In this document: in pieces, positions 1-41,482 of the stretch | Numbering within the stretch: the stretch's first letter is position 1 | Layout: each line of letters opens with the position of its first letter | Source: Prevotella sp. | Lineage (GTDB): Bacteria > Bacteroidota > Bacteroidia > Bacteroidales > Bacteroidaceae | NCBI GenBank assembly: GCA_017556145.1 | Contig: JAFZCU010000232.1 | Span: 1 to 41,482 of the forward strand | Length of the DNA stretch: 41,482 nucleotides | Direction: 5' to 3' | Notes under the pieces: generated by a model | Seen by the model: the letters and a program-made list of their open reading frames with translations, nothing else | Database searches by the model: none | Told to the model about the DNA's origin: nothing | Translations under genes and position numbers: made by a program

Positions 1-876
1 GATGTTCAGCATCACCATCGGCACGACGAGACCGTTACCAGCGTCCCTGTCCCAAAGCTTCAGATGATACTTGCTGGCCATCGACACAGCATCATCACCA
101 AGAGCCTCGTAAAAGTCCTGCTGCTCCGTCAGCACATGGTCATAGCGGTACTTGCTGAGGAATGTATTGTATTCCTCCATGATGTCCTCTGTCTTCAGCA
201 ACCGCTGCATCTCTACAGAATCGTAGTGTTTCAGTGTGTGCTGCACATCTTCGAGCTGAGCATTCAACATGTTACCCGTACTGATGATATAATCTCCATT
301 ACCAATCATGTTCCATTCCTGGCCATGCACCAGATTGATGGTCTTGCCGCTCTCCGTGAACAGATTAACGGTTCCGTGTCCTTCGAAATTCACAAAGCAG
401 ACATTCTCGATGGTGTCAATGTCCCCGTCTTTCGAGTAGATGGGGAACTTCCCAAGATTCACGATAGCATTGTCTTTATCGTTAAACAGAAGCAGATAGT
501 CCAAGGTCTGCTGAGCCAAAGAAAGCCTGTCGGCCTTATAATCCTCTTCCGATGACCATCCGGCAACATTGATTTCAGCGTGTTTCCAGAGACTGATGGG
601 ATTCAAGTCTGTGAGCAACAATGCTTCTCTGCCCTTATCACTAAGACTCATCCAACTGATGGCACCTTCGTCCATCAGCTTCTCACTTGTCTGCCACCCC
701 AGCACTTCAAAAATTCTGTTGGCATCATCGTCAAAGACAAACCAATTGTCACCATTCGGGAAAATAACAATGTCATCACGCCAATTCTTTATTCTCGCGC
801 GCTCTTTTCTCAAAGCCCGGATGTCATCCGAGAAAGTCTCGTCATAATCGACGGTATTCATTCTTTCCTGTGTCAT
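1..876 (-). CDS. Accessory element protein of unknown function, truncated by window edge
   Basis: An open frame of 292 codons runs off the left edge with no stop, so only the N-terminal part is visible. The chosen ATG lies 5 bp after the stop of the upstream lipoprotein gene; an in-frame ATG five codons later (861) is an alternative. The protein is soluble, acidic and rich in Asp and Glu, with no signal peptide or membrane segment. Residues around 33-60 (VIFPNGDNWFVF, then DDDANRIFEVLG) have the spacing of hydrophobic residues, Gly-Asp and Asp-Ala seen in MutS domain I, like the protein at 5799-7064, but the FYE triad is absent, so this resemblance is weak. It is the most distal visible gene of the accessory operon that also holds ArdC and the MutS-like gene. 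A role in establishment in a recipient is inferred from position only. The family is not recognised. Confidence 0.7.
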   Translation of the reverse strand, partial: MTQERMNTVDYDETFSDDIRALRKERARIKNWRDDIVIFPNGDNWFVFDDDANRIFEVLGWQTSEKLMDEGAISWMSLSDKGREALLLTDLNPISLWKHAEINVAGWSSEEDYKADRLSLAQQTLDYLLLFNDKDNAIVNLGKFPIYSKDGDIDTIENVCFVNFEGHGTVNLFTESGKTINLVHGQEWNMIGNGDYIISTGNMLNAQLEDVQHTLKHYDSVEMQRLLKTEDIMEEYNTFLSKYRYDHVLTEQQDFYEALGDDAVSMASKYHLKLWDRDAGNGLVVPMVMLNI

Positions 877-881
877 AGTAG

Positions 882-1379
882 TTATGGTAACGGAAACTCG
901 ATAGTCTTGATAATCACACCACCTTCCTTGTCGAAGAAGAACCACCGCTCGGCACGGTAGTTCTGTTCATGGCCGTTATGGACTTCATAGTCTATCTTAA
1001 CCTTCCATCCGCTCCATTCGCCTTTCTTGTCACAATCGAAAAGCATCTGGCGCAAGTCGGCATTGGCTTTCATCTGACGCTCTGCCAATCCGATGACGTA
1101 AGTATCGTTTGGATCAAAGGCAGTCATATTCTGTGTTCGGCTCATAATCTGATCCGTCACTTTCTTCATCGTACCGATTACCGCTTTCTTCTCTTCGGGA
1201 GTAAGGTAGTTGCTTCCGAAAGCCGAATCAGGCTCTGAGATGCCCGTTATCTTCACATCATTACCCTCGCCAATGCTTTGGCGCAGGCTCATTTCAGCCA
1301 GCTTTGCCATTTGCTGGCTTTTGTCCGTACAGGCTGTCAATCCAAGCAGGACAGCCACTGCCAATATCAGTTTCTTCAT
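882..1379 (-). CDS. Small predicted lipoprotein
   Basis: A 165-residue protein beginning with a Lys-Lys hydrophobic signal and a lipobox (LLGLTAC, Cys near residue 17), so it should be lipid-anchored in the inner or outer membrane. The mature part is short and mixed in charge, with a Trp-rich C-terminal stretch (GEWSGWKVKIDYEV) that looks like a small beta domain. No catalytic motif is visible and the family is not recognised. It lies 13 bp downstream of the zinc-ribbon gene and 5 bp upstream of the truncated gene at the window edge, so all three should be co-transcribed. Entry-exclusion or envelope roles are common for lipoproteins in conjugative elements, but nothing in the sequence proves one here. 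Confidence 0.8.
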   Translation of the reverse strand: MKKLILAVAVLLGLTACTDKSQQMAKLAEMSLRQSIGEGNDVKITGISEPDSAFGSNYLTPEEKKAVIGTMKKVTDQIMSRTQNMTAFDPNDTYVIGLAERQMKANADLRQMLFDCDKKGEWSGWKVKIDYEVHNGHEQNYRAERWFFFDKEGGVIIKTIEFPLP

Positions 1380-1392
1380 GTCTTTGTTATCC

Positions 1393-2205
1393 TCAAATCT
1401 TGATAATCTGGTTGTGCTCCTTGTTCAGTCCCAACCGTTTGTAATATACTGCGCCATTGTCCTTGAACAGTTCCAGAACATTGTCGGTCTGTCCGTTTTC
1501 GCAAATCTGCCGAACCTCGTCAGGAGTCACGACATGCCCTGAAATGTTTCTCCAGATATTGAAATGGCAAGGATGCTCAGGATTCTTGTAGTTACTGCAA
1601 TTATAGGCTCTTGGCCCGACATGAATGTCACCACCGCAAACGGGACACTTGGTAATCAGCGATTCCAATGACACACTGCCTTGCTTGTTCAGTTGGAGAG
1701 TAGATGAAAACATATGCCCGTCGTTAGAGGAGAATCCATCTAAAGTCAGAGCCTCTCCAGCAAGGAATGCTTCCACCTCCTCGTCAGTGATCTTTCGGTT
1801 GCAGATGATTCCCAAGATATAGAATGAGCAGCTTTGCTTATGTCCCACATGGTTCTCACAGGCATAGCCCCGGCTGGTCTTTTTAACCCTGCCACCGCAA
1901 ATGGGGCAACGGCCTTTCAGGAAATGTGATTCCAATTCCAGACTCACCTTCCCATGTTCAATGGCAAATCTTGCCTGAAAAGGCTGTCCGCACTTGTTCT
2001 TCATTTCCATCACGTCAGTTCTTCCGTTTGCAAGAAGCTGACTGCAAATCTCCTCAGTCATGTCCACCCCATGCATCTTGTGGTGGATAACGAACTGACA
2101 ACGCCGACCCTCCTTGGTCGTACCGTCGCAACAAAATCCCAGGGTGGTCTCAATCACATTACCACCGCAAACGGGACACTTTCCAATTACTTTCTTTTCT
2201 GTCAT
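1393..2205 (-). CDS. Triple zinc-ribbon protein related to topoisomerase IA C-terminal repeats
   Basis: The protein is built from three tandem modules of about 80-90 residues, each starting with a CPxCGG knuckle and followed by two further cysteines: CPVCGG with GFCCDG and CQF, CPICGG with GYACEN and CSF, CPVCGG with AYNCSN and CHF. This Cys4 pattern followed by a beta-rich stretch resembles the zinc-ribbon repeats at the C terminus of bacterial topoisomerase I/III, which bind single-stranded DNA. The catalytic TOPRIM and tyrosine domains are absent, so it is a stand-alone DNA- or RNA-binding module. I chose the ATG at 2205, nine residues before the first knuckle. A longer frame from 2265 overlaps the preceding gene by 20 bp and adds 20 residues without recognisable content, although a GAGGGG lies in front of it. 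It sits in the accessory operon with the Toprim and ArdC-like genes. Confidence 0.75.
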   Translation of the reverse strand: MTEKKVIGKCPVCGGNVIETTLGFCCDGTTKEGRRCQFVIHHKMHGVDMTEEICSQLLANGRTDVMEMKNKCGQPFQARFAIEHGKVSLELESHFLKGRCPICGGRVKKTSRGYACENHVGHKQSCSFYILGIICNRKITDEEVEAFLAGEALTLDGFSSNDGHMFSSTLQLNKQGSVSLESLITKCPVCGGDIHVGPRAYNCSNYKNPEHPCHFNIWRNISGHVVTPDEVRQICENGQTDNVLELFKDNGAVYYKRLGLNKEHNQIIKI

Positions 2206-2245
2206 TTCTGTCTTATTATCTGTACATATTGTTATTTCGCTATCT

Positions 2246-2968
2246 CTATAGGTACTGCCATTCATATATCAGCCCCTCGACTATTGCCTTGCCTGACATC
2301 ACCGTCGCCCATCCGTCAGGATCAAGTCCATACCAAAGGTCATTCCAGGACATGGTACGAATCTGCCAAGCCAACAGCCATAAGTCGGTATTGATATTCT
2401 CCAGCTTTGTGACTACCTCGTTGGCTATGTAGTACCGTTCTGCCGAGTTCAGGAGGTTTACCTTGTGCTTCTTGTTCACAGGATTACCTTTTTCATCGTA
2501 GTCTGATACGTTGTAGCTGCCACTTGTCACCAACTGTTTCATAAACGGGTAGAGACTTGCCATCTGTGTGGTTGCATCCGTCAACTCGTCTGAAACCAGC
2601 ATGGCAATGGCCGTACCTTTCAGATGACCAGGCAAGGACTTTCTGACGAGATTCATGTTCTGAGGAATCTCCGTCGTCACCAGCTCTGCAGCCCGCTTAA
2701 TCTGATAGAGGTTCTGCATAGCACCCTGCGCATTCTGGAGATAATCCAGCATTTGGTCCTCCACCTTGTGCATTCTGTCCATTGCCACTGTCACAGCCGT
2801 TTCAGCGGCGATAATCTTCTTCTGGGTCTTCTCGCGCTTGCTGAAAAGGCGGTTCAGCATAGCACTTTGCGCAGCAACAGCACCCGTCAATGCAGGGTCT
2901 ATCTGCTGTGCAAAGCATCCGCTGGAGAAAACCAAGAGGGAAAGTAAACTGACTAATTCTCTTTTCAT
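2246..2968 (-). CDS. Secreted TraI/VirB5-like conjugation protein (displaced paralogue)
   Basis: A 240-residue exported protein with a signal peptide ending near GCFAQQ. The mature part is long and helical (KREKTQKKIIAAETAVTV and following heptad-like stretches), as in TrbJ/VirB5-type minor pilus or TraI (DUF4141-like) proteins of Bacteroides elements. It resembles the proteins at 19940-20692 and 19269-19943: same length, same all-helical layout, and a C terminus with GW or SW, then GK, then GLI-x-x-W (GKAIVEGLIYEWQYL here, GKNLVEGLINDWEGL in the 19940 gene). It is encoded in the accessory operon, about 17 kb from the tra cluster where its relatives lie, 12 bp after the Toprim gene. A periplasmic role in the transfer apparatus is inferred from the paralogy. 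A Cys in the signal region (SSGCFA) also allows lipoprotein processing. Confidence 0.75.
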   Translation of the reverse strand: MKRELVSLLSLLVFSSGCFAQQIDPALTGAVAAQSAMLNRLFSKREKTQKKIIAAETAVTVAMDRMHKVEDQMLDYLQNAQGAMQNLYQIKRAAELVTTEIPQNMNLVRKSLPGHLKGTAIAMLVSDELTDATTQMASLYPFMKQLVTSGSYNVSDYDEKGNPVNKKHKVNLLNSAERYYIANEVVTKLENINTDLWLLAWQIRTMSWNDLWYGLDPDGWATVMSGKAIVEGLIYEWQYL

Positions 2969-2980
2969 AAATTCTTGTAT

Positions 2981-4186
2981 TTAGGGATTAAACTTCATTC
3001 CTGCAGCTCGTTCCTCTGCCAGTTTTTCGTTGCGCTGGAACTTATTAGGCAGAGCCATCGCCTCCATCGGCTTATTCATCACCTGGTCATTCCAGTCCTT
3101 GAAAGCCTTAGCAGGTTTCCACATATCAACCTTGGTACCCAAATCCATGAAAGAAGACAGATCCTTCATTGAAGCTGTTTCTCGGTTCAATAGGTGTTCC
3201 TTGCCGTTGACTGTTACATGAATGGCATCTGTTGCATTGACGATATTGAGGTGTACGCCCTGCATCAGCCCGGCCAAGCGCATACCATAGATACGCCCAG
3301 GGATGTCGTTGTCAAAGCAGTCAACGGCACGGGCATCAGCGTACTTTCGCATGATGCCAGTAACCTGCTGATTAGAGAGAGCACCGCCAAGCGACACAAA
3401 AACGGAACTTTTGGGGTCAAGCTTCAGTCGGTTGAACTGATAGAATGCCATGACATCAAAGCCACTTTCTGCGAAATACACATTCTTAACGTCAAGTGGA
3501 TTCTTGCCACCGGTCATGTCAACTATCCATGCTCCTTGCGAGGAATTAGTGCCTGCAGCCTTACTCTTGAACTTGTTATAGCCTCGTATCTCGTACCCTG
3601 CAACCTCACCTGTTTCCGGTAGCGTGTAGGGAAATCCAAGATTGAAGTTGTTGAATTTTGTGGCGTTCAAGTCCTTTATGCGATTCAGAAAAGGTGCAAA
3701 CGCTTCCACTGTTTCCTGACGGATGCCGCGAGGCTCAAAATAAGTCATCACATGATGCATACTATCCTTGGCAGGAGTGATCATCCAGCGTTTTGGGTCA
3801 AAAACCTGGTTATCGACATATCCAGCCTTTTCAAGATACTTCCCGTCACCATAGTCAGGAATAGGCTCGTCGGCAAACTTGGCCATCACACGTATGATGG
3901 TGTCCCACTTGTCTTTTCCTGTAATAGAAAAGCCATTGATATTCTCCTGAATGAAGTCGATCACATCACCGCCTTTGGAACCGTTGCGGTGGAAAAATGT
4001 CTGTGCCTCCTTGATTTTAGGATTCCGAATCACCACCGTATCAGTATGGCCACCTCTTCCATCAGGCAGGGACATCTCGATGAACTTGCCCACACCAGCA
4101 CCCCTGTTCAGGCGGTAGCCCAGTGAATATGCAATATCATCCACGCCCACTTTCTTTTTAAGATCGTTGAAATTCAAACCTTCCAT
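2981..4186 (-). CDS. Toprim-domain (DUF3991-type) primase-like protein
   Basis: A 401-residue protein. The N-terminal part (DIAYSLGYRLNRGAG, then FFHRNGSKGGDVIDFIQ) matches the DUF3991-type domain that stands where DnaG has its zinc-binding domain. The middle (about 230-310) is a Toprim fold: the acidic strand VYFAESGFDVMAF supplies the Glu, and AVDCFDNDIPGRIYG supplies the DxD-like pair, the metal-binding residues of primases and topoisomerases. No helicase part is present. Such proteins are frequent in Bacteroides conjugative elements and may prime the complementary strand of transferred ssDNA, though that activity is inferred. It follows the ArdC-like gene by 32 bp and precedes the TraI-like paralogue by 12 bp, within one operon. 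Confidence 0.85.
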   Translation of the reverse strand: MEGLNFNDLKKKVGVDDIAYSLGYRLNRGAGVGKFIEMSLPDGRGGHTDTVVIRNPKIKEAQTFFHRNGSKGGDVIDFIQENINGFSITGKDKWDTIIRVMAKFADEPIPDYGDGKYLEKAGYVDNQVFDPKRWMITPAKDSMHHVMTYFEPRGIRQETVEAFAPFLNRIKDLNATKFNNFNLGFPYTLPETGEVAGYEIRGYNKFKSKAAGTNSSQGAWIVDMTGGKNPLDVKNVYFAESGFDVMAFYQFNRLKLDPKSSVFVSLGGALSNQQVTGIMRKYADARAVDCFDNDIPGRIYGMRLAGLMQGVHLNIVNATDAIHVTVNGKEHLLNRETASMKDLSSFMDLGTKVDMWKPAKAFKDWNDQVMNKPMEAMALPNKFQRNEKLAEERAAGMKFNP

Positions 4187-4218
4187 ATTCTCCTGAAAAC
4201 TAATCTTTATGAAATTAA

Positions 4219-5544
4219 CTAACCTATTTTGATAGCCCTTTCCCGTTGCTTTGATATGGAGTTGATTTCGCTGGCATAGCTGCTATTGAGCGTGGAACTC
4301 AGCAATCTCTGTTTTTCCCTGCCTTCCGGCAATGAGAAATAGCGAATGCCAATCTCACGGGCTACAGGTTTCATTTCCAGTTCCGTACCTTTGATGGTTG
4401 CACGAGCCGCAAACTCACCATTCTTCTGCTTCACAATGGCTGCATTCTCGAACTTCGGGCCAACAGCTTCCAACTTAGCATCCTTCATTCCTAGAATGGG
4501 AGTCTCGCCAATGGCTATCTTCTGCTGGTCAATTTTGTCCAAGAGCATGTTTGAAGCTTTGTTTACATCAGAGAGAATACCCAGAATCACTTTCGGATTC
4601 TCACGGAGGTTCTGAATCCAGCCTTGGATATAAGCCGTGTTGTTGTCGAGTATTCGCTTGTCGAAGCCAAGAGAGTTGCCGACAACAGCAGCTGTCATTT
4701 CTGCCACATATTCCTCATGGCCGTATTGGGTATCGCCGAACTGCTTACCCTTGACACGGTTCAGACGTTCAGGTGTTCCTGTGGAATGTGTGGCTTCATG
4801 GAGAAACGTCGAGTAGTATTCCATGCCATCCTTATACACCTCTTCGGGCGTGGAACTGATGTTGAACTGTGATTTCATCGGAATCACAATTCTGTCCAAT
4901 GAGGGAGAAAAGGATGCACCAGGAGCCAGTTGGTCGTACTGCACAGGGCAGACCCATTCCTGACGCTGAAGCATACGGTCAATGGCCGCATTGACATACA
5001 TCCCCTTGTCATCACGCATTTCAGGAGCCATGAAACGCTGCTGGAGCTGCTCATACTTTTGTGGATTCACTTCGGCAAGATTGGTCTGATCGACATTAAA
5101 CTCCTTATAGACGCGGAGAATAGGCGTAGCATCCAAAGCCTTGCGCTCCTCACGGGTCATGGCATCCAGCGTGTCCTTGTCAATACGCTTGCCGTTCTGG
5201 TCTTTATAGACCAAATCCCAAAAGATGACAGGCATGGACTCCGCACCCTTGTTGATACGGAGTCCCATGTTCTGTGCCTGAAGGAAAGTCATGTATAGCG
5301 GCATCTTGTAGCCGTGCATGGCTGTGTCAAGTTGGAGGAAGAAGGAATTTCCACCGTTCAAAGTACCGCTGACGATGTTTTGAGGCAGACCATAGCTGCC
5401 GTAACCGTCAATCCAGCCCTTCTTCCAGTGGCTCTCCTTCATTTCCTCCATTCGGGCAATCATCATATCGGCAAACTTCTCTATCGCAAGCTGCGTCTGC
5501 GGCTTGCTGTCACCGTCATTATGATTATACTTTCTGTTCTGCAT
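4219..5544 (-). CDS. ArdC-type antirestriction protein, ssDNA-binding domain plus zincin metallopeptidase
   Basis: A 441-residue protein. The N-terminal ArdC_N-type domain (about residues 20-125) has the signature LPQNIVSGTLNGGNSFFL and an MTFLQAQNMGLRINKGAES strand. The C-terminal domain (about 200-340) is a zincin peptidase with the active-site HEATH near residue 248, followed by STGTPERLNR and a downstream EEYVAEMTA that probably provides the third zinc ligand. ArdC proteins bind ssDNA and protect incoming plasmid DNA from host restriction. The longer tail after the peptidase (about 340-441) is specific to Bacteroidota homologues as far as I can judge. It is located in the accessory operon, 6 bp after the 68-residue gene. 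All key residues are intact, so I expect it to be functional. Confidence 0.9.
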   Translation of the reverse strand: MQNRKYNHNDGDSKPQTQLAIEKFADMMIARMEEMKESHWKKGWIDGYGSYGLPQNIVSGTLNGGNSFFLQLDTAMHGYKMPLYMTFLQAQNMGLRINKGAESMPVIFWDLVYKDQNGKRIDKDTLDAMTREERKALDATPILRVYKEFNVDQTNLAEVNPQKYEQLQQRFMAPEMRDDKGMYVNAAIDRMLQRQEWVCPVQYDQLAPGASFSPSLDRIVIPMKSQFNISSTPEEVYKDGMEYYSTFLHEATHSTGTPERLNRVKGKQFGDTQYGHEEYVAEMTAAVVGNSLGFDKRILDNNTAYIQGWIQNLRENPKVILGILSDVNKASNMLLDKIDQQKIAIGETPILGMKDAKLEAVGPKFENAAIVKQKNGEFAARATIKGTELEMKPVAREIGIRYFSLPEGREKQRLLSSTLNSSYASEINSISKQRERAIKIG

Positions 5545-5550
5545 AGCCGA

Positions 5551-5757
5551 TTACATCGTTACTATTTGCTCCATGACCTTCTCGTCGGTCATCTCCACAT
5601 ACAGTTCAGCGTTAGTCTCAGTCGGCTCCTCGCCATGATCCTGGCACCACTGCTTATAGTCCTCGGCATCATCGCCCTTCAGAAGAAAGTCAAGCCAGCC
5701 TATTTTGCCGTCCTGCTTCATCTGCACCAGTTCATCGTAGCTAATATTCTGTTCCAT
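5551..5757 (-). CDS. Small acidic protein of unknown function
   Basis: A 68-residue, strongly acidic protein (MEQNISYDELVQMKQDG, then DDAEDYKQWCQDHGEEPTET). It has no signal peptide, membrane segment or metal motif. The start is fixed by the absence of other in-frame start codons nearby and by the 41 bp gap after the MutS-like gene. The stop lies 6 bp before the ArdC-like gene, which suggests translational coupling. Small acidic proteins next to antirestriction genes sometimes mimic DNA, but this one is not recognisable as a known ArdA-type mimic, so that is only a possibility. Co-expression with the MutS-like and ArdC-like genes is the firmest statement. Confidence 0.8.
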   Translation of the reverse strand: MEQNISYDELVQMKQDGKIGWLDFLLKGDDAEDYKQWCQDHGEEPTETNAELYVEMTDEKVMEQIVTM

Positions 5758-5798
5758 AATGATTTCTTTTTAATGGTGATACATATTCAAGGTTCTCT

Positions 5799-7064
5799 TT
5801 ACAGCTTCAGTCCCTGACTGACTTCCTGCTTCACCCCCATCTTCTCATTGATTTCGGGCGTTAGATATTTCGCGGCTAACTGCTGACGGGTAGCCGTCTT
5901 TGCATGGAATAGCGAATAGCCATCATCAAAACTCAGCTCTTTCTTGGCGGTAACACCACGATCGCCCATGTCTGCAGAGATACGCCACTTGTTATCAGCA
6001 TCCTTTGAGACGCGGATATCCTTGATCTCTGCTCCTTCAGGGAGTTTGAACTGTTCATAGTGTGATGCGAGATGCAGGCGTTGTCCCAGATTGTTTTCGA
6101 CAAGCTGCTTGGGAGTAGTAACACGATCGAAGTATGCATTAAGGTCGTGGTTGTTCAATGGAGTGGACATCTTCTGCTCGCCAACCTGTGCGTAGAGCAT
6201 CCATTTCCCAAAGTTCTGGCTTTGCTGGTTAGCCTCCTTGTAGACATTCATCTTGTCGATGGTACGTCCATCAGAGAGAATGGTTGCAGCCTTGTATTCC
6301 TCTGCAGGAATCTGTTTCATCAGCTTGGTAGGATAGTAGGTCTGCATCAGTTGCTCAACAGTCCTCTCCTTCTTGCTGTAGGCAGCAACATCATCAGCAG
6401 ACATCTTCTGGGGATGAAGTTCCTTACCGTCTATCTTAGCGGTAAAGAACCAGTCTTCCGGATTCTTGTTCGACTGGTAGGCATGGGCATGAGTGACCTT
6501 GCCACCATTGACAGTCACCATCTGCGGCTCACGGTGCTGCTTCTCGCCTTGCTCTGTCTTTTCAGTTTTCTCTGTTGCTTTGCCTACGGGCTTTTCCGTA
6601 AGATTCTGTTCCTTCTGTTTCAAGTCTGCAGGAGAAACTTTCTCTGTCACCTTTGCCTCAATCTCGTCCACAATGGCGATGCGTACACCGGCTCTTACGA
6701 GTTTCGGCAAATAGCTGTCAAGGGCATGGTGTGGGAACCCTGCTAACTGCTCACCCTGAGATTTGTCCTGCGGTTTTGTTAAGGTAATGCCCAGAATCTT
6801 GGATGCTTTTTGAGCATCTTCATTCACGGTTTCATAGAAATCGCCCTTGCGGAAGAGCAGCATTGCGTCGGGGTGCTTTTCCTTCAAGGAAGTGTACTGC
6901 TCTGCCAAAGAGGGCGTCTTGTCTGTCTTGCTGACGGATTCTGACTTGGCTTTGACTTCTGTCTCTGCCTCATTCTTTGCTGCGGGATGTTTTACGGACT
7001 TGGCCTTTGCCTCTGTCTGGACAGACTCCTGCTGCGTCTCATCTTTTACTTTTTTCTTTGCCAT
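5799..7064 (-). CDS. MutS domain-I (mismatch-recognition) protein lacking the ATPase, with C-terminal repeats
   Basis: A 421-residue protein. After a Lys/Glu/Ala-rich disordered start (1-50), residues about 52-140 match MutS domain I: LAEQYTSLKEKHPDAMLLF, then RKGDFYETVNEDAQKASKIL, AGFPHHALDSYLPKLV and IAIVDEIEA. The GDFYE segment keeps the Phe-x-Glu pair that MutS inserts at mismatches. The MutS connector, lever, clamp and ATPase domains are all absent. After a charged linker come three repeats of about 75 residues with the pattern aromatic-x-x-A-x-hydrophobic-G, then D-x-x-A/G-Y, then QL-x-x-x-Y/N-L (near 205-250, 285-330 and 355-405). These are of the type seen in DUF3945-like proteins. 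It heads the part of the accessory operon leading to ArdC. Annotation as a mismatch repair enzyme would be wrong; binding of distorted or hemimethylated transferred DNA is a guess. Confidence 0.85.
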   Translation of the reverse strand: MAKKKVKDETQQESVQTEAKAKSVKHPAAKNEAETEVKAKSESVSKTDKTPSLAEQYTSLKEKHPDAMLLFRKGDFYETVNEDAQKASKILGITLTKPQDKSQGEQLAGFPHHALDSYLPKLVRAGVRIAIVDEIEAKVTEKVSPADLKQKEQNLTEKPVGKATEKTEKTEQGEKQHREPQMVTVNGGKVTHAHAYQSNKNPEDWFFTAKIDGKELHPQKMSADDVAAYSKKERTVEQLMQTYYPTKLMKQIPAEEYKAATILSDGRTIDKMNVYKEANQQSQNFGKWMLYAQVGEQKMSTPLNNHDLNAYFDRVTTPKQLVENNLGQRLHLASHYEQFKLPEGAEIKDIRVSKDADNKWRISADMGDRGVTAKKELSFDDGYSLFHAKTATRQQLAAKYLTPEINEKMGVKQEVSQGLKL

Positions 7065-7456
7065 AATCTCTTTTTATTGTTGTTGATATAAGGTGAATCA
7101 AAAACACTAAAAACTGGGTATATACTCACACTGACATTCAGCGGCAAATCCCAAAGATTATGCATGGAAACAAAACTGTGCCACACTTGCCCGTTTCTCT
7201 CAACGGGCCGTGGAAACCCTGCCAATCCCGCATATAGGACTGGCAAGGTGGGGAATAAAAGGTATGGCAACATTGTATTCAGGCATAACTTTTTAGGGAA
7301 ATGCGCCATTGCCTAACTCTAGGCAATCAGGGAATACAATTTAAAGTCCCCACATTATGGCACCCGGATATCGGGCTTTGTGGTTTTAATATTAAAGGAA
7401 CCCATTAATGGTGCAAATTGTTGTCTTGTATACTATATTATATATAGGTATAAAGC
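7065..7456 (-). promoter_or_regulatory. 392 bp structured noncoding region with hairpins, palindromes and an iteron-like copy
   Basis: No convincing gene lies here. Visible structure: a perfect 7 bp hairpin GCCCGTT/AACGGGC (7189-7208), an imperfect hairpin TGCCA/TGGCA (7220-7245), a perfect 8 bp hairpin ATTGCCTA-ACTC-TAGGCAAT (7308-7327), and two palindromes, TTTAATATTAAA (7385-7396) and CCATTAATGG (7402-7411). An iteron-like sequence lies at 7287-7308, and a block at 7109-7150 resembles 30280-30321. No TAnnTTTG element was found in minus orientation, so the MutS-like gene may be read from the promoter near 8268. A cis-acting replication, partition or regulatory site is likely, but which one cannot be told. 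Confidence 0.6.
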
Positions 7457-8230
7457 CTACAGCTTGACTCCAAAATCTTTCTTCTCCTCTTTCTTTGTGG
7501 TTAATTCAGTATCATTCTTTCGTGAAAGCCCGTCAACGACCTTCTGATATTCCCAACGGTTCTCGTCGGTCTGGACATAGCCCATGAAGTCATCATTAAC
7601 AAGATCATATTTGATTTTCTTCTGGCGATCCCATTCCTGCATATCGCCATTTACAATCTTATAACCCTGTGGCTCACGAAGGTCAACACCAACGGTAACA
7701 GGCTGACCGCCAACGTTCAGTTCAATAGGCTTGCCCTCCTGGGCTGCCTGTTTCTGGTTGGTTCCCAGCTCAATATCGTTGATTTTCTCCATCTCTCGAA
7801 GTTTCTCAGCAATTCTGACGTGAGCAATGCTTCTTGGTATCAGTGAAAGCGTCTCATTGTCAAGCTGGATGAACTTCATTTTCTTAATCCCGTCCTCCTC
7901 AATCTCTTTTCGGATAACGTCACCACGCTTGACGCGGTTCAGTTCACGGGTAGTAAGATTAAACTCGTTCGCAATCTCATTGCGAAGTGGATAAGTCTGA
8001 AGCTTAACATTCCCCTCGTCATCATGGGTGAGCTGTATCTTCATCGGCATTTCAATGGTCTTACCATTCTCTGCCTTGATGTAAGCTTGGATGAGTGGTG
8101 ACACTCTACCATTGATGATTGGGTCAACTAAATTTTTGGGCATAGACAGGAAAGCACGTCTGCTAATGCCTAGCTTCTCCAACTTATCATAAGGAATTTC
8201 TTCCTCTAAAAAAGATCTTTTATTAGTCAT
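7457..8230 (-). CDS. DUF4099/DUF3945-like element protein
   Basis: A 257-residue soluble protein. The opening (PYDKLEKLGISRRAFLSMP) resembles DUF4099, and the middle with a HVRIAEKLREMEKINDIELG region followed by a glutamine-lysine segment (TNQKQAAQEGKPIELNVGG) resembles DUF3945. Both are found in accessory genes of Bacteroides conjugative transposons. The domain assignment is from memory of these patterns and is tentative. Its biochemical role is unknown. It is the first gene after a divergent promoter region and is followed by a 392 bp structured noncoding stretch before the MutS-like gene. The start at 8230 lies about 25-30 bp downstream of a predicted transcription start. Confidence 0.75.
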   Translation of the reverse strand: MTNKRSFLEEEIPYDKLEKLGISRRAFLSMPKNLVDPIINGRVSPLIQAYIKAENGKTIEMPMKIQLTHDDEGNVKLQTYPLRNEIANEFNLTTRELNRVKRGDVIRKEIEEDGIKKMKFIQLDNETLSLIPRSIAHVRIAEKLREMEKINDIELGTNQKQAAQEGKPIELNVGGQPVTVGVDLREPQGYKIVNGDMQEWDRQKKIKYDLVNDDFMGYVQTDENRWEYQKVVDGLSRKNDTELTTKKEEKKDFGVKL

Positions 8231-8249
8231 ATTTGTTAAAACTTTAAAT

Positions 8250-8268
8250 TAACTTTGCTGCAAAATTA
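8250..8268. promoter_or_regulatory. Face-to-face divergent -7 elements
   Basis: A plus-strand TAACTTTG (8250-8257) and a minus-strand TAATTTTG (plus coordinates 8261-8268) both match the Bacteroidota -7 box TAnnTTTG and are separated by 3 bp. The first would serve the cell-wall hydrolase gene at 8287, the second the DUF4099-like gene at 8230. The -33 elements are less regular: TTTG at 8232-8235 for the plus strand, and CAA at 8293-8295 for the minus strand with a long spacer. Confidence 0.65.
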
Positions 8269-8286
8269 CGAACATTTATCAGAATT

Positions 8287-9372
8287 ATGAAACAAAAACG
8301 TGTTTTTCTTGCATTTTTTATGCTACAATTGGTCTATATCAATACATATGGACAATTTTTTACCATCTGTGCCGATTCACTCCACAAGATGGAAGTAATG
8401 AACGAAGAAACTCTGTATGACTCTCTAAAGGCAGACAAACAAGTGTTCCCTGACACTATTAAGGACTCGAAGGGAGCAGAAAAGGGAAAAGAACTGTTCT
8501 CTGAACCTCATGGTTGTGAGGTTTCGATTGAAAAGAATGTGCCCGTGTTTGTCAATGTGAGTACATATCCACTTTTTGACCTTATCCAAAAGCGTGTAAC
8601 TGTATGTCTTCCTCTGGATTACCTGAAACAGAACTCAGGATATGGCTATCGGACAGATCCTGTTTATAAGTGTCAGAAATTCCACGATGGCATAGATTTG
8701 AGTTGCCGTTATGAAAATGTCTATGCCATGTTGCCAGGAGTAGTGAAGGAGGTCCATCGGGGTAACAGAGGCTACGGGAATTATGTTGTCCTTCAGCATG
8801 GCAACATCGAATGTCTTTATGGCCATCTTAGCCTGATACTTGTCAACGAGCATGACGAAATACAAGCAGGTGATGTTGTCGCTATATCAGGAAACACAGG
8901 GAAATCCACGGGGCCACACCTTCACCTTCGACTAAAGAAGGATGGGAAAAGTGTGGATCCCAAGCCGTTTATAACCTATCTCAATGGCTACATAGACGAT
9001 TTACAGGACAGAATTGCCTCACTGAAATTTGGCAAAAAGCCAGACAAAGAACTGAATATAGGTAATCTGGCCAAGGCACTGGAAACTTATCATGTAAAAT
9101 ATCCGAAGATAGTTATCGCCCAGAGTCTGTTGGAAACTGGCTATTTTACATCGAGAGTCTGTTTGGAATGCAAGAATCTCTTTGGTCTGCGCCGTCCGAG
9201 TGATGGCAGTTACTATAAGTTTGAACGCTGGGAGGATTCCGTAAAAGCCTACAGGGACTATGTACAGTACAAGTATAAAGGTGGCAACTATTACCAGTTC
9301 CTCAACAGAATCGGCTATGCAGAAGATAAGGAGTATGTCCTTAAAGTCAGTCAGATAGCCAAACGCTTGTAG
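8287..9372 (+). CDS. Secreted M23 endopeptidase / glucosaminidase cell-wall hydrolase
   Basis: A 361-residue protein with a signal peptide (MKQKRVFLAFFMLQLV to about residue 23). Residues about 100-225 form an M23 LytM-type metallopeptidase: YGYRTDPVY, the zinc ligands in KFHDGIDLSC, YGHLS, and the catalytic HLHLR after GKSTGPH. Residues about 255-361 form a glucosaminidase (GH73-like) domain with IAQSLLETGYFTS, whose Glu is the likely acid catalyst, then CKNLFGL. The protein should cleave both the peptide and the glycan of peptidoglycan, opening the wall for the transfer channel as VirB1-type lysozymes do. It is the only plus-strand gene between the tra and accessory operons, and its stop lies 3 bp from the end of the convergent TraX gene. 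Confidence 0.92.
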   Translation: MKQKRVFLAFFMLQLVYINTYGQFFTICADSLHKMEVMNEETLYDSLKADKQVFPDTIKDSKGAEKGKELFSEPHGCEVSIEKNVPVFVNVSTYPLFDLIQKRVTVCLPLDYLKQNSGYGYRTDPVYKCQKFHDGIDLSCRYENVYAMLPGVVKEVHRGNRGYGNYVVLQHGNIECLYGHLSLILVNEHDEIQAGDVVAISGNTGKSTGPHLHLRLKKDGKSVDPKPFITYLNGYIDDLQDRIASLKFGKKPDKELNIGNLAKALETYHVKYPKIVIAQSLLETGYFTSRVCLECKNLFGLRRPSDGSYYKFERWEDSVKAYRDYVQYKYKGGNYYQFLNRIGYAEDKEYVLKVSQIAKRL

Positions 9373-9375
9373 CTT

Positions 9376-10011
9376 CTACCTTATCAGATAAATCAGTATC
9401 AGGTGGGCTGGATAGAAAGCATAGAAGGCATATTTTGCTGCCTTTCCATGTATGAAACCTCGCTCACCATTATAGAGGAAGATGACGGCAAAGGCCATAA
9501 GTATTCCCATGAAGCCATACTCGTACATCAGGGGAAGTCCGAAAAGCATCTGTAAGTCAGGCCTGCCCCTGAACATAAAGAATAGCAGAGTCAGTACGAA
9601 TCCATTCAAAGAATAGTCTGTTTCTGCCATTAGGGTTGTGCAGCCAATCAGTACGAGAGAGGCCTGCGTAACCCACTTGTTCCTGCTGGTGTCTATGATA
9701 TACATCCCTATAACACCTGCCAATAGTGTAAAAAGTACATTATGGCTATCGTCATGGTTCAGAAGGAGCCAGGGTATCTCTGAAAGGATGGCAAATGTGA
9801 ACAGGCTCAGCATATACCGCTGCCTGTTTCTCGTATGTACATATCCTTCTGCCAGAAGAAAGGCGAATGTTGGGAAGGCGATGCGACCGACAGTACGCAT
9901 CAGCTCATAGACATATGGGTTGCTAACGCCGTAATAGTAGGCGATATGATCAATGGTCATTGAGAGAATGGCTATAACTTTTAGCCAACTCCCGCTCAGT
10001 TGTGTTGTCAT
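9376..10011 (-). CDS. traX: TraX family membrane protein
   Basis: A 211-residue polytopic membrane protein. LKVIAILSMTIDHIAYYYG, VGRIAFPTFAFLLAEGYVHT with RNRQRY, and FAILSEIPWLLL are the conserved blocks of the TraX family, which includes the F-plasmid protein that N-acetylates pilin. About seven hydrophobic segments are visible. It stands after the terminator that closes the tra operon (10031-10060), so its transcription depends on readthrough or on a promoter inside the terminator-traX gap that I could not identify. Acetylation of a TraE-like pilin is an inference from the family; other TraX homologues act on sugars. Confidence 0.88.
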   Translation of the reverse strand: MTTQLSGSWLKVIAILSMTIDHIAYYYGVSNPYVYELMRTVGRIAFPTFAFLLAEGYVHTRNRQRYMLSLFTFAILSEIPWLLLNHDDSHNVLFTLLAGVIGMYIIDTSRNKWVTQASLVLIGCTTLMAETDYSLNGFVLTLLFFMFRGRPDLQMLFGLPLMYEYGFMGILMAFAVIFLYNGERGFIHGKAAKYAFYAFYPAHLILIYLIR

Positions 10012-10030
10012 CTTGTGTTATCCTTGAAAA

Positions 10031-10060
10031 GAAAAAGGCTGCCAGAGAATCCGACAGCCT
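10031..10060 (-). terminator. Rho-independent terminator at the end of the tra operon
   Basis: On the minus strand AGGCTG (10060-10055) pairs with CAGCCT (10041-10036), followed by a T-rich run (TTTTTCTTTT, complement of 10026-10035). It lies 16 bp after the stop of the XRE regulator gene and upstream of traX. Confidence 0.8.
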
Positions 10061-10075
10061 GATTATTGTTGTTCG

Positions 10076-10546
10076 TTACAGAAGTTCAATAGTCTGTTCC
10101 AGTCGTTTCAAAAGTCTCTCTCTGGTTTTTGAAGTATAGTCCAGCATTTGCTGGTTCATCTTATCAAGCAGCTCGTCAACGAGTTCCCTGACATTCACAT
10201 CATATTCTTTCTGCAAATTCTTGATGTAATCAGTAGCGTCCTCTTGCAGCAACTGCAAACGAGCCTTTACATGGCTCTCCATTGCAGGGTTTTTGCTGTA
10301 GAGGGCTTCATCCTCCGGGTCGAATGCTTTACCAAAAAGAACATCAAGGGAAACAGATTGAGAATAGAAAACCAGTAAGGGCAAAAGTGATGTAGAGGTT
10401 TCTCCACGCTCCATACGTGAGATGGTCAGAGATGCACATCCGATTTCTTCAGCAACGTCCGTCTGTTTCAACTTTAGGTGCATTCTAACTTTCTGGAGTC
10501 TTTCACCCAGTGTTTTCATATCCAACTTCTGTACAAACTCATTCAT
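10076..10546 (-). CDS. XRE-family helix-turn-helix regulator
   Basis: A 156-residue protein. Residues 13-70 form a Cro/CI-type HTH (LGERLQKVRMHLKLKQTDVA, EEIGCASLTISRMERGETST). The C-terminal half (about 75-156) is a long, charged coiled-coil-like segment (EDATDYIKNLQKEYDVNVRE onward), which probably mediates oligomerisation. It is the last gene of the long tra operon, 3 bp after the coupling-protein gene, and is followed by a terminator. A role as repressor of the element is likely, with candidate operators in the tra leader (26904-27010) or the divergent region near 8.26 kb, but the target is not shown by the sequence. Confidence 0.85.
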   Translation of the reverse strand: MNEFVQKLDMKTLGERLQKVRMHLKLKQTDVAEEIGCASLTISRMERGETSTSLLPLLVFYSQSVSLDVLFGKAFDPEDEALYSKNPAMESHVKARLQLLQEDATDYIKNLQKEYDVNVRELVDELLDKMNQQMLDYTSKTRERLLKRLEQTIELL

Positions 10547-10549
10547 ATG

Positions 10550-12868
10550 CTAAGATTCTTTAGATGTCATTCCAAGAAGTTCGGAAATCATGGCATCTAC
10601 CTCATCATTGATTCGTTTGAAGTTGCGGTTGAGCATAATCTCCTTCTCCTTATCGGATGCAAAGGTATATATTTTCGGCAAATCTTGATAGTATTTCTCT
10701 TCCTTTTTTATCTTTTCCATATCAAAATTTGTCTTGCAGAAGTATTTCGTGGTCTTGAACTCCTCTGATTCTTCAATATCGAAACCGTCAAGTGAAGCTT
10801 TGTCGGTAGGAGTAAAGTCACGAGCAGCCTGTCCTGCCAACCATCCAGTCGCCATATCCGCTATTTTTGCAGCGGGTACGAGGAAGTCCATTTTCTCTTG
10901 AATGGATGTCGATACCCGTTGGTCGTTAATCGTGATAGACTTCTGCGTCTGCTTGGCCTTTCCAAACACATCATTCTGTGCCCATTCCAGCGTTTCCTTG
11001 TTGCGGGCTGCACCCATGAAGATGTTACCGCAGGTGGTCAGTATCTTCTGCATACCAACTTTGCCGTAGTCAGCTTCAAGTTGCGGAAGCTCCTGAAATC
11101 CCAAAGTGACAGCCACCTTATTGCTTCGCGCTGTACCAATCAGACGATCTATCTTGTGGAAGTAGAGCGTAGGCAGCTCATCCACGATGATAGATACCGG
11201 AATGTTGCCTTTGCTGTTCACGCGGGTAATAAGACGATTCAGGATCAAGGCATTCAGCGAGCCAATCACCTGCTCCTTGTCGGGGTCATTGGCAATGACA
11301 AGGTATGACGGATGGGTTGGATCTGAAATCTTCAGGTCGAAATCATCACCAGTGAAGACCCAATAAGCTTCAGGCGATACAAGCCGGGCTGCATTGACAC
11401 GAAGCGTTCCAACCATACCTTCCAGCTGATCCATAGCTTTGTTCTTCCAGGCAGACTGGAAAGGAGCCATCAGCGACATGATTTTCTCATCCTGCATCAG
11501 AATGTCGAAAATCTCACTATATGGCCGTCCCAAAAATGATAAAACATGCGGCATGTCAGAAAACTCGCCCGTAATGGTGTCTGGTTCCACTATGTTCCCT
11601 TCATCATCCTCATACCACGACTTGTTGATGATAACCAGATTCCCATCCATATCACTGTATGAGAATCCGTTAAGGTCAACAAACATGCCGTCATCATCTG
11701 TTGAAACGTTCCTGCTGTGCTGGTCAAGGAAGTCCAATACCACTTTTCCATTGTCATCTACGGCATTATAATCCACCCAATAGCGGGTTATCAGCTTTAA
11801 CCGCTGGCCATTGTAAAGAATGTAACGGGTCAGCTTCTTACCATTCTTCCAGCCTGTAGGATGGAAGTTGATGAAGAAGTAGATGATACTTGCAAGGAAG
11901 TTCTCCGCTGAGTTCTGGAAGAAGGATTCTGAACCACCTTTCTTCTCACTGCCTTTGTTCAGGGCCTCCAACAAAGTAGCAGCCGTTTCTGATGCTCCTG
12001 CCAAATCAGGGATGTACTTGCGTTGGATAGGATTCACACGATTGGAGTACTCAACATCAGAGAAGTTGACGATATGAAACCCGCAGTTCTTAGGCAGGTG
12101 GCCATACCGCTTGTTCTTACAGTATTGGTAAAACAGTGTCTTGCCAAGTGTCGGAAACTTGTAATCATAGCACATGATAGCAAAGCCCTTGGCGGCATGT
12201 TGCCGTATGAATGGGTCGATGATGCCAAACGACTTACCAGATCCAGGTGTACCTAAGACGATGGTACCACGAAAAGGATTAATGATGTTAATCCATCCCT
12301 TGTGCATCCGCTTGTTCAGGTAGTACACCATCGGGATATTCACAGAATACTCATTGGCATTCAACTCTTCCGACTGTTCAAAGGACTCGTTCTCAAAGTT
12401 AAACCTGTCCTCTCCCAACTTATAGTTGTAGTAGCGGGCAATGCCATCACCTCCTTGGTGGACAAGCATTGTACCTACAATACTTGAAAGCGCATATAGC
12501 ACCCTGTTCGTGGAGAAGCCACAGAGTTCGCCACCCCATAGTCCATGCTGGAGTACTATACAGACGATAATCAGCGAGAATCCGACAGCCATAGGATAGA
12601 TGACCATTGTCCTGACATTGAATCGAAGGCTTTTCTTTGCTCTTGTGCCAATACAGGTTATCCCGATACATACCAGCTCAATGAACTTACATGTCGCCAC
12701 ACTATTAAATATCTGGAATCGTCCCAACAACTCCAATACGAACTGTGTAGCCCGACTTTCCGATGTGATGGGCAGGTTCATCACCAGTTCGATAATCAAA
12801 AAGATATAGATGCAGCTTCTGAAGTAGTTATACATCTGCAGCTGTTCCCTTGTTTCTTCTGTTCCCAT
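10550..12868 (-). CDS. VirD4/TraG-type coupling protein (T4CP)
   Basis: A 772-residue inner-membrane ATPase that brings the relaxosome to the secretion channel. The first 130 residues hold several hydrophobic helices (CIYIFLIIELVMNLPI and three more). Walker A is GTPGSGKSFGIIDPF near residue 209, and Walker B is VSIIVDELPTLYF near 560; NEVA-like motif III and the GLQ-like FQELPQLE follow. The type is that of the Bacteroides MobC/TraG coupling proteins. The gene is at the distal end of the tra operon, preceded by a hairpin (12888-12924) and followed after 3 bp by the XRE regulator. In many Bacteroides elements the T4CP gene lies next to the mob genes instead. All motifs are intact. Confidence 0.93.
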   Translation of the reverse strand: MGTEETREQLQMYNYFRSCIYIFLIIELVMNLPITSESRATQFVLELLGRFQIFNSVATCKFIELVCIGITCIGTRAKKSLRFNVRTMVIYPMAVGFSLIIVCIVLQHGLWGGELCGFSTNRVLYALSSIVGTMLVHQGGDGIARYYNYKLGEDRFNFENESFEQSEELNANEYSVNIPMVYYLNKRMHKGWINIINPFRGTIVLGTPGSGKSFGIIDPFIRQHAAKGFAIMCYDYKFPTLGKTLFYQYCKNKRYGHLPKNCGFHIVNFSDVEYSNRVNPIQRKYIPDLAGASETAATLLEALNKGSEKKGGSESFFQNSAENFLASIIYFFINFHPTGWKNGKKLTRYILYNGQRLKLITRYWVDYNAVDDNGKVVLDFLDQHSRNVSTDDDGMFVDLNGFSYSDMDGNLVIINKSWYEDDEGNIVEPDTITGEFSDMPHVLSFLGRPYSEIFDILMQDEKIMSLMAPFQSAWKNKAMDQLEGMVGTLRVNAARLVSPEAYWVFTGDDFDLKISDPTHPSYLVIANDPDKEQVIGSLNALILNRLITRVNSKGNIPVSIIVDELPTLYFHKIDRLIGTARSNKVAVTLGFQELPQLEADYGKVGMQKILTTCGNIFMGAARNKETLEWAQNDVFGKAKQTQKSITINDQRVSTSIQEKMDFLVPAAKIADMATGWLAGQAARDFTPTDKASLDGFDIEESEEFKTTKYFCKTNFDMEKIKKEEKYYQDLPKIYTFASDKEKEIMLNRNFKRINDEVDAMISELLGMTSKES

Positions 12869-12887
12869 TGCTTTTGAGTTTTTGAAA

Positions 12888-12924
12888 AGAGGGGACTACC
12901 TTATTATTATATATAGCCCCCTCT
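12888..12924 (-). terminator. Intercistronic hairpin, possible attenuator
   Basis: AGAGGGG (12888-12894) and CCCCTCT (12918-12924) form a 7 bp G/C-rich stem with a 23 nt AT-rich loop. On the minus strand it is followed by TTTTC, 20 bp before the ATG of the coupling-protein gene. It looks like a weak terminator or a processing element that lowers expression of the last operon genes. Confidence 0.5.
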
Positions 12925-12948
12925 CCATCGATTATGAATAGTAGAAGT

Positions 12949-13605
12949 TTATCGTATTCTCAACACAGGACGAACCCTGCCAGGTGTAGTCTTGATAGTG
13001 GAAGTGACAAAGCCATTCCGCAAAGCCACACTCAGATAGTACATCTGTTCACTCTCCGATGTGCTGCCATCCTGCGTAGAACTGACATATTGAACATCGG
13101 CAAAAGGTTCACCACCGACAATCTCCATACTTCGTTCTACTACGCACAGCATCGAAGACAAAGCCCTCAGTTCTCCTGCTGATGGCAAGACCCAGTTCAC
13201 AATTGGCGAACGGAAAGATGCAACTGCTTCTGCTGCAGGAGTCGGAATCTCAGAAACCAATAGTGCAGCGGTGTTCTCCGCTCCGCATAAAGTTCTGCTG
13301 TCACTGTCAACACTGCCTACTATTCCCAAGGAGTCTGCATAGGCATAGTTGCCCAGCTCCTGTGTCGATACCACCAAGGCTGTGTCTCGATTAGCATAGA
13401 AGATAACTCCAACAGCCTTGTGACGCTCTTTGTCAAATCCCTGCGGCGAGACGATGGAATTGTCTGATAGCAGGATATTACCTACCTTCAGGCTACTGTC
13501 ATACTCGTCAGAATGTTCTTCACAGGAGGCAAAGCCACCCATCACGGCAACAGCCATCATCAGCATAGCCGTGTTTCTCTTGATCATATTAATAGTCTTG
13601 TTCAT
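12949..13605 (-). CDS. Predicted lipoprotein with a DUF1566-like C-terminal domain
   Basis: A 218-residue protein. A lipobox (VMGGFASC, Cys near residue 28) follows a hydrophobic signal, so it should be membrane anchored. An alternative ATG at 13587 would give a more typical signal length. The C-terminal part contains VNWVLPSAGELRALSSML, which fits the W-x-LPS-x-x-EL signature of DUF1566 / C-type-lectin-like domains of Bacteroidota; the assignment is tentative. It ends in an Arg-rich tail (PGRVRPVLRIR), as such domains do. It follows traO with a 1 bp gap. In this position other Bacteroides elements carry TraP/TraQ, which it does not resemble. A surface role in mating contact is only inferred. 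Confidence 0.75.
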   Translation of the reverse strand: MNKTINMIKRNTAMLMMAVAVMGGFASCEEHSDEYDSSLKVGNILLSDNSIVSPQGFDKERHKAVGVIFYANRDTALVVSTQELGNYAYADSLGIVGSVDSDSRTLCGAENTAALLVSEIPTPAAEAVASFRSPIVNWVLPSAGELRALSSMLCVVERSMEIVGGEPFADVQYVSSTQDGSTSESEQMYYLSVALRNGFVTSTIKTTPGRVRPVLRIR

Positions 13606-13606
13606 A

Positions 13607-14104
13607 TCAGAATGGAATTTTTAAACCTATCAGAAGACCGTTACGGAAGGAATCACCATGCAGGAAACTCACCTGGTTCTTCTGAATAATTGAAAACTGC
13701 ACCCCCGAAGCCCAGACGTAGTTGTATTCCAGTCCTCCCTCGACGGCAAAGAAATAGTCGCCTGTATGTGCTCCGAACTGTGGGCCGAAACGCAGGCGCA
13801 GGTTGCTGTTCTTGTACTTTTTCAGACAATGCTTGTAGAGCAAGCCACCATCCCAATAGTAGCCTTTCCAGAACACATCCTTACAGATTTTACCACATGC
13901 AGGATCCCGCTGCCACTTGTTGCCAACCTCGCCAGTCAGTTCAATGGCATTGCCGTATGTTAGTTCACGTTCATAGCCGAAAGTGGCATTGAGGGTACTG
14001 TTAAACAGGAATCCGGCATTGATGGTGAAGTACTCGTCCTTCTCTCCGGCCATCGCTCCGATACTTATCAGCAGCGACAGCATGACTATTGATAACTTCT
14101 TCAT
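13607..14104 (-). CDS. traO: Conjugation outer-membrane protein TraO
   Basis: A 165-residue protein with a signal peptide (MKKLSIVMLSLLISIGAMAG). The rest alternates hydrophobic and polar residues, typical of a small outer-membrane beta-barrel (ELTYGNAIELTGEVGNKW, LRLRFGPQFGAHTGDYFF), and ends in a Phe (LLIGLKIPF), the usual barrel-closing terminus. Length and position after traN fit TraO of the CTnDOT family. It lies 6 bp downstream of traN and 1 bp upstream of the lipoprotein gene. Confidence 0.85.
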   Translation of the reverse strand: MKKLSIVMLSLLISIGAMAGEKDEYFTINAGFLFNSTLNATFGYERELTYGNAIELTGEVGNKWQRDPACGKICKDVFWKGYYWDGGLLYKHCLKKYKNSNLRLRFGPQFGAHTGDYFFAVEGGLEYNYVWASGVQFSIIQKNQVSFLHGDSFRNGLLIGLKIPF

Positions 14105-14110
14105 GACTGT

Positions 14111-15040
14111 TTATCTGTTGATGTTAAACGGAAGACGGCGAAGCAGGTTCTTGTCAAAGCCGTCGGCATTAAGGATGTCCTCATACTCGATAGGGATATA
14201 GATGACACGTCCTGAAATCTGACGTTCGGCAATCTCTATGCGAAGCACCTTTTCGTCCGGGAAAGTCAGTTTTGGCAGGACGATGACGTTGCGGTAGGCT
14301 TTCTTGAAGCTATGGGCAGTGTTCAAAGAATAGGTCGGTGTCAGCTCAATCGTCTGTGAGTTGGTTGCCTTGGCCTCCTTTTTATCCGTCAGTTTAATGC
14401 GTACCTCATCGATGTCGTACTTGATCTTTGTGCGGTTGTATAGTGAATAGTCTATGAAATAGTAGTCATTCACCGTATAGATATTGTTCACGACAGCACG
14501 TATGCCATTAGCCGTATAGTGGATGTTGTTATAGTTGGGCTGGCTACCGTAGATGGCCCAGGCATAGGCGGCCATCTCACTCTCAGGCATCAGCACATCA
14601 GGGTTCTTGTAGCGTTTCATCTCGTCCAACTGGATATGATAGATGCTGTTGGCGCAAGCAGGTCCTGCCGTATAGACCACATCGAACTGTGCCAGATGAC
14701 GCTCTCCAATAACGGTGATTGTTCCTACCAGCTCATGGTTACGCATTCGTCCAGACGGCTTGATACGAACGATATTGTCTGCACACTGATTGCCTACAAT
14801 CTTGTCTGTTGACATATCCACCAACTTGATATTCTCAGGCATAATGACGTGTGTTGTTACATCCTCATTAACGAAGATAACATGGTTACGGTCTATGCCT
14901 GGCATGCAGTTCTCGGCTGACTGCATGGTATAGACATACCTGACTTTCAAAGAGTCATTCTTCGACTCTGCTTTCTCCTGGGCATAAGCCCCTGCCGACA
15001 GGGCTACCAAGCCCATGAAGGCTAAAATAATTCTCTTCAT
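14111..15040 (-). CDS. traN: Conjugation protein TraN (DUF4138 type, VirB9-like role)
   Basis: A 309-residue periplasmic protein with a signal peptide (MKRIILAFMGLVALSAGAYA). I start it at the ATG at 15040. The frame stays open up to 15313, but that extension would overlap traM by more than 200 bp and places the signal peptide inside the protein. Visible family features are HVIFVNEDVTTHVIMPENIK near the N terminus, and YYFIDYSLYNRTKIKYDIDE with PTYSLNTAHSF in the C-terminal beta-domain. TraN is thought to form the periplasmic/outer-membrane core together with TraM and TraO. A 64 bp gap separates it from traM. Confidence 0.92.
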   Translation of the reverse strand: MKRIILAFMGLVALSAGAYAQEKAESKNDSLKVRYVYTMQSAENCMPGIDRNHVIFVNEDVTTHVIMPENIKLVDMSTDKIVGNQCADNIVRIKPSGRMRNHELVGTITVIGERHLAQFDVVYTAGPACANSIYHIQLDEMKRYKNPDVLMPESEMAAYAWAIYGSQPNYNNIHYTANGIRAVVNNIYTVNDYYFIDYSLYNRTKIKYDIDEVRIKLTDKKEAKATNSQTIELTPTYSLNTAHSFKKAYRNVIVLPKLTFPDEKVLRIEIAERQISGRVIYIPIEYEDILNADGFDKNLLRRLPFNINR

Positions 15041-15104
15041 ACTGAATTTCTGATTTTCTATTATTATGTAATTCATAAATACTGATTTACTGATATTCTT
15101 ATTT

Positions 15105-16316
15105 TCAGTTTTTCTGTGCATCCTTATTGATGAGATAGACAATGGTGTTGTACTTGATACGTGCCTTATTCTTACGGATGTTCCCTGAAATGGCACTCGA
15201 AGCGGACTGGTACATGTTCTGGAGAGCCTGCAAGGCAACGGCCTCGCCACTGAGTCCGCCACCATAGCCACCATCAAGATTGATATTGCTCTGCATGGCC
15301 TGTGCTCCTGCATCCTTCATCATGTCGCGGAAAGCAGACTCAGGAACATAGAAGCCTTCCATTCCGTCGTTATCGAAGACAGACAGCGATACTTTGATGA
15401 ACTTGTCGCCTACTAGAATGCTTGTGATGTTGGCCATCACACGTTGTTGACCGAAACCAGTAACGATGCCATAGAGGTAAGTGCCTTTTTTCAAGCGCAC
15501 ATCCTTGATGATGACATCATCGAGCAACTTGAAACGCAGACGGGTTCCCTCATGTGCCTTGGTTGTCTTGTCGATCATGGCCTTGATAAGTGGGGCATCT
15601 GCCTCCTTCTGTTCATCGATGGTGTTGAACAGGGCTGCATTACCATCCTCGGCCTTCCTGACTACTTCGGGTTTTACCTCGTTCTTCTTGCGTTCCTCGG
15701 CCAACCGCTTGCGCTCTTCCTCGGCTTTCCGTTCCTTCTCTTCCTCGTCGGCTCCGAAAGTACGTTCCAATACTCGCTGACGTTCAAGGCTGCGCTGCTG
15801 GATTTCTTCCAGTTCACGGGCATAGTCCTCCATTTCCGCATTACGTCCGCCAATTCCGTTGGAACTGCGACCATAGCGGTCACCATAACTATTGCCACCG
15901 CCATCATAGCCATAGGAATTGATGTGCTTCCGTGCTTCTGCAAGACTGCGTTCCAAATCCTCCTGCTCTTTCTGCTTTCTCATGCGTTTAGCATTCTCAG
16001 CATCAATGTCATTGAGTTCACTCTCTGAGTAGCCTGACATGGTACTGTCTGCTTCTTCCTTGTCATCCCCCAAGGCTCCAATGGCTGTATAGGCTCCATC
16101 CTCAGAGAAATGCTTGTTCATCTCGTCCATCTTATTGCCGACACCCTCATTCCTGGCATCAGGCAATGACATGTTGATGTTGTCCGTCACCACACCCTTC
16201 TGCGGTTCATCGCTGCTGTCCGTAAACTGGGATATTTCATAGGCCAGGAATACGATGGGGAGCATGATGACCAGCGGAAAGATGTACTTTGGCTGTTTCA
16301 AATTCAGTTTCTTCAT
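15105..16316 (-). CDS. traM: Conjugation protein TraM (VirB10-like)
   Basis: A 403-residue protein anchored by one N-terminal transmembrane helix (YIFPLVIMLPIVFLAYEIS, about 11-29). The middle (100-230) is charged, coiled and partly Gly/Tyr-rich (NSYGYDGGGNSYGDRYGR), forming the periplasm-spanning linker. The C-terminal domain (about 255-403) with LKKGTYLYGIVTGFG, LVGDKFIKVSLSVFDNDGME and a Gly-rich segment before the end matches the TraM core domain. It should connect inner and outer membrane parts of the channel. It starts 2 bp after the TraL-position gene and is read in the same operon. Confidence 0.92.
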   Translation of the reverse strand: MKKLNLKQPKYIFPLVIMLPIVFLAYEISQFTDSSDEPQKGVVTDNINMSLPDARNEGVGNKMDEMNKHFSEDGAYTAIGALGDDKEEADSTMSGYSESELNDIDAENAKRMRKQKEQEDLERSLAEARKHINSYGYDGGGNSYGDRYGRSSNGIGGRNAEMEDYARELEEIQQRSLERQRVLERTFGADEEEKERKAEEERKRLAEERKKNEVKPEVVRKAEDGNAALFNTIDEQKEADAPLIKAMIDKTTKAHEGTRLRFKLLDDVIIKDVRLKKGTYLYGIVTGFGQQRVMANITSILVGDKFIKVSLSVFDNDGMEGFYVPESAFRDMMKDAGAQAMQSNINLDGGYGGGLSGEAVALQALQNMYQSASSAISGNIRKNKARIKYNTIVYLINKDAQKN

Positions 16317-16318
16317 CT

Positions 16319-16798
16319 TTATTCTCCTTTTTCTAAGTTGTTTACTATCATTTCAAGTTGCTTGTACCTGATGACTATCTGGAGGGAGTCATCATGCGTT
16401 TTGTGAGGCAGTCTGACCAGTGAGTCCAGCTCATGCTTCAGCCTTTGTCCGTCCCGTGCCATCTGTTCCATCTGACTGATGTGATAAGCCTTGGCATTCT
16501 GTATCTGCTGCATACCGCGAAACATGGATTCAACAGGTTCCACGCCACTCATGAAGTTGTCGTTGCCATCATTCTCCGTGCCCAAAGTCAGGAATGCACC
16601 GATAATAAGGGAGAATAGCAGACAGCCAACAGTTATCAACATGGTATCGCCCCGATGCTCGTCAGCCCATTTGTTGGCAAAGGCTATCCGTTCACGAATC
16701 TTCCATCTGACAAAGCATCTCCAGAGAATGATTCTGAACCATCGGGTGGCCTTGGACTCCTTACGGGCTTCCTTCTTTTTCTTTCCAAACATCTTCAT
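16319..16798 (-). CDS. traL: Inner-membrane protein in the TraL position
   Basis: A 159-residue protein with a very basic N terminus (KKKKEARKESKATRWFR) and one clear transmembrane helix at about 51-74 (TMLITVGCLLFSLIIGAFLT), followed by a helical, heptad-like periplasmic domain (MEQMARDGQRLKHELDSLVR). Gene order between traK and traM and the single-pass layout fit TraL (DUF3989-type), but it is longer than the roughly 100-residue proteins I know from CTnDOT, so the name is given by position. It is separated from traK by 3 bp and from traM by 2 bp, so translation is probably coupled. Confidence 0.75.
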   Translation of the reverse strand: MKMFGKKKKEARKESKATRWFRIILWRCFVRWKIRERIAFANKWADEHRGDTMLITVGCLLFSLIIGAFLTLGTENDGNDNFMSGVEPVESMFRGMQQIQNAKAYHISQMEQMARDGQRLKHELDSLVRLPHKTHDDSLQIVIRYKQLEMIVNNLEKGE

Positions 16799-16801
16799 GG
16801 C

Positions 16802-17398
16802 CTAATAGTCAAGATCCTTATTCTCCAACGTGCGCCAGTTCGTTACCAGCAGACCATGAGGATTGTTCTCAGTACGCGGCACATTCTCGATGCCACCGAC
16901 AGTCACAATGGAGCGTTTAACATCACGAGATCGTCGTTTGATAATCTGCGTACCATAGTACTTGAACTTGCGCTCATGCTCATCCAAGTCGATGGAGTCA
17001 CAGATGATGGTACAGACAGCCGATGACGAGATGATGTCCGAATAAAAGCCGTTCTCGTCCATCGCCTGCTTCTGCTTCATCGCTGTACCGTCGGCCATAT
17101 AAAGCGCCTTGCCTACCGTCCACTTGATGTAGTCATCATCAGGAGGAAGATTGAAGAAATACTGATGGAAGAGCTGAATATGTGCCTTGGCTTCCATCAC
17201 GAAGTTGGCTTCCTGCTTGCTGCGCTCGGCCAGAAACGGGATGTCGCCGTCAATAACATAGATCTGCTCCCGTTCGTCAGTAACCAGCTTGGCACAGTAG
17301 AATACGGTAAAAGCGCATATCACCGTACACCCTGCCACAGTCGCAAAGACGGTCATTAGTGCCAGTCTGGTCTTTTGTTCTAAACTTTGTATTAGCAT
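16802..17398 (-). CDS. traK: Conjugation protein TraK (VirB8-like)
   Basis: A 198-residue bitopic inner-membrane protein. A single transmembrane helix (ALMTVFATVAGCTVICAFTV, about 13-35) precedes a periplasmic domain. SKQEANFVMEAKAHIQLFH and FNLPPDDDYIKWTVGKALYM are the conserved TraK blocks, the latter typical of the VirB8-like NTF2 fold. The C terminus carries the RTENNPHGLLVTNWRTLENK motif commonly seen in TraK. It probably nucleates assembly of the channel. A 25 bp gap follows traJ. Confidence 0.93.
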   Translation of the reverse strand: MLIQSLEQKTRLALMTVFATVAGCTVICAFTVFYCAKLVTDEREQIYVIDGDIPFLAERSKQEANFVMEAKAHIQLFHQYFFNLPPDDDYIKWTVGKALYMADGTAMKQKQAMDENGFYSDIISSSAVCTIICDSIDLDEHERKFKYYGTQIIKRRSRDVKRSIVTVGGIENVPRTENNPHGLLVTNWRTLENKDLDY

Positions 17399-17423
17399 AT
17401 TACTTACAATTTAAAATGATCTC

Positions 17424-18581
17424 TTACATAACAGCCTTTCCGACAGCACCAGCAACGGAAGTTCCACCTGATACGACAGTCTTGGTTGCTGCAATGCCGC
17501 CATAGACACCTGCTGCCACACCGGCTGTAGCTACTGCGCCTGCAGTACTACCTGCGCTGGAGCTGACACCACCGGGAATCAACCAAGAGGCAACCTCTGG
17601 TACGAATCGGAGGATAAAGGCACCCACTAGCATTCCCATTGCATACATGCAGTTTGAACCGATGCCCTGAAGTCCCAATGTTCCTATCTGATTCCATGTG
17701 TTCACCTGACCTTGAAGCAACTTGCTGTAGGCGGTAATGTCCTCCTGTAAGTTGTAGAGCAGGATGAAGTCGATATAGTACAGACACATATAGGTCACGA
17801 ATCCCCAAAGGGAAAGGGATAGATACTTTGACATCCACTGGGACCAGGCATTACTCCAAGGCGGTACGATGGATAGGGCAAACATAATCGGTGCAAACAT
17901 GGCGAGAATGGTCATAAAGATGCGTTGGGCTACCAATATACCATAATAGGTCATCTGGAAAATCAGTTCCCCGATGAAGCGGATGACATCATTGATCCAT
18001 TCCGACACTTTTGTTTCTGCGGCGACGGCTGCCTGTTGCGCATAGTTGTTGATGGTAGAACCAAGGTTCTCCATACTGTATATGAGTTTATCCCACCAGT
18101 GGGCATCCTCACCAATAGCCTGAATCTGCTTGGCTGTCTCTACACTGTCCTGAACCTGACGGAGTCTTTTCAGGTAATCGGCCTGCTTCTGTGCCACCTT
18201 GCGCTCCATGGCGGCCACCTCCTTGTTCTTAGCCTTTGCCATGGCCTTGGTGGTAGCTTCCAAAGCCTTACCAGGAGTCTGTAGCGAAGAGCATATCCAG
18301 CCGCTTGATGTAATACACATCGAGAGGGCTATGATACGAGCCAGCTTCATGACATCCATAGCCCTGCGTCCAAGCATCATCATCCAACACTCATAGGAAC
18401 CGACGCATAGAGCCAGTAGCAAGCCGAGGACACGGGCATATCCGACGGTATCACCAAGGATGGCTGCTTTGGGGAAAGACTCCATAGCAACCAACAGCTT
18501 GTCAAGGCTCTCATCGATGCTTGGCAGTCCCATCGTGAGAAAAAGGTCCGGAATACTGAGTAAAATATTCATTGTCATCAT
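17424..18581 (-). CDS. traJ: Conjugation protein TraJ (VirB6/TrbL-like polytopic membrane protein)
   Basis: A 385-residue protein with about six to eight membrane segments. An N-terminal segment (VGYARVLGLLLALCVGSYEC) is followed by a cytoplasmic or periplasmic helical region rich in Lys and Ala (AKAKNKEVAAMERKVAQKQA). Central helices include FQMTYYGILVAQRIFMTILA and FAPIMFALSIVPPWSNAWSQ, and the C-terminal tail is Gly/Ala/Ser-rich. Length and gene order fit TraJ of Bacteroides conjugative transposons. ATGs at 18581, 18578 and 18572 are all possible. It lies 10 bp after the preceding secreted-protein gene. Confidence 0.9.
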   Translation of the reverse strand: MMTMNILLSIPDLFLTMGLPSIDESLDKLLVAMESFPKAAILGDTVGYARVLGLLLALCVGSYECWMMMLGRRAMDVMKLARIIALSMCITSSGWICSSLQTPGKALEATTKAMAKAKNKEVAAMERKVAQKQADYLKRLRQVQDSVETAKQIQAIGEDAHWWDKLIYSMENLGSTINNYAQQAAVAAETKVSEWINDVIRFIGELIFQMTYYGILVAQRIFMTILAMFAPIMFALSIVPPWSNAWSQWMSKYLSLSLWGFVTYMCLYYIDFILLYNLQEDITAYSKLLQGQVNTWNQIGTLGLQGIGSNCMYAMGMLVGAFILRFVPEVASWLIPGGVSSSAGSTAGAVATAGVAAGVYGGIAATKTVVSGGTSVAGAVGKAVM

Positions 18582-18591
18582 TAAGTCCTCC

Positions 18592-19272
18592 TTACTTGTA
18601 ATAGCTCTGAGCCATACCTACCAGATGGGCGGTACGGCTGACGAGTTCTTCCATCTGTTTCTTGGCATCAATATAACCCTTCTGTCGCTTGGCATTCTCC
18701 AACTCATAGCCGATACCGGTTTTATGTAGATACGAAATGTTCTGGCAGATGATGCTGTTCTGGCGGGATAGTTCATCGACTTGGAACTTCATCTTGCCCT
18801 TGCTCTTGGTCAAACAGAATGTCAACCCTTCAGAAATGCTGTTTTGCATACGGTTGAAGTCATCCTTGAAGGAGGAATAGACCAAATCGACATTCCGGTC
18901 TGCCTGTCGTAGCACTTCCTCCTTGTGAAGTTCCTCGATATACTGCCGTTCACTCTCGACCTTTTTCATTTTCTGCCTTTGCGTCTCTTCCGAGGTGACA
19001 CGAACAGGCATGATACGCTTGACATTAGAATCAGACTCTTCGAACTCTACATAAAGGCCACTGTGGAATCCGCGCCATCTCCAGTGGAGTGATGCCCCGC
19101 TGTAACTGTTGTGCATCAGCCAATAGTACCAGTCGGGGGCAAAGTCCCAAGGGCCGTTTTCCATTGACTTCCATTGCTTTTCCTTCTGCTCGTCGTGCTG
19201 AATCTCCGCCCATTGTGCGGATGCTCCTAATGGCAGCAAAGCCAATAGGGAGAAAAATAATAGTTTCTTCAT
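18592..19272 (-). CDS. Secreted conjugation-associated protein, DUF5045-like
   Basis: A 226-residue exported protein with a signal peptide (MKKLLFFSLLALLPLGASAQ). The mature start contains a Trp-rich segment (WDFAPDWYYWLMHNSYSG, HWRWRGFHSGLYVEF), followed by a long helical domain (QRQKMKKVESERQYIEELHK onward). The Trp-rich beginning suits the DUF5045 family described from Bacteroides transfer regions; I name it only tentatively. It overlaps the upstream gene by 4 bp (ATGA) and precedes traJ by 10 bp, so it is probably a periplasmic component of the apparatus. Confidence 0.75.
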   Translation of the reverse strand: MKKLLFFSLLALLPLGASAQWAEIQHDEQKEKQWKSMENGPWDFAPDWYYWLMHNSYSGASLHWRWRGFHSGLYVEFEESDSNVKRIMPVRVTSEETQRQKMKKVESERQYIEELHKEEVLRQADRNVDLVYSSFKDDFNRMQNSISEGLTFCLTKSKGKMKFQVDELSRQNSIICQNISYLHKTGIGYELENAKRQKGYIDAKKQMEELVSRTAHLVGMAQSYYK

Positions 19273-19943
19273 ACTTTATTCCATTGATTGATTAGTCCTT
19301 TTGCTATCTCGTCTGTGACCTCACTGTTCAGAATGTCCCAGATGTAATCGTAGTGAAAGCCACCAACGGCTACGACACTTGCCCAGCAGTAGGCACTGTC
19401 GATGATGCCTCTCATTGCATCGATGCTGGTTTTAATGGAGTTTATCAGGTTCAGTTTCTCGTCCATCGAGGCTTTCATCACGTTCAGCCCGCTTGCGGTC
19501 ATGGTGACATACAAGGCCTTGATGTTCTTGATCTCACGTGAACATGCCAAATTTGCCTCGGCAAAGTACCAGGCCACCATTGGTTTCTTGGTTGTATACT
19601 TGGCAGAGAGCTGCGCAAACTCAGAATACTCTTGAATGAGCTTGTACAGGCTGTTGGCTGTAGAACTGAGACAGGCAGCAAGGAGTATATAAGAGTAGCC
19701 GTTAGACAGTTTGGTGTTCAGAGTGGTGCGCACGTCGTTGAACTTGTCTGCTCCCTTTGTGACCATTGACTGTTCACCGAAACTGACAGCTATTCTGTCA
19801 CGGGCGGCATCTTCCTGACCCTTTATCATCTTGTGTAGGTCAATCAAAGCCTCAATGGTCGGCAGATCCTGCGGAAACTCGATGGCGTGACTCTCTGAGA
19901 TACCCAGAACTGCAAGCATCAATATGATTGTTAGCTTCTTCAT
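19269..19943 (-). CDS. Secreted TraI/VirB5-like protein, copy 2
   Basis: A 224-residue protein with a signal peptide (MKKLTIILMLAVLGISESHA) and an all-helical mature part. It shares the layout of its neighbours at 19940-20692 and 2246-2968, including the C-terminal GLI-x-x-W motif (AKGLINQWNKV). Such TrbJ/VirB5-like proteins are minor pilus or channel-tip components. It overlaps both neighbours by 4 bp (ATGA), a strong sign of translational coupling. Whether it corresponds to TraH or TraI of CTnDOT cannot be settled by eye. Confidence 0.75.
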   Translation of the reverse strand: MKKLTIILMLAVLGISESHAIEFPQDLPTIEALIDLHKMIKGQEDAARDRIAVSFGEQSMVTKGADKFNDVRTTLNTKLSNGYSYILLAACLSSTANSLYKLIQEYSEFAQLSAKYTTKKPMVAWYFAEANLACSREIKNIKALYVTMTASGLNVMKASMDEKLNLINSIKTSIDAMRGIIDSAYCWASVVAVGGFHYDYIWDILNSEVTDEIAKGLINQWNKV

Positions 19944-20692
19944 GCTCCAAGCCCTTCCCAGTCGTTAATCAGTCCTTCTACGAGATTCTTGCCGGTAAAG
20001 TATGCTGCCCAGGAATCCACATCGATGGCCAGAAGGAGGTTGTTCATGTCGCTGCAATACTGGCACATCATCGTAATGGCCTCCATCTTGTAGCGTATCT
20101 CCAGCAGGTGGGTATAGATGCGGTTGGCTAATGTCAGCCGTTCGTAGCGGTCTATGAAGTTATAGCCATCACCCTGACCACTGGCAGGTGCGCCAACATT
20201 TGGTACATCCTTGCTCTTTTTGATGGGACTTTGCACCTTGCCGTTGTTGACTATATCCACAAAGTCCTTTACCAGCGACTCTGTTTCCAGAACGATGTCC
20301 ATGATTTCATTCAGGCAGATGACATAGTTCTTGGCAGGTGACTTACTCATGTATTTCAAGACAATCGGCACGTCCTTGAAGATCTCTGCGACGGTGGCAC
20401 CAATCTCTACGTAATACTGTGACTCGGCACCAAATCCGCTGACGTTCTCCATCGACAACTTATATAGTTCCTTGATGGTGGCCATTGTCGCGGTGTACTG
20501 CATCAGCTTCTGCTGTTTGCTATTAATGGAGTCCAGACGGGTGTTGTGCTGGCTCTCGATAAGTTCCTGTGAAGCGGCATTGGTCGTGACTGCTCCTGTC
20601 GTCCAAGGGTCAATGACTACCTTCACTCCAGCCCAGGACTGTACAGACAGCAGGGCTGCTACTAAGAGGATAACGATTCTTATTCTTACCAT
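19940..20692 (-). CDS. traI: Secreted TraI-type (DUF4141-like) conjugation protein, copy 1
   Basis: A 250-residue protein with a signal peptide (MVRIRIVILLVAALLSVQSWAG). The mature part opens with KVVIDPWTTGAVTTNAASQE, resembling the start of TrbJ/TraI mature proteins, where a conserved PxxTG-like segment is followed by coiled-coil helices (NTRLDSINSKQQKLMQYTAT). The C terminus reads GKNLVEGLINDWEGL, the same ending as in the gene at 2246-2968. Its position right after traG fits traI. Its start overlaps the traG stop by 7 bp. Confidence 0.78.
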   Translation of the reverse strand: MVRIRIVILLVAALLSVQSWAGVKVVIDPWTTGAVTTNAASQELIESQHNTRLDSINSKQQKLMQYTATMATIKELYKLSMENVSGFGAESQYYVEIGATVAEIFKDVPIVLKYMSKSPAKNYVICLNEIMDIVLETESLVKDFVDIVNNGKVQSPIKKSKDVPNVGAPASGQGDGYNFIDRYERLTLANRIYTHLLEIRYKMEAITMMCQYCSDMNNLLLAIDVDSWAAYFTGKNLVEGLINDWEGLGA

Positions 20693-23541
20693 AATGACAT
20701 GACGTTTTGATGTTCATTAATCTTTCGGGCAAAGTCCAGATACCTGTCTACCTTGGCCTTCTTCCTGTCTTTCTCCAATTCTACGATGGCAGTCTTGATG
20801 TCGCCATAGTGATGCTCATAGATTTTCAGGGCTTCCTTCTCCATGCGTTCTGTGGTGAAAGCCCAATAGCATTCAGGCGGTTCCTCCACACCGAAGACAT
20901 CCCAGGTGTCACCACGACGAATCCATACCTCATTGAAGAATGCACGTCCTTCCTTGTTCTGAAGCTGGTTAATAGTGAAGATCTGCTTGCGCTGCACATC
21001 ATTGAAGCCCAAAACTTCAGCCACTTCGTCGTAGTTGTCCTTGAACTGGTTCTGGTTCAAAAGGATGGTAATGGCAGCTTCTGCCACGACAGCCTGCTTC
21101 AGAATCGGTGAGGAAACGAGGTCTTCAAGTTCCTGAGTGACCACTCCGGCAATGCCGTGGAACTTACGTACAGTCTTGAAGAGGAATTGGAGGTATGCAG
21201 CCATTCTTGGAGTAGCTACGGCTTTCCATGCCTCTTCTATGATGATGGCCTTACGTCCTTTCTTCAGGCGCATCTTCTGAAGGAACACATCCATGATGAT
21301 GAGGATAACGATGGGGAAGAGCACCTCATCATCCTTGATTTTATCCACCTCGAAGATGATAAACTTCTGATCAAAGAGAGCTTCACCGGAATCATTGTTC
21401 AGCGTCTGCTCCAATTCGCCACCCTTATAGAAGCGTCCTAACATGGCTGCGAACTTCTTGATTTGGAACTCCACACCTTTCTCCTTGCTGATCTGCGGGA
21501 TGCGTTCCATCGCGAACTCATAGAAGGAGTTAAACGTCAATGTTGTCACCTTCAAGGCTCTGCGCCTCTCTTCCATGCGGTCTATCTCCTGTTCAATCTT
21601 CATCAGGTAGTTTTTCTTCACCACCTCTGGAGCCAGTCGGGCTATCTGGTGTTGGGCAGCACTGATTTCACCCTCAGAAGCACCATGCTCCTCGGTCATG
21701 TTCGACAGTTTCTCTACCCATCTGCGGTTACGCTCTTCCTTGATTTGTTCTGCGTCCTCTTCTGTCATGCTATCAGCAGTGGCAGACTCCGGGGCTTGCT
21801 CTTCCATCTTTGACTCTTCACTCTTCTGAAGCTCCTGCTCGAACTCTTCATAGTTGCCATCCATCTTTCCTCTTAACTCCAGCAACTTGCGCAGGCTCTC
21901 ACGCTCAATGTCTGAGAAACGCTCAAAGGGATGGAAGAACTCTTCATAATACTCCACCAGCACTTGGTTGACAATCAGTTCTTCAACTGAATCCACAGGG
22001 TTCTCACCAAGATAGATAAACAGGATAAGCGTTTTCAGGAAGTTTTTCTTCTCTCCGAAGTTGCCCTCATACTCTTCTCGTGTTATCTTGAAGGGATTCA
22101 TGGAGATGGGTTTCTCCTTAGAATAGGTGATATAGGTGCCATTGTAATGACGGCAGATCCCCTCATAGGAGTCGCCAGTGTCAAGTAGCACGATGTCCGT
22201 ATCTTGAATAAGCAACTGACGAACCACACTGTTCATGTGGAACGACTTACCTGTACCAGACGGGCCGATGCAGATGAAGTTGGCATTGCTCGTATGCTTT
22301 ATCTTACCTTCCTTGCCCGTGAAGTCTATGCCGATGGGCAGTCCGTCCCTGTCTGTATAGTACACCAACAAAGGTGAATCTTCCGTTCGTTTGGTATATT
22401 CCTTGAAGAACAGACACAAGGCAGCATCCGACAGGGTCAGGAACAGATCATAGTCCGGGTTGAAGGCATAGGCATTGCCTGGGAACGATGCTTGAAACAG
22501 CTCCAACTGGTTATATGCTGTCTTTGATGGAGTGACACCGCATCCATAGAGCTTTGTCTCGATGAAAGAAGCCACTCTGTTTATCTTGTTCAGCGGGCTG
22601 CTGACAATAATGTTGAAATTGGTATTTACCAACAGCTTATTGTCTGCTGCCAACATATCCAGAACTGCGTCGATGTCTGCTTTGGCAATCTTGTTAGACG
22701 GGTCAGGCATAGAGCCATGACGCTTTGATTTGCTTTCCAGCTTACGCTTCAGCTTCTGTTGGGCAGGAATCTGGATGACCTGATTGTAGATAACGCAATC
22801 GGCATAGGGGATGTTTGTCAGAAAGCCGAACAGGTCTGTTGCAATCTGAAAGCCATTCACTTGAACGGGAAGGTATGGTCTGACATAGGTAGGCATGTCG
22901 ATGACATCCACATCGACAAGCTGATAGGAGCGAACCGCCCTGTCCCCAATGGTCAGGTGTTCATCACTGGCCTTGAAGTTGTTGACGCTAAACGAACCCT
23001 CCTTGAAATAGACCGCCATAAAACGATGCAGGTAGTCATTCACATCAACCTTGTTCAGCTTATAGTTCCAGATACCCTTCTCACTAAGAATGTCGCACAC
23101 CTTATCAACCTTGGTATGGAAGTCGAGCCACTTCTTCGGGTCATACTTGATGAACATATTCTTCCCTGCCTCCTGAGTGATGATGAGGAAGGTGCGGATG
23201 TCTGTATATTCCCTGCCCTCAAAATAGCGGAAATAGCTCTGTGAAAGGAACTCCATATCATCTGAAATGTCATGGTGGTAGCCTTTCTTGCAGAAGATGT
23301 CCTGTTTCTGTAGCGCATACCCTTCTCCCAATGTCTGTACGATGTTGCTCAGTACTTCGGTAAACTGGAAGTACAGCTCGGCATTATAACAGAAGCGAGG
23401 CACGGGGTTCTTGATTTCGAGAATGACGGAACAGTCACCCTTCTTCGACCAAAGGACGGTATTGAGAAGCCTTCCTTTCTCGTCCACGATGTCCTGAAGC
23501 TGGGAGAACAGTCCGTCAAACGGTCTTTTCTTTGTACTCAT
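20686..23541 (-). CDS. traG: Conjugation ATPase TraG (VirB4-like)
   Basis: A 951-residue cytoplasmic ATPase that energises the type IV secretion channel. Walker A is GPSGTGKSFHMNSVV near residue 430, Walker B is KAIIIEEAWKAVATP near 765, and a VTQELEDL motif with the FKDNYDEVAEVLGF region completes the C-terminal RecA-like domain. The N-terminal half with GDCSVILEIKNPVPRFC belongs to the CagE/VirB4 part. Between the two RecA halves, residues about 570-635 form a very acidic insertion (QKSEESKMEEQAPESA, MTEEDAEQIKEERNRR). The gene lies 10 bp after traF and overlaps traI. The start is unambiguous. Confidence 0.95.
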   Translation of the reverse strand: MSTKKRPFDGLFSQLQDIVDEKGRLLNTVLWSKKGDCSVILEIKNPVPRFCYNAELYFQFTEVLSNIVQTLGEGYALQKQDIFCKKGYHHDISDDMEFLSQSYFRYFEGREYTDIRTFLIITQEAGKNMFIKYDPKKWLDFHTKVDKVCDILSEKGIWNYKLNKVDVNDYLHRFMAVYFKEGSFSVNNFKASDEHLTIGDRAVRSYQLVDVDVIDMPTYVRPYLPVQVNGFQIATDLFGFLTNIPYADCVIYNQVIQIPAQQKLKRKLESKSKRHGSMPDPSNKIAKADIDAVLDMLAADNKLLVNTNFNIIVSSPLNKINRVASFIETKLYGCGVTPSKTAYNQLELFQASFPGNAYAFNPDYDLFLTLSDAALCLFFKEYTKRTEDSPLLVYYTDRDGLPIGIDFTGKEGKIKHTSNANFICIGPSGTGKSFHMNSVVRQLLIQDTDIVLLDTGDSYEGICRHYNGTYITYSKEKPISMNPFKITREEYEGNFGEKKNFLKTLILFIYLGENPVDSVEELIVNQVLVEYYEEFFHPFERFSDIERESLRKLLELRGKMDGNYEEFEQELQKSEESKMEEQAPESATADSMTEEDAEQIKEERNRRWVEKLSNMTEEHGASEGEISAAQHQIARLAPEVVKKNYLMKIEQEIDRMEERRRALKVTTLTFNSFYEFAMERIPQISKEKGVEFQIKKFAAMLGRFYKGGELEQTLNNDSGEALFDQKFIIFEVDKIKDDEVLFPIVILIIMDVFLQKMRLKKGRKAIIIEEAWKAVATPRMAAYLQFLFKTVRKFHGIAGVVTQELEDLVSSPILKQAVVAEAAITILLNQNQFKDNYDEVAEVLGFNDVQRKQIFTINQLQNKEGRAFFNEVWIRRGDTWDVFGVEEPPECYWAFTTERMEKEALKIYEHHYGDIKTAIVELEKDRKKAKVDRYLDFARKINEHQNVMSLW

Positions 23542-23551
23542 ACGTTATGCT

Positions 23552-23839
23552 TTAATGATTGTACAAGTTCTGATAGACGAAGATTCCTCGGTCATGACGC
23601 TTGGCATGGAGTCCGCTGCGTTGCTTGACATAAATCGTAATCAGTCCTGAGATGGCCAGAACAAGCATGGCGATAAAGCCAGCCAGCTTGCCCATCAGGA
23701 TAGAGAACACGATAAATCCGATGAACGACAGACCGATGGCTCCGGCTGCATAGGAGAGGAACCTTCCTCTGATTCCCATAAACTCCAAGGGACGTTGCAG
23801 CCCCTTGAAAACAGGGAAGTCATTATTGTTGTTTTGCAT
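23552..23839 (-). CDS. traF: Conjugation protein TraF (DUF4133, VirB3-like)
   Basis: A 95-residue protein. VFKGLQRPLEFMGIRGRFL is the DUF4133 signature, and two close transmembrane helices follow (AAGAIGLSFIGFIVFSIL, LAGFIAMLVLAISGLITIYV), ending in a basic tail (KQRSGLHAKRHDRG). VirB3-like proteins pair with VirB4 ATPases, in line with its place 10 bp before traG. A hairpin lies in the 86 bp gap to traE. Confidence 0.93.
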   Translation of the reverse strand: MQNNNNDFPVFKGLQRPLEFMGIRGRFLSYAAGAIGLSFIGFIVFSILMGKLAGFIAMLVLAISGLITIYVKQRSGLHAKRHDRGIFVYQNLYNH

Positions 23840-23865
23840 ATCTTTCTCTTGAATAGTAAAAGGAA

Positions 23866-23903
23866 ATGCCCTGCCATCACATGGTTAGAGACGGCAAGGG
23901 CAT
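23866..23903 (-). promoter_or_regulatory. Intercistronic hairpin between traE and traF
   Basis: ATGCCCTGCC (23866-23875) pairs with GGCAAGGGCAT (23893-23903) with one bulged base. There is no T-run on the minus strand side, so this is more likely an mRNA-stabilising or processing hairpin after the highly expressed pilin-like gene traE than a terminator. Confidence 0.5.
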
Positions 23904-23925
23904 CTCCAGCTGTCACGCTCGGCTC

Positions 23926-24282
23926 TTACTTGAAGAACATAGGCAGTGCCTCCGACATGGCGATGAATGCGACACATCCGCCAATGGTCATCATAATGGT
24001 CTTCTTCACGTCCTGGTCGCCGTTCTGCATCTTGAAATAGACGTTGAATGAACCGACAAGCACGATGACGGCAGCAATTGCTTTCATCAGATTGGCCACA
24101 GGGGTCTGATACGATGAAATCTCAGTTGTTGCCTTGGTGAAGCCACCTGCGCCTTTACTGCTGGCATAGGTTGCCATGGCACAGAAGATGAACATGCCTA
24201 CAAAGGAGGCAATGCGCTTTTTGGGAAGTTTTTTCCAACCCTGCTGGAGGGCGTTCTTAATAGGGTTAATTCCTTGTAACAT
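23926..24282 (-). CDS. traE: Conjugation protein TraE (DUF4134, VirB2 pilin-like)
   Basis: A 118-residue protein with a basic N terminus and three hydrophobic segments (IASFVGMFIFCAMATYAS, LMKAIAAVIVLVGSFNVYF, TIMMTIGGCVAFIAMSEALP). The GAGGFTKATTEISSY stretch between the first and second is the DUF4134 signature. Size and layout suit a VirB2-type pilin processed after the first helix. It is followed by a hairpin and traF. Confidence 0.92.
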   Translation of the reverse strand: MLQGINPIKNALQQGWKKLPKKRIASFVGMFIFCAMATYASSKGAGGFTKATTEISSYQTPVANLMKAIAAVIVLVGSFNVYFKMQNGDQDVKKTIMMTIGGCVAFIAMSEALPMFFK

Positions 24283-24446
24283 AATTGTTTGTGAATGATT
24301 TTTATGAAAATTCTATGTTACAATTTAAAGAACCAAGTGGTGGGGAGAGAAGTCTTAACGGGGCTTCAAAGCATCCGCCTCACGCGGGTACTGCGGCATC
24401 ACTCCCTCAATTCAGCCGCCAAAAGTTAAAGTACAATATTAAAGGT
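24283..24446 (-). other. Intercistronic gap with imperfect inverted repeats
   Basis: This 164 bp gap between the 117-residue gene and traE holds no gene. It contains small inverted repeats: GAAG/CTTC around 24348-24368, and CCGC/GCGG inside GCATCCGC...GCGGCATC (24371-24400). It could control traE translation or transcript stability, but no known element is recognised. Confidence 0.4.
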
Positions 24447-24800
24447 TTATGCTGCCTGCGGAATCTCATTCCATCCGGCTGCTATCTTTCCCAAGATGCT
24501 ATCCTTACCCTTCTCTGCGAGTTCATTAATCTTGGGAATCAGATCTTCAATTTCTATTCTACCGCTCATAACTTCTTGTTCGCTTTCCTCCTCCTTAGAG
24601 AGGTCTTTTCTTATGTTATCCTTGATGACGGACACTGGCTTGAACTCCTTTGCCTCGTCGCTGATGTCGATTTCCTCTTCCTCAACGGCTGCTTCCAATG
24701 GCACAATGTCCTTCTTGAAATACTGGTCGTAGGTTATCATCCCGGCATAGTAGCAAATATAGCCGATGAAGATGACCGTTAAAAGATTACCGAATGTCAT
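24447..24800 (-). CDS. Single-pass membrane protein of unknown function
   Basis: A 117-residue protein with one N-terminal membrane helix (LLTVIFIGYICYYAGMITYD) followed by an acidic cytoplasmic or periplasmic tail (EAAVEEEEIDISDEAKEFKP, LSKEEESEQEVMSGRIEIED). This layout and the location directly upstream of traE are shared with TraD-like small proteins in several Bacteroides elements, but I do not recognise the sequence. It overlaps the DUF3127 gene by 4 bp (ATGA). Confidence 0.75.
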   Translation of the reverse strand: MTFGNLLTVIFIGYICYYAGMITYDQYFKKDIVPLEAAVEEEEIDISDEAKEFKPVSVIKDNIRKDLSKEEESEQEVMSGRIEIEDLIPKINELAEKGKDSILGKIAAGWNEIPQAA

Positions 24801-25111
24801 GCTGTTGCCGTTGTTTGGGGATTGTTAGGTGAAGCCTCTGTAGCATTCTCGCGTTCTACGTTCCATGCACGGTTACTTCCATACCAGTGACCATTCTTTT
24901 CTTCGGCTCTCGGGTCGTAGCTGACTTTCACACACTCGCCCTGCTGAATGGAGAACTGCTTGATCTTGTCCTCACCGAAAACATCAAACAGGAGTCGTTT
25001 GGGGTACTGCTCTTCCGTTTCAAGCACATACTGTTGGTTTTGCCATTGACCACGTGCAGACGTACCGCTCTTAGCTGGTAATACTGCAATAATCTTTCCT
25101 TTGATTTCCAT
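24797..25111 (-). CDS. DUF3127 domain protein (OB-fold-like)
   Basis: A 104-residue protein. MEIKGKIIAVLPAKSGTSAR, YVLETEEQYPKRLLFDVFG and CVKVSYDPRAEEK with NGHWYGSNRAWNVE are typical of DUF3127, a short OB-fold-like family common in Bacteroidota and their phages that is often linked to single-stranded DNA. A disordered Ser/Thr/Asn/Pro tail follows. It sits early in the tra operon, where an ssDNA-binding protein would be useful, but DNA binding is inferred. Confidence 0.85.
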   Translation of the reverse strand: MEIKGKIIAVLPAKSGTSARGQWQNQQYVLETEEQYPKRLLFDVFGEDKIKQFSIQQGECVKVSYDPRAEEKNGHWYGSNRAWNVERENATEASPNNPQTTATA

Positions 25112-25174
25112 GTTACTTATAACTTTTATGTTTATTACTTGTACCGGGCTTATTTGCTCAGTAGCGTTCGCTTA

Positions 25175-25759
25175 TTAGATGACTGCAGGAGGGCACCAGG
25201 GGGCAAACGTCAGCCCGACCTTGCGGCCATGTTCCTCTCTGATAGGATGACGCTTCAACTCCAAAGGGTAATAGATAGTGTTATCACCCTTGAATACGAT
25301 ATAGCCTGCTCCCTTTAGTTTATGACGAAGCTGAATACGTTCAACGTTGCACACCAGTTTCATGTTGGTACGCTGCTCTAACCCGAATGTAATTCTTCTA
25401 CGTTCCGACCTTATGAGATTGGTACGTATTCTGGAGCGCATACGGCTTTCTTCCTCTGGAGTACGGGTAAGTCCCATCTGATTGGCCATCCTTCTGACAG
25501 TACGCCAGGAGATATTCGCTTCTGCAGCAATCTCGTTGAGGGAGTGGTTAGGGTACATGTCCCTAACCAGCTCCTCAATCTGCTTCGTCTTTGTAACAGG
25601 CTCGCTCTTTGTGAGTCCAAGAGACTTGGCTTTACGGCGCAACGTCCTCGTGCTGATGCCAAAGCGTTGTGCCAACTGTTCGTTGGTCTCTATCTGATAG
25701 TTCTGACGCAGGAGGTTAACCATCTCCTCAGTCCATTCTATTGCTTCCCTTGTATTCAT
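25175..25759 (-). CDS. DNA-binding protein with two helix-turn-helix motifs
   Basis: A 194-residue basic protein. Two similar HTH units are visible: ETNEQLAQRFGISTRTLRRK (about 20-40) and SLNEIAAEANISWRTVRRMA (about 72-92), each preceded by a helix. The C-terminal domain (about 115-194) is rich in Arg and beta-like. It does not match a named regulator I know. As the third gene of the tra operon it may be a regulator of transfer or a relaxosome or partition accessory. A 62 bp gap follows towards the DUF3127 gene. Confidence 0.82.
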   Translation of the reverse strand: MNTREAIEWTEEMVNLLRQNYQIETNEQLAQRFGISTRTLRRKAKSLGLTKSEPVTKTKQIEELVRDMYPNHSLNEIAAEANISWRTVRRMANQMGLTRTPEEESRMRSRIRTNLIRSERRRITFGLEQRTNMKLVCNVERIQLRHKLKGAGYIVFKGDNTIYYPLELKRHPIREEHGRKVGLTFAPWCPPAVI

Positions 25760-25764
25760 AATGC

Positions 25765-26202
25765 CTATATTAAACTGTCACGATGTTTGTAGCACTCACG
25801 AAACTCTACCTTGTTCAACTCTATAAAGGCACGTAGGATGGCATTTACCATATCAGTGGCAGACATGCGGTTAACATCACATGCTTTCAGGGCTTCTACG
25901 ATGTCATCGTCAATCCAGTACATCTTCCGGCCAGTCTTTTTGACACGATAGCCATAACCTTCACCATACTTCAAGAAGGTATTCCACATCAGGTTTCCTT
26001 CTTTGGGTTGTGCCGTCGGCCCTGGAGTCGGCTTTGGGCTGGCAGGTGCTGGTGTGGGTTGCTCCTGTATCGGTGCTTCCTGTCCACCTTCTACGGGAGT
26101 GGCAGGCTGTGTCTGTCGCCCTTGGACTTCGAGAACCAGACCTGCAATGTCGTTGGGCAGTTGCATCAGGTCATCCTGGGTCATTTCGTTCTTCTTTGCC
26201 AT
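25765..26202 (-). CDS. DUF3408-like (TraB-position) partition/mobilization accessory
   Basis: About 145 residues. A disordered Pro/Gln/Ala/Thr linker (about 30-65) leads to a C-terminal domain (GEGYGYRVKKTGRKMYWIDD, DMVNAILRAFIELNKVEFRE) resembling the DUF3408 ribbon-helix-helix-like domain found next to ParA in Bacteroides elements. I start at 26202 (MAKKNEMTQ), 4 bp after the ParA stop. An in-frame ATG at 26217 overlaps that stop, and the frame opens at 26241. It is probably the DNA-binding partner of ParA, since no ParB is present. Confidence 0.78.
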   Translation of the reverse strand: MAKKNEMTQDDLMQLPNDIAGLVLEVQGRQTQPATPVEGGQEAPIQEQPTPAPASPKPTPGPTAQPKEGNLMWNTFLKYGEGYGYRVKKTGRKMYWIDDDIVEALKACDVNRMSATDMVNAILRAFIELNKVEFRECYKHRDSLI

Positions 26203-26206
26203 AGCC

Positions 26207-26878
26207 TTACTCTCCATAGATTTCGTTGTAAATACAGTCAAAGGCAGGCTTTACGATAGACTCCTGCGTGTTCATCAGACTAACGGTGTTGTACCGCTGC
26301 ATCTCCACTCTCTGTTCAATCTTCGGAGTAACAATGCCAAACTTAGACCATCCTTCATCTGTCTCAGCCCAGAGTTTCTTTTCCCTCTCAGTGCCGTATC
26401 TCTTGTCGTGTCTGTTGACAACGAAGAATATCTTGGTGGCCATTGACTGCACACGCTTCTTCAGTTGCAGAATGAATCCAAGGAAGGTGACGGTAGAGTT
26501 GATGCTTGTTGTCTCATACTGATAAGGACAAACAATGTAGTCAGAGTGTACAAAAAGGGGAATAAGACCCTGTTGAGCAAGGTTTCCTGGAGCATCTATC
26601 AACACAGTGCCGTTCAACTGGCGCAGGTTCTGCATCAGGTTCTTCACATTCTCAGGGTCGGCAATGTTGAAAGCCTGTACCTTGTACGGCTCTTTCAGGT
26701 CGCTGTACTTCTTGTGGTCAGCCTTGCGCTTCTCGAAGATAGTCTGCTGTCCGTCGCAATCAATTACGATGGTTCGCTTACCCCTTGCAACAAGATAGTT
26801 GGCAAACAGGGTACACAAAGTTGTCTTGCCTACGCCGCCTTTTTGGTTGGCAAACGTGATGATAGTTGCTTCGTTCAT
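26207..26878 (-). CDS. ParA/Soj-like ATPase, first gene of the tra operon (TraA position)
   Basis: A 223-residue P-loop ATPase. The deviant Walker A is FANQKGGVGKTTLCTLFANY near residue 9. Walker A' is VIDCDGQQTIFEKR, Walker B is GTVLIDAPGNLA, and a late FFVVNRHDKRYG completes the nucleotide site. ParA proteins position plasmids or transfer machinery. In Bacteroides elements this gene opens the tra operon. It has a strong promoter about 205 bp upstream and a leader with nested inverted repeats. The protein lacks the N-terminal HTH of type Ia ParA, so it is type Ib-like in size. Confidence 0.93.
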   Translation of the reverse strand: MNEATIITFANQKGGVGKTTLCTLFANYLVARGKRTIVIDCDGQQTIFEKRKADHKKYSDLKEPYKVQAFNIADPENVKNLMQNLRQLNGTVLIDAPGNLAQQGLIPLFVHSDYIVCPYQYETTSINSTVTFLGFILQLKKRVQSMATKIFFVVNRHDKRYGTEREKKLWAETDEGWSKFGIVTPKIEQRVEMQRYNTVSLMNTQESIVKPAFDCIYNEIYGE

Positions 26879-26903
26879 TTCTTTTTCAATTTAAAGATTT
26901 ACA

Positions 26904-27010
26904 AATACTTGTTCTTAACTCTCAATGTCCATCCGAAAGGGAAAGGACAAAAACAAACTCCTTTTTGGTAGGCCATTTATAACTTGGAGTTGGGCCCCAG
27001 AACAAGTATT
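26904..27010 (-). promoter_or_regulatory. Leader of the tra operon with nested inverted repeats
   Basis: A perfect 12 bp inverted repeat, AATACTTGTTCT (26904-26915) and AGAACAAGTATT (26999-27010), encloses 83 nt. Inside, AACTCC (26956-26961) pairs with GGAGTT (26986-26991), and a GGGCCC palindrome lies at 26992-26997. The whole is downstream of the predicted start site (about 27076), so it would be in the transcript. It is a candidate attenuator, protein-binding leader or operator. Confidence 0.55.
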
Positions 27011-27082
27011 CGCTGACGATGTACCAGTCATCACACACCTTCAAAACGGGTGGTCAACCATTGATTTCTCAGAAATCCGCTG

Positions 27083-27114
27083 CAAAGGTACGAAGATTCT
27101 ACGAAACCACCAAA
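27083..27114 (-). promoter_or_regulatory. Promoter of the tra operon
   Basis: On the minus strand: TTTG (27114-27111), 20 bp, TACCTTTG (27090-27083). This is a full match to the Bacteroidota consensus. The transcript would begin near 27076, giving a leader of about 200 nt before the ParA ATG. Confidence 0.8.
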
Positions 27115-27410
27115 CAATTTATCAGATTTTTATAATATTGATATTTTATAAATTCTTAAAATCATCAAATTTATCATTCTGAATATATAAAATACATATT
27201 TTCTGTATTTCTGTAATAAACTTAGAGTGGTCGAATCTAGTTCTTTCCCTCTCGTATTTATATATTAAGGTATATAGGTAACGAAATAATAGTAAAGTAC
27301 ATTTCTGGGCAGATAATACGGATAGCCAATGCCCAGTGACAGTTATAAACTTATCCACGTCACATCATCATTATCAATACTTTTATTGATGTATAAACAC
27401 TAATAATGAT
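27115..27410. other. AT-rich noncoding stretch with DnaA-box-like site
   Basis: No gene is supported; a 70-codon frame at 27146-27358 has no domain and overlaps the repeats. Visible elements are an inverted repeat CTGGGCA/TGCCCAG (27305-27311, 27330-27336) and TTATCCACG (27351-27359), which matches the DnaA box TTATnCACA at 8 of 9 positions. The remainder is AT-rich without clear order. Confidence 0.4.
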
Positions 27411-27442
27411 AAGTATGGGATGTTGAAAAGCACCCCATACTT
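27411..27442 (-). terminator. Hairpin after the relaxase gene
   Basis: AAGTATGGG (27411-27419) and CCCATACTT (27434-27442) form a perfect 9 bp stem with a 14 nt loop just after the relaxase stop on the minus strand. No strong T-run follows, so termination may be weak. Confidence 0.55.
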
Positions 27443-27443
27443 G

Positions 27444-28742
27444 TTATCGCTTCAGTTGCTGCTCATCATCGATGTCGTTATATCTGGTATTGTGGCCAAC
27501 CTCCCATTCGCGGTTTTGATCACGTGAACCTTCTTTGCTGATAGTGGGCTTGCGGAGGTGGCGGCTGTCGGACTGTTGCTGTCGCGATGACTCTGTATTA
27601 TGGCCATGAGACACAGATGACTGATGCTCCAGTTCCGGATGGGCGTTCATCCAGGCTTTGAGGTCGTTGGCTTTGAGTGCCTGGAGCTGATAGTCTTTGA
27701 GGTCGATGAAATCGTCACCATAGGCGATGCGGCCTTTGGAGATATGAGTGCCAAACTGGCGGCGAAGCATACGGTTCAGTTCGCGGGTGGTGAGGTCGGG
27801 ATTGTCCTCCAGCATGGCATCGATGAACTCGTCCAAGCGGTGCAGACGCTCTGCCTTTGGCTGGAATTGCAGGAGGTCTTTCAGCTTCAGTACGTCGCCA
27901 CCTTTGAGAACGGTCTTGTTCTGATGGTCGATGATGGTATAGCCGTAGGGCTTGTCCTTGGAGCCATGAAAGACCAGATCGACACCAAACTTCTGCTTCA
28001 TCAGCTGGCGAAGCTCTTCTTTGTCGGCAGTCATATCGCGGTACTTCAGGAGAATGGCACGGAGCTGTTTCCTTCTGCGCTCATCGGGTTCAAAGGTCTG
28101 CAGGTGCTGCTGGATGGTGGTCAGCAGCAGGGTGTCGATGACGTGGCCATCGCGCTTGATGCAGAGATTGCCGTCTTTCTCGTAGCATTCGTAGCCGCTG
28201 GATTCGAGGATGGCACGGAACTGATTGAGGGTGTCAAACTTGTAGTCGAAAGCATTCTTGACGGCCTCAGATGCTCGCTGCTGCTGATTCTCGCCCATGA
28301 TGCGGTTGATGACTTCCTGCGAATGTACCCGCTCGTGATGGTCGTCAATCTTATGGCCATCGGGGGCCACTCTGCTGGTCACTATATGAAGATGGTGGTT
28401 GTCGGTGTCGTGGTGGGCATAGATGAGAAGGGGCTGACCTTCTTCGCCATAACCCATTTCTTTGAGATACTGGTGGGCAATGTCCAGAAGTTGCTCGTAG
28501 GAGTATTCATCGCCACGGCAGGAGATGGCGAGATGGAACTGGGGTGACTTGATTCGCTGGTTGTGGCGATAGGTGTACTTGGTCAGATACTGCTTCAGTT
28601 GGTCAGGCGTATAGGAGTCTATTTGCCCGATGAAACCGAAGTTTTTCATTTCAAGGAGTTCGGCAACACCCTCGCTGACCTTGCGCTCGTTGTAATCGAC
28701 GGCGTGGAAGGTGGTGCTGGATGGCAGAATTGTGGCTATCAT
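27444..28742 (-). CDS. Relaxase / mobilization nuclease
   Basis: A 432-residue protein of the relaxase/mobilization nuclease family typical of Bacteroides mob regions. The N terminus (MIATILPSSTTFHAVDYNER) carries the first catalytic region; the Tyr of VDYNE or a nearby Tyr is the candidate nicking residue. The metal-binding three-His motif is HHDTDNHHLHIVTSR near residue 110-125. The C-terminal half is charged and ends in a disordered His/Gln/Ser-rich tail. The protein should nick oriT and pilot the strand to the coupling protein at 10550-12868. It follows the MobC-like gene, from which it is separated by 124 bp that contain several CAGAA/TTCTG motifs. Confidence 0.92.
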   Translation of the reverse strand: MIATILPSSTTFHAVDYNERKVSEGVAELLEMKNFGFIGQIDSYTPDQLKQYLTKYTYRHNQRIKSPQFHLAISCRGDEYSYEQLLDIAHQYLKEMGYGEEGQPLLIYAHHDTDNHHLHIVTSRVAPDGHKIDDHHERVHSQEVINRIMGENQQQRASEAVKNAFDYKFDTLNQFRAILESSGYECYEKDGNLCIKRDGHVIDTLLLTTIQQHLQTFEPDERRRKQLRAILLKYRDMTADKEELRQLMKQKFGVDLVFHGSKDKPYGYTIIDHQNKTVLKGGDVLKLKDLLQFQPKAERLHRLDEFIDAMLEDNPDLTTRELNRMLRRQFGTHISKGRIAYGDDFIDLKDYQLQALKANDLKAWMNAHPELEHQSSVSHGHNTESSRQQQSDSRHLRKPTISKEGSRDQNREWEVGHNTRYNDIDDEQQLKR

Positions 28743-28866
28743 TTGCAGAATTACTATTTTTTAGAAATTATGAAATACAGAAAGATAGTAATTCAGAAAA
28801 ACAGAAAATATTAAAGAAACAGATTAAAGTCGGGCTGCTGTTTCTGAATTTATGAAAATAAGAGTT

Positions 28867-29250
28867 TCAGATGCTTGTCAGTCGTTTGGCAATGTCATGT
28901 TGTTCCCGCTTTATAGAATTTATGAGTTTCTGAATTTCTGTAATCTGCGGGTAGAGTACTTGCTCGAAGAACTGAGGGGTGAGTTCCTGGCCGATGGCGA
29001 GTTCATTGGCTCGCTTCATCGTCTGGTTGAAATTTCCTCCAAGCCAGCTGAGATCTTGCTGGAACTTCACGTAAAGGGCGGTCATCTTGTTCAGAGCATC
29101 GATTTGACCGACAGTTGCCGAGTCATCGAACTGCTTCACGGCATCCCTGACCATTGCGCTGATGGTGGTGTAGCGGGCTGCTTTGCGCTTAAACAGGGCT
29201 TCTTCTTCGGGCGAGAGCCTAATCCAGAGGCGTTTCGTTTTCTTTTCCAT
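28867..29250 (-). CDS. MobC-like relaxosome accessory protein (ribbon-helix-helix)
   Basis: A 127-residue protein. The opening KRLWIRLSPEEEALFKRKA with TTISAMVRDAVKQF is the ribbon-helix-helix motif of MobC-type proteins, and DLSWLGGNFNQTMKRANEL is the conserved motif of the family (LxxxGxNxNQxxRxxN). It binds near oriT and helps the relaxase nick. It is transcribed from a strong promoter at 29446-29476 whose leader crosses the probable oriT. The 3' end of the gene runs into the AT-rich TTTCTGAA-type repeats, so the coding sequence and the repeat zone overlap. Confidence 0.9.
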   Translation of the reverse strand: MEKKTKRLWIRLSPEEEALFKRKAARYTTISAMVRDAVKQFDDSATVGQIDALNKMTALYVKFQQDLSWLGGNFNQTMKRANELAIGQELTPQFFEQVLYPQITEIQKLINSIKREQHDIAKRLTSI

Positions 29251-29440
29251 AGGGCTGTTATCCTTTTATAATGTTACCGAGTTGCGAGGTGGCATAACCC
29301 CAGCTTCGCAGAAGTTGGCAAGTCGGCTTTTGAGGGTGGCGAACGTAGTTTGTCAGCACAAAAGCACAACTTGCTATTCCGTTTCGCATAGACTCGCCTT
29401 GCGGTCGGGTTGCCAGTCGATGGCTACGGGCTGTCCTCGC
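29251..29440. other. Candidate oriT region
   Basis: Lies directly upstream of the mob genes, where oriT normally lies in Bacteroides mobilization regions. It contains a hairpin CTTC-GCA-GAAG (29304-29314) and an inverted pair GCAAGT/ACTTGC (29318-29323, 29369-29374). Base composition is higher in G+C than the AT-rich stretch beyond 29500. The nic site is not identifiable by eye. Confidence 0.45.
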
Positions 29441-29445
29441 TGATA

Positions 29446-29476
29446 CAAAGGTATAACTTTTCGCTGACATGGGCAA
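29446..29476 (-). promoter_or_regulatory. Promoter of the mob operon
   Basis: On the minus strand: TTG (29476-29474), 20 bp, TACCTTTG (29453-29446). This full consensus match predicts a start near 29439 and a leader of about 190 nt that contains the candidate oriT hairpins. Confidence 0.78.
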
Positions 29477-29514
29477 GTAATCGTGACGGAAATACCGATG
29501 GAATCGCGTGTTTC

Positions 29515-29880
29515 TGAAAGATATAAAATATGTATTTCAGATTTTATGTAATTCATAATTTATGTAATACTATGCTGTCTTGATGACTAAATTGCGTTGC
29601 TGATTTATTGAAAGATAGATTTACTGATTTTCAGAATGATTGAATTACTGATTATCTGAAACTCTTATTTTCAGAATCTCTGAATTTATAAATCTTGGTA
29701 ACTCTGTAATTCTATCTTTTTGAATTGCAGAATATCTATTTATCTGATTTGATAAAAATATGAGTTTCTGACTTTATAAAACTCTGAAACTAATAATATC
29801 TGAATATGCAATGTTCTGACAATATGAATTTCTGATTTGCTGTAATTCTAAGTTTCATAATATCTGAGTTTCAGCATCGA
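29515..29880. repeat. AT-rich zone with many CTGAA/TTCAG motifs
   Basis: About 365 bp without a gene, very AT-rich, in which short units such as TTTCTGA, ATCTGAA, TTACTGAT and the reverse form TTCAGAAT recur at irregular 10-30 bp intervals in both orientations. The same motifs appear at about 28750-28935 on the other side of the MobC-like gene. It resembles an AT-rich unwinding or protein-binding zone. It is not a CRISPR array, because there is no constant repeat or spacer length. Confidence 0.6.
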
Positions 29881-29979
29881 GGGAAAAGAACACTGAGGAC
29901 TGATGGCGGCAGAGCGGTGGAGGTTGGGATGGCCACATTTTCGGCAGGCTTCCAAATGGGCAGAAAGGCGGCAGGAACC

Positions 29980-30010
29980 TTGGCTATCTCAGGAAAAATG
30001 ACTAACTTTG
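29980..30010 (+). promoter_or_regulatory. Promoter of the 52-residue membrane peptide
   Basis: TTG (29980-29982), 20 bp, TAACTTTG (30003-30010). A full consensus match on the plus strand, 21 bp before the ATG at 30032. Confidence 0.7.
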
Positions 30011-30031
30011 AGGGAAAGAAATGTTGAAACT

Positions 30032-30190
30032 ATGCTGATATTCGTACTATACTTCCTGATGATTTGTGCCATCATGAAAGGCATCGGTCAGGTTATCAGG
30101 CTTGTTGCAAAGCTCGCTATGCTGCTTTTGGTGGCATTAGGTCGCATTATAAGACTGCTGACAGGCCAAAAGAGTTTCGTAAGGGCATAG
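30032..30190 (+). CDS. Small hydrophobic membrane peptide
   Basis: A 52-residue frame from ATG 30032 with two hydrophobic stretches (MLIFVLYFLMICAIMKGIG, LVAKLAMLLLVALGRIIRLL) and a basic end (TGQKSFVRA). A TTG start at 30008 would add eight residues but lies inside the promoter -7 box, so I reject it. The strong promoter immediately upstream and the clean amphipathic pattern argue for a real gene. A structured noncoding segment follows 9 bp later (30200-30279). It could be a small membrane toxin, a regulator of conjugation or an exclusion protein. No family is recognised. Confidence 0.55.
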   Translation: MLIFVLYFLMICAIMKGIGQVIRLVAKLAMLLLVALGRIIRLLTGQKSFVRA

Positions 30191-30199
30191 GTGCCTGAC

Positions 30200-30279
30200 G
30201 GCGATTTTGTGTTCCAGGCTTCACTTCGTTCAGTGTAGTCTGGCTATAAATTAATGTCTGAAATTGCGGTGAAATCGCC
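30200..30279. ncRNA. Candidate structured RNA or ssDNA hairpin
   Basis: A perfect 8 bp closing stem GGCGATTT (30200-30207) / AAATCGCC (30272-30279) encloses a 12 bp hairpin: CCAGGCTTCACT (30214-30225), loop TCGTTC, AGTGTAGTCTGG (30232-30243), with one mismatch and one G-T pair. No T-run follows on either strand. It may be the 3' end of the membrane-peptide transcript, an antisense-type RNA, or a single-strand origin. No known family is recognised. Confidence 0.45.
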
Positions 30280-30592
30280 AAAAACTGGTTATATGCTTAC
30301 TATGACAAACGACGGCAGATAGCGTCATCAACCTCGATTCCCCCCAAAAAGTAGAATAAAAACGAAAGTGAAAAGCAGAGGGCGGTTCCTATCATGAAAT
30401 GGCATGGATTATCAAACTTGGTAGGAATTGCGCTACGCTATGACGCTTCTTTTTCCCTTGAAGGTCCCATTTATTTCCCTTAAAGTACATCAGCCTCTTG
30501 TGTGCGCGTTTAAAGCTCTATTTATTGTTTTATTTATTAAAGCTTTATTTACGGAGGGGAGAAATGCCCTATTTATCGGGGTTGCGGGCGTT
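30280..30592. other. Noncoding stretch upstream of the iterons
   Basis: No gene is supported. A 42 bp block at 30280-30321 resembles 7109-7150 (32 identical positions without gaps). AT-rich tracts at 30505-30550 (TTTATTGTTTTATTTATTAA and similar) lie just before the iterons, as expected for the duplex-unwinding part of an iteron origin. Confidence 0.5.
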
Positions 30593-30725
30593 TTTTAGCA
30601 AGGAAATGCGCTGAACTTGCACGGAAATGCGTCGTAACTTGCATGGAATTGCGGCTAACTTGCAAGGAAATGCGCCACTATGAAAAGCGTGATAGTCTAA
30701 ATAAGCGAACTTGCAAGGAAATGCG
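30593..30725. repeat. Iterons of a plasmid-type replication origin
   Basis: Four 18 bp units AACTTGCAAGGAAATGCG or close variants stand in the same orientation at 30614-30631, 30636-30653, 30657-30674 and 30708-30725, the last two identical. A fifth, incomplete copy (GCAAGGAAATGCG, 30598-30610) is in register at 30593. Start-to-start distances are 21, 22, 21 and 51 bp, i.e. about two helical turns for the first set. They lie directly upstream of a Rep_3-type initiator gene. Confidence 0.88.
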
Positions 30726-30784
30726 CAGCTGTCGGTACTCGATTTTTAACGGCTGTATTGGAGGCCTGTCTCAAAGGATTGTTA

Positions 30785-30792
30785 TAACTTTG
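30785..30792 (+). promoter_or_regulatory. Probable rep promoter (-7 element)
   Basis: TAACTTTG, a full -7 match, 59 bp before the rep ATG and 60 bp after the last iteron. The nearest TTG (30758-30760) has a 24 bp spacer, longer than usual. Its closeness to the iterons allows autoregulation by the Rep protein. Confidence 0.55.
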
Positions 30793-30850
30793 TGCTGCCA
30801 AACGGCAAATATGATGCTTAAAGAAGAAGTTAAATTATAATTAGTTTGAT

Positions 30851-32158
30851 ATGACAAAAGAAAAGAAGCAGATACCCAAGAATCTGGTGATAGGCAAAGT
30901 GAATCATGAGCCGGTACGATGGAGTAACAGTATTGTTGATACACCTGTCGTGTATGGACTCATAGAGCGCAGGACGCTGTATTTCATTACGGGTGAGGTG
31001 AAACATAAGTATGTAGAGAAGAACCTCGGTGTGCCTGACAACTGGAAAGATCTGTACTTCCACTTGACTGATGAGGATCTAGGTGTCATCGGGGGAGAAA
31101 AGAATGTACCTCGCACTTATGAAGCCCTTTGTAAGCTTGGCCAGAAGTTCCTGCCAGTGAGCTTCAGGAACGAAAAAGGTGAGCTGGTAATTGGTAAGGT
31201 ACACTGGATAGACACGTTCTTCTATAACGAAGTTACAAAGATGTACGACGTGCGCGTGTCACCTGAGATTATGCCGTATCTGATAGACATCAGCCAGAGC
31301 TTTACGACGTTCGACCTTGGTACGGCCATGCTGCTGCGCTCGAAATACACTCAGAAGATGTATGAGCTGTGCAGCCAGTTCAGCGGTGACTTCCGCTATG
31401 TGGATAGCGATGTAGAGCAGACAGACAACGTCTATAAGAAGCGTGTGCTACCCATTGCGATGGATAAGTTCCGTCGCATCTTCAACCTCGACGAGGTGCG
31501 CGATGCCAGGACAAACCGTGTCATCACTCCGGCTACCTACGTCAATTTCAAGAATATGAGGACTAACATCCTCGATGTGGCGCAGTCGGAACTGTATAAC
31601 CTTTATCTGTGCCATCATTCTAACGTGTGGTTCGATTACCAGCCTGGCCCAAAGAAGGGACGTGGCGGTAAGGTGTCGTCTGTGTATATCTTCATATATA
31701 CGCGTGATTTCCCAAAGAATGGACTCGACAGACCTTGGCAGGATGGTGACGAGCCGTTGTCACCTTTTGAGAAGTTCGCCTTGCCTATACCAAAAGTTTC
31801 TCCACAGCAGCGAATCAGGGAGAATCTTTGGTACGACCTGCCAGATGACACACAGGAACGAGCCGTTGAAGCCCTGTTGAGTCACTATATGACAGCTGAC
31901 GAGCTGAAATACTATATGCGTCAGATAACAGCGGTTGCGCGTAACCACAAAGACAGCTGGGTACAGGTAATTCAGGTTATCAAGGACAAAGAGCGTCAGC
32001 CGAAATTCCAAGAGGGTACGGCTGCCTTCAAGCATAAGTGCATTACTGAGTTTGCCCTGAAGAAGAACCTGCAAGTGTTCGGATGGTCACTGGAACCGAT
32101 GCCTAAAGTGCGCAGAACAAAGAAAACAACGTTAGAACAAGACCTGTTCAGAGAATAA
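30851..32158 (+). CDS. Rep_3/RepB-family replication initiator protein
   Basis: A 435-residue protein. The N-terminal two thirds show the double winged-helix layout of Rep_3 initiators. Helix and wing elements visible are FTTFDLGTAMLLRSKYTQKM with YELCSQF, and PIAMDKFRRIFNLDEVRD; the C-terminal part has the basic end PKVRRTKKTTLEQDLFRE. Such proteins bind iterons and open the origin, and the iterons lie about 125-260 bp upstream. Length is at the upper end for the family. It reads toward tRNA-Asn, opposite to the mob and tra genes. Frame and motifs are intact, so the replicon may be active after excision. Confidence 0.9.
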   Translation: MTKEKKQIPKNLVIGKVNHEPVRWSNSIVDTPVVYGLIERRTLYFITGEVKHKYVEKNLGVPDNWKDLYFHLTDEDLGVIGGEKNVPRTYEALCKLGQKFLPVSFRNEKGELVIGKVHWIDTFFYNEVTKMYDVRVSPEIMPYLIDISQSFTTFDLGTAMLLRSKYTQKMYELCSQFSGDFRYVDSDVEQTDNVYKKRVLPIAMDKFRRIFNLDEVRDARTNRVITPATYVNFKNMRTNILDVAQSELYNLYLCHHSNVWFDYQPGPKKGRGGKVSSVYIFIYTRDFPKNGLDRPWQDGDEPLSPFEKFALPIPKVSPQQRIRENLWYDLPDDTQERAVEALLSHYMTADELKYYMRQITAVARNHKDSWVQVIQVIKDKERQPKFQEGTAAFKHKCITEFALKKNLQVFGWSLEPMPKVRRTKKTTLEQDLFRE

Positions 32159-32530
32159 CAGTTCAATCATAATAAACACTTTTGGGGAGAATTCCCGCCA
32201 CGCTCGATAGGCGACCGCAAAGGCATTTTTGTTTCAGATCGAGGTCAGTTGGCGGGATTCTTCATTGTATTATGAACAAAACTAGATGTTGTTATGTCAC
32301 CTGTTTGTCATAGTTAAATGCTAGCCAGAAATTGCAATTCGGGGGTACGCCAGACCCCGATTATGAAAGTTTAACATCCGGAAAAACACAGAAAATCAAA
32401 CAGAATCAGTTGAAAGCCATCGCTTAAACGAACCATCAGACGATAACCAATGAATGTTTATAATGTCAAGATTTCCGTTCGCTAAGAGGGGAGTTATTGT
32501 ACACTATTTGTTCAGTCGGTCAAATTTGAG
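32159..32530. other. Noncoding gap between rep and tRNA-Asn, probable element boundary
   Basis: No gene is seen. An imperfect long inverted repeat lies at 32190-32260: CCCGCCA/TGGCGGG with an inner CTCGAT/ATCGAG (32202-32207, 32238-32243). Another lies at about 32339-32361 (CGGGG...CCCCG). The first may terminate rep; either could mark the end of the element. No direct repeat that would prove an attachment site is visible. Confidence 0.4.
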
Positions 32531-32533
32531 CAC

Positions 32534-32564
32534 AAAAAAAGGAGTTAGATTTTTGTCTAACTCC
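32534..32564 (-). terminator. Terminator of tRNA-Asn
   Basis: GGAGTTAGA (32541-32549) and TCTAACTCC (32556-32564) form a perfect 9 bp stem with loop TTTTTG. On the minus strand it is followed by TTTTTTT (32540-32534). It lies 21 bp downstream of the tRNA 3' end. Confidence 0.88.
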
Positions 32565-32585
32565 CTGGAAATCAGTCTTTTAACT

Positions 32586-32662
32586 TGGCGCTTCAGGATG
32601 GGCTTGAACCAACGACCCCCTGATTAACAGTCAGGTGCTCTAACCAACTGAGCTACTGAAGC
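32586..32662 (-). tRNA. tRNA-Asn (anticodon GTT)
   Basis: The minus strand folds into a complete cloverleaf: acceptor stem GCTTCAG/CTGAAGC, D arm TAGCTCAGTTGGTTAGAGCA, anticodon stem CCTGA/TCAGG around CTGTTAA with anticodon GTT, T arm with GGTTCAAGC, discriminator G and an encoded CCA. A promoter (32685-32716) and a terminator flank it. Confidence 0.95.
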
Positions 32663-32684
32663 AGGTTTTGCTGTTAAGCGGGTG

Positions 32685-32716
32685 CAAAGGTACGGCGAAT
32701 TTTTGAAACCACCAAA
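32685..32716 (-). promoter_or_regulatory. Promoter of tRNA-Asn
   Basis: On the minus strand: TTTG (32716-32713), 20 bp, TACCTTTG (32692-32685), 22 bp before the tRNA 5' end. A full Bacteroidota consensus match. Confidence 0.82.
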
Positions 32717-32730
32717 TATTTTTGCGACTT

Positions 32731-32770
32731 TTTTTAAAAAAGGCTGCATTTTCAAGAAATGCAGCCTTTT
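32731..32770 (-). terminator. Terminator of pnp
   Basis: AAAAGGCTGCATTT (32738-32751) and AAATGCAGCCTTTT (32757-32770) form a 14 bp perfect stem with a 5 nt loop, 5 bp after the pnp stop. The stem ends in a T-tract on the minus strand. Confidence 0.88.
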
Positions 32771-32775
32771 CTATC

Positions 32776-35160
32776 TTAGAAATCCATGTGATCGAGAGAA
32801 TCACTGAAGTCTTTTATTTCCTGTTTCTCCTTCGGAGCCTCTTCCTGATTCTCAGGACGTGGACGGCGATCACGATCACCATGCTCACGACGCTCTCCTC
32901 TGTCACGGCGGTCTCCGCGATCAGGTCGACGGTCACGACGCTCTCCACGATCCCCGCGTTCACCGCGCTCTGGACGCTCTCCACGCTCACGGCGGCGCTG
33001 CTGAGGCTCTACATAGCCCTCTGGCTTCTCGATGAGCACACGATGAGAGAGCTTGTACTTACCCGTCTTAGGATCGATCTCAAGGAGCTTCACCTGGATA
33101 TGGTCGCCCTCCTTGATGCCAGCCTCCTCGACAGTCTCAAGGCGCTTCCAGTCGATCTCGGAGATATGGAGCAGACCATCCTTGCCTGGCATAATCTCGA
33201 CGAAGCAGCCGTAAGGCATGATGCTGCGAACCACACCATCGTAAATCTCACCCACCTCGGGAATGGCCACGATGGCCTTGATCTTGGCGATGGCTGCGTC
33301 GATGCTGGCCTTATCGGGTGCGCTGACCTGAACATGACCCACACCGTCGGCCTCGTCGATGGTGATGGTAGCTCCTGTATCCTCCTGCATCTGCTGGATG
33401 ATCTTGCCACCAGGGCCAATGACGGCACCGATGAACTCCTTTGGAATATCGAAGGCCTCGATACGGGGTACCTGAGGCTTCATCTCCGGACGCGGCTCAG
33501 CAATGGTGTCGGTGAGGCACTTCAGAATGTGCTCACGACCGGCCTTGGCCTGCATGAGGGCCTTCTCGAGGATTTCGAACGACAGGCCGTCGCACTTGAT
33601 ATCCATCTGTGTAGCGGTCAGACCGTCCTTCGTACCAGTAGTCTTGAAGTCCATGTCGCCCAGGTGGTCCTCATCGCCGAGGATGTCGCTCAATACGGCA
33701 TATTTCTCTTCACCGGGGTTCTTGATCAGACCCATGGCGATACCAGATACGGGCTTCTTCATGGGTACACCTGCATCCATCAGAGCGAGGGTACCGGCAC
33801 ATACGGTGGCCATAGAGCTGGAGCCGTTAGACTCGAGGATCTGCGACACGAGACGAACCGTGTAAGGGAAGTCCTCGGGAATCTGACCCTTCAGACCACG
33901 CCATGCAAGGTGGCCGTGACCAATCTCACGACGGCCTACGCCACGCTGAGCCTTGGCCTCACCTGTACAGAACGGGGGGAAGTTATAGTGCAGCAGGAAA
34001 CGCATGTAACCGTGCTCCAGCACATCGTCGACCAGCTTCTCGTCGAGCTTCGTACCGAGGGTACAGGTGCTCAGTGACTGTGTCTCACCACGGGTGAAGA
34101 TGGCACTTCCGTGAGGCATGGGCAGTGGGCTGACCTCGCACCAGATGGGGCGGATATCGGTGGTCTTACGGCCATCGAGACGGATGCCCTCATCGAGGAT
34201 GCAACGGCGCATGGCATCGCGCTCCACATCGTGGTAGTAGCGGTCCATCATAGCCTCGTACTCTTCTTTGGAGATCTCAGAGTCGTCGGTGATCTCAGGA
34301 TGAGCCTCGAAATATTTCTCCTTGAAGTCCTCGAGGATCTTCTCGAAGGCCTCGGCACGCTCCTGCTTCTCAAGCGCCTGCTTGGTGATATCGTAGGCGG
34401 GCTGATACAATTCCTTGTTCATCTGCTCACGGAGGGCCTCATCGTTGACCTCGTGGTCGTACTCGCGCTTCACGTCCTTGCCCAGCTCCTTGGAGAGCTC
34501 AGCCTGGAGTTCGCACATGGGCTTGATGGCATCCATCGCAGCCTTGAGGGCACCCAGCAGGTCCTGCTCGCTGACCTCTTTCATCTCACCCTCTACCATC
34601 ATGATGTTCTCAGCCGAGGCACCTACCATGATGTCCATATCGGCCTCCTTCATCTGCTCGAAGGTAGGGTCAATTACATACTCACCATTGATGCGTGCAA
34701 CGCGGACTTCCGAAATGGGGCACTCGAAAGGTATATCCGAGCATGCCAGGGCTGCAGAGGCAGCAAAACCGGCCAGTGCATCGGGCTGGTCAACACCATC
34801 GGCGCTGAGCAGCATAACGTTTACGAATACTTCTGCGTGATAGTTACTTGGGAACAGTGGACGAAGCACACGGTCCACCAGTCGTGACGTCAGGATTTCA
34901 TTGTCAGAGGCTTTGCCTTCGCGCTTGGTGAATCCACCAGGAAAACGGCCAGCGGCACTGTACTGTTCGCGATAGTCCACCTGAAGTGGCATGAAATCGG
35001 TTCCGGGAACTGCATCTTTTGCGGCACAAACAGTGGCCAGGAGTACGGTGTTGTTCATCGTCAGCATGACGGCACCATCGGTCTGTTTTGCCACTTTCCC
35101 GGTTTCAATGGTGATGGTCCTTCCATCAGCCAATTGAATGGTCTTTGTAATTACATTCAT
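32776..35160 (-). CDS. pnp: Polyribonucleotide nucleotidyltransferase (PNPase)
   Basis: A 794-residue phosphorolytic 3'-5' exoribonuclease. Two RNase PH domains are visible: [20 protein letters not shown] with [13 protein letters not shown] in the first, and [20 protein letters not shown] with SVSGIAMG-type catalytic blocks in the second. A KH domain follows ([20 protein letters not shown]), then an S1 domain ([28 protein letters not shown]). The C-terminal 75 residues are an Arg/Gly/Glu/Asp repeat tail that binds RNA or partners in related proteins. I start at the ATG at 35160; the open frame to 35334 has an extra unconserved segment and runs into the promoter region. It is a chromosomal housekeeping gene, transcribed toward tRNA-Asn. 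Confidence 0.97.
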
Positions 35161-35227
35161 CTTGTTTAAAACATCTAAAAATAAAAAAATCAATGCGACC
35201 ATCAAAGCTGTGGTCGCTAAAATTTGC

Positions 35228-35308
35228 GCAAAGGTACACATTATATAATAAATAAACGAATAATTGCCGATTATTTTTCTTTTTTTATGAATAATTGTGT
35301 ACCTTTGC
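35228..35308. promoter_or_regulatory. Divergent promoters with mirrored -7 elements
   Basis: GCAAAGGTACACA (35228-35240) and TGTGTACCTTTGC (35296-35308) are perfect inverted copies. Each contains a TACCTTTG -7 box, pointing left for pnp and right for the methionine-synthase activation gene. The -33 elements are only partly conserved on both sides. Confidence 0.65.
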
Positions 35309-35312
35309 CGCT

Positions 35313-35957
35313 GTGACAAAGAAGATTCTGACATACGACCAACTGGGCATCGGGCTTACAGACATCTATGAGCAGATGGGTTACCATGAGGTGTTGCCTG
35401 ACGATGCGACACAAAGGGAAACTCGCGCCATCATCGATGAAGTCAGAAGCTGGCTTCGTCCGCAATTCTGTTTCTTCGTCACCCGCGAACTTCCTGTTTT
35501 TGAGATGGGGCGGATTATCGGAAACCAGTTGCGAGGGTCAGAAGCCTATGCACTTTTCATCTGCACTTGCGGTCAGGAATTCGAGTCTTATCAGCAGCAA
35601 CTGAAGACGAGAGGTGATATGGTTCATATGTTTATCGCCGATGCCTTGGGGAGTGTGATAGCTGAGAAATGTGCCGATGAAATGGAGGAAAATGTGCAGA
35701 GAAGCATCGGAAAACTGGGTTGGCATCACACCAATCGCTTCTCGCCTGGCTATTGTGGTTGGCATGTCTCACAACAGCAGTTGTTGTTTCCTCTGTTTAA
35801 GGGTGAGACTTGCGGTGTCAAGTTAACCGAATCATCGCTGATGGTGCCCATCAAGAGCGTCAGCGGGGTCATTGGTTTGGGAAAAGAAGTCCGCAGACTT
35901 GACTATACCTGCGGACTCTGTGATTTTGAGACGTGCTATAAGCGTCGGAAAAGATAG
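35313..35957 (+). CDS. Stand-alone methionine synthase activation-domain protein
   Basis: About 214 residues. I start at GTG 35313 because the -7 element occupies 35300-35307; a TTG at 35295 would start within the promoter. The core matches the SAM-dependent reactivation domain at the C terminus of Met[21 protein letters not shown] (R-x-SPGY motif), then [31 protein letters not shown] lies in the first half, and the C terminus holds a Cys cluster ([16 protein letters not shown]) that could bind a metal or an Fe-S cluster. It converges with the large corrinoid methyltransferase with a 2 bp gap and most likely reactivates its oxidised cob(II)alamin. Separate activation proteins of this type are known from bacteria with short MetH forms. 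Confidence 0.85.
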
Positions 35958-35959
35958 TC

Positions 35960-38788
35960 TCAGCTTTTTGATTTCAGCAATTCTTTGGCGACGGTCACGG
36001 CCGAGTTTGCATTGTCACTATAGCCGTCGGCCCCGATTTCATCGGCATATCCTTGCGTTACAGGGGCTCCACCCACCATCACTTTCACCTGGTCTCTGAT
36101 GCCTGCTGCCACGAGCGCATCGATCACCTCTTTCATATAACCCATGGTGGTCGTGAGCAGCGCACTCATGCAGAGAATATCGGGCTGGTTATCCTTGACG
36201 GCTTGGATAAAAGCGTCGGCAGACACATCGATACCAATGTTCACCACCTCAAAACCACAACCCTCGAGCATCGAAGCCACAAGATTCTTACCGATGTCAT
36301 GCAAGTCGCCCTTGACAGTGCCTATTACCACCTTTCCTAAAGAGGTTGCAGTCGTATCTGCCAACAGCGGTTTTATGAGTTCAAGTGCCGATTTCATCGC
36401 CCTTCCGGCCATTAACAGCTGAGGGACAAATGCCTTCCCATTTTGGAATTGCCGACCGATCTCTCCCATGGCACGGATCATCTGACCATTGATCAGAACC
36501 TGCGGGGCAGAGCCTTGGGCGATGGCCTCTTTTGTAGCCGCTGCAGCCTCATCGCTCTTGCCGGCGAGGATGGCATTGAAGAGGCGCTCAGCAGGAGAGG
36601 AAGGGGTTTCCGGAGTAATCGGAGTAGTCGGAGTAATCGGAGTGTTTTGATTATTCGGAGCTTTCTGATACTTCGGCTTTTGGGGGTGTAGGGGTGAGAG
36701 AAACAAGCCAGGCATCGGCTCGATGGCCTTTGCCATCTGGCGTATATGGGCATCCGTTGTGCCGCAGCAGCCTCCGACGATATTCAGACAATGGTTCTCC
36801 AACAGTGGCCAGAGGTCGGCAACCAGACTCTCTGGCAACTTCTGATAATGACCGTTTCCATCGGGCATCCCCGCATTGGGATAGATACTTACCTTTAACC
36901 CGAATGATGCCAACTGATAAACAAGAGGTGTCATCAATGGAACATCGGAGAGGCAATTGATTCCAACAGATACGATGCCGTCCTTGGGAATCGTATTCAG
37001 GAATCCGATAATACTTTGCCCCAGCATGTTATGACCATCAGGCGTTGACACCGAGAAACTGAGCATGATGGGTAACGCGGGGGCCGTCTCTCTGGCCACT
37101 TTAATGGCAATCTCCGCATTCCTTACATCAAAAATCGTCTCGATGAGCAAGGCGTCGACACCCCCATCTGACAAAGCCTGGATCTGTTCGGCGTAAGCCG
37201 CTTCAAGCAGTGATTCATCCAACGGTTCACCACTGGTGGCAACAGAGGTTGTACGACTGGTAGGTCCAATGCTACCTAATACCAATCGTGGCTTTTCCGG
37301 GGTCTTAGCCGTGAATTCATCAGCCAATTGGCGGGCAATCTTGACTGCGGCGAGGTTGATGTCGCGACAATGGTCCGACAGTCCATAATCCTGCATCGAA
37401 ATGCGCTGGGCATTGAATGTATTCGTTTCAATCAGGTCTGCACCAGCCTCAAGATATCTGCGGTGAATGCTACTTATCACATGAGGAGCTGTCAGCGACA
37501 AGACATCGTTGCAACCCTTGAGGTCGTAGCCATGGTGAGCAAATCGGGTTCCCCTGAAATCTGCTTCACAGAGATGAGACTGCTGGATCATCGTTCCCAT
37601 CGCTCCATCAAGGACCAAAATACGATTTTTGCCGATTTCATCGAGAGAAATTCGTGAGTGCCGAACATGATTTTCCGTCAGTCGGATGATGTCTTCCACC
37701 TCACGGTCTGTCTCATCCTTGCTTTGGAACTCCTCAACGATACGCATGGCTTGTTCCACTTCCCGCTCGTTATGGAAGTCCATTTCAAGATGCACACCCT
37801 CGCCACCGATATGATCCAGCAAAGGCTTCAGTTCATCGAGCGTCACCCAACAAGCCATGATGCTCTTGCCGCCATCGAGGATCTTCCGATACAAGTCATA
37901 CCATTTTGGCGAACCGCCCTGAGGCTCACCGACTCCTGGAGTCCATTGGATGGCGTTCAGTTCGTCGATTTCCAGCAACGCATCGAGATGATGCATGGCA
38001 CCAACGCCATCGAGATGATAGAGGGTATATTCGATCTTCTGACACTGTTCACGAATGAACGGCTGGACAAAACGGCGATAGTCATCGATACTGATCATCG
38101 TGGAAATATCGCTTTGCAGCTTAGACATCTTGCCTGGTGCCCATGAGGAGAAATAACAAAATGCCATTTCATCGCCTTCGCGGATGATATCATACAGTTC
38201 ATCGAACACCTGGAAATAGATGTCGTTGAGCTGTTGCATCTGATGCTCCAACACCTCGGGCTGCATCACCGTATCAAGCAATACTTTGTCAGTGCCCTTG
38301 ATGGCAGCCAACACATCGAGACCCTCCATCAAGTCGGGCATTCCCACATAATAATGACCTTGGGCCTTTTTCTTACAAGCCTTCAGCAGATTCTTATGCA
38401 ACAGATAGTTGGGATGGCTGGGATTGAACGTAATCTCGTCAGTATAGTCGGGATTGGGGTGTATCCAAATGGTATCCTCGCCTCCTTCAAACACACCACC
38501 AAGGATGGCCGCCAACGAGCCAGGCCCCAGCTGCGTATTTGCCACAGGAAGCATATCGGCCATCAGCGAAGAGTGGGCCACATACCAGTCGAGATAGTCG
38601 GCCCGCCATTCCGGATCGAACCACCGCTGGTTCAAATCACGATAGGGCTTGGGGGCAGGAACATCTGCATGAGGCTTTACACCCTCCTGAAAGTGCTCCC
38701 ACATATTGAGGATGATTCCCTTGTGATTCCACCAGTCGACATAGTGTTTCTTGGTCTCTTCGAGATTAGGTTTCCAAGTATGCATCAT
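35960..38788 (-). CDS. Three-module corrinoid methyltransferase: URO-D-like + homocysteine methyltransferase + B12-binding domain
   Basis: A 942-residue protein. Residues about 1-370 form a URO-D-like methyltransferase domain (WWNHKGIILNMWEHF, TLYHLDGVGAMHHLDALLEI, MACWVTLDEL), related to MtaA/MtbA/CmuA-type corrinoid methyltransferases. Residues about 385-690 are a homocysteine S-methyltransferase with zinc ligands in GINCLSDVP and GGCCGTTDAH and the opening LVLDGAMGTMIQ. A Thr/Pro linker (about 695-730) follows, then a MetH-like helical cap and B12-binding domain with the cobalt-ligand motif DLHDIGKN near 828. The pterin/folate-binding and reactivation domains of full MetH are absent; reactivation is encoded next door. 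I start at 38788 because the frame upstream covers the promoter. It probably makes methionine from a non-folate methyl donor, which is unknown. Confidence 0.85.
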   Translation of the reverse strand: MMHTWKPNLEETKKHYVDWWNHKGIILNMWEHFQEGVKPHADVPAPKPYRDLNQRWFDPEWRADYLDWYVAHSSLMADMLPVANTQLGPGSLAAILGGVFEGGEDTIWIHPNPDYTDEITFNPSHPNYLLHKNLLKACKKKAQGHYYVGMPDLMEGLDVLAAIKGTDKVLLDTVMQPEVLEHQMQQLNDIYFQVFDELYDIIREGDEMAFCYFSSWAPGKMSKLQSDISTMISIDDYRRFVQPFIREQCQKIEYTLYHLDGVGAMHHLDALLEIDELNAIQWTPGVGEPQGGSPKWYDLYRKILDGGKSIMACWVTLDELKPLLDHIGGEGVHLEMDFHNEREVEQAMRIVEEFQSKDETDREVEDIIRLTENHVRHSRISLDEIGKNRILVLDGAMGTMIQQSHLCEADFRGTRFAHHGYDLKGCNDVLSLTAPHVISSIHRRYLEAGADLIETNTFNAQRISMQDYGLSDHCRDINLAAVKIARQLADEFTAKTPEKPRLVLGSIGPTSRTTSVATSGEPLDESLLEAAYAEQIQALSDGGVDALLIETIFDVRNAEIAIKVARETAPALPIMLSFSVSTPDGHNMLGQSIIGFLNTIPKDGIVSVGINCLSDVPLMTPLVYQLASFGLKVSIYPNAGMPDGNGHYQKLPESLVADLWPLLENHCLNIVGGCCGTTDAHIRQMAKAIEPMPGLFLSPLHPQKPKYQKAPNNQNTPITPTTPITPETPSSPAERLFNAILAGKSDEAAAATKEAIAQGSAPQVLINGQMIRAMGEIGRQFQNGKAFVPQLLMAGRAMKSALELIKPLLADTTATSLGKVVIGTVKGDLHDIGKNLVASMLEGCGFEVVNIGIDVSADAFIQAVKDNQPDILCMSALLTTTMGYMKEVIDALVAAGIRDQVKVMVGGAPVTQGYADEIGADGYSDNANSAVTVAKELLKSKS

Positions 38789-38823
38789 TGTCTTAGTCTT
38801 ATTTTTATAAGTTTGTTTGGGCA

Positions 38824-38854
38824 CAAAGTTATGAAATAATTTTGGAATGTGCAA
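38824..38854 (-). promoter_or_regulatory. Promoter of the corrinoid methyltransferase gene
   Basis: On the minus strand: TTG (38854-38852), 20 bp, TAACTTTG (38831-38824). A full consensus match; it fixes the gene start at 38788 or 38785 rather than 38854. No B12-riboswitch-like sequence is apparent in the short 30 bp leader. Confidence 0.78.
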
Positions 38855-38871
38855 AAATTACTGTAATTTTG
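38842..38871 (+). promoter_or_regulatory. Promoter of the TlpA-like lipoprotein gene
   Basis: TTG (38842-38844), 19 bp, TAATTTTG (38864-38871). A full consensus match. It overlaps the divergent promoter at 38824-38854 by 13 bp. Confidence 0.78.
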
Positions 38872-38895
38872 CACGCAAAATCAAACATATTCAAA

Positions 38896-40059
38896 ATGAG
38901 GAAGACTTTTAAAGGGCTCTTTTCCATAGCCATAATAGGAATCTGCGCGCTCAACACGATGTCGTGCAGTAATAAGAAATTCAATGTAGAAGGACAAATC
39001 AGCAATGCTGCAGACTCCGTGCTTTATTTCGAGAATGTGGGGCTTGAGGGCATTACTATCATCGACTCCGTGAAACTGAGTGACAAGGGCGAATTCTCCT
39101 TTAGTGAGGAAGGCCCCAATGCCCCAGAGTTCTATCGTTTGAGAATCTATGACCAGATTATCAATGTGAGCATCGACTCTACGGAGACCGTTACCATCAA
39201 GGCCCAATATCCGCAGATGGCCACCCAATACGAAGTCAGTGGTTCGGAGAATTGTGAGAAGATCAAGGAACTCACCCTCAAGCAGATTGCCTTGCACCAG
39301 CAGGCGATGGCCATCCAGCAGAATACGTCTTTGGGCATAGACGAAGCCAACGACAGTATCCTGAAAATCATTGATGCCTATAAGGAAGTCGTAAAGACCA
39401 ATTATATCTTCAAGGAGCCGATGAAGGCCTATTCCTACTTTGCCCTCTTCCAGACGCTCGGCAACTGGCTGCTCTTTAATCCCCGCAGCAATAAGGACGA
39501 TATCAAGGTGTTCGCTGCCGTAGCCACCAGTTGGGATACTTACTATCCTCATGCCGAACGTGGTCAGAACTTGCATAACATTGCGATTGAAGGTATGAAG
39601 AATATGCGTATTACGGAAGGTGCAATGGAGCAGGCCATCGATGCCAGCAAGGTAGAAGAGGCTGGTGTGCTGGATATTGCCTTGCAGGACAATCACGGTC
39701 AAGTGCGTCATTTGACGGATTTGAAAGGGAAAGTTGTCTTGCTCGACTTCCACATCTTTGCAACCAATGAATCGCCTGCCCGTATTCTGCTGCTGCGTGA
39801 GCTCTATAACAAATATGCTTCACAAGGTTTTGAGATCTATCAGGTGTCACTCGATCCTGACGAGCATTTCTGGAAGCAGCAGACAGCAGCTCTCCCCTGG
39901 ATCAGCGTTCGTGATGAGGACGGCATCAACTCCCAGCGCATCATGTTGTATAACATTCAGTCGTTGCCCGATTATTTCATCATCGACCGTGGTAACAACC
40001 TGATCAAGCGCGCTGCACAAATGAAGGATTTGGAAGCAGAAATCAAGAAATTACTGTAG
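38896..40059 (+). CDS. TlpA/thioredoxin-like lipoprotein without the CxxC active site
   Basis: A 387-residue protein. I start at ATG 38896, because the frame upstream (38842) covers the promoter. The signal ends in a lipobox (LNTMSCSNKK). Residues about 30-115 resemble the DUF4369 domain that precedes TlpA-like proteins of Bacteroidota (EGQISNAADSVLYFENVGLE). The C-terminal part is thioredoxin-like: LKGKVVLLDFHIFATNESPA, YQVSLDPDEHFWKQ, the cis-Pro strand SLPDYFIIDRGNNL. At the expected WCxxC position it has FATNESPA, so both redox cysteines are gone. A binding or chaperone function is more likely than disulfide exchange. It has its own promoter and is followed by a terminator. Confidence 0.88.
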   Translation: MRKTFKGLFSIAIIGICALNTMSCSNKKFNVEGQISNAADSVLYFENVGLEGITIIDSVKLSDKGEFSFSEEGPNAPEFYRLRIYDQIINVSIDSTETVTIKAQYPQMATQYEVSGSENCEKIKELTLKQIALHQQAMAIQQNTSLGIDEANDSILKIIDAYKEVVKTNYIFKEPMKAYSYFALFQTLGNWLLFNPRSNKDDIKVFAAVATSWDTYYPHAERGQNLHNIAIEGMKNMRITEGAMEQAIDASKVEEAGVLDIALQDNHGQVRHLTDLKGKVVLLDFHIFATNESPARILLLRELYNKYASQGFEIYQVSLDPDEHFWKQQTAALPWISVRDEDGINSQRIMLYNIQSLPDYFIIDRGNNLIKRAAQMKDLEAEIKKLL

Positions 40060-40069
40060 GATAAAAACA

Positions 40070-40114
40070 AATTATGCAAGAAAATCAGGTTTTTCTTGCA
40101 TAATTCATTTTTTA
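40070..40114 (+). terminator. Terminator of the TlpA-like gene
   Basis: AATTATGCAAGAAAA (40070-40084) and TTTTCTTGCATAATT (40091-40105) form a perfect 15 bp stem with a 6 nt loop, then CATTTTTT. The right arm contains the -33 TTG of the tRNA-Val promoter. Confidence 0.9.
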
Positions 40115-40126
40115 TGCTTACCTTTG
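40096..40126 (+). promoter_or_regulatory. Promoter of tRNA-Val
   Basis: TTG (40096-40098), 20 bp, TACCTTTG (40119-40126). A full consensus match, 15 bp before the tRNA 5' end. Confidence 0.82.
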
Positions 40127-40141
40127 CACCCGCAATAACAG

Positions 40142-40216
40142 GTCGGCATAGCTCAGCTGGTTAGAGTATCACCTTGACATGGTGGGGGTCCTTGGTCCGA
40201 ATCCAAGTGTCGACAC
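40142..40216 (+). tRNA. tRNA-Val (anticodon GAC)
   Basis: A cloverleaf with acceptor stem GTCGGCA/TGTCGAC (one G-T pair), D arm TAGCTCAGCTGGTTAGAGTA, anticodon stem TCACC/GGTGG around TTGACAT with anticodon GAC, and T arm CTTGGTCCGAATCCAAG. The discriminator is A, and CAA instead of CCA follows, so CCA is not encoded. Confidence 0.93.
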
Positions 40217-40224
40217 AAAGCGTA

Positions 40225-40255
40225 AGTGACTGAAAAACAGTCACTTTTCTTTTTC
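40225..40255 (+). terminator. Terminator of tRNA-Val
   Basis: AAGTGACTG (40225-40233) and CAGTCACTT (40239-40247) form a perfect 9 bp stem with loop AAAAA, followed by TTCTTTTT. Confidence 0.88.
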
Positions 40256-40275
40256 TACTTAATCTCGACACCCAC

Positions 40276-40335
40276 AATTTGATACAATTTTGATACTTTT
40301 TTGTTTTGTAGTATCAAAAAATAGTTGTAACTTTG
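40276..40335 (+). promoter_or_regulatory. Integrase promoter with TTTGATAC repeats
   Basis: The promoter is TTTTG (40304-40308), 19 bp, TAACTTTG (40328-40335). Around the -33 box lie AATTTGATAC (40276-40285), AATTTTGATAC (40286-40296) and the inverted GTATCAAAA (40311-40319). These are candidate operator or integrase arm-binding sites. Confidence 0.68.
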
Positions 40336-40368
40336 TGGCAGATTTATAACAGCAAAATTCAAATTCTT

Positions 40369-41482
40369 ATGGCAAAATTCTTTTTAAGAACTACTCAAAC
40401 GTCAGGCAATGCAAGCCTATACGTGAAAGTGTCTCGCCCAAAGTTTGGGGTGCAGTGGATGGTAAACACCGAAATCGAGGTTGATGTTAAGGAATGGACT
40501 AAGGCACAATCAGGAGCCAAAAATCTTTCCAAGTACCTTGCTACTGATGAAGGAAAGAAAGTACAAAAGTTAATGGGTACTGTTGAAGAAATAATAAAGA
40601 TATTCTTTGATAGTATTGATTCTGTTGATCAGGAAAGCAAGAACGACCTTCTTAACGAAATCAAAGCCGTTGTGCGCTTAGATGGAACCAAGGCAAAGGA
40701 GGAATTAAAACAGCGAGAACTGGACGCAATCAAAGCAAAGGCAGAGGAAGAAAAGAACCGTTTATGTCAAGTATGGAATTACTACGAATACTTTCTATCA
40801 GGAATCAAAGACGGTAGTATTCGACATGGCGAACAAAAGCGTTACACAGAATCTTCAATATCTGCATGGACTACGTTTGGAAAGCATTTGCATGGTTTTC
40901 TCGAGTATCGTCATAATCTTAGTATGACATTTGATGATATCGACCGCACAACGGCTACAGCCTTTATTACATATTTAGAGCAAAAAGAGTTGATGAAGGG
41001 AACTATTAGCCAACAGACGAACCATTTCCGCAAACTCTGCAACATAGCAGCCGAGGACGGCAAGAACCGAAACGGAACAAGTCTTAAAGTATGGAAGTCA
41101 CACGAACAAAAAGACGATGAAAAACGAGCCGAAATAGTATTGTCAGATATGGAGGTAGATGCACTATACAACTTGAATCTGACTGGCTACGTTGAGCAAT
41201 GCCGTGACTTATGGATATTGGGGTATTTCTCAGCACAGCGAGTTTCAGACTACAGCAACTTTTCAAGAGATAATTTTGGTATCAATGAAGATGGTACTCC
41301 AGTTATACGGCTACGTCAGAAAAAGACTGAGACAGAGTTAGAAGTACCGATTTTAGATGAAAGGGTGTTTGAGATTTGCGACAAATACAATTATCATTTT
41401 CCGAATCTCAAACGTGATGCAATTAATAGGGGAATCAAGATGGCTTGTAAGATGTTGGCAGAATCTGTACCAACTCTTAACC
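40369..41482 (+). CDS. Tyrosine recombinase (integrase), 3' end outside the window
   Basis: An open frame of 371 codons from ATG 40369 to the right edge with no stop. The N-terminal arm-type domain (MAKFFLRTTQTSGNASLYVK, then NTEIEVDVKEWTKA) is that of Bacteroidota phage-integrase proteins. The SAM-like core-binding domain follows at about 140-240 (LCQVWNYYEYFLSGI, TATAFITYLEQKEL). The catalytic domain begins with WILGYFSAQRVSDYSNF, where the Arg of AQR is the first catalytic Arg, and VIRLRQKKTETELEVPI supplies the catalytic Lys. The H-x-x-R and Tyr parts lie beyond the edge. It reads away from tRNA-Val, whose 3' end is the probable attachment site, and should be the first gene of a second mobile element. 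Confidence 0.9.
   Translation, partial: MAKFFLRTTQTSGNASLYVKVSRPKFGVQWMVNTEIEVDVKEWTKAQSGAKNLSKYLATDEGKKVQKLMGTVEEIIKIFFDSIDSVDQESKNDLLNEIKAVVRLDGTKAKEELKQRELDAIKAKAEEEKNRLCQVWNYYEYFLSGIKDGSIRHGEQKRYTESSISAWTTFGKHLHGFLEYRHNLSMTFDDIDRTTATAFITYLEQKELMKGTISQQTNHFRKLCNIAAEDGKNRNGTSLKVWKSHEQKDDEKRAEIVLSDMEVDALYNLNLTGYVEQCRDLWILGYFSAQRVSDYSNFSRDNFGINEDGTPVIRLRQKKTETELEVPILDERVFEICDKYNYHFPNLKRDAINRGIKMACKMLAESVPTLN

Follow-up and report, generated by a model that had tools for sequence, protein, structure and literature searches.

Which methyl group is used by a protein that joins a homocysteine methyltransferase to a B12 domain and carries no folate-binding module? This question is raised by a 942-aa fusion encoded in a 41,482-nt stretch of Prevotella sp. 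DNA (contig JAFZCU010000232.1 of assembly GCA_017556145.1; hereafter the window). An earlier note had described a methyltransferase, a homocysteine methyltransferase and a B12 domain with DLHDIG in one chain, with a separate reactivation-domain protein convergent to it across a 2-bp gap. The domain search agrees with this three-module architecture and the coordinates agree with the convergent arrangement:

35313..35957, + strand: short reactivation protein, 214 aa (PF02965, E 1.4e-15, positions 121-272 of 273)
35960..38788, - strand: 942-aa fusion of an MT1-like N-domain, a homocysteine S-methyltransferase and a corrinoid protein (ORF, Pfam/NCBIfam domains)
37664..38788, - strand: N-domain, residues 1-375, candidate O-demethylase (MT1)
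38006..38020, - strand: YHLDG, residues 257-261, His-x-Asp versus the His-x-Cys zinc site of S-methyltransferases (invariant in 71/71 aligned fusions)
36722..37618, - strand: homocysteine S-methyltransferase (S-methyl_trans), residues 391-689 (PF02574, E 2e-80)
36371..36592, - strand: B12-binding cap domain (B12-binding_2), residues 733-806 (PF02607, E 1.4e-20)
35996..36337, - strand: B12-binding domain, residues 818-931, with DLHDIG at 828-833 (PF02310, E 1.7e-30)

The folate-binding and reactivation modules had been reported as missing from the fusion, and neither was found: the pterin-binding domain (PF00809) gave no match in the 942-aa sequence up to E 1, and the Pfam domain search returned no reactivation domain. 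Against the NCBI metH equivalog TIGR02082 the fusion scores 465 bits, below the cut-off of 1010.85, and the carrier models that score best with its C-terminal part are those of MtgC/MtbC-type corrinoid proteins, although their cut-offs are not reached. The suggestion that the fusion replaces an incomplete MetH was not borne out. A complete metH with a folate domain, which the earlier note had named, together with lack of expression or of cobalamin binding, as evidence against its reading, is present in the same genome: it encodes 920 aa that include a homocysteine domain, a pterin domain (E 2e-57) and the two B12 domains, and is accompanied by a separate full-length reactivation protein; passages of PMC7311316 describe this split arrangement for B. 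thetaiotaomicron BT0180/BT0249. The presence of the usual split MetH indicates that the fusion is not a missing methionine synthase, and rules out fusion plus reactivase as a sole or broken MetH. In the fusion, DLHDIG, which contains the B12-binding His830, is invariant in 71/71 aligned sequences, as are the zinc cysteines 612, 674 and 675 of the homocysteine domain, and codon positions show purifying selection.

The match of the 214-aa protein to the MetH activation domain (PF02965) is confined to the second half of that domain. The protein aligns with the short solved protein 1j6r (E 1e-5), its RFSPGY falling on the 1j6r motif, and combines this AdoMet-type motif with a C-terminal Cys cluster; we take RxxPGY, here RFSPGY, to be the AdoMet motif of MetH-type reactivation domains.

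No characterised methyltransferase in the libraries searched matches the N-domain at the level of sequence. The domain gave no Pfam or NCBIfam match, with none to URO-D (PF01208) even up to E 1; a profile search of the PDB returned one irrelevant weak match only; and a profile-profile comparison with UROD2, an MtaA-like zinc enzyme of relatives, gave a probability of 0.2% from shallow alignments. The fold predicted by a model built with 22 sequences is nearest, among the families listed, to that of the corrinoid methyltransferase MtaA and that of uroporphyrinogen decarboxylase (UroD/MtaA TIM barrel); an earlier model, from 10 sequences, was of middling quality (pLDDT 69.6), and its fold searches led to the same superfamily. 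The name 'URO-D-like' given in the earlier note thus finds its basis in the predicted fold, as the sequence searches could not bear it out. The YHLDG motif that it pointed out is present, with His258-x-Asp260 invariant in the 71 fusions and putatively placed at the metal site from sequence and secondary structure. According to passages of PMC10418091, UroD-superfamily S-methyltransferases use His-Cys-Cys, and O-methyltransferases have carboxylates or non-coordinating residues instead of one or both Cys. A His-x-Asp standing where thiol enzymes have His-x-Cys would fit the expectation for an O-demethylase. Based on the modelled fold, we propose that the N-domain may be a UroD-superfamily corrinoid methyltransferase (MT1) of the O-type.

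A genome scan confirmed 181 relatives, and 80 loci were retained; locus counts refer to 79 of them, L101 having no N-domain ORF. Seventy loci have the three-module order, six the N-domain plus B12, and three, all cut by contig ends, the N-domain plus the homocysteine domain, a recurrence that places the fusion far above chance. The corrinoid protein is fused to the N-domain in 76/79 loci and occurs as a separate gene, adjacent or nearby, in L024, L025 and L190-L194. The operon in relatives comprises, in conserved order, GH141, GH31, the N-domain (with or without the homocysteine domain) plus B12, and an SSS sugar symporter, often with the reactivase and UROD2 near it. In L190, a divergent relative, GH31, MT1, SSS, corrinoid protein, UROD2 and reactivase lie unfused on one strand without GH141, a set in which MT1, corrinoid protein, MT2 and activator are encoded together. 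For UROD2 of relatives, the match to MtaA (4ay7) has E 5e-14, and 8/8 aligned copies retain His-x-Cys and the distal Cys. Within the fetched stretches, many of them on short contigs, 25/79 loci had no sugar gene, and neither reactivase nor UROD2 was present in 28/79. The window encodes MT1, corrinoid protein, activator and a homocysteine methyltransferase without UROD2, which was not found in the fusion's own genome (83% complete). Sugar genes do not adjoin the window fusion; the GH31 ortholog of its genome is on a different contig.

Among 151 family genomes, the N-domain was found in 10, which belong to three genera; the Fisher values for co-occurrence ignore this kinship. The GH31 ortholog was found in exactly the same 10/151 genomes, the fusion's own included, at a threshold of E 1e-180 that was chosen after an own-genome paralog had appeared at 8.9e-121 with a related query. 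The reactivase is present in 10/10 genomes with the N-domain versus 8/141 without it (18 rows, all counted, of which G054 and G110 are weak), which bears out the proposal that fusion and reactivase are a functional pair. The genus of G032 gave 22 matches, one of them (G577) weak at E 4.5e-4, and a phylum survey of 395 genomes gave two weak matches only, besides the own genome. A BLAST search of plasmids with the N-domain returned one match (21%), on a Subdoligranulum plasmid; by eye, it lies amid other URO-D-like and sugar-transport genes.

The sugar genes point to rhamnogalacturonan II (RG-II), which passages of PMC12168206 describe as conserved in form across all plants, with rare sugars that include 2-O-methyl-xylose and 2-O-methyl-fucose, and as a glycan for most of whose linkages gut-bacterial enzymes are known. 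The GH141 BT_1002 frees 2-O-methyl-D-xylose-alpha-1,3-L-fucose from RG-II, and the second characterised GH141 is a xylanase (both from passages of PMC10154630). In a comparison with the PDB that covered three GH141 copies, the L018 type matched BT_1002 at E 7e-178, the shorter L088 type at E 4e-93 and the own-genome C134 copy at E 1e-89. By eye, signal-peptide-like N-termini are present on GH141 and absent from GH31. The nearest solved relative of the GH31 is labelled alpha-glucosidase, and Thr-Gly stands at the Cys-Phe pair of YicI, which we take to be the specificity pair, so that the GH31 is only presumed to be an alpha-xylosidase. The RG-II marker PF24067 was found in 10/10 genomes with the N-domain and also in 10/141 without it (20 rows, all counted, G123 weak), so that RG-II breakdown does not require the N-domain.

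Architecture, conserved motifs, operons and co-occurrence were observed, and from these and the predicted fold we infer the substrate, the direction, the methyl acceptor and every activity. The fusion is probably a corrinoid O-demethylase that feeds methionine, its donor most likely being 2-O-methyl-D-xylose (or the alpha-1,3-fucose disaccharide) from RG-II side chain A. Periplasmic GH141 would free 2-O-Me-Xyl-Fuc, the SSS-family symporter would take it up and cytoplasmic GH31 would cleave it. The N-domain, as MT1 with a His-x-Asp metal site, would then move the methyl group of the ether onto Co(I) in the corrinoid domain at the C-terminus, and the middle domain would pass it on to homocysteine, yielding methionine and leaving free xylose. 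The short reactivase may return Co(II) to the reduced state with the help of AdoMet and an electron donor, and in many relatives UROD2 (MtaA-like, His-Cys-Cys) may be an additional acceptor enzyme for the methyl group, or an alternative one. It was proposed earlier that methionine is made from a non-folate methyl group of an O- or N-methyl compound. The O-methyl half is the one that we retain, by inference; the sugar-degradation operon in relatives makes a methylated sugar more likely than an N-methyl donor, which as a main reading is unsupported in a gene context of carbohydrate. More broadly, we lean towards the view that gut and rumen Bacteroidota (Prevotella, Phocaeicola, Bacteroides) carry out anaerobic B12-dependent demethylation of pectin O-methyl sugars with methyl transfer to homocysteine, Prevotella fusing the donor, carrier and acceptor steps.

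The same corrinoid O-demethylase might act on another donor, such as 2-O-methyl-L-fucose (RG-II side chain B), another methylated sugar of plant or bacterial glycans, or a methyl glycoside. Rhamnosidase (GH78, GH106) and DUF5703 genes adjoin the fusion in L099 and L110 and flank the operon in L190, and a separate cluster, L079 of G149, combines GH29 and GH95 fucosidase-family genes with a RhaT-type transporter, corrinoid protein, UROD2, reactivase and another URO-D protein, so that fucose-linked versions may exist. However, the GH31 ortholog follows the N-domain one to one across the 151 genomes, and release of 2-O-Me-Xyl-Fuc is known for GH141 enzymes of just this type; we therefore regard a different methylated sugar as possible but rather unlikely for the fusion. 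A plant-wall donor other than a sugar, be it a methoxylated aromatic or some further O-methyl compound (OdmB/VdmB-type), with the sugar genes adjoining by accident, is improbable: known UroD-superfamily O-demethylases do use phenolic methyl ethers (passages of PMC10418091), but the order of GH141, GH31 and sugar-type symporter is conserved, and the GH31 co-occurrence is exact even with the genes on different contigs.

The fusion could also be a variant of B12-dependent methionine synthase, with an N-domain that is non-catalytic or unrelated and methyl-H4folate supplied in trans from the canonical MetH. In a tree with 18 fusions, made up of the window's own, three more from the family and a sample of the 70 full fusions taken at every fifth, the middle domain indeed groups with the homocysteine modules of Bacteroidota MetH. 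Nevertheless, conservation within the protein is highest in the N-domain, with 209/375 invariant positions across 71 fusions versus 56/315 in the homocysteine domain; the homocysteine domain is absent and the N-domain retained in 6/6 g8 loci and 8/8 fetched g3 loci; and the genome already has its complete split MetH. This variant seems to us very improbable, and we keep to an O-demethylase of the methylated xylose of RG-II.

If true, this reading would make a plant cell-wall ether a methyl source for methionine, connect vitamin B12 and methionine in gut bacteria with pectin from the diet, add a new substrate class to the UroD-fold corrinoid enzymes and name a set of candidate genes in tractable species, e.g., Phocaeicola vulgatus ATCC 8482, whose N-domain plus B12 protein is encoded at about 3719948-3721750 of NC_009614.1, - strand. 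It would also provide an anaerobic route to sugar-ether demethylation; the known marine route requires oxygen. We found no account of the fate of RG-II methyl ethers in gut bacteria in the passages of open-licence literature covered, and those of PMC11784079 hold nothing on this methyltransferase system.

Several known systems resemble parts of this one. MetH, including the split BT0180/BT0249, likewise has homocysteine methyltransferase and B12 modules and a separate reactivation protein, whereas the fusion has a predicted UroD-fold donor domain in place of the folate-binding module and a corrinoid module nearer to MtgC/MtbC-type models. The three-component corrinoid O-demethylases of acetogens (OdmABC, VdmABC and MtvABC type) consist of MT1, corrinoid protein, second methyltransferase and reductive activator. 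The system described here is alike in its UroD-superfamily MT1, separate or fused corrinoid protein, second methyltransferase and reductive activator, the unfused set being that of L190; the likeness is one of components. It differs in that a sugar ether rather than a phenyl ether is the predicted donor and homocysteine rather than tetrahydrofolate the predicted acceptor, in that the activator is a MetH-type AdoMet domain and not a Ram/RACE ATPase, and in that the Prevotella parts are in a single chain. Coenzyme M is not known from the bacteria that carry the N-domain. MtaA/MtbA and the bacterial Mlp proteins described in passages of PMC10418091, whose main text nowhere contains the word stem 'Bacteroid', share the predicted fold of the N-domain but not its His-x-Asp. 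Finally, BT_1002, the GH141 of the B. thetaiotaomicron RG-II pathway, is matched by the GH141s of the operons and releases a product that bears the proposed methyl donor, although it is a hydrolase that would act upstream of the proposed demethylation step.

ORF and domain searches of the window placed the fusion gene at 35960-38788 on the minus strand, encoding 942 residues.

Domains of the fusion and other features of the window
Fusion residues 1-375, minus strand: N-terminal domain (N-domain), the proposed MT1
Fusion residues 391-689, minus strand: homocysteine S-methyltransferase domain (HMT)
Fusion residues 733-806, minus strand: B12 cap domain
Fusion residues 818-931, minus strand: B12-binding domain
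35313-35957, plus strand: reactivase, 214 residues, ending 2 bp from the fusion gene
1-32158 and 40369-41481: element genes (TraG, coupling protein, TraM, DUF4138, relaxase, M23/glucosaminidase, Rep3-type initiator)

These ORFs and domain matches bear out the earlier note's description of a three-module fusion with a separate reactivation protein 2 bp away, and the domain search agrees that the folate-binding module is missing from the fusion. The match of the reactivase to the MetH activation domain spans the second half of that domain; the short protein 1j6r is matched as well, with the RxSPGY motif aligned. DLHDIG, YHLDG and three zinc cysteines are invariant across 71 aligned fusions, and N-domain codons of the window and the related locus L085 differ about ten times more at third (0.467) than at second positions (0.048), indicating that the fusion gene is under purifying selection.

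The assembly (3.46 Mb, 242 contigs, 82.7% complete, 5% contaminated) also encodes, on contig C129, a MetH of 920 aa that carries a homocysteine domain, a pterin-binding domain and both B12 domains, and a full-length reactivation protein of 287 aa (C199). The earlier note had asked for a survey for a second full-length metH, and one turned up: this folate-domain MetH is present in the same genome. The complete split MetH rules out the fusion and reactivase as the housekeeping methionine synthase and makes them a second system.

The N-domain was found in 10 of 151 family genomes, and every co-occurrence count used these same genomes. The reactivase was present in 10/10 genomes with the N-domain versus 8/141 without it, which upholds the co-occurrence that the earlier note had looked for. 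The corresponding counts were 10/10 versus 0/141 for the GH31 ortholog (E 1e-180 or better), 9/10 versus 5/141 for UROD2, an MtaA-like zinc enzyme (E 1e-40 or better), and 10/10 versus 10/141 for the rhamnogalacturonan II (RG-II) marker domain PF24067 (BT_1020-like). Nominal Fisher values (reactivase, 3.5e-11; GH31, 8e-16; RG-II marker, 1.5e-10) are overstated because the ten genomes belong to only three genera. Among the ten genomes listed for the window's own genus, the two that have the N-domain are also the two with reactivase and GH31; in genus g3 (that of genome G032), 22/149 genomes match, 21 of them strongly. UROD2 was not found in the window's own genome, whose assembly is incomplete (82.7%).

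Around the nine other family-survey copies, GH31 (split across two ORFs at L021) and an SSS symporter lie near 9/9 and a GH141-type beta-helix enzyme near 7/9. From the genome collection, 80 of 181 relatives were taken and 79 yielded an N-domain ORF, comprising 70 with N-domain, HMT and B12 parts, six with N-domain and B12, and three with N-domain and HMT, truncated at contig ends. Within the fetched stretches, where many contigs are short, GH31 was found at 50 loci, GH141 at 49, SSS at 44, reactivase at 45 and UROD2 at 48, while 25/79 had no sugar gene and 28/79 neither reactivase nor UROD2. Median gaps were -2 bp for GH141-GH31 (42 pairs), 11 bp for GH31-fusion (27 pairs) and -15 bp for fusion-reactivase (32 pairs). 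Three genomes of g3, a genus that may be Bacteroides, hold the entire gene set together (L195-L197), adjoining RpiB and transketolase genes (Pfam for the L195 copies; L196 and L197 by eye).

In the window's own genome, GH31, SSS and a GH78+GH141 fusion lie on contig C134, apart from the window gene. The fusion and reactivase stand between pnp, which comes after the reactivase, and an ORF resembling an integrase, which lies at the end of the contig; this location may account for their separation from the GH31 operon. The two stretches of element genes mostly resemble a Bacteroidales conjugative or mobilisable element, within which a 421-aa protein (5799-7064, minus strand) matches only MutS domain I (PF01624).

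Concerning the sugar, the long L018-type GH141 aligns with BT_1002 (5mqp) at E 7e-178 over nearly its full length, the shorter Prevotella-type GH141 (L088) at E 4e-93 and the C134 GH141 at E 1e-89; in the window's own genome the GH141 is joined behind a GH78 rhamnosidase within a 1357-aa protein (L071 2847-6920). According to the review PMC10154630, BT1002, the founding GH141, frees the disaccharide 2-O-methyl-D-xylose-alpha-1,3-L-fucose from RG-II side chain A, and the sole other characterised member is a xylanase. Further neighbours (GH78 and GH106 rhamnosidases, DUF5703 proteins and a BT_1020-like enzyme) fit pectin side chains. The GH31 family takes in alpha-xylosidases such as YicI; the GH31 here keeps both catalytic motifs (KTDFGE, HWGGD), has Thr-Gly at the YicI Cys-Phe specificity pair, and has as nearest solved relative 5f7c, labelled alpha-glucosidase and presumably B. 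thetaiotaomicron BT_0339. By eye, signal-peptide-like starts are present in GH141 but not GH31 proteins, suggesting that GH141 would release the methylated sugar in the periplasm and that, after import, GH31 would cleave it in the cytoplasm. In the simplest model, the sugar demethylated would be 2-O-methyl-xylose. Searches of open-licence papers turned up no account of corrinoid enzymes demethylating sugar ethers, and all the functional steps proposed here are predicted.

As to the methyl acceptor, the 18 fused homocysteine domains group together in our tree as a single clade (support 0.98), and the sequences closest to this clade in the tree are MetH homocysteine modules from family genomes. 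Of the models for methyltransferase carriers, the MtgC/MtbC-type ones give the corrinoid part its highest scores, under their cut-offs. MT1 and carrier are fused without a homocysteine module at four of six g8 loci and at L195-L197. A MetH-type acceptor module thus appears to have been inserted between MT1 and carrier, making methionine the likely product in Prevotella. UROD2 matches MtaA (E 5e-14), and its His-Asn-Cys and distal Cys are conserved in 8/8 aligned copies; judged from these zinc residues UROD2 would be a thiol-type enzyme and is a candidate acceptor enzyme where the HMT insert is missing, with homocysteine as its acceptor a guess. Since UROD2 and the insert are found together at many Prevotella loci, the two are not simple alternatives.

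UROD2 and reactivase also occur elsewhere. In g8 (L073, L077, L078, L082) they lie downstream of glyA (SHMT; Pfam, L073 copy) and pyrB/pyrI-like genes, and in two g24 genomes (L083, L084) a stand-alone 306-aa homocysteine methyltransferase-like gene occupies the post-glyA place. UROD2 is found in four g24 genomes, three also with reactivase, and the N-domain had no match in g24 genomes of the 151-genome survey. In two g24 genomes (L080 6490-8479, L081 5329-7328) the short reactivase directly adjoins a threonine synthase gene (Pfam, L080 copy). At L079 2488-10722 (genome G149), GH29, a corrinoid protein, UROD2, reactivase, a RhaT-type transporter, GH95 and a second URO-D protein lie in one cluster, possibly a locus for demethylating methyl-fucose or a methyl-deoxysugar, which suggests a wider theme of corrinoid systems linked to deoxysugars. 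By eye, a Subdoligranulum variabile plasmid (L166 3265-14120) carries four URO-D-like ORFs, genes for a sugar ABC transporter and a large alpha-mannosidase-like ORF; the N-domain has a 21% relative among the ORFs of this locus.

The C129 MetH and C199 reactivation protein show the same split as the one that PMC7311316 describes for BT0180/BT0249 of B. thetaiotaomicron. The fusion would work partly like MetH, yet it has no folate module and scores below the metH cut-off, and so falls outside MetH. The g3 locus L190 has six unfused same-strand genes: GH31, N-domain (353 aa), SSS, corrinoid protein (222 aa), UROD2 and reactivase. Without GH31 and SSS, these would supply MT1, carrier, MT2 and activator, the parts of a textbook corrinoid methyl-transfer system. 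The window protein resembles such a system in fused form, one predicted to work in the manner of a three-component O-demethylase.
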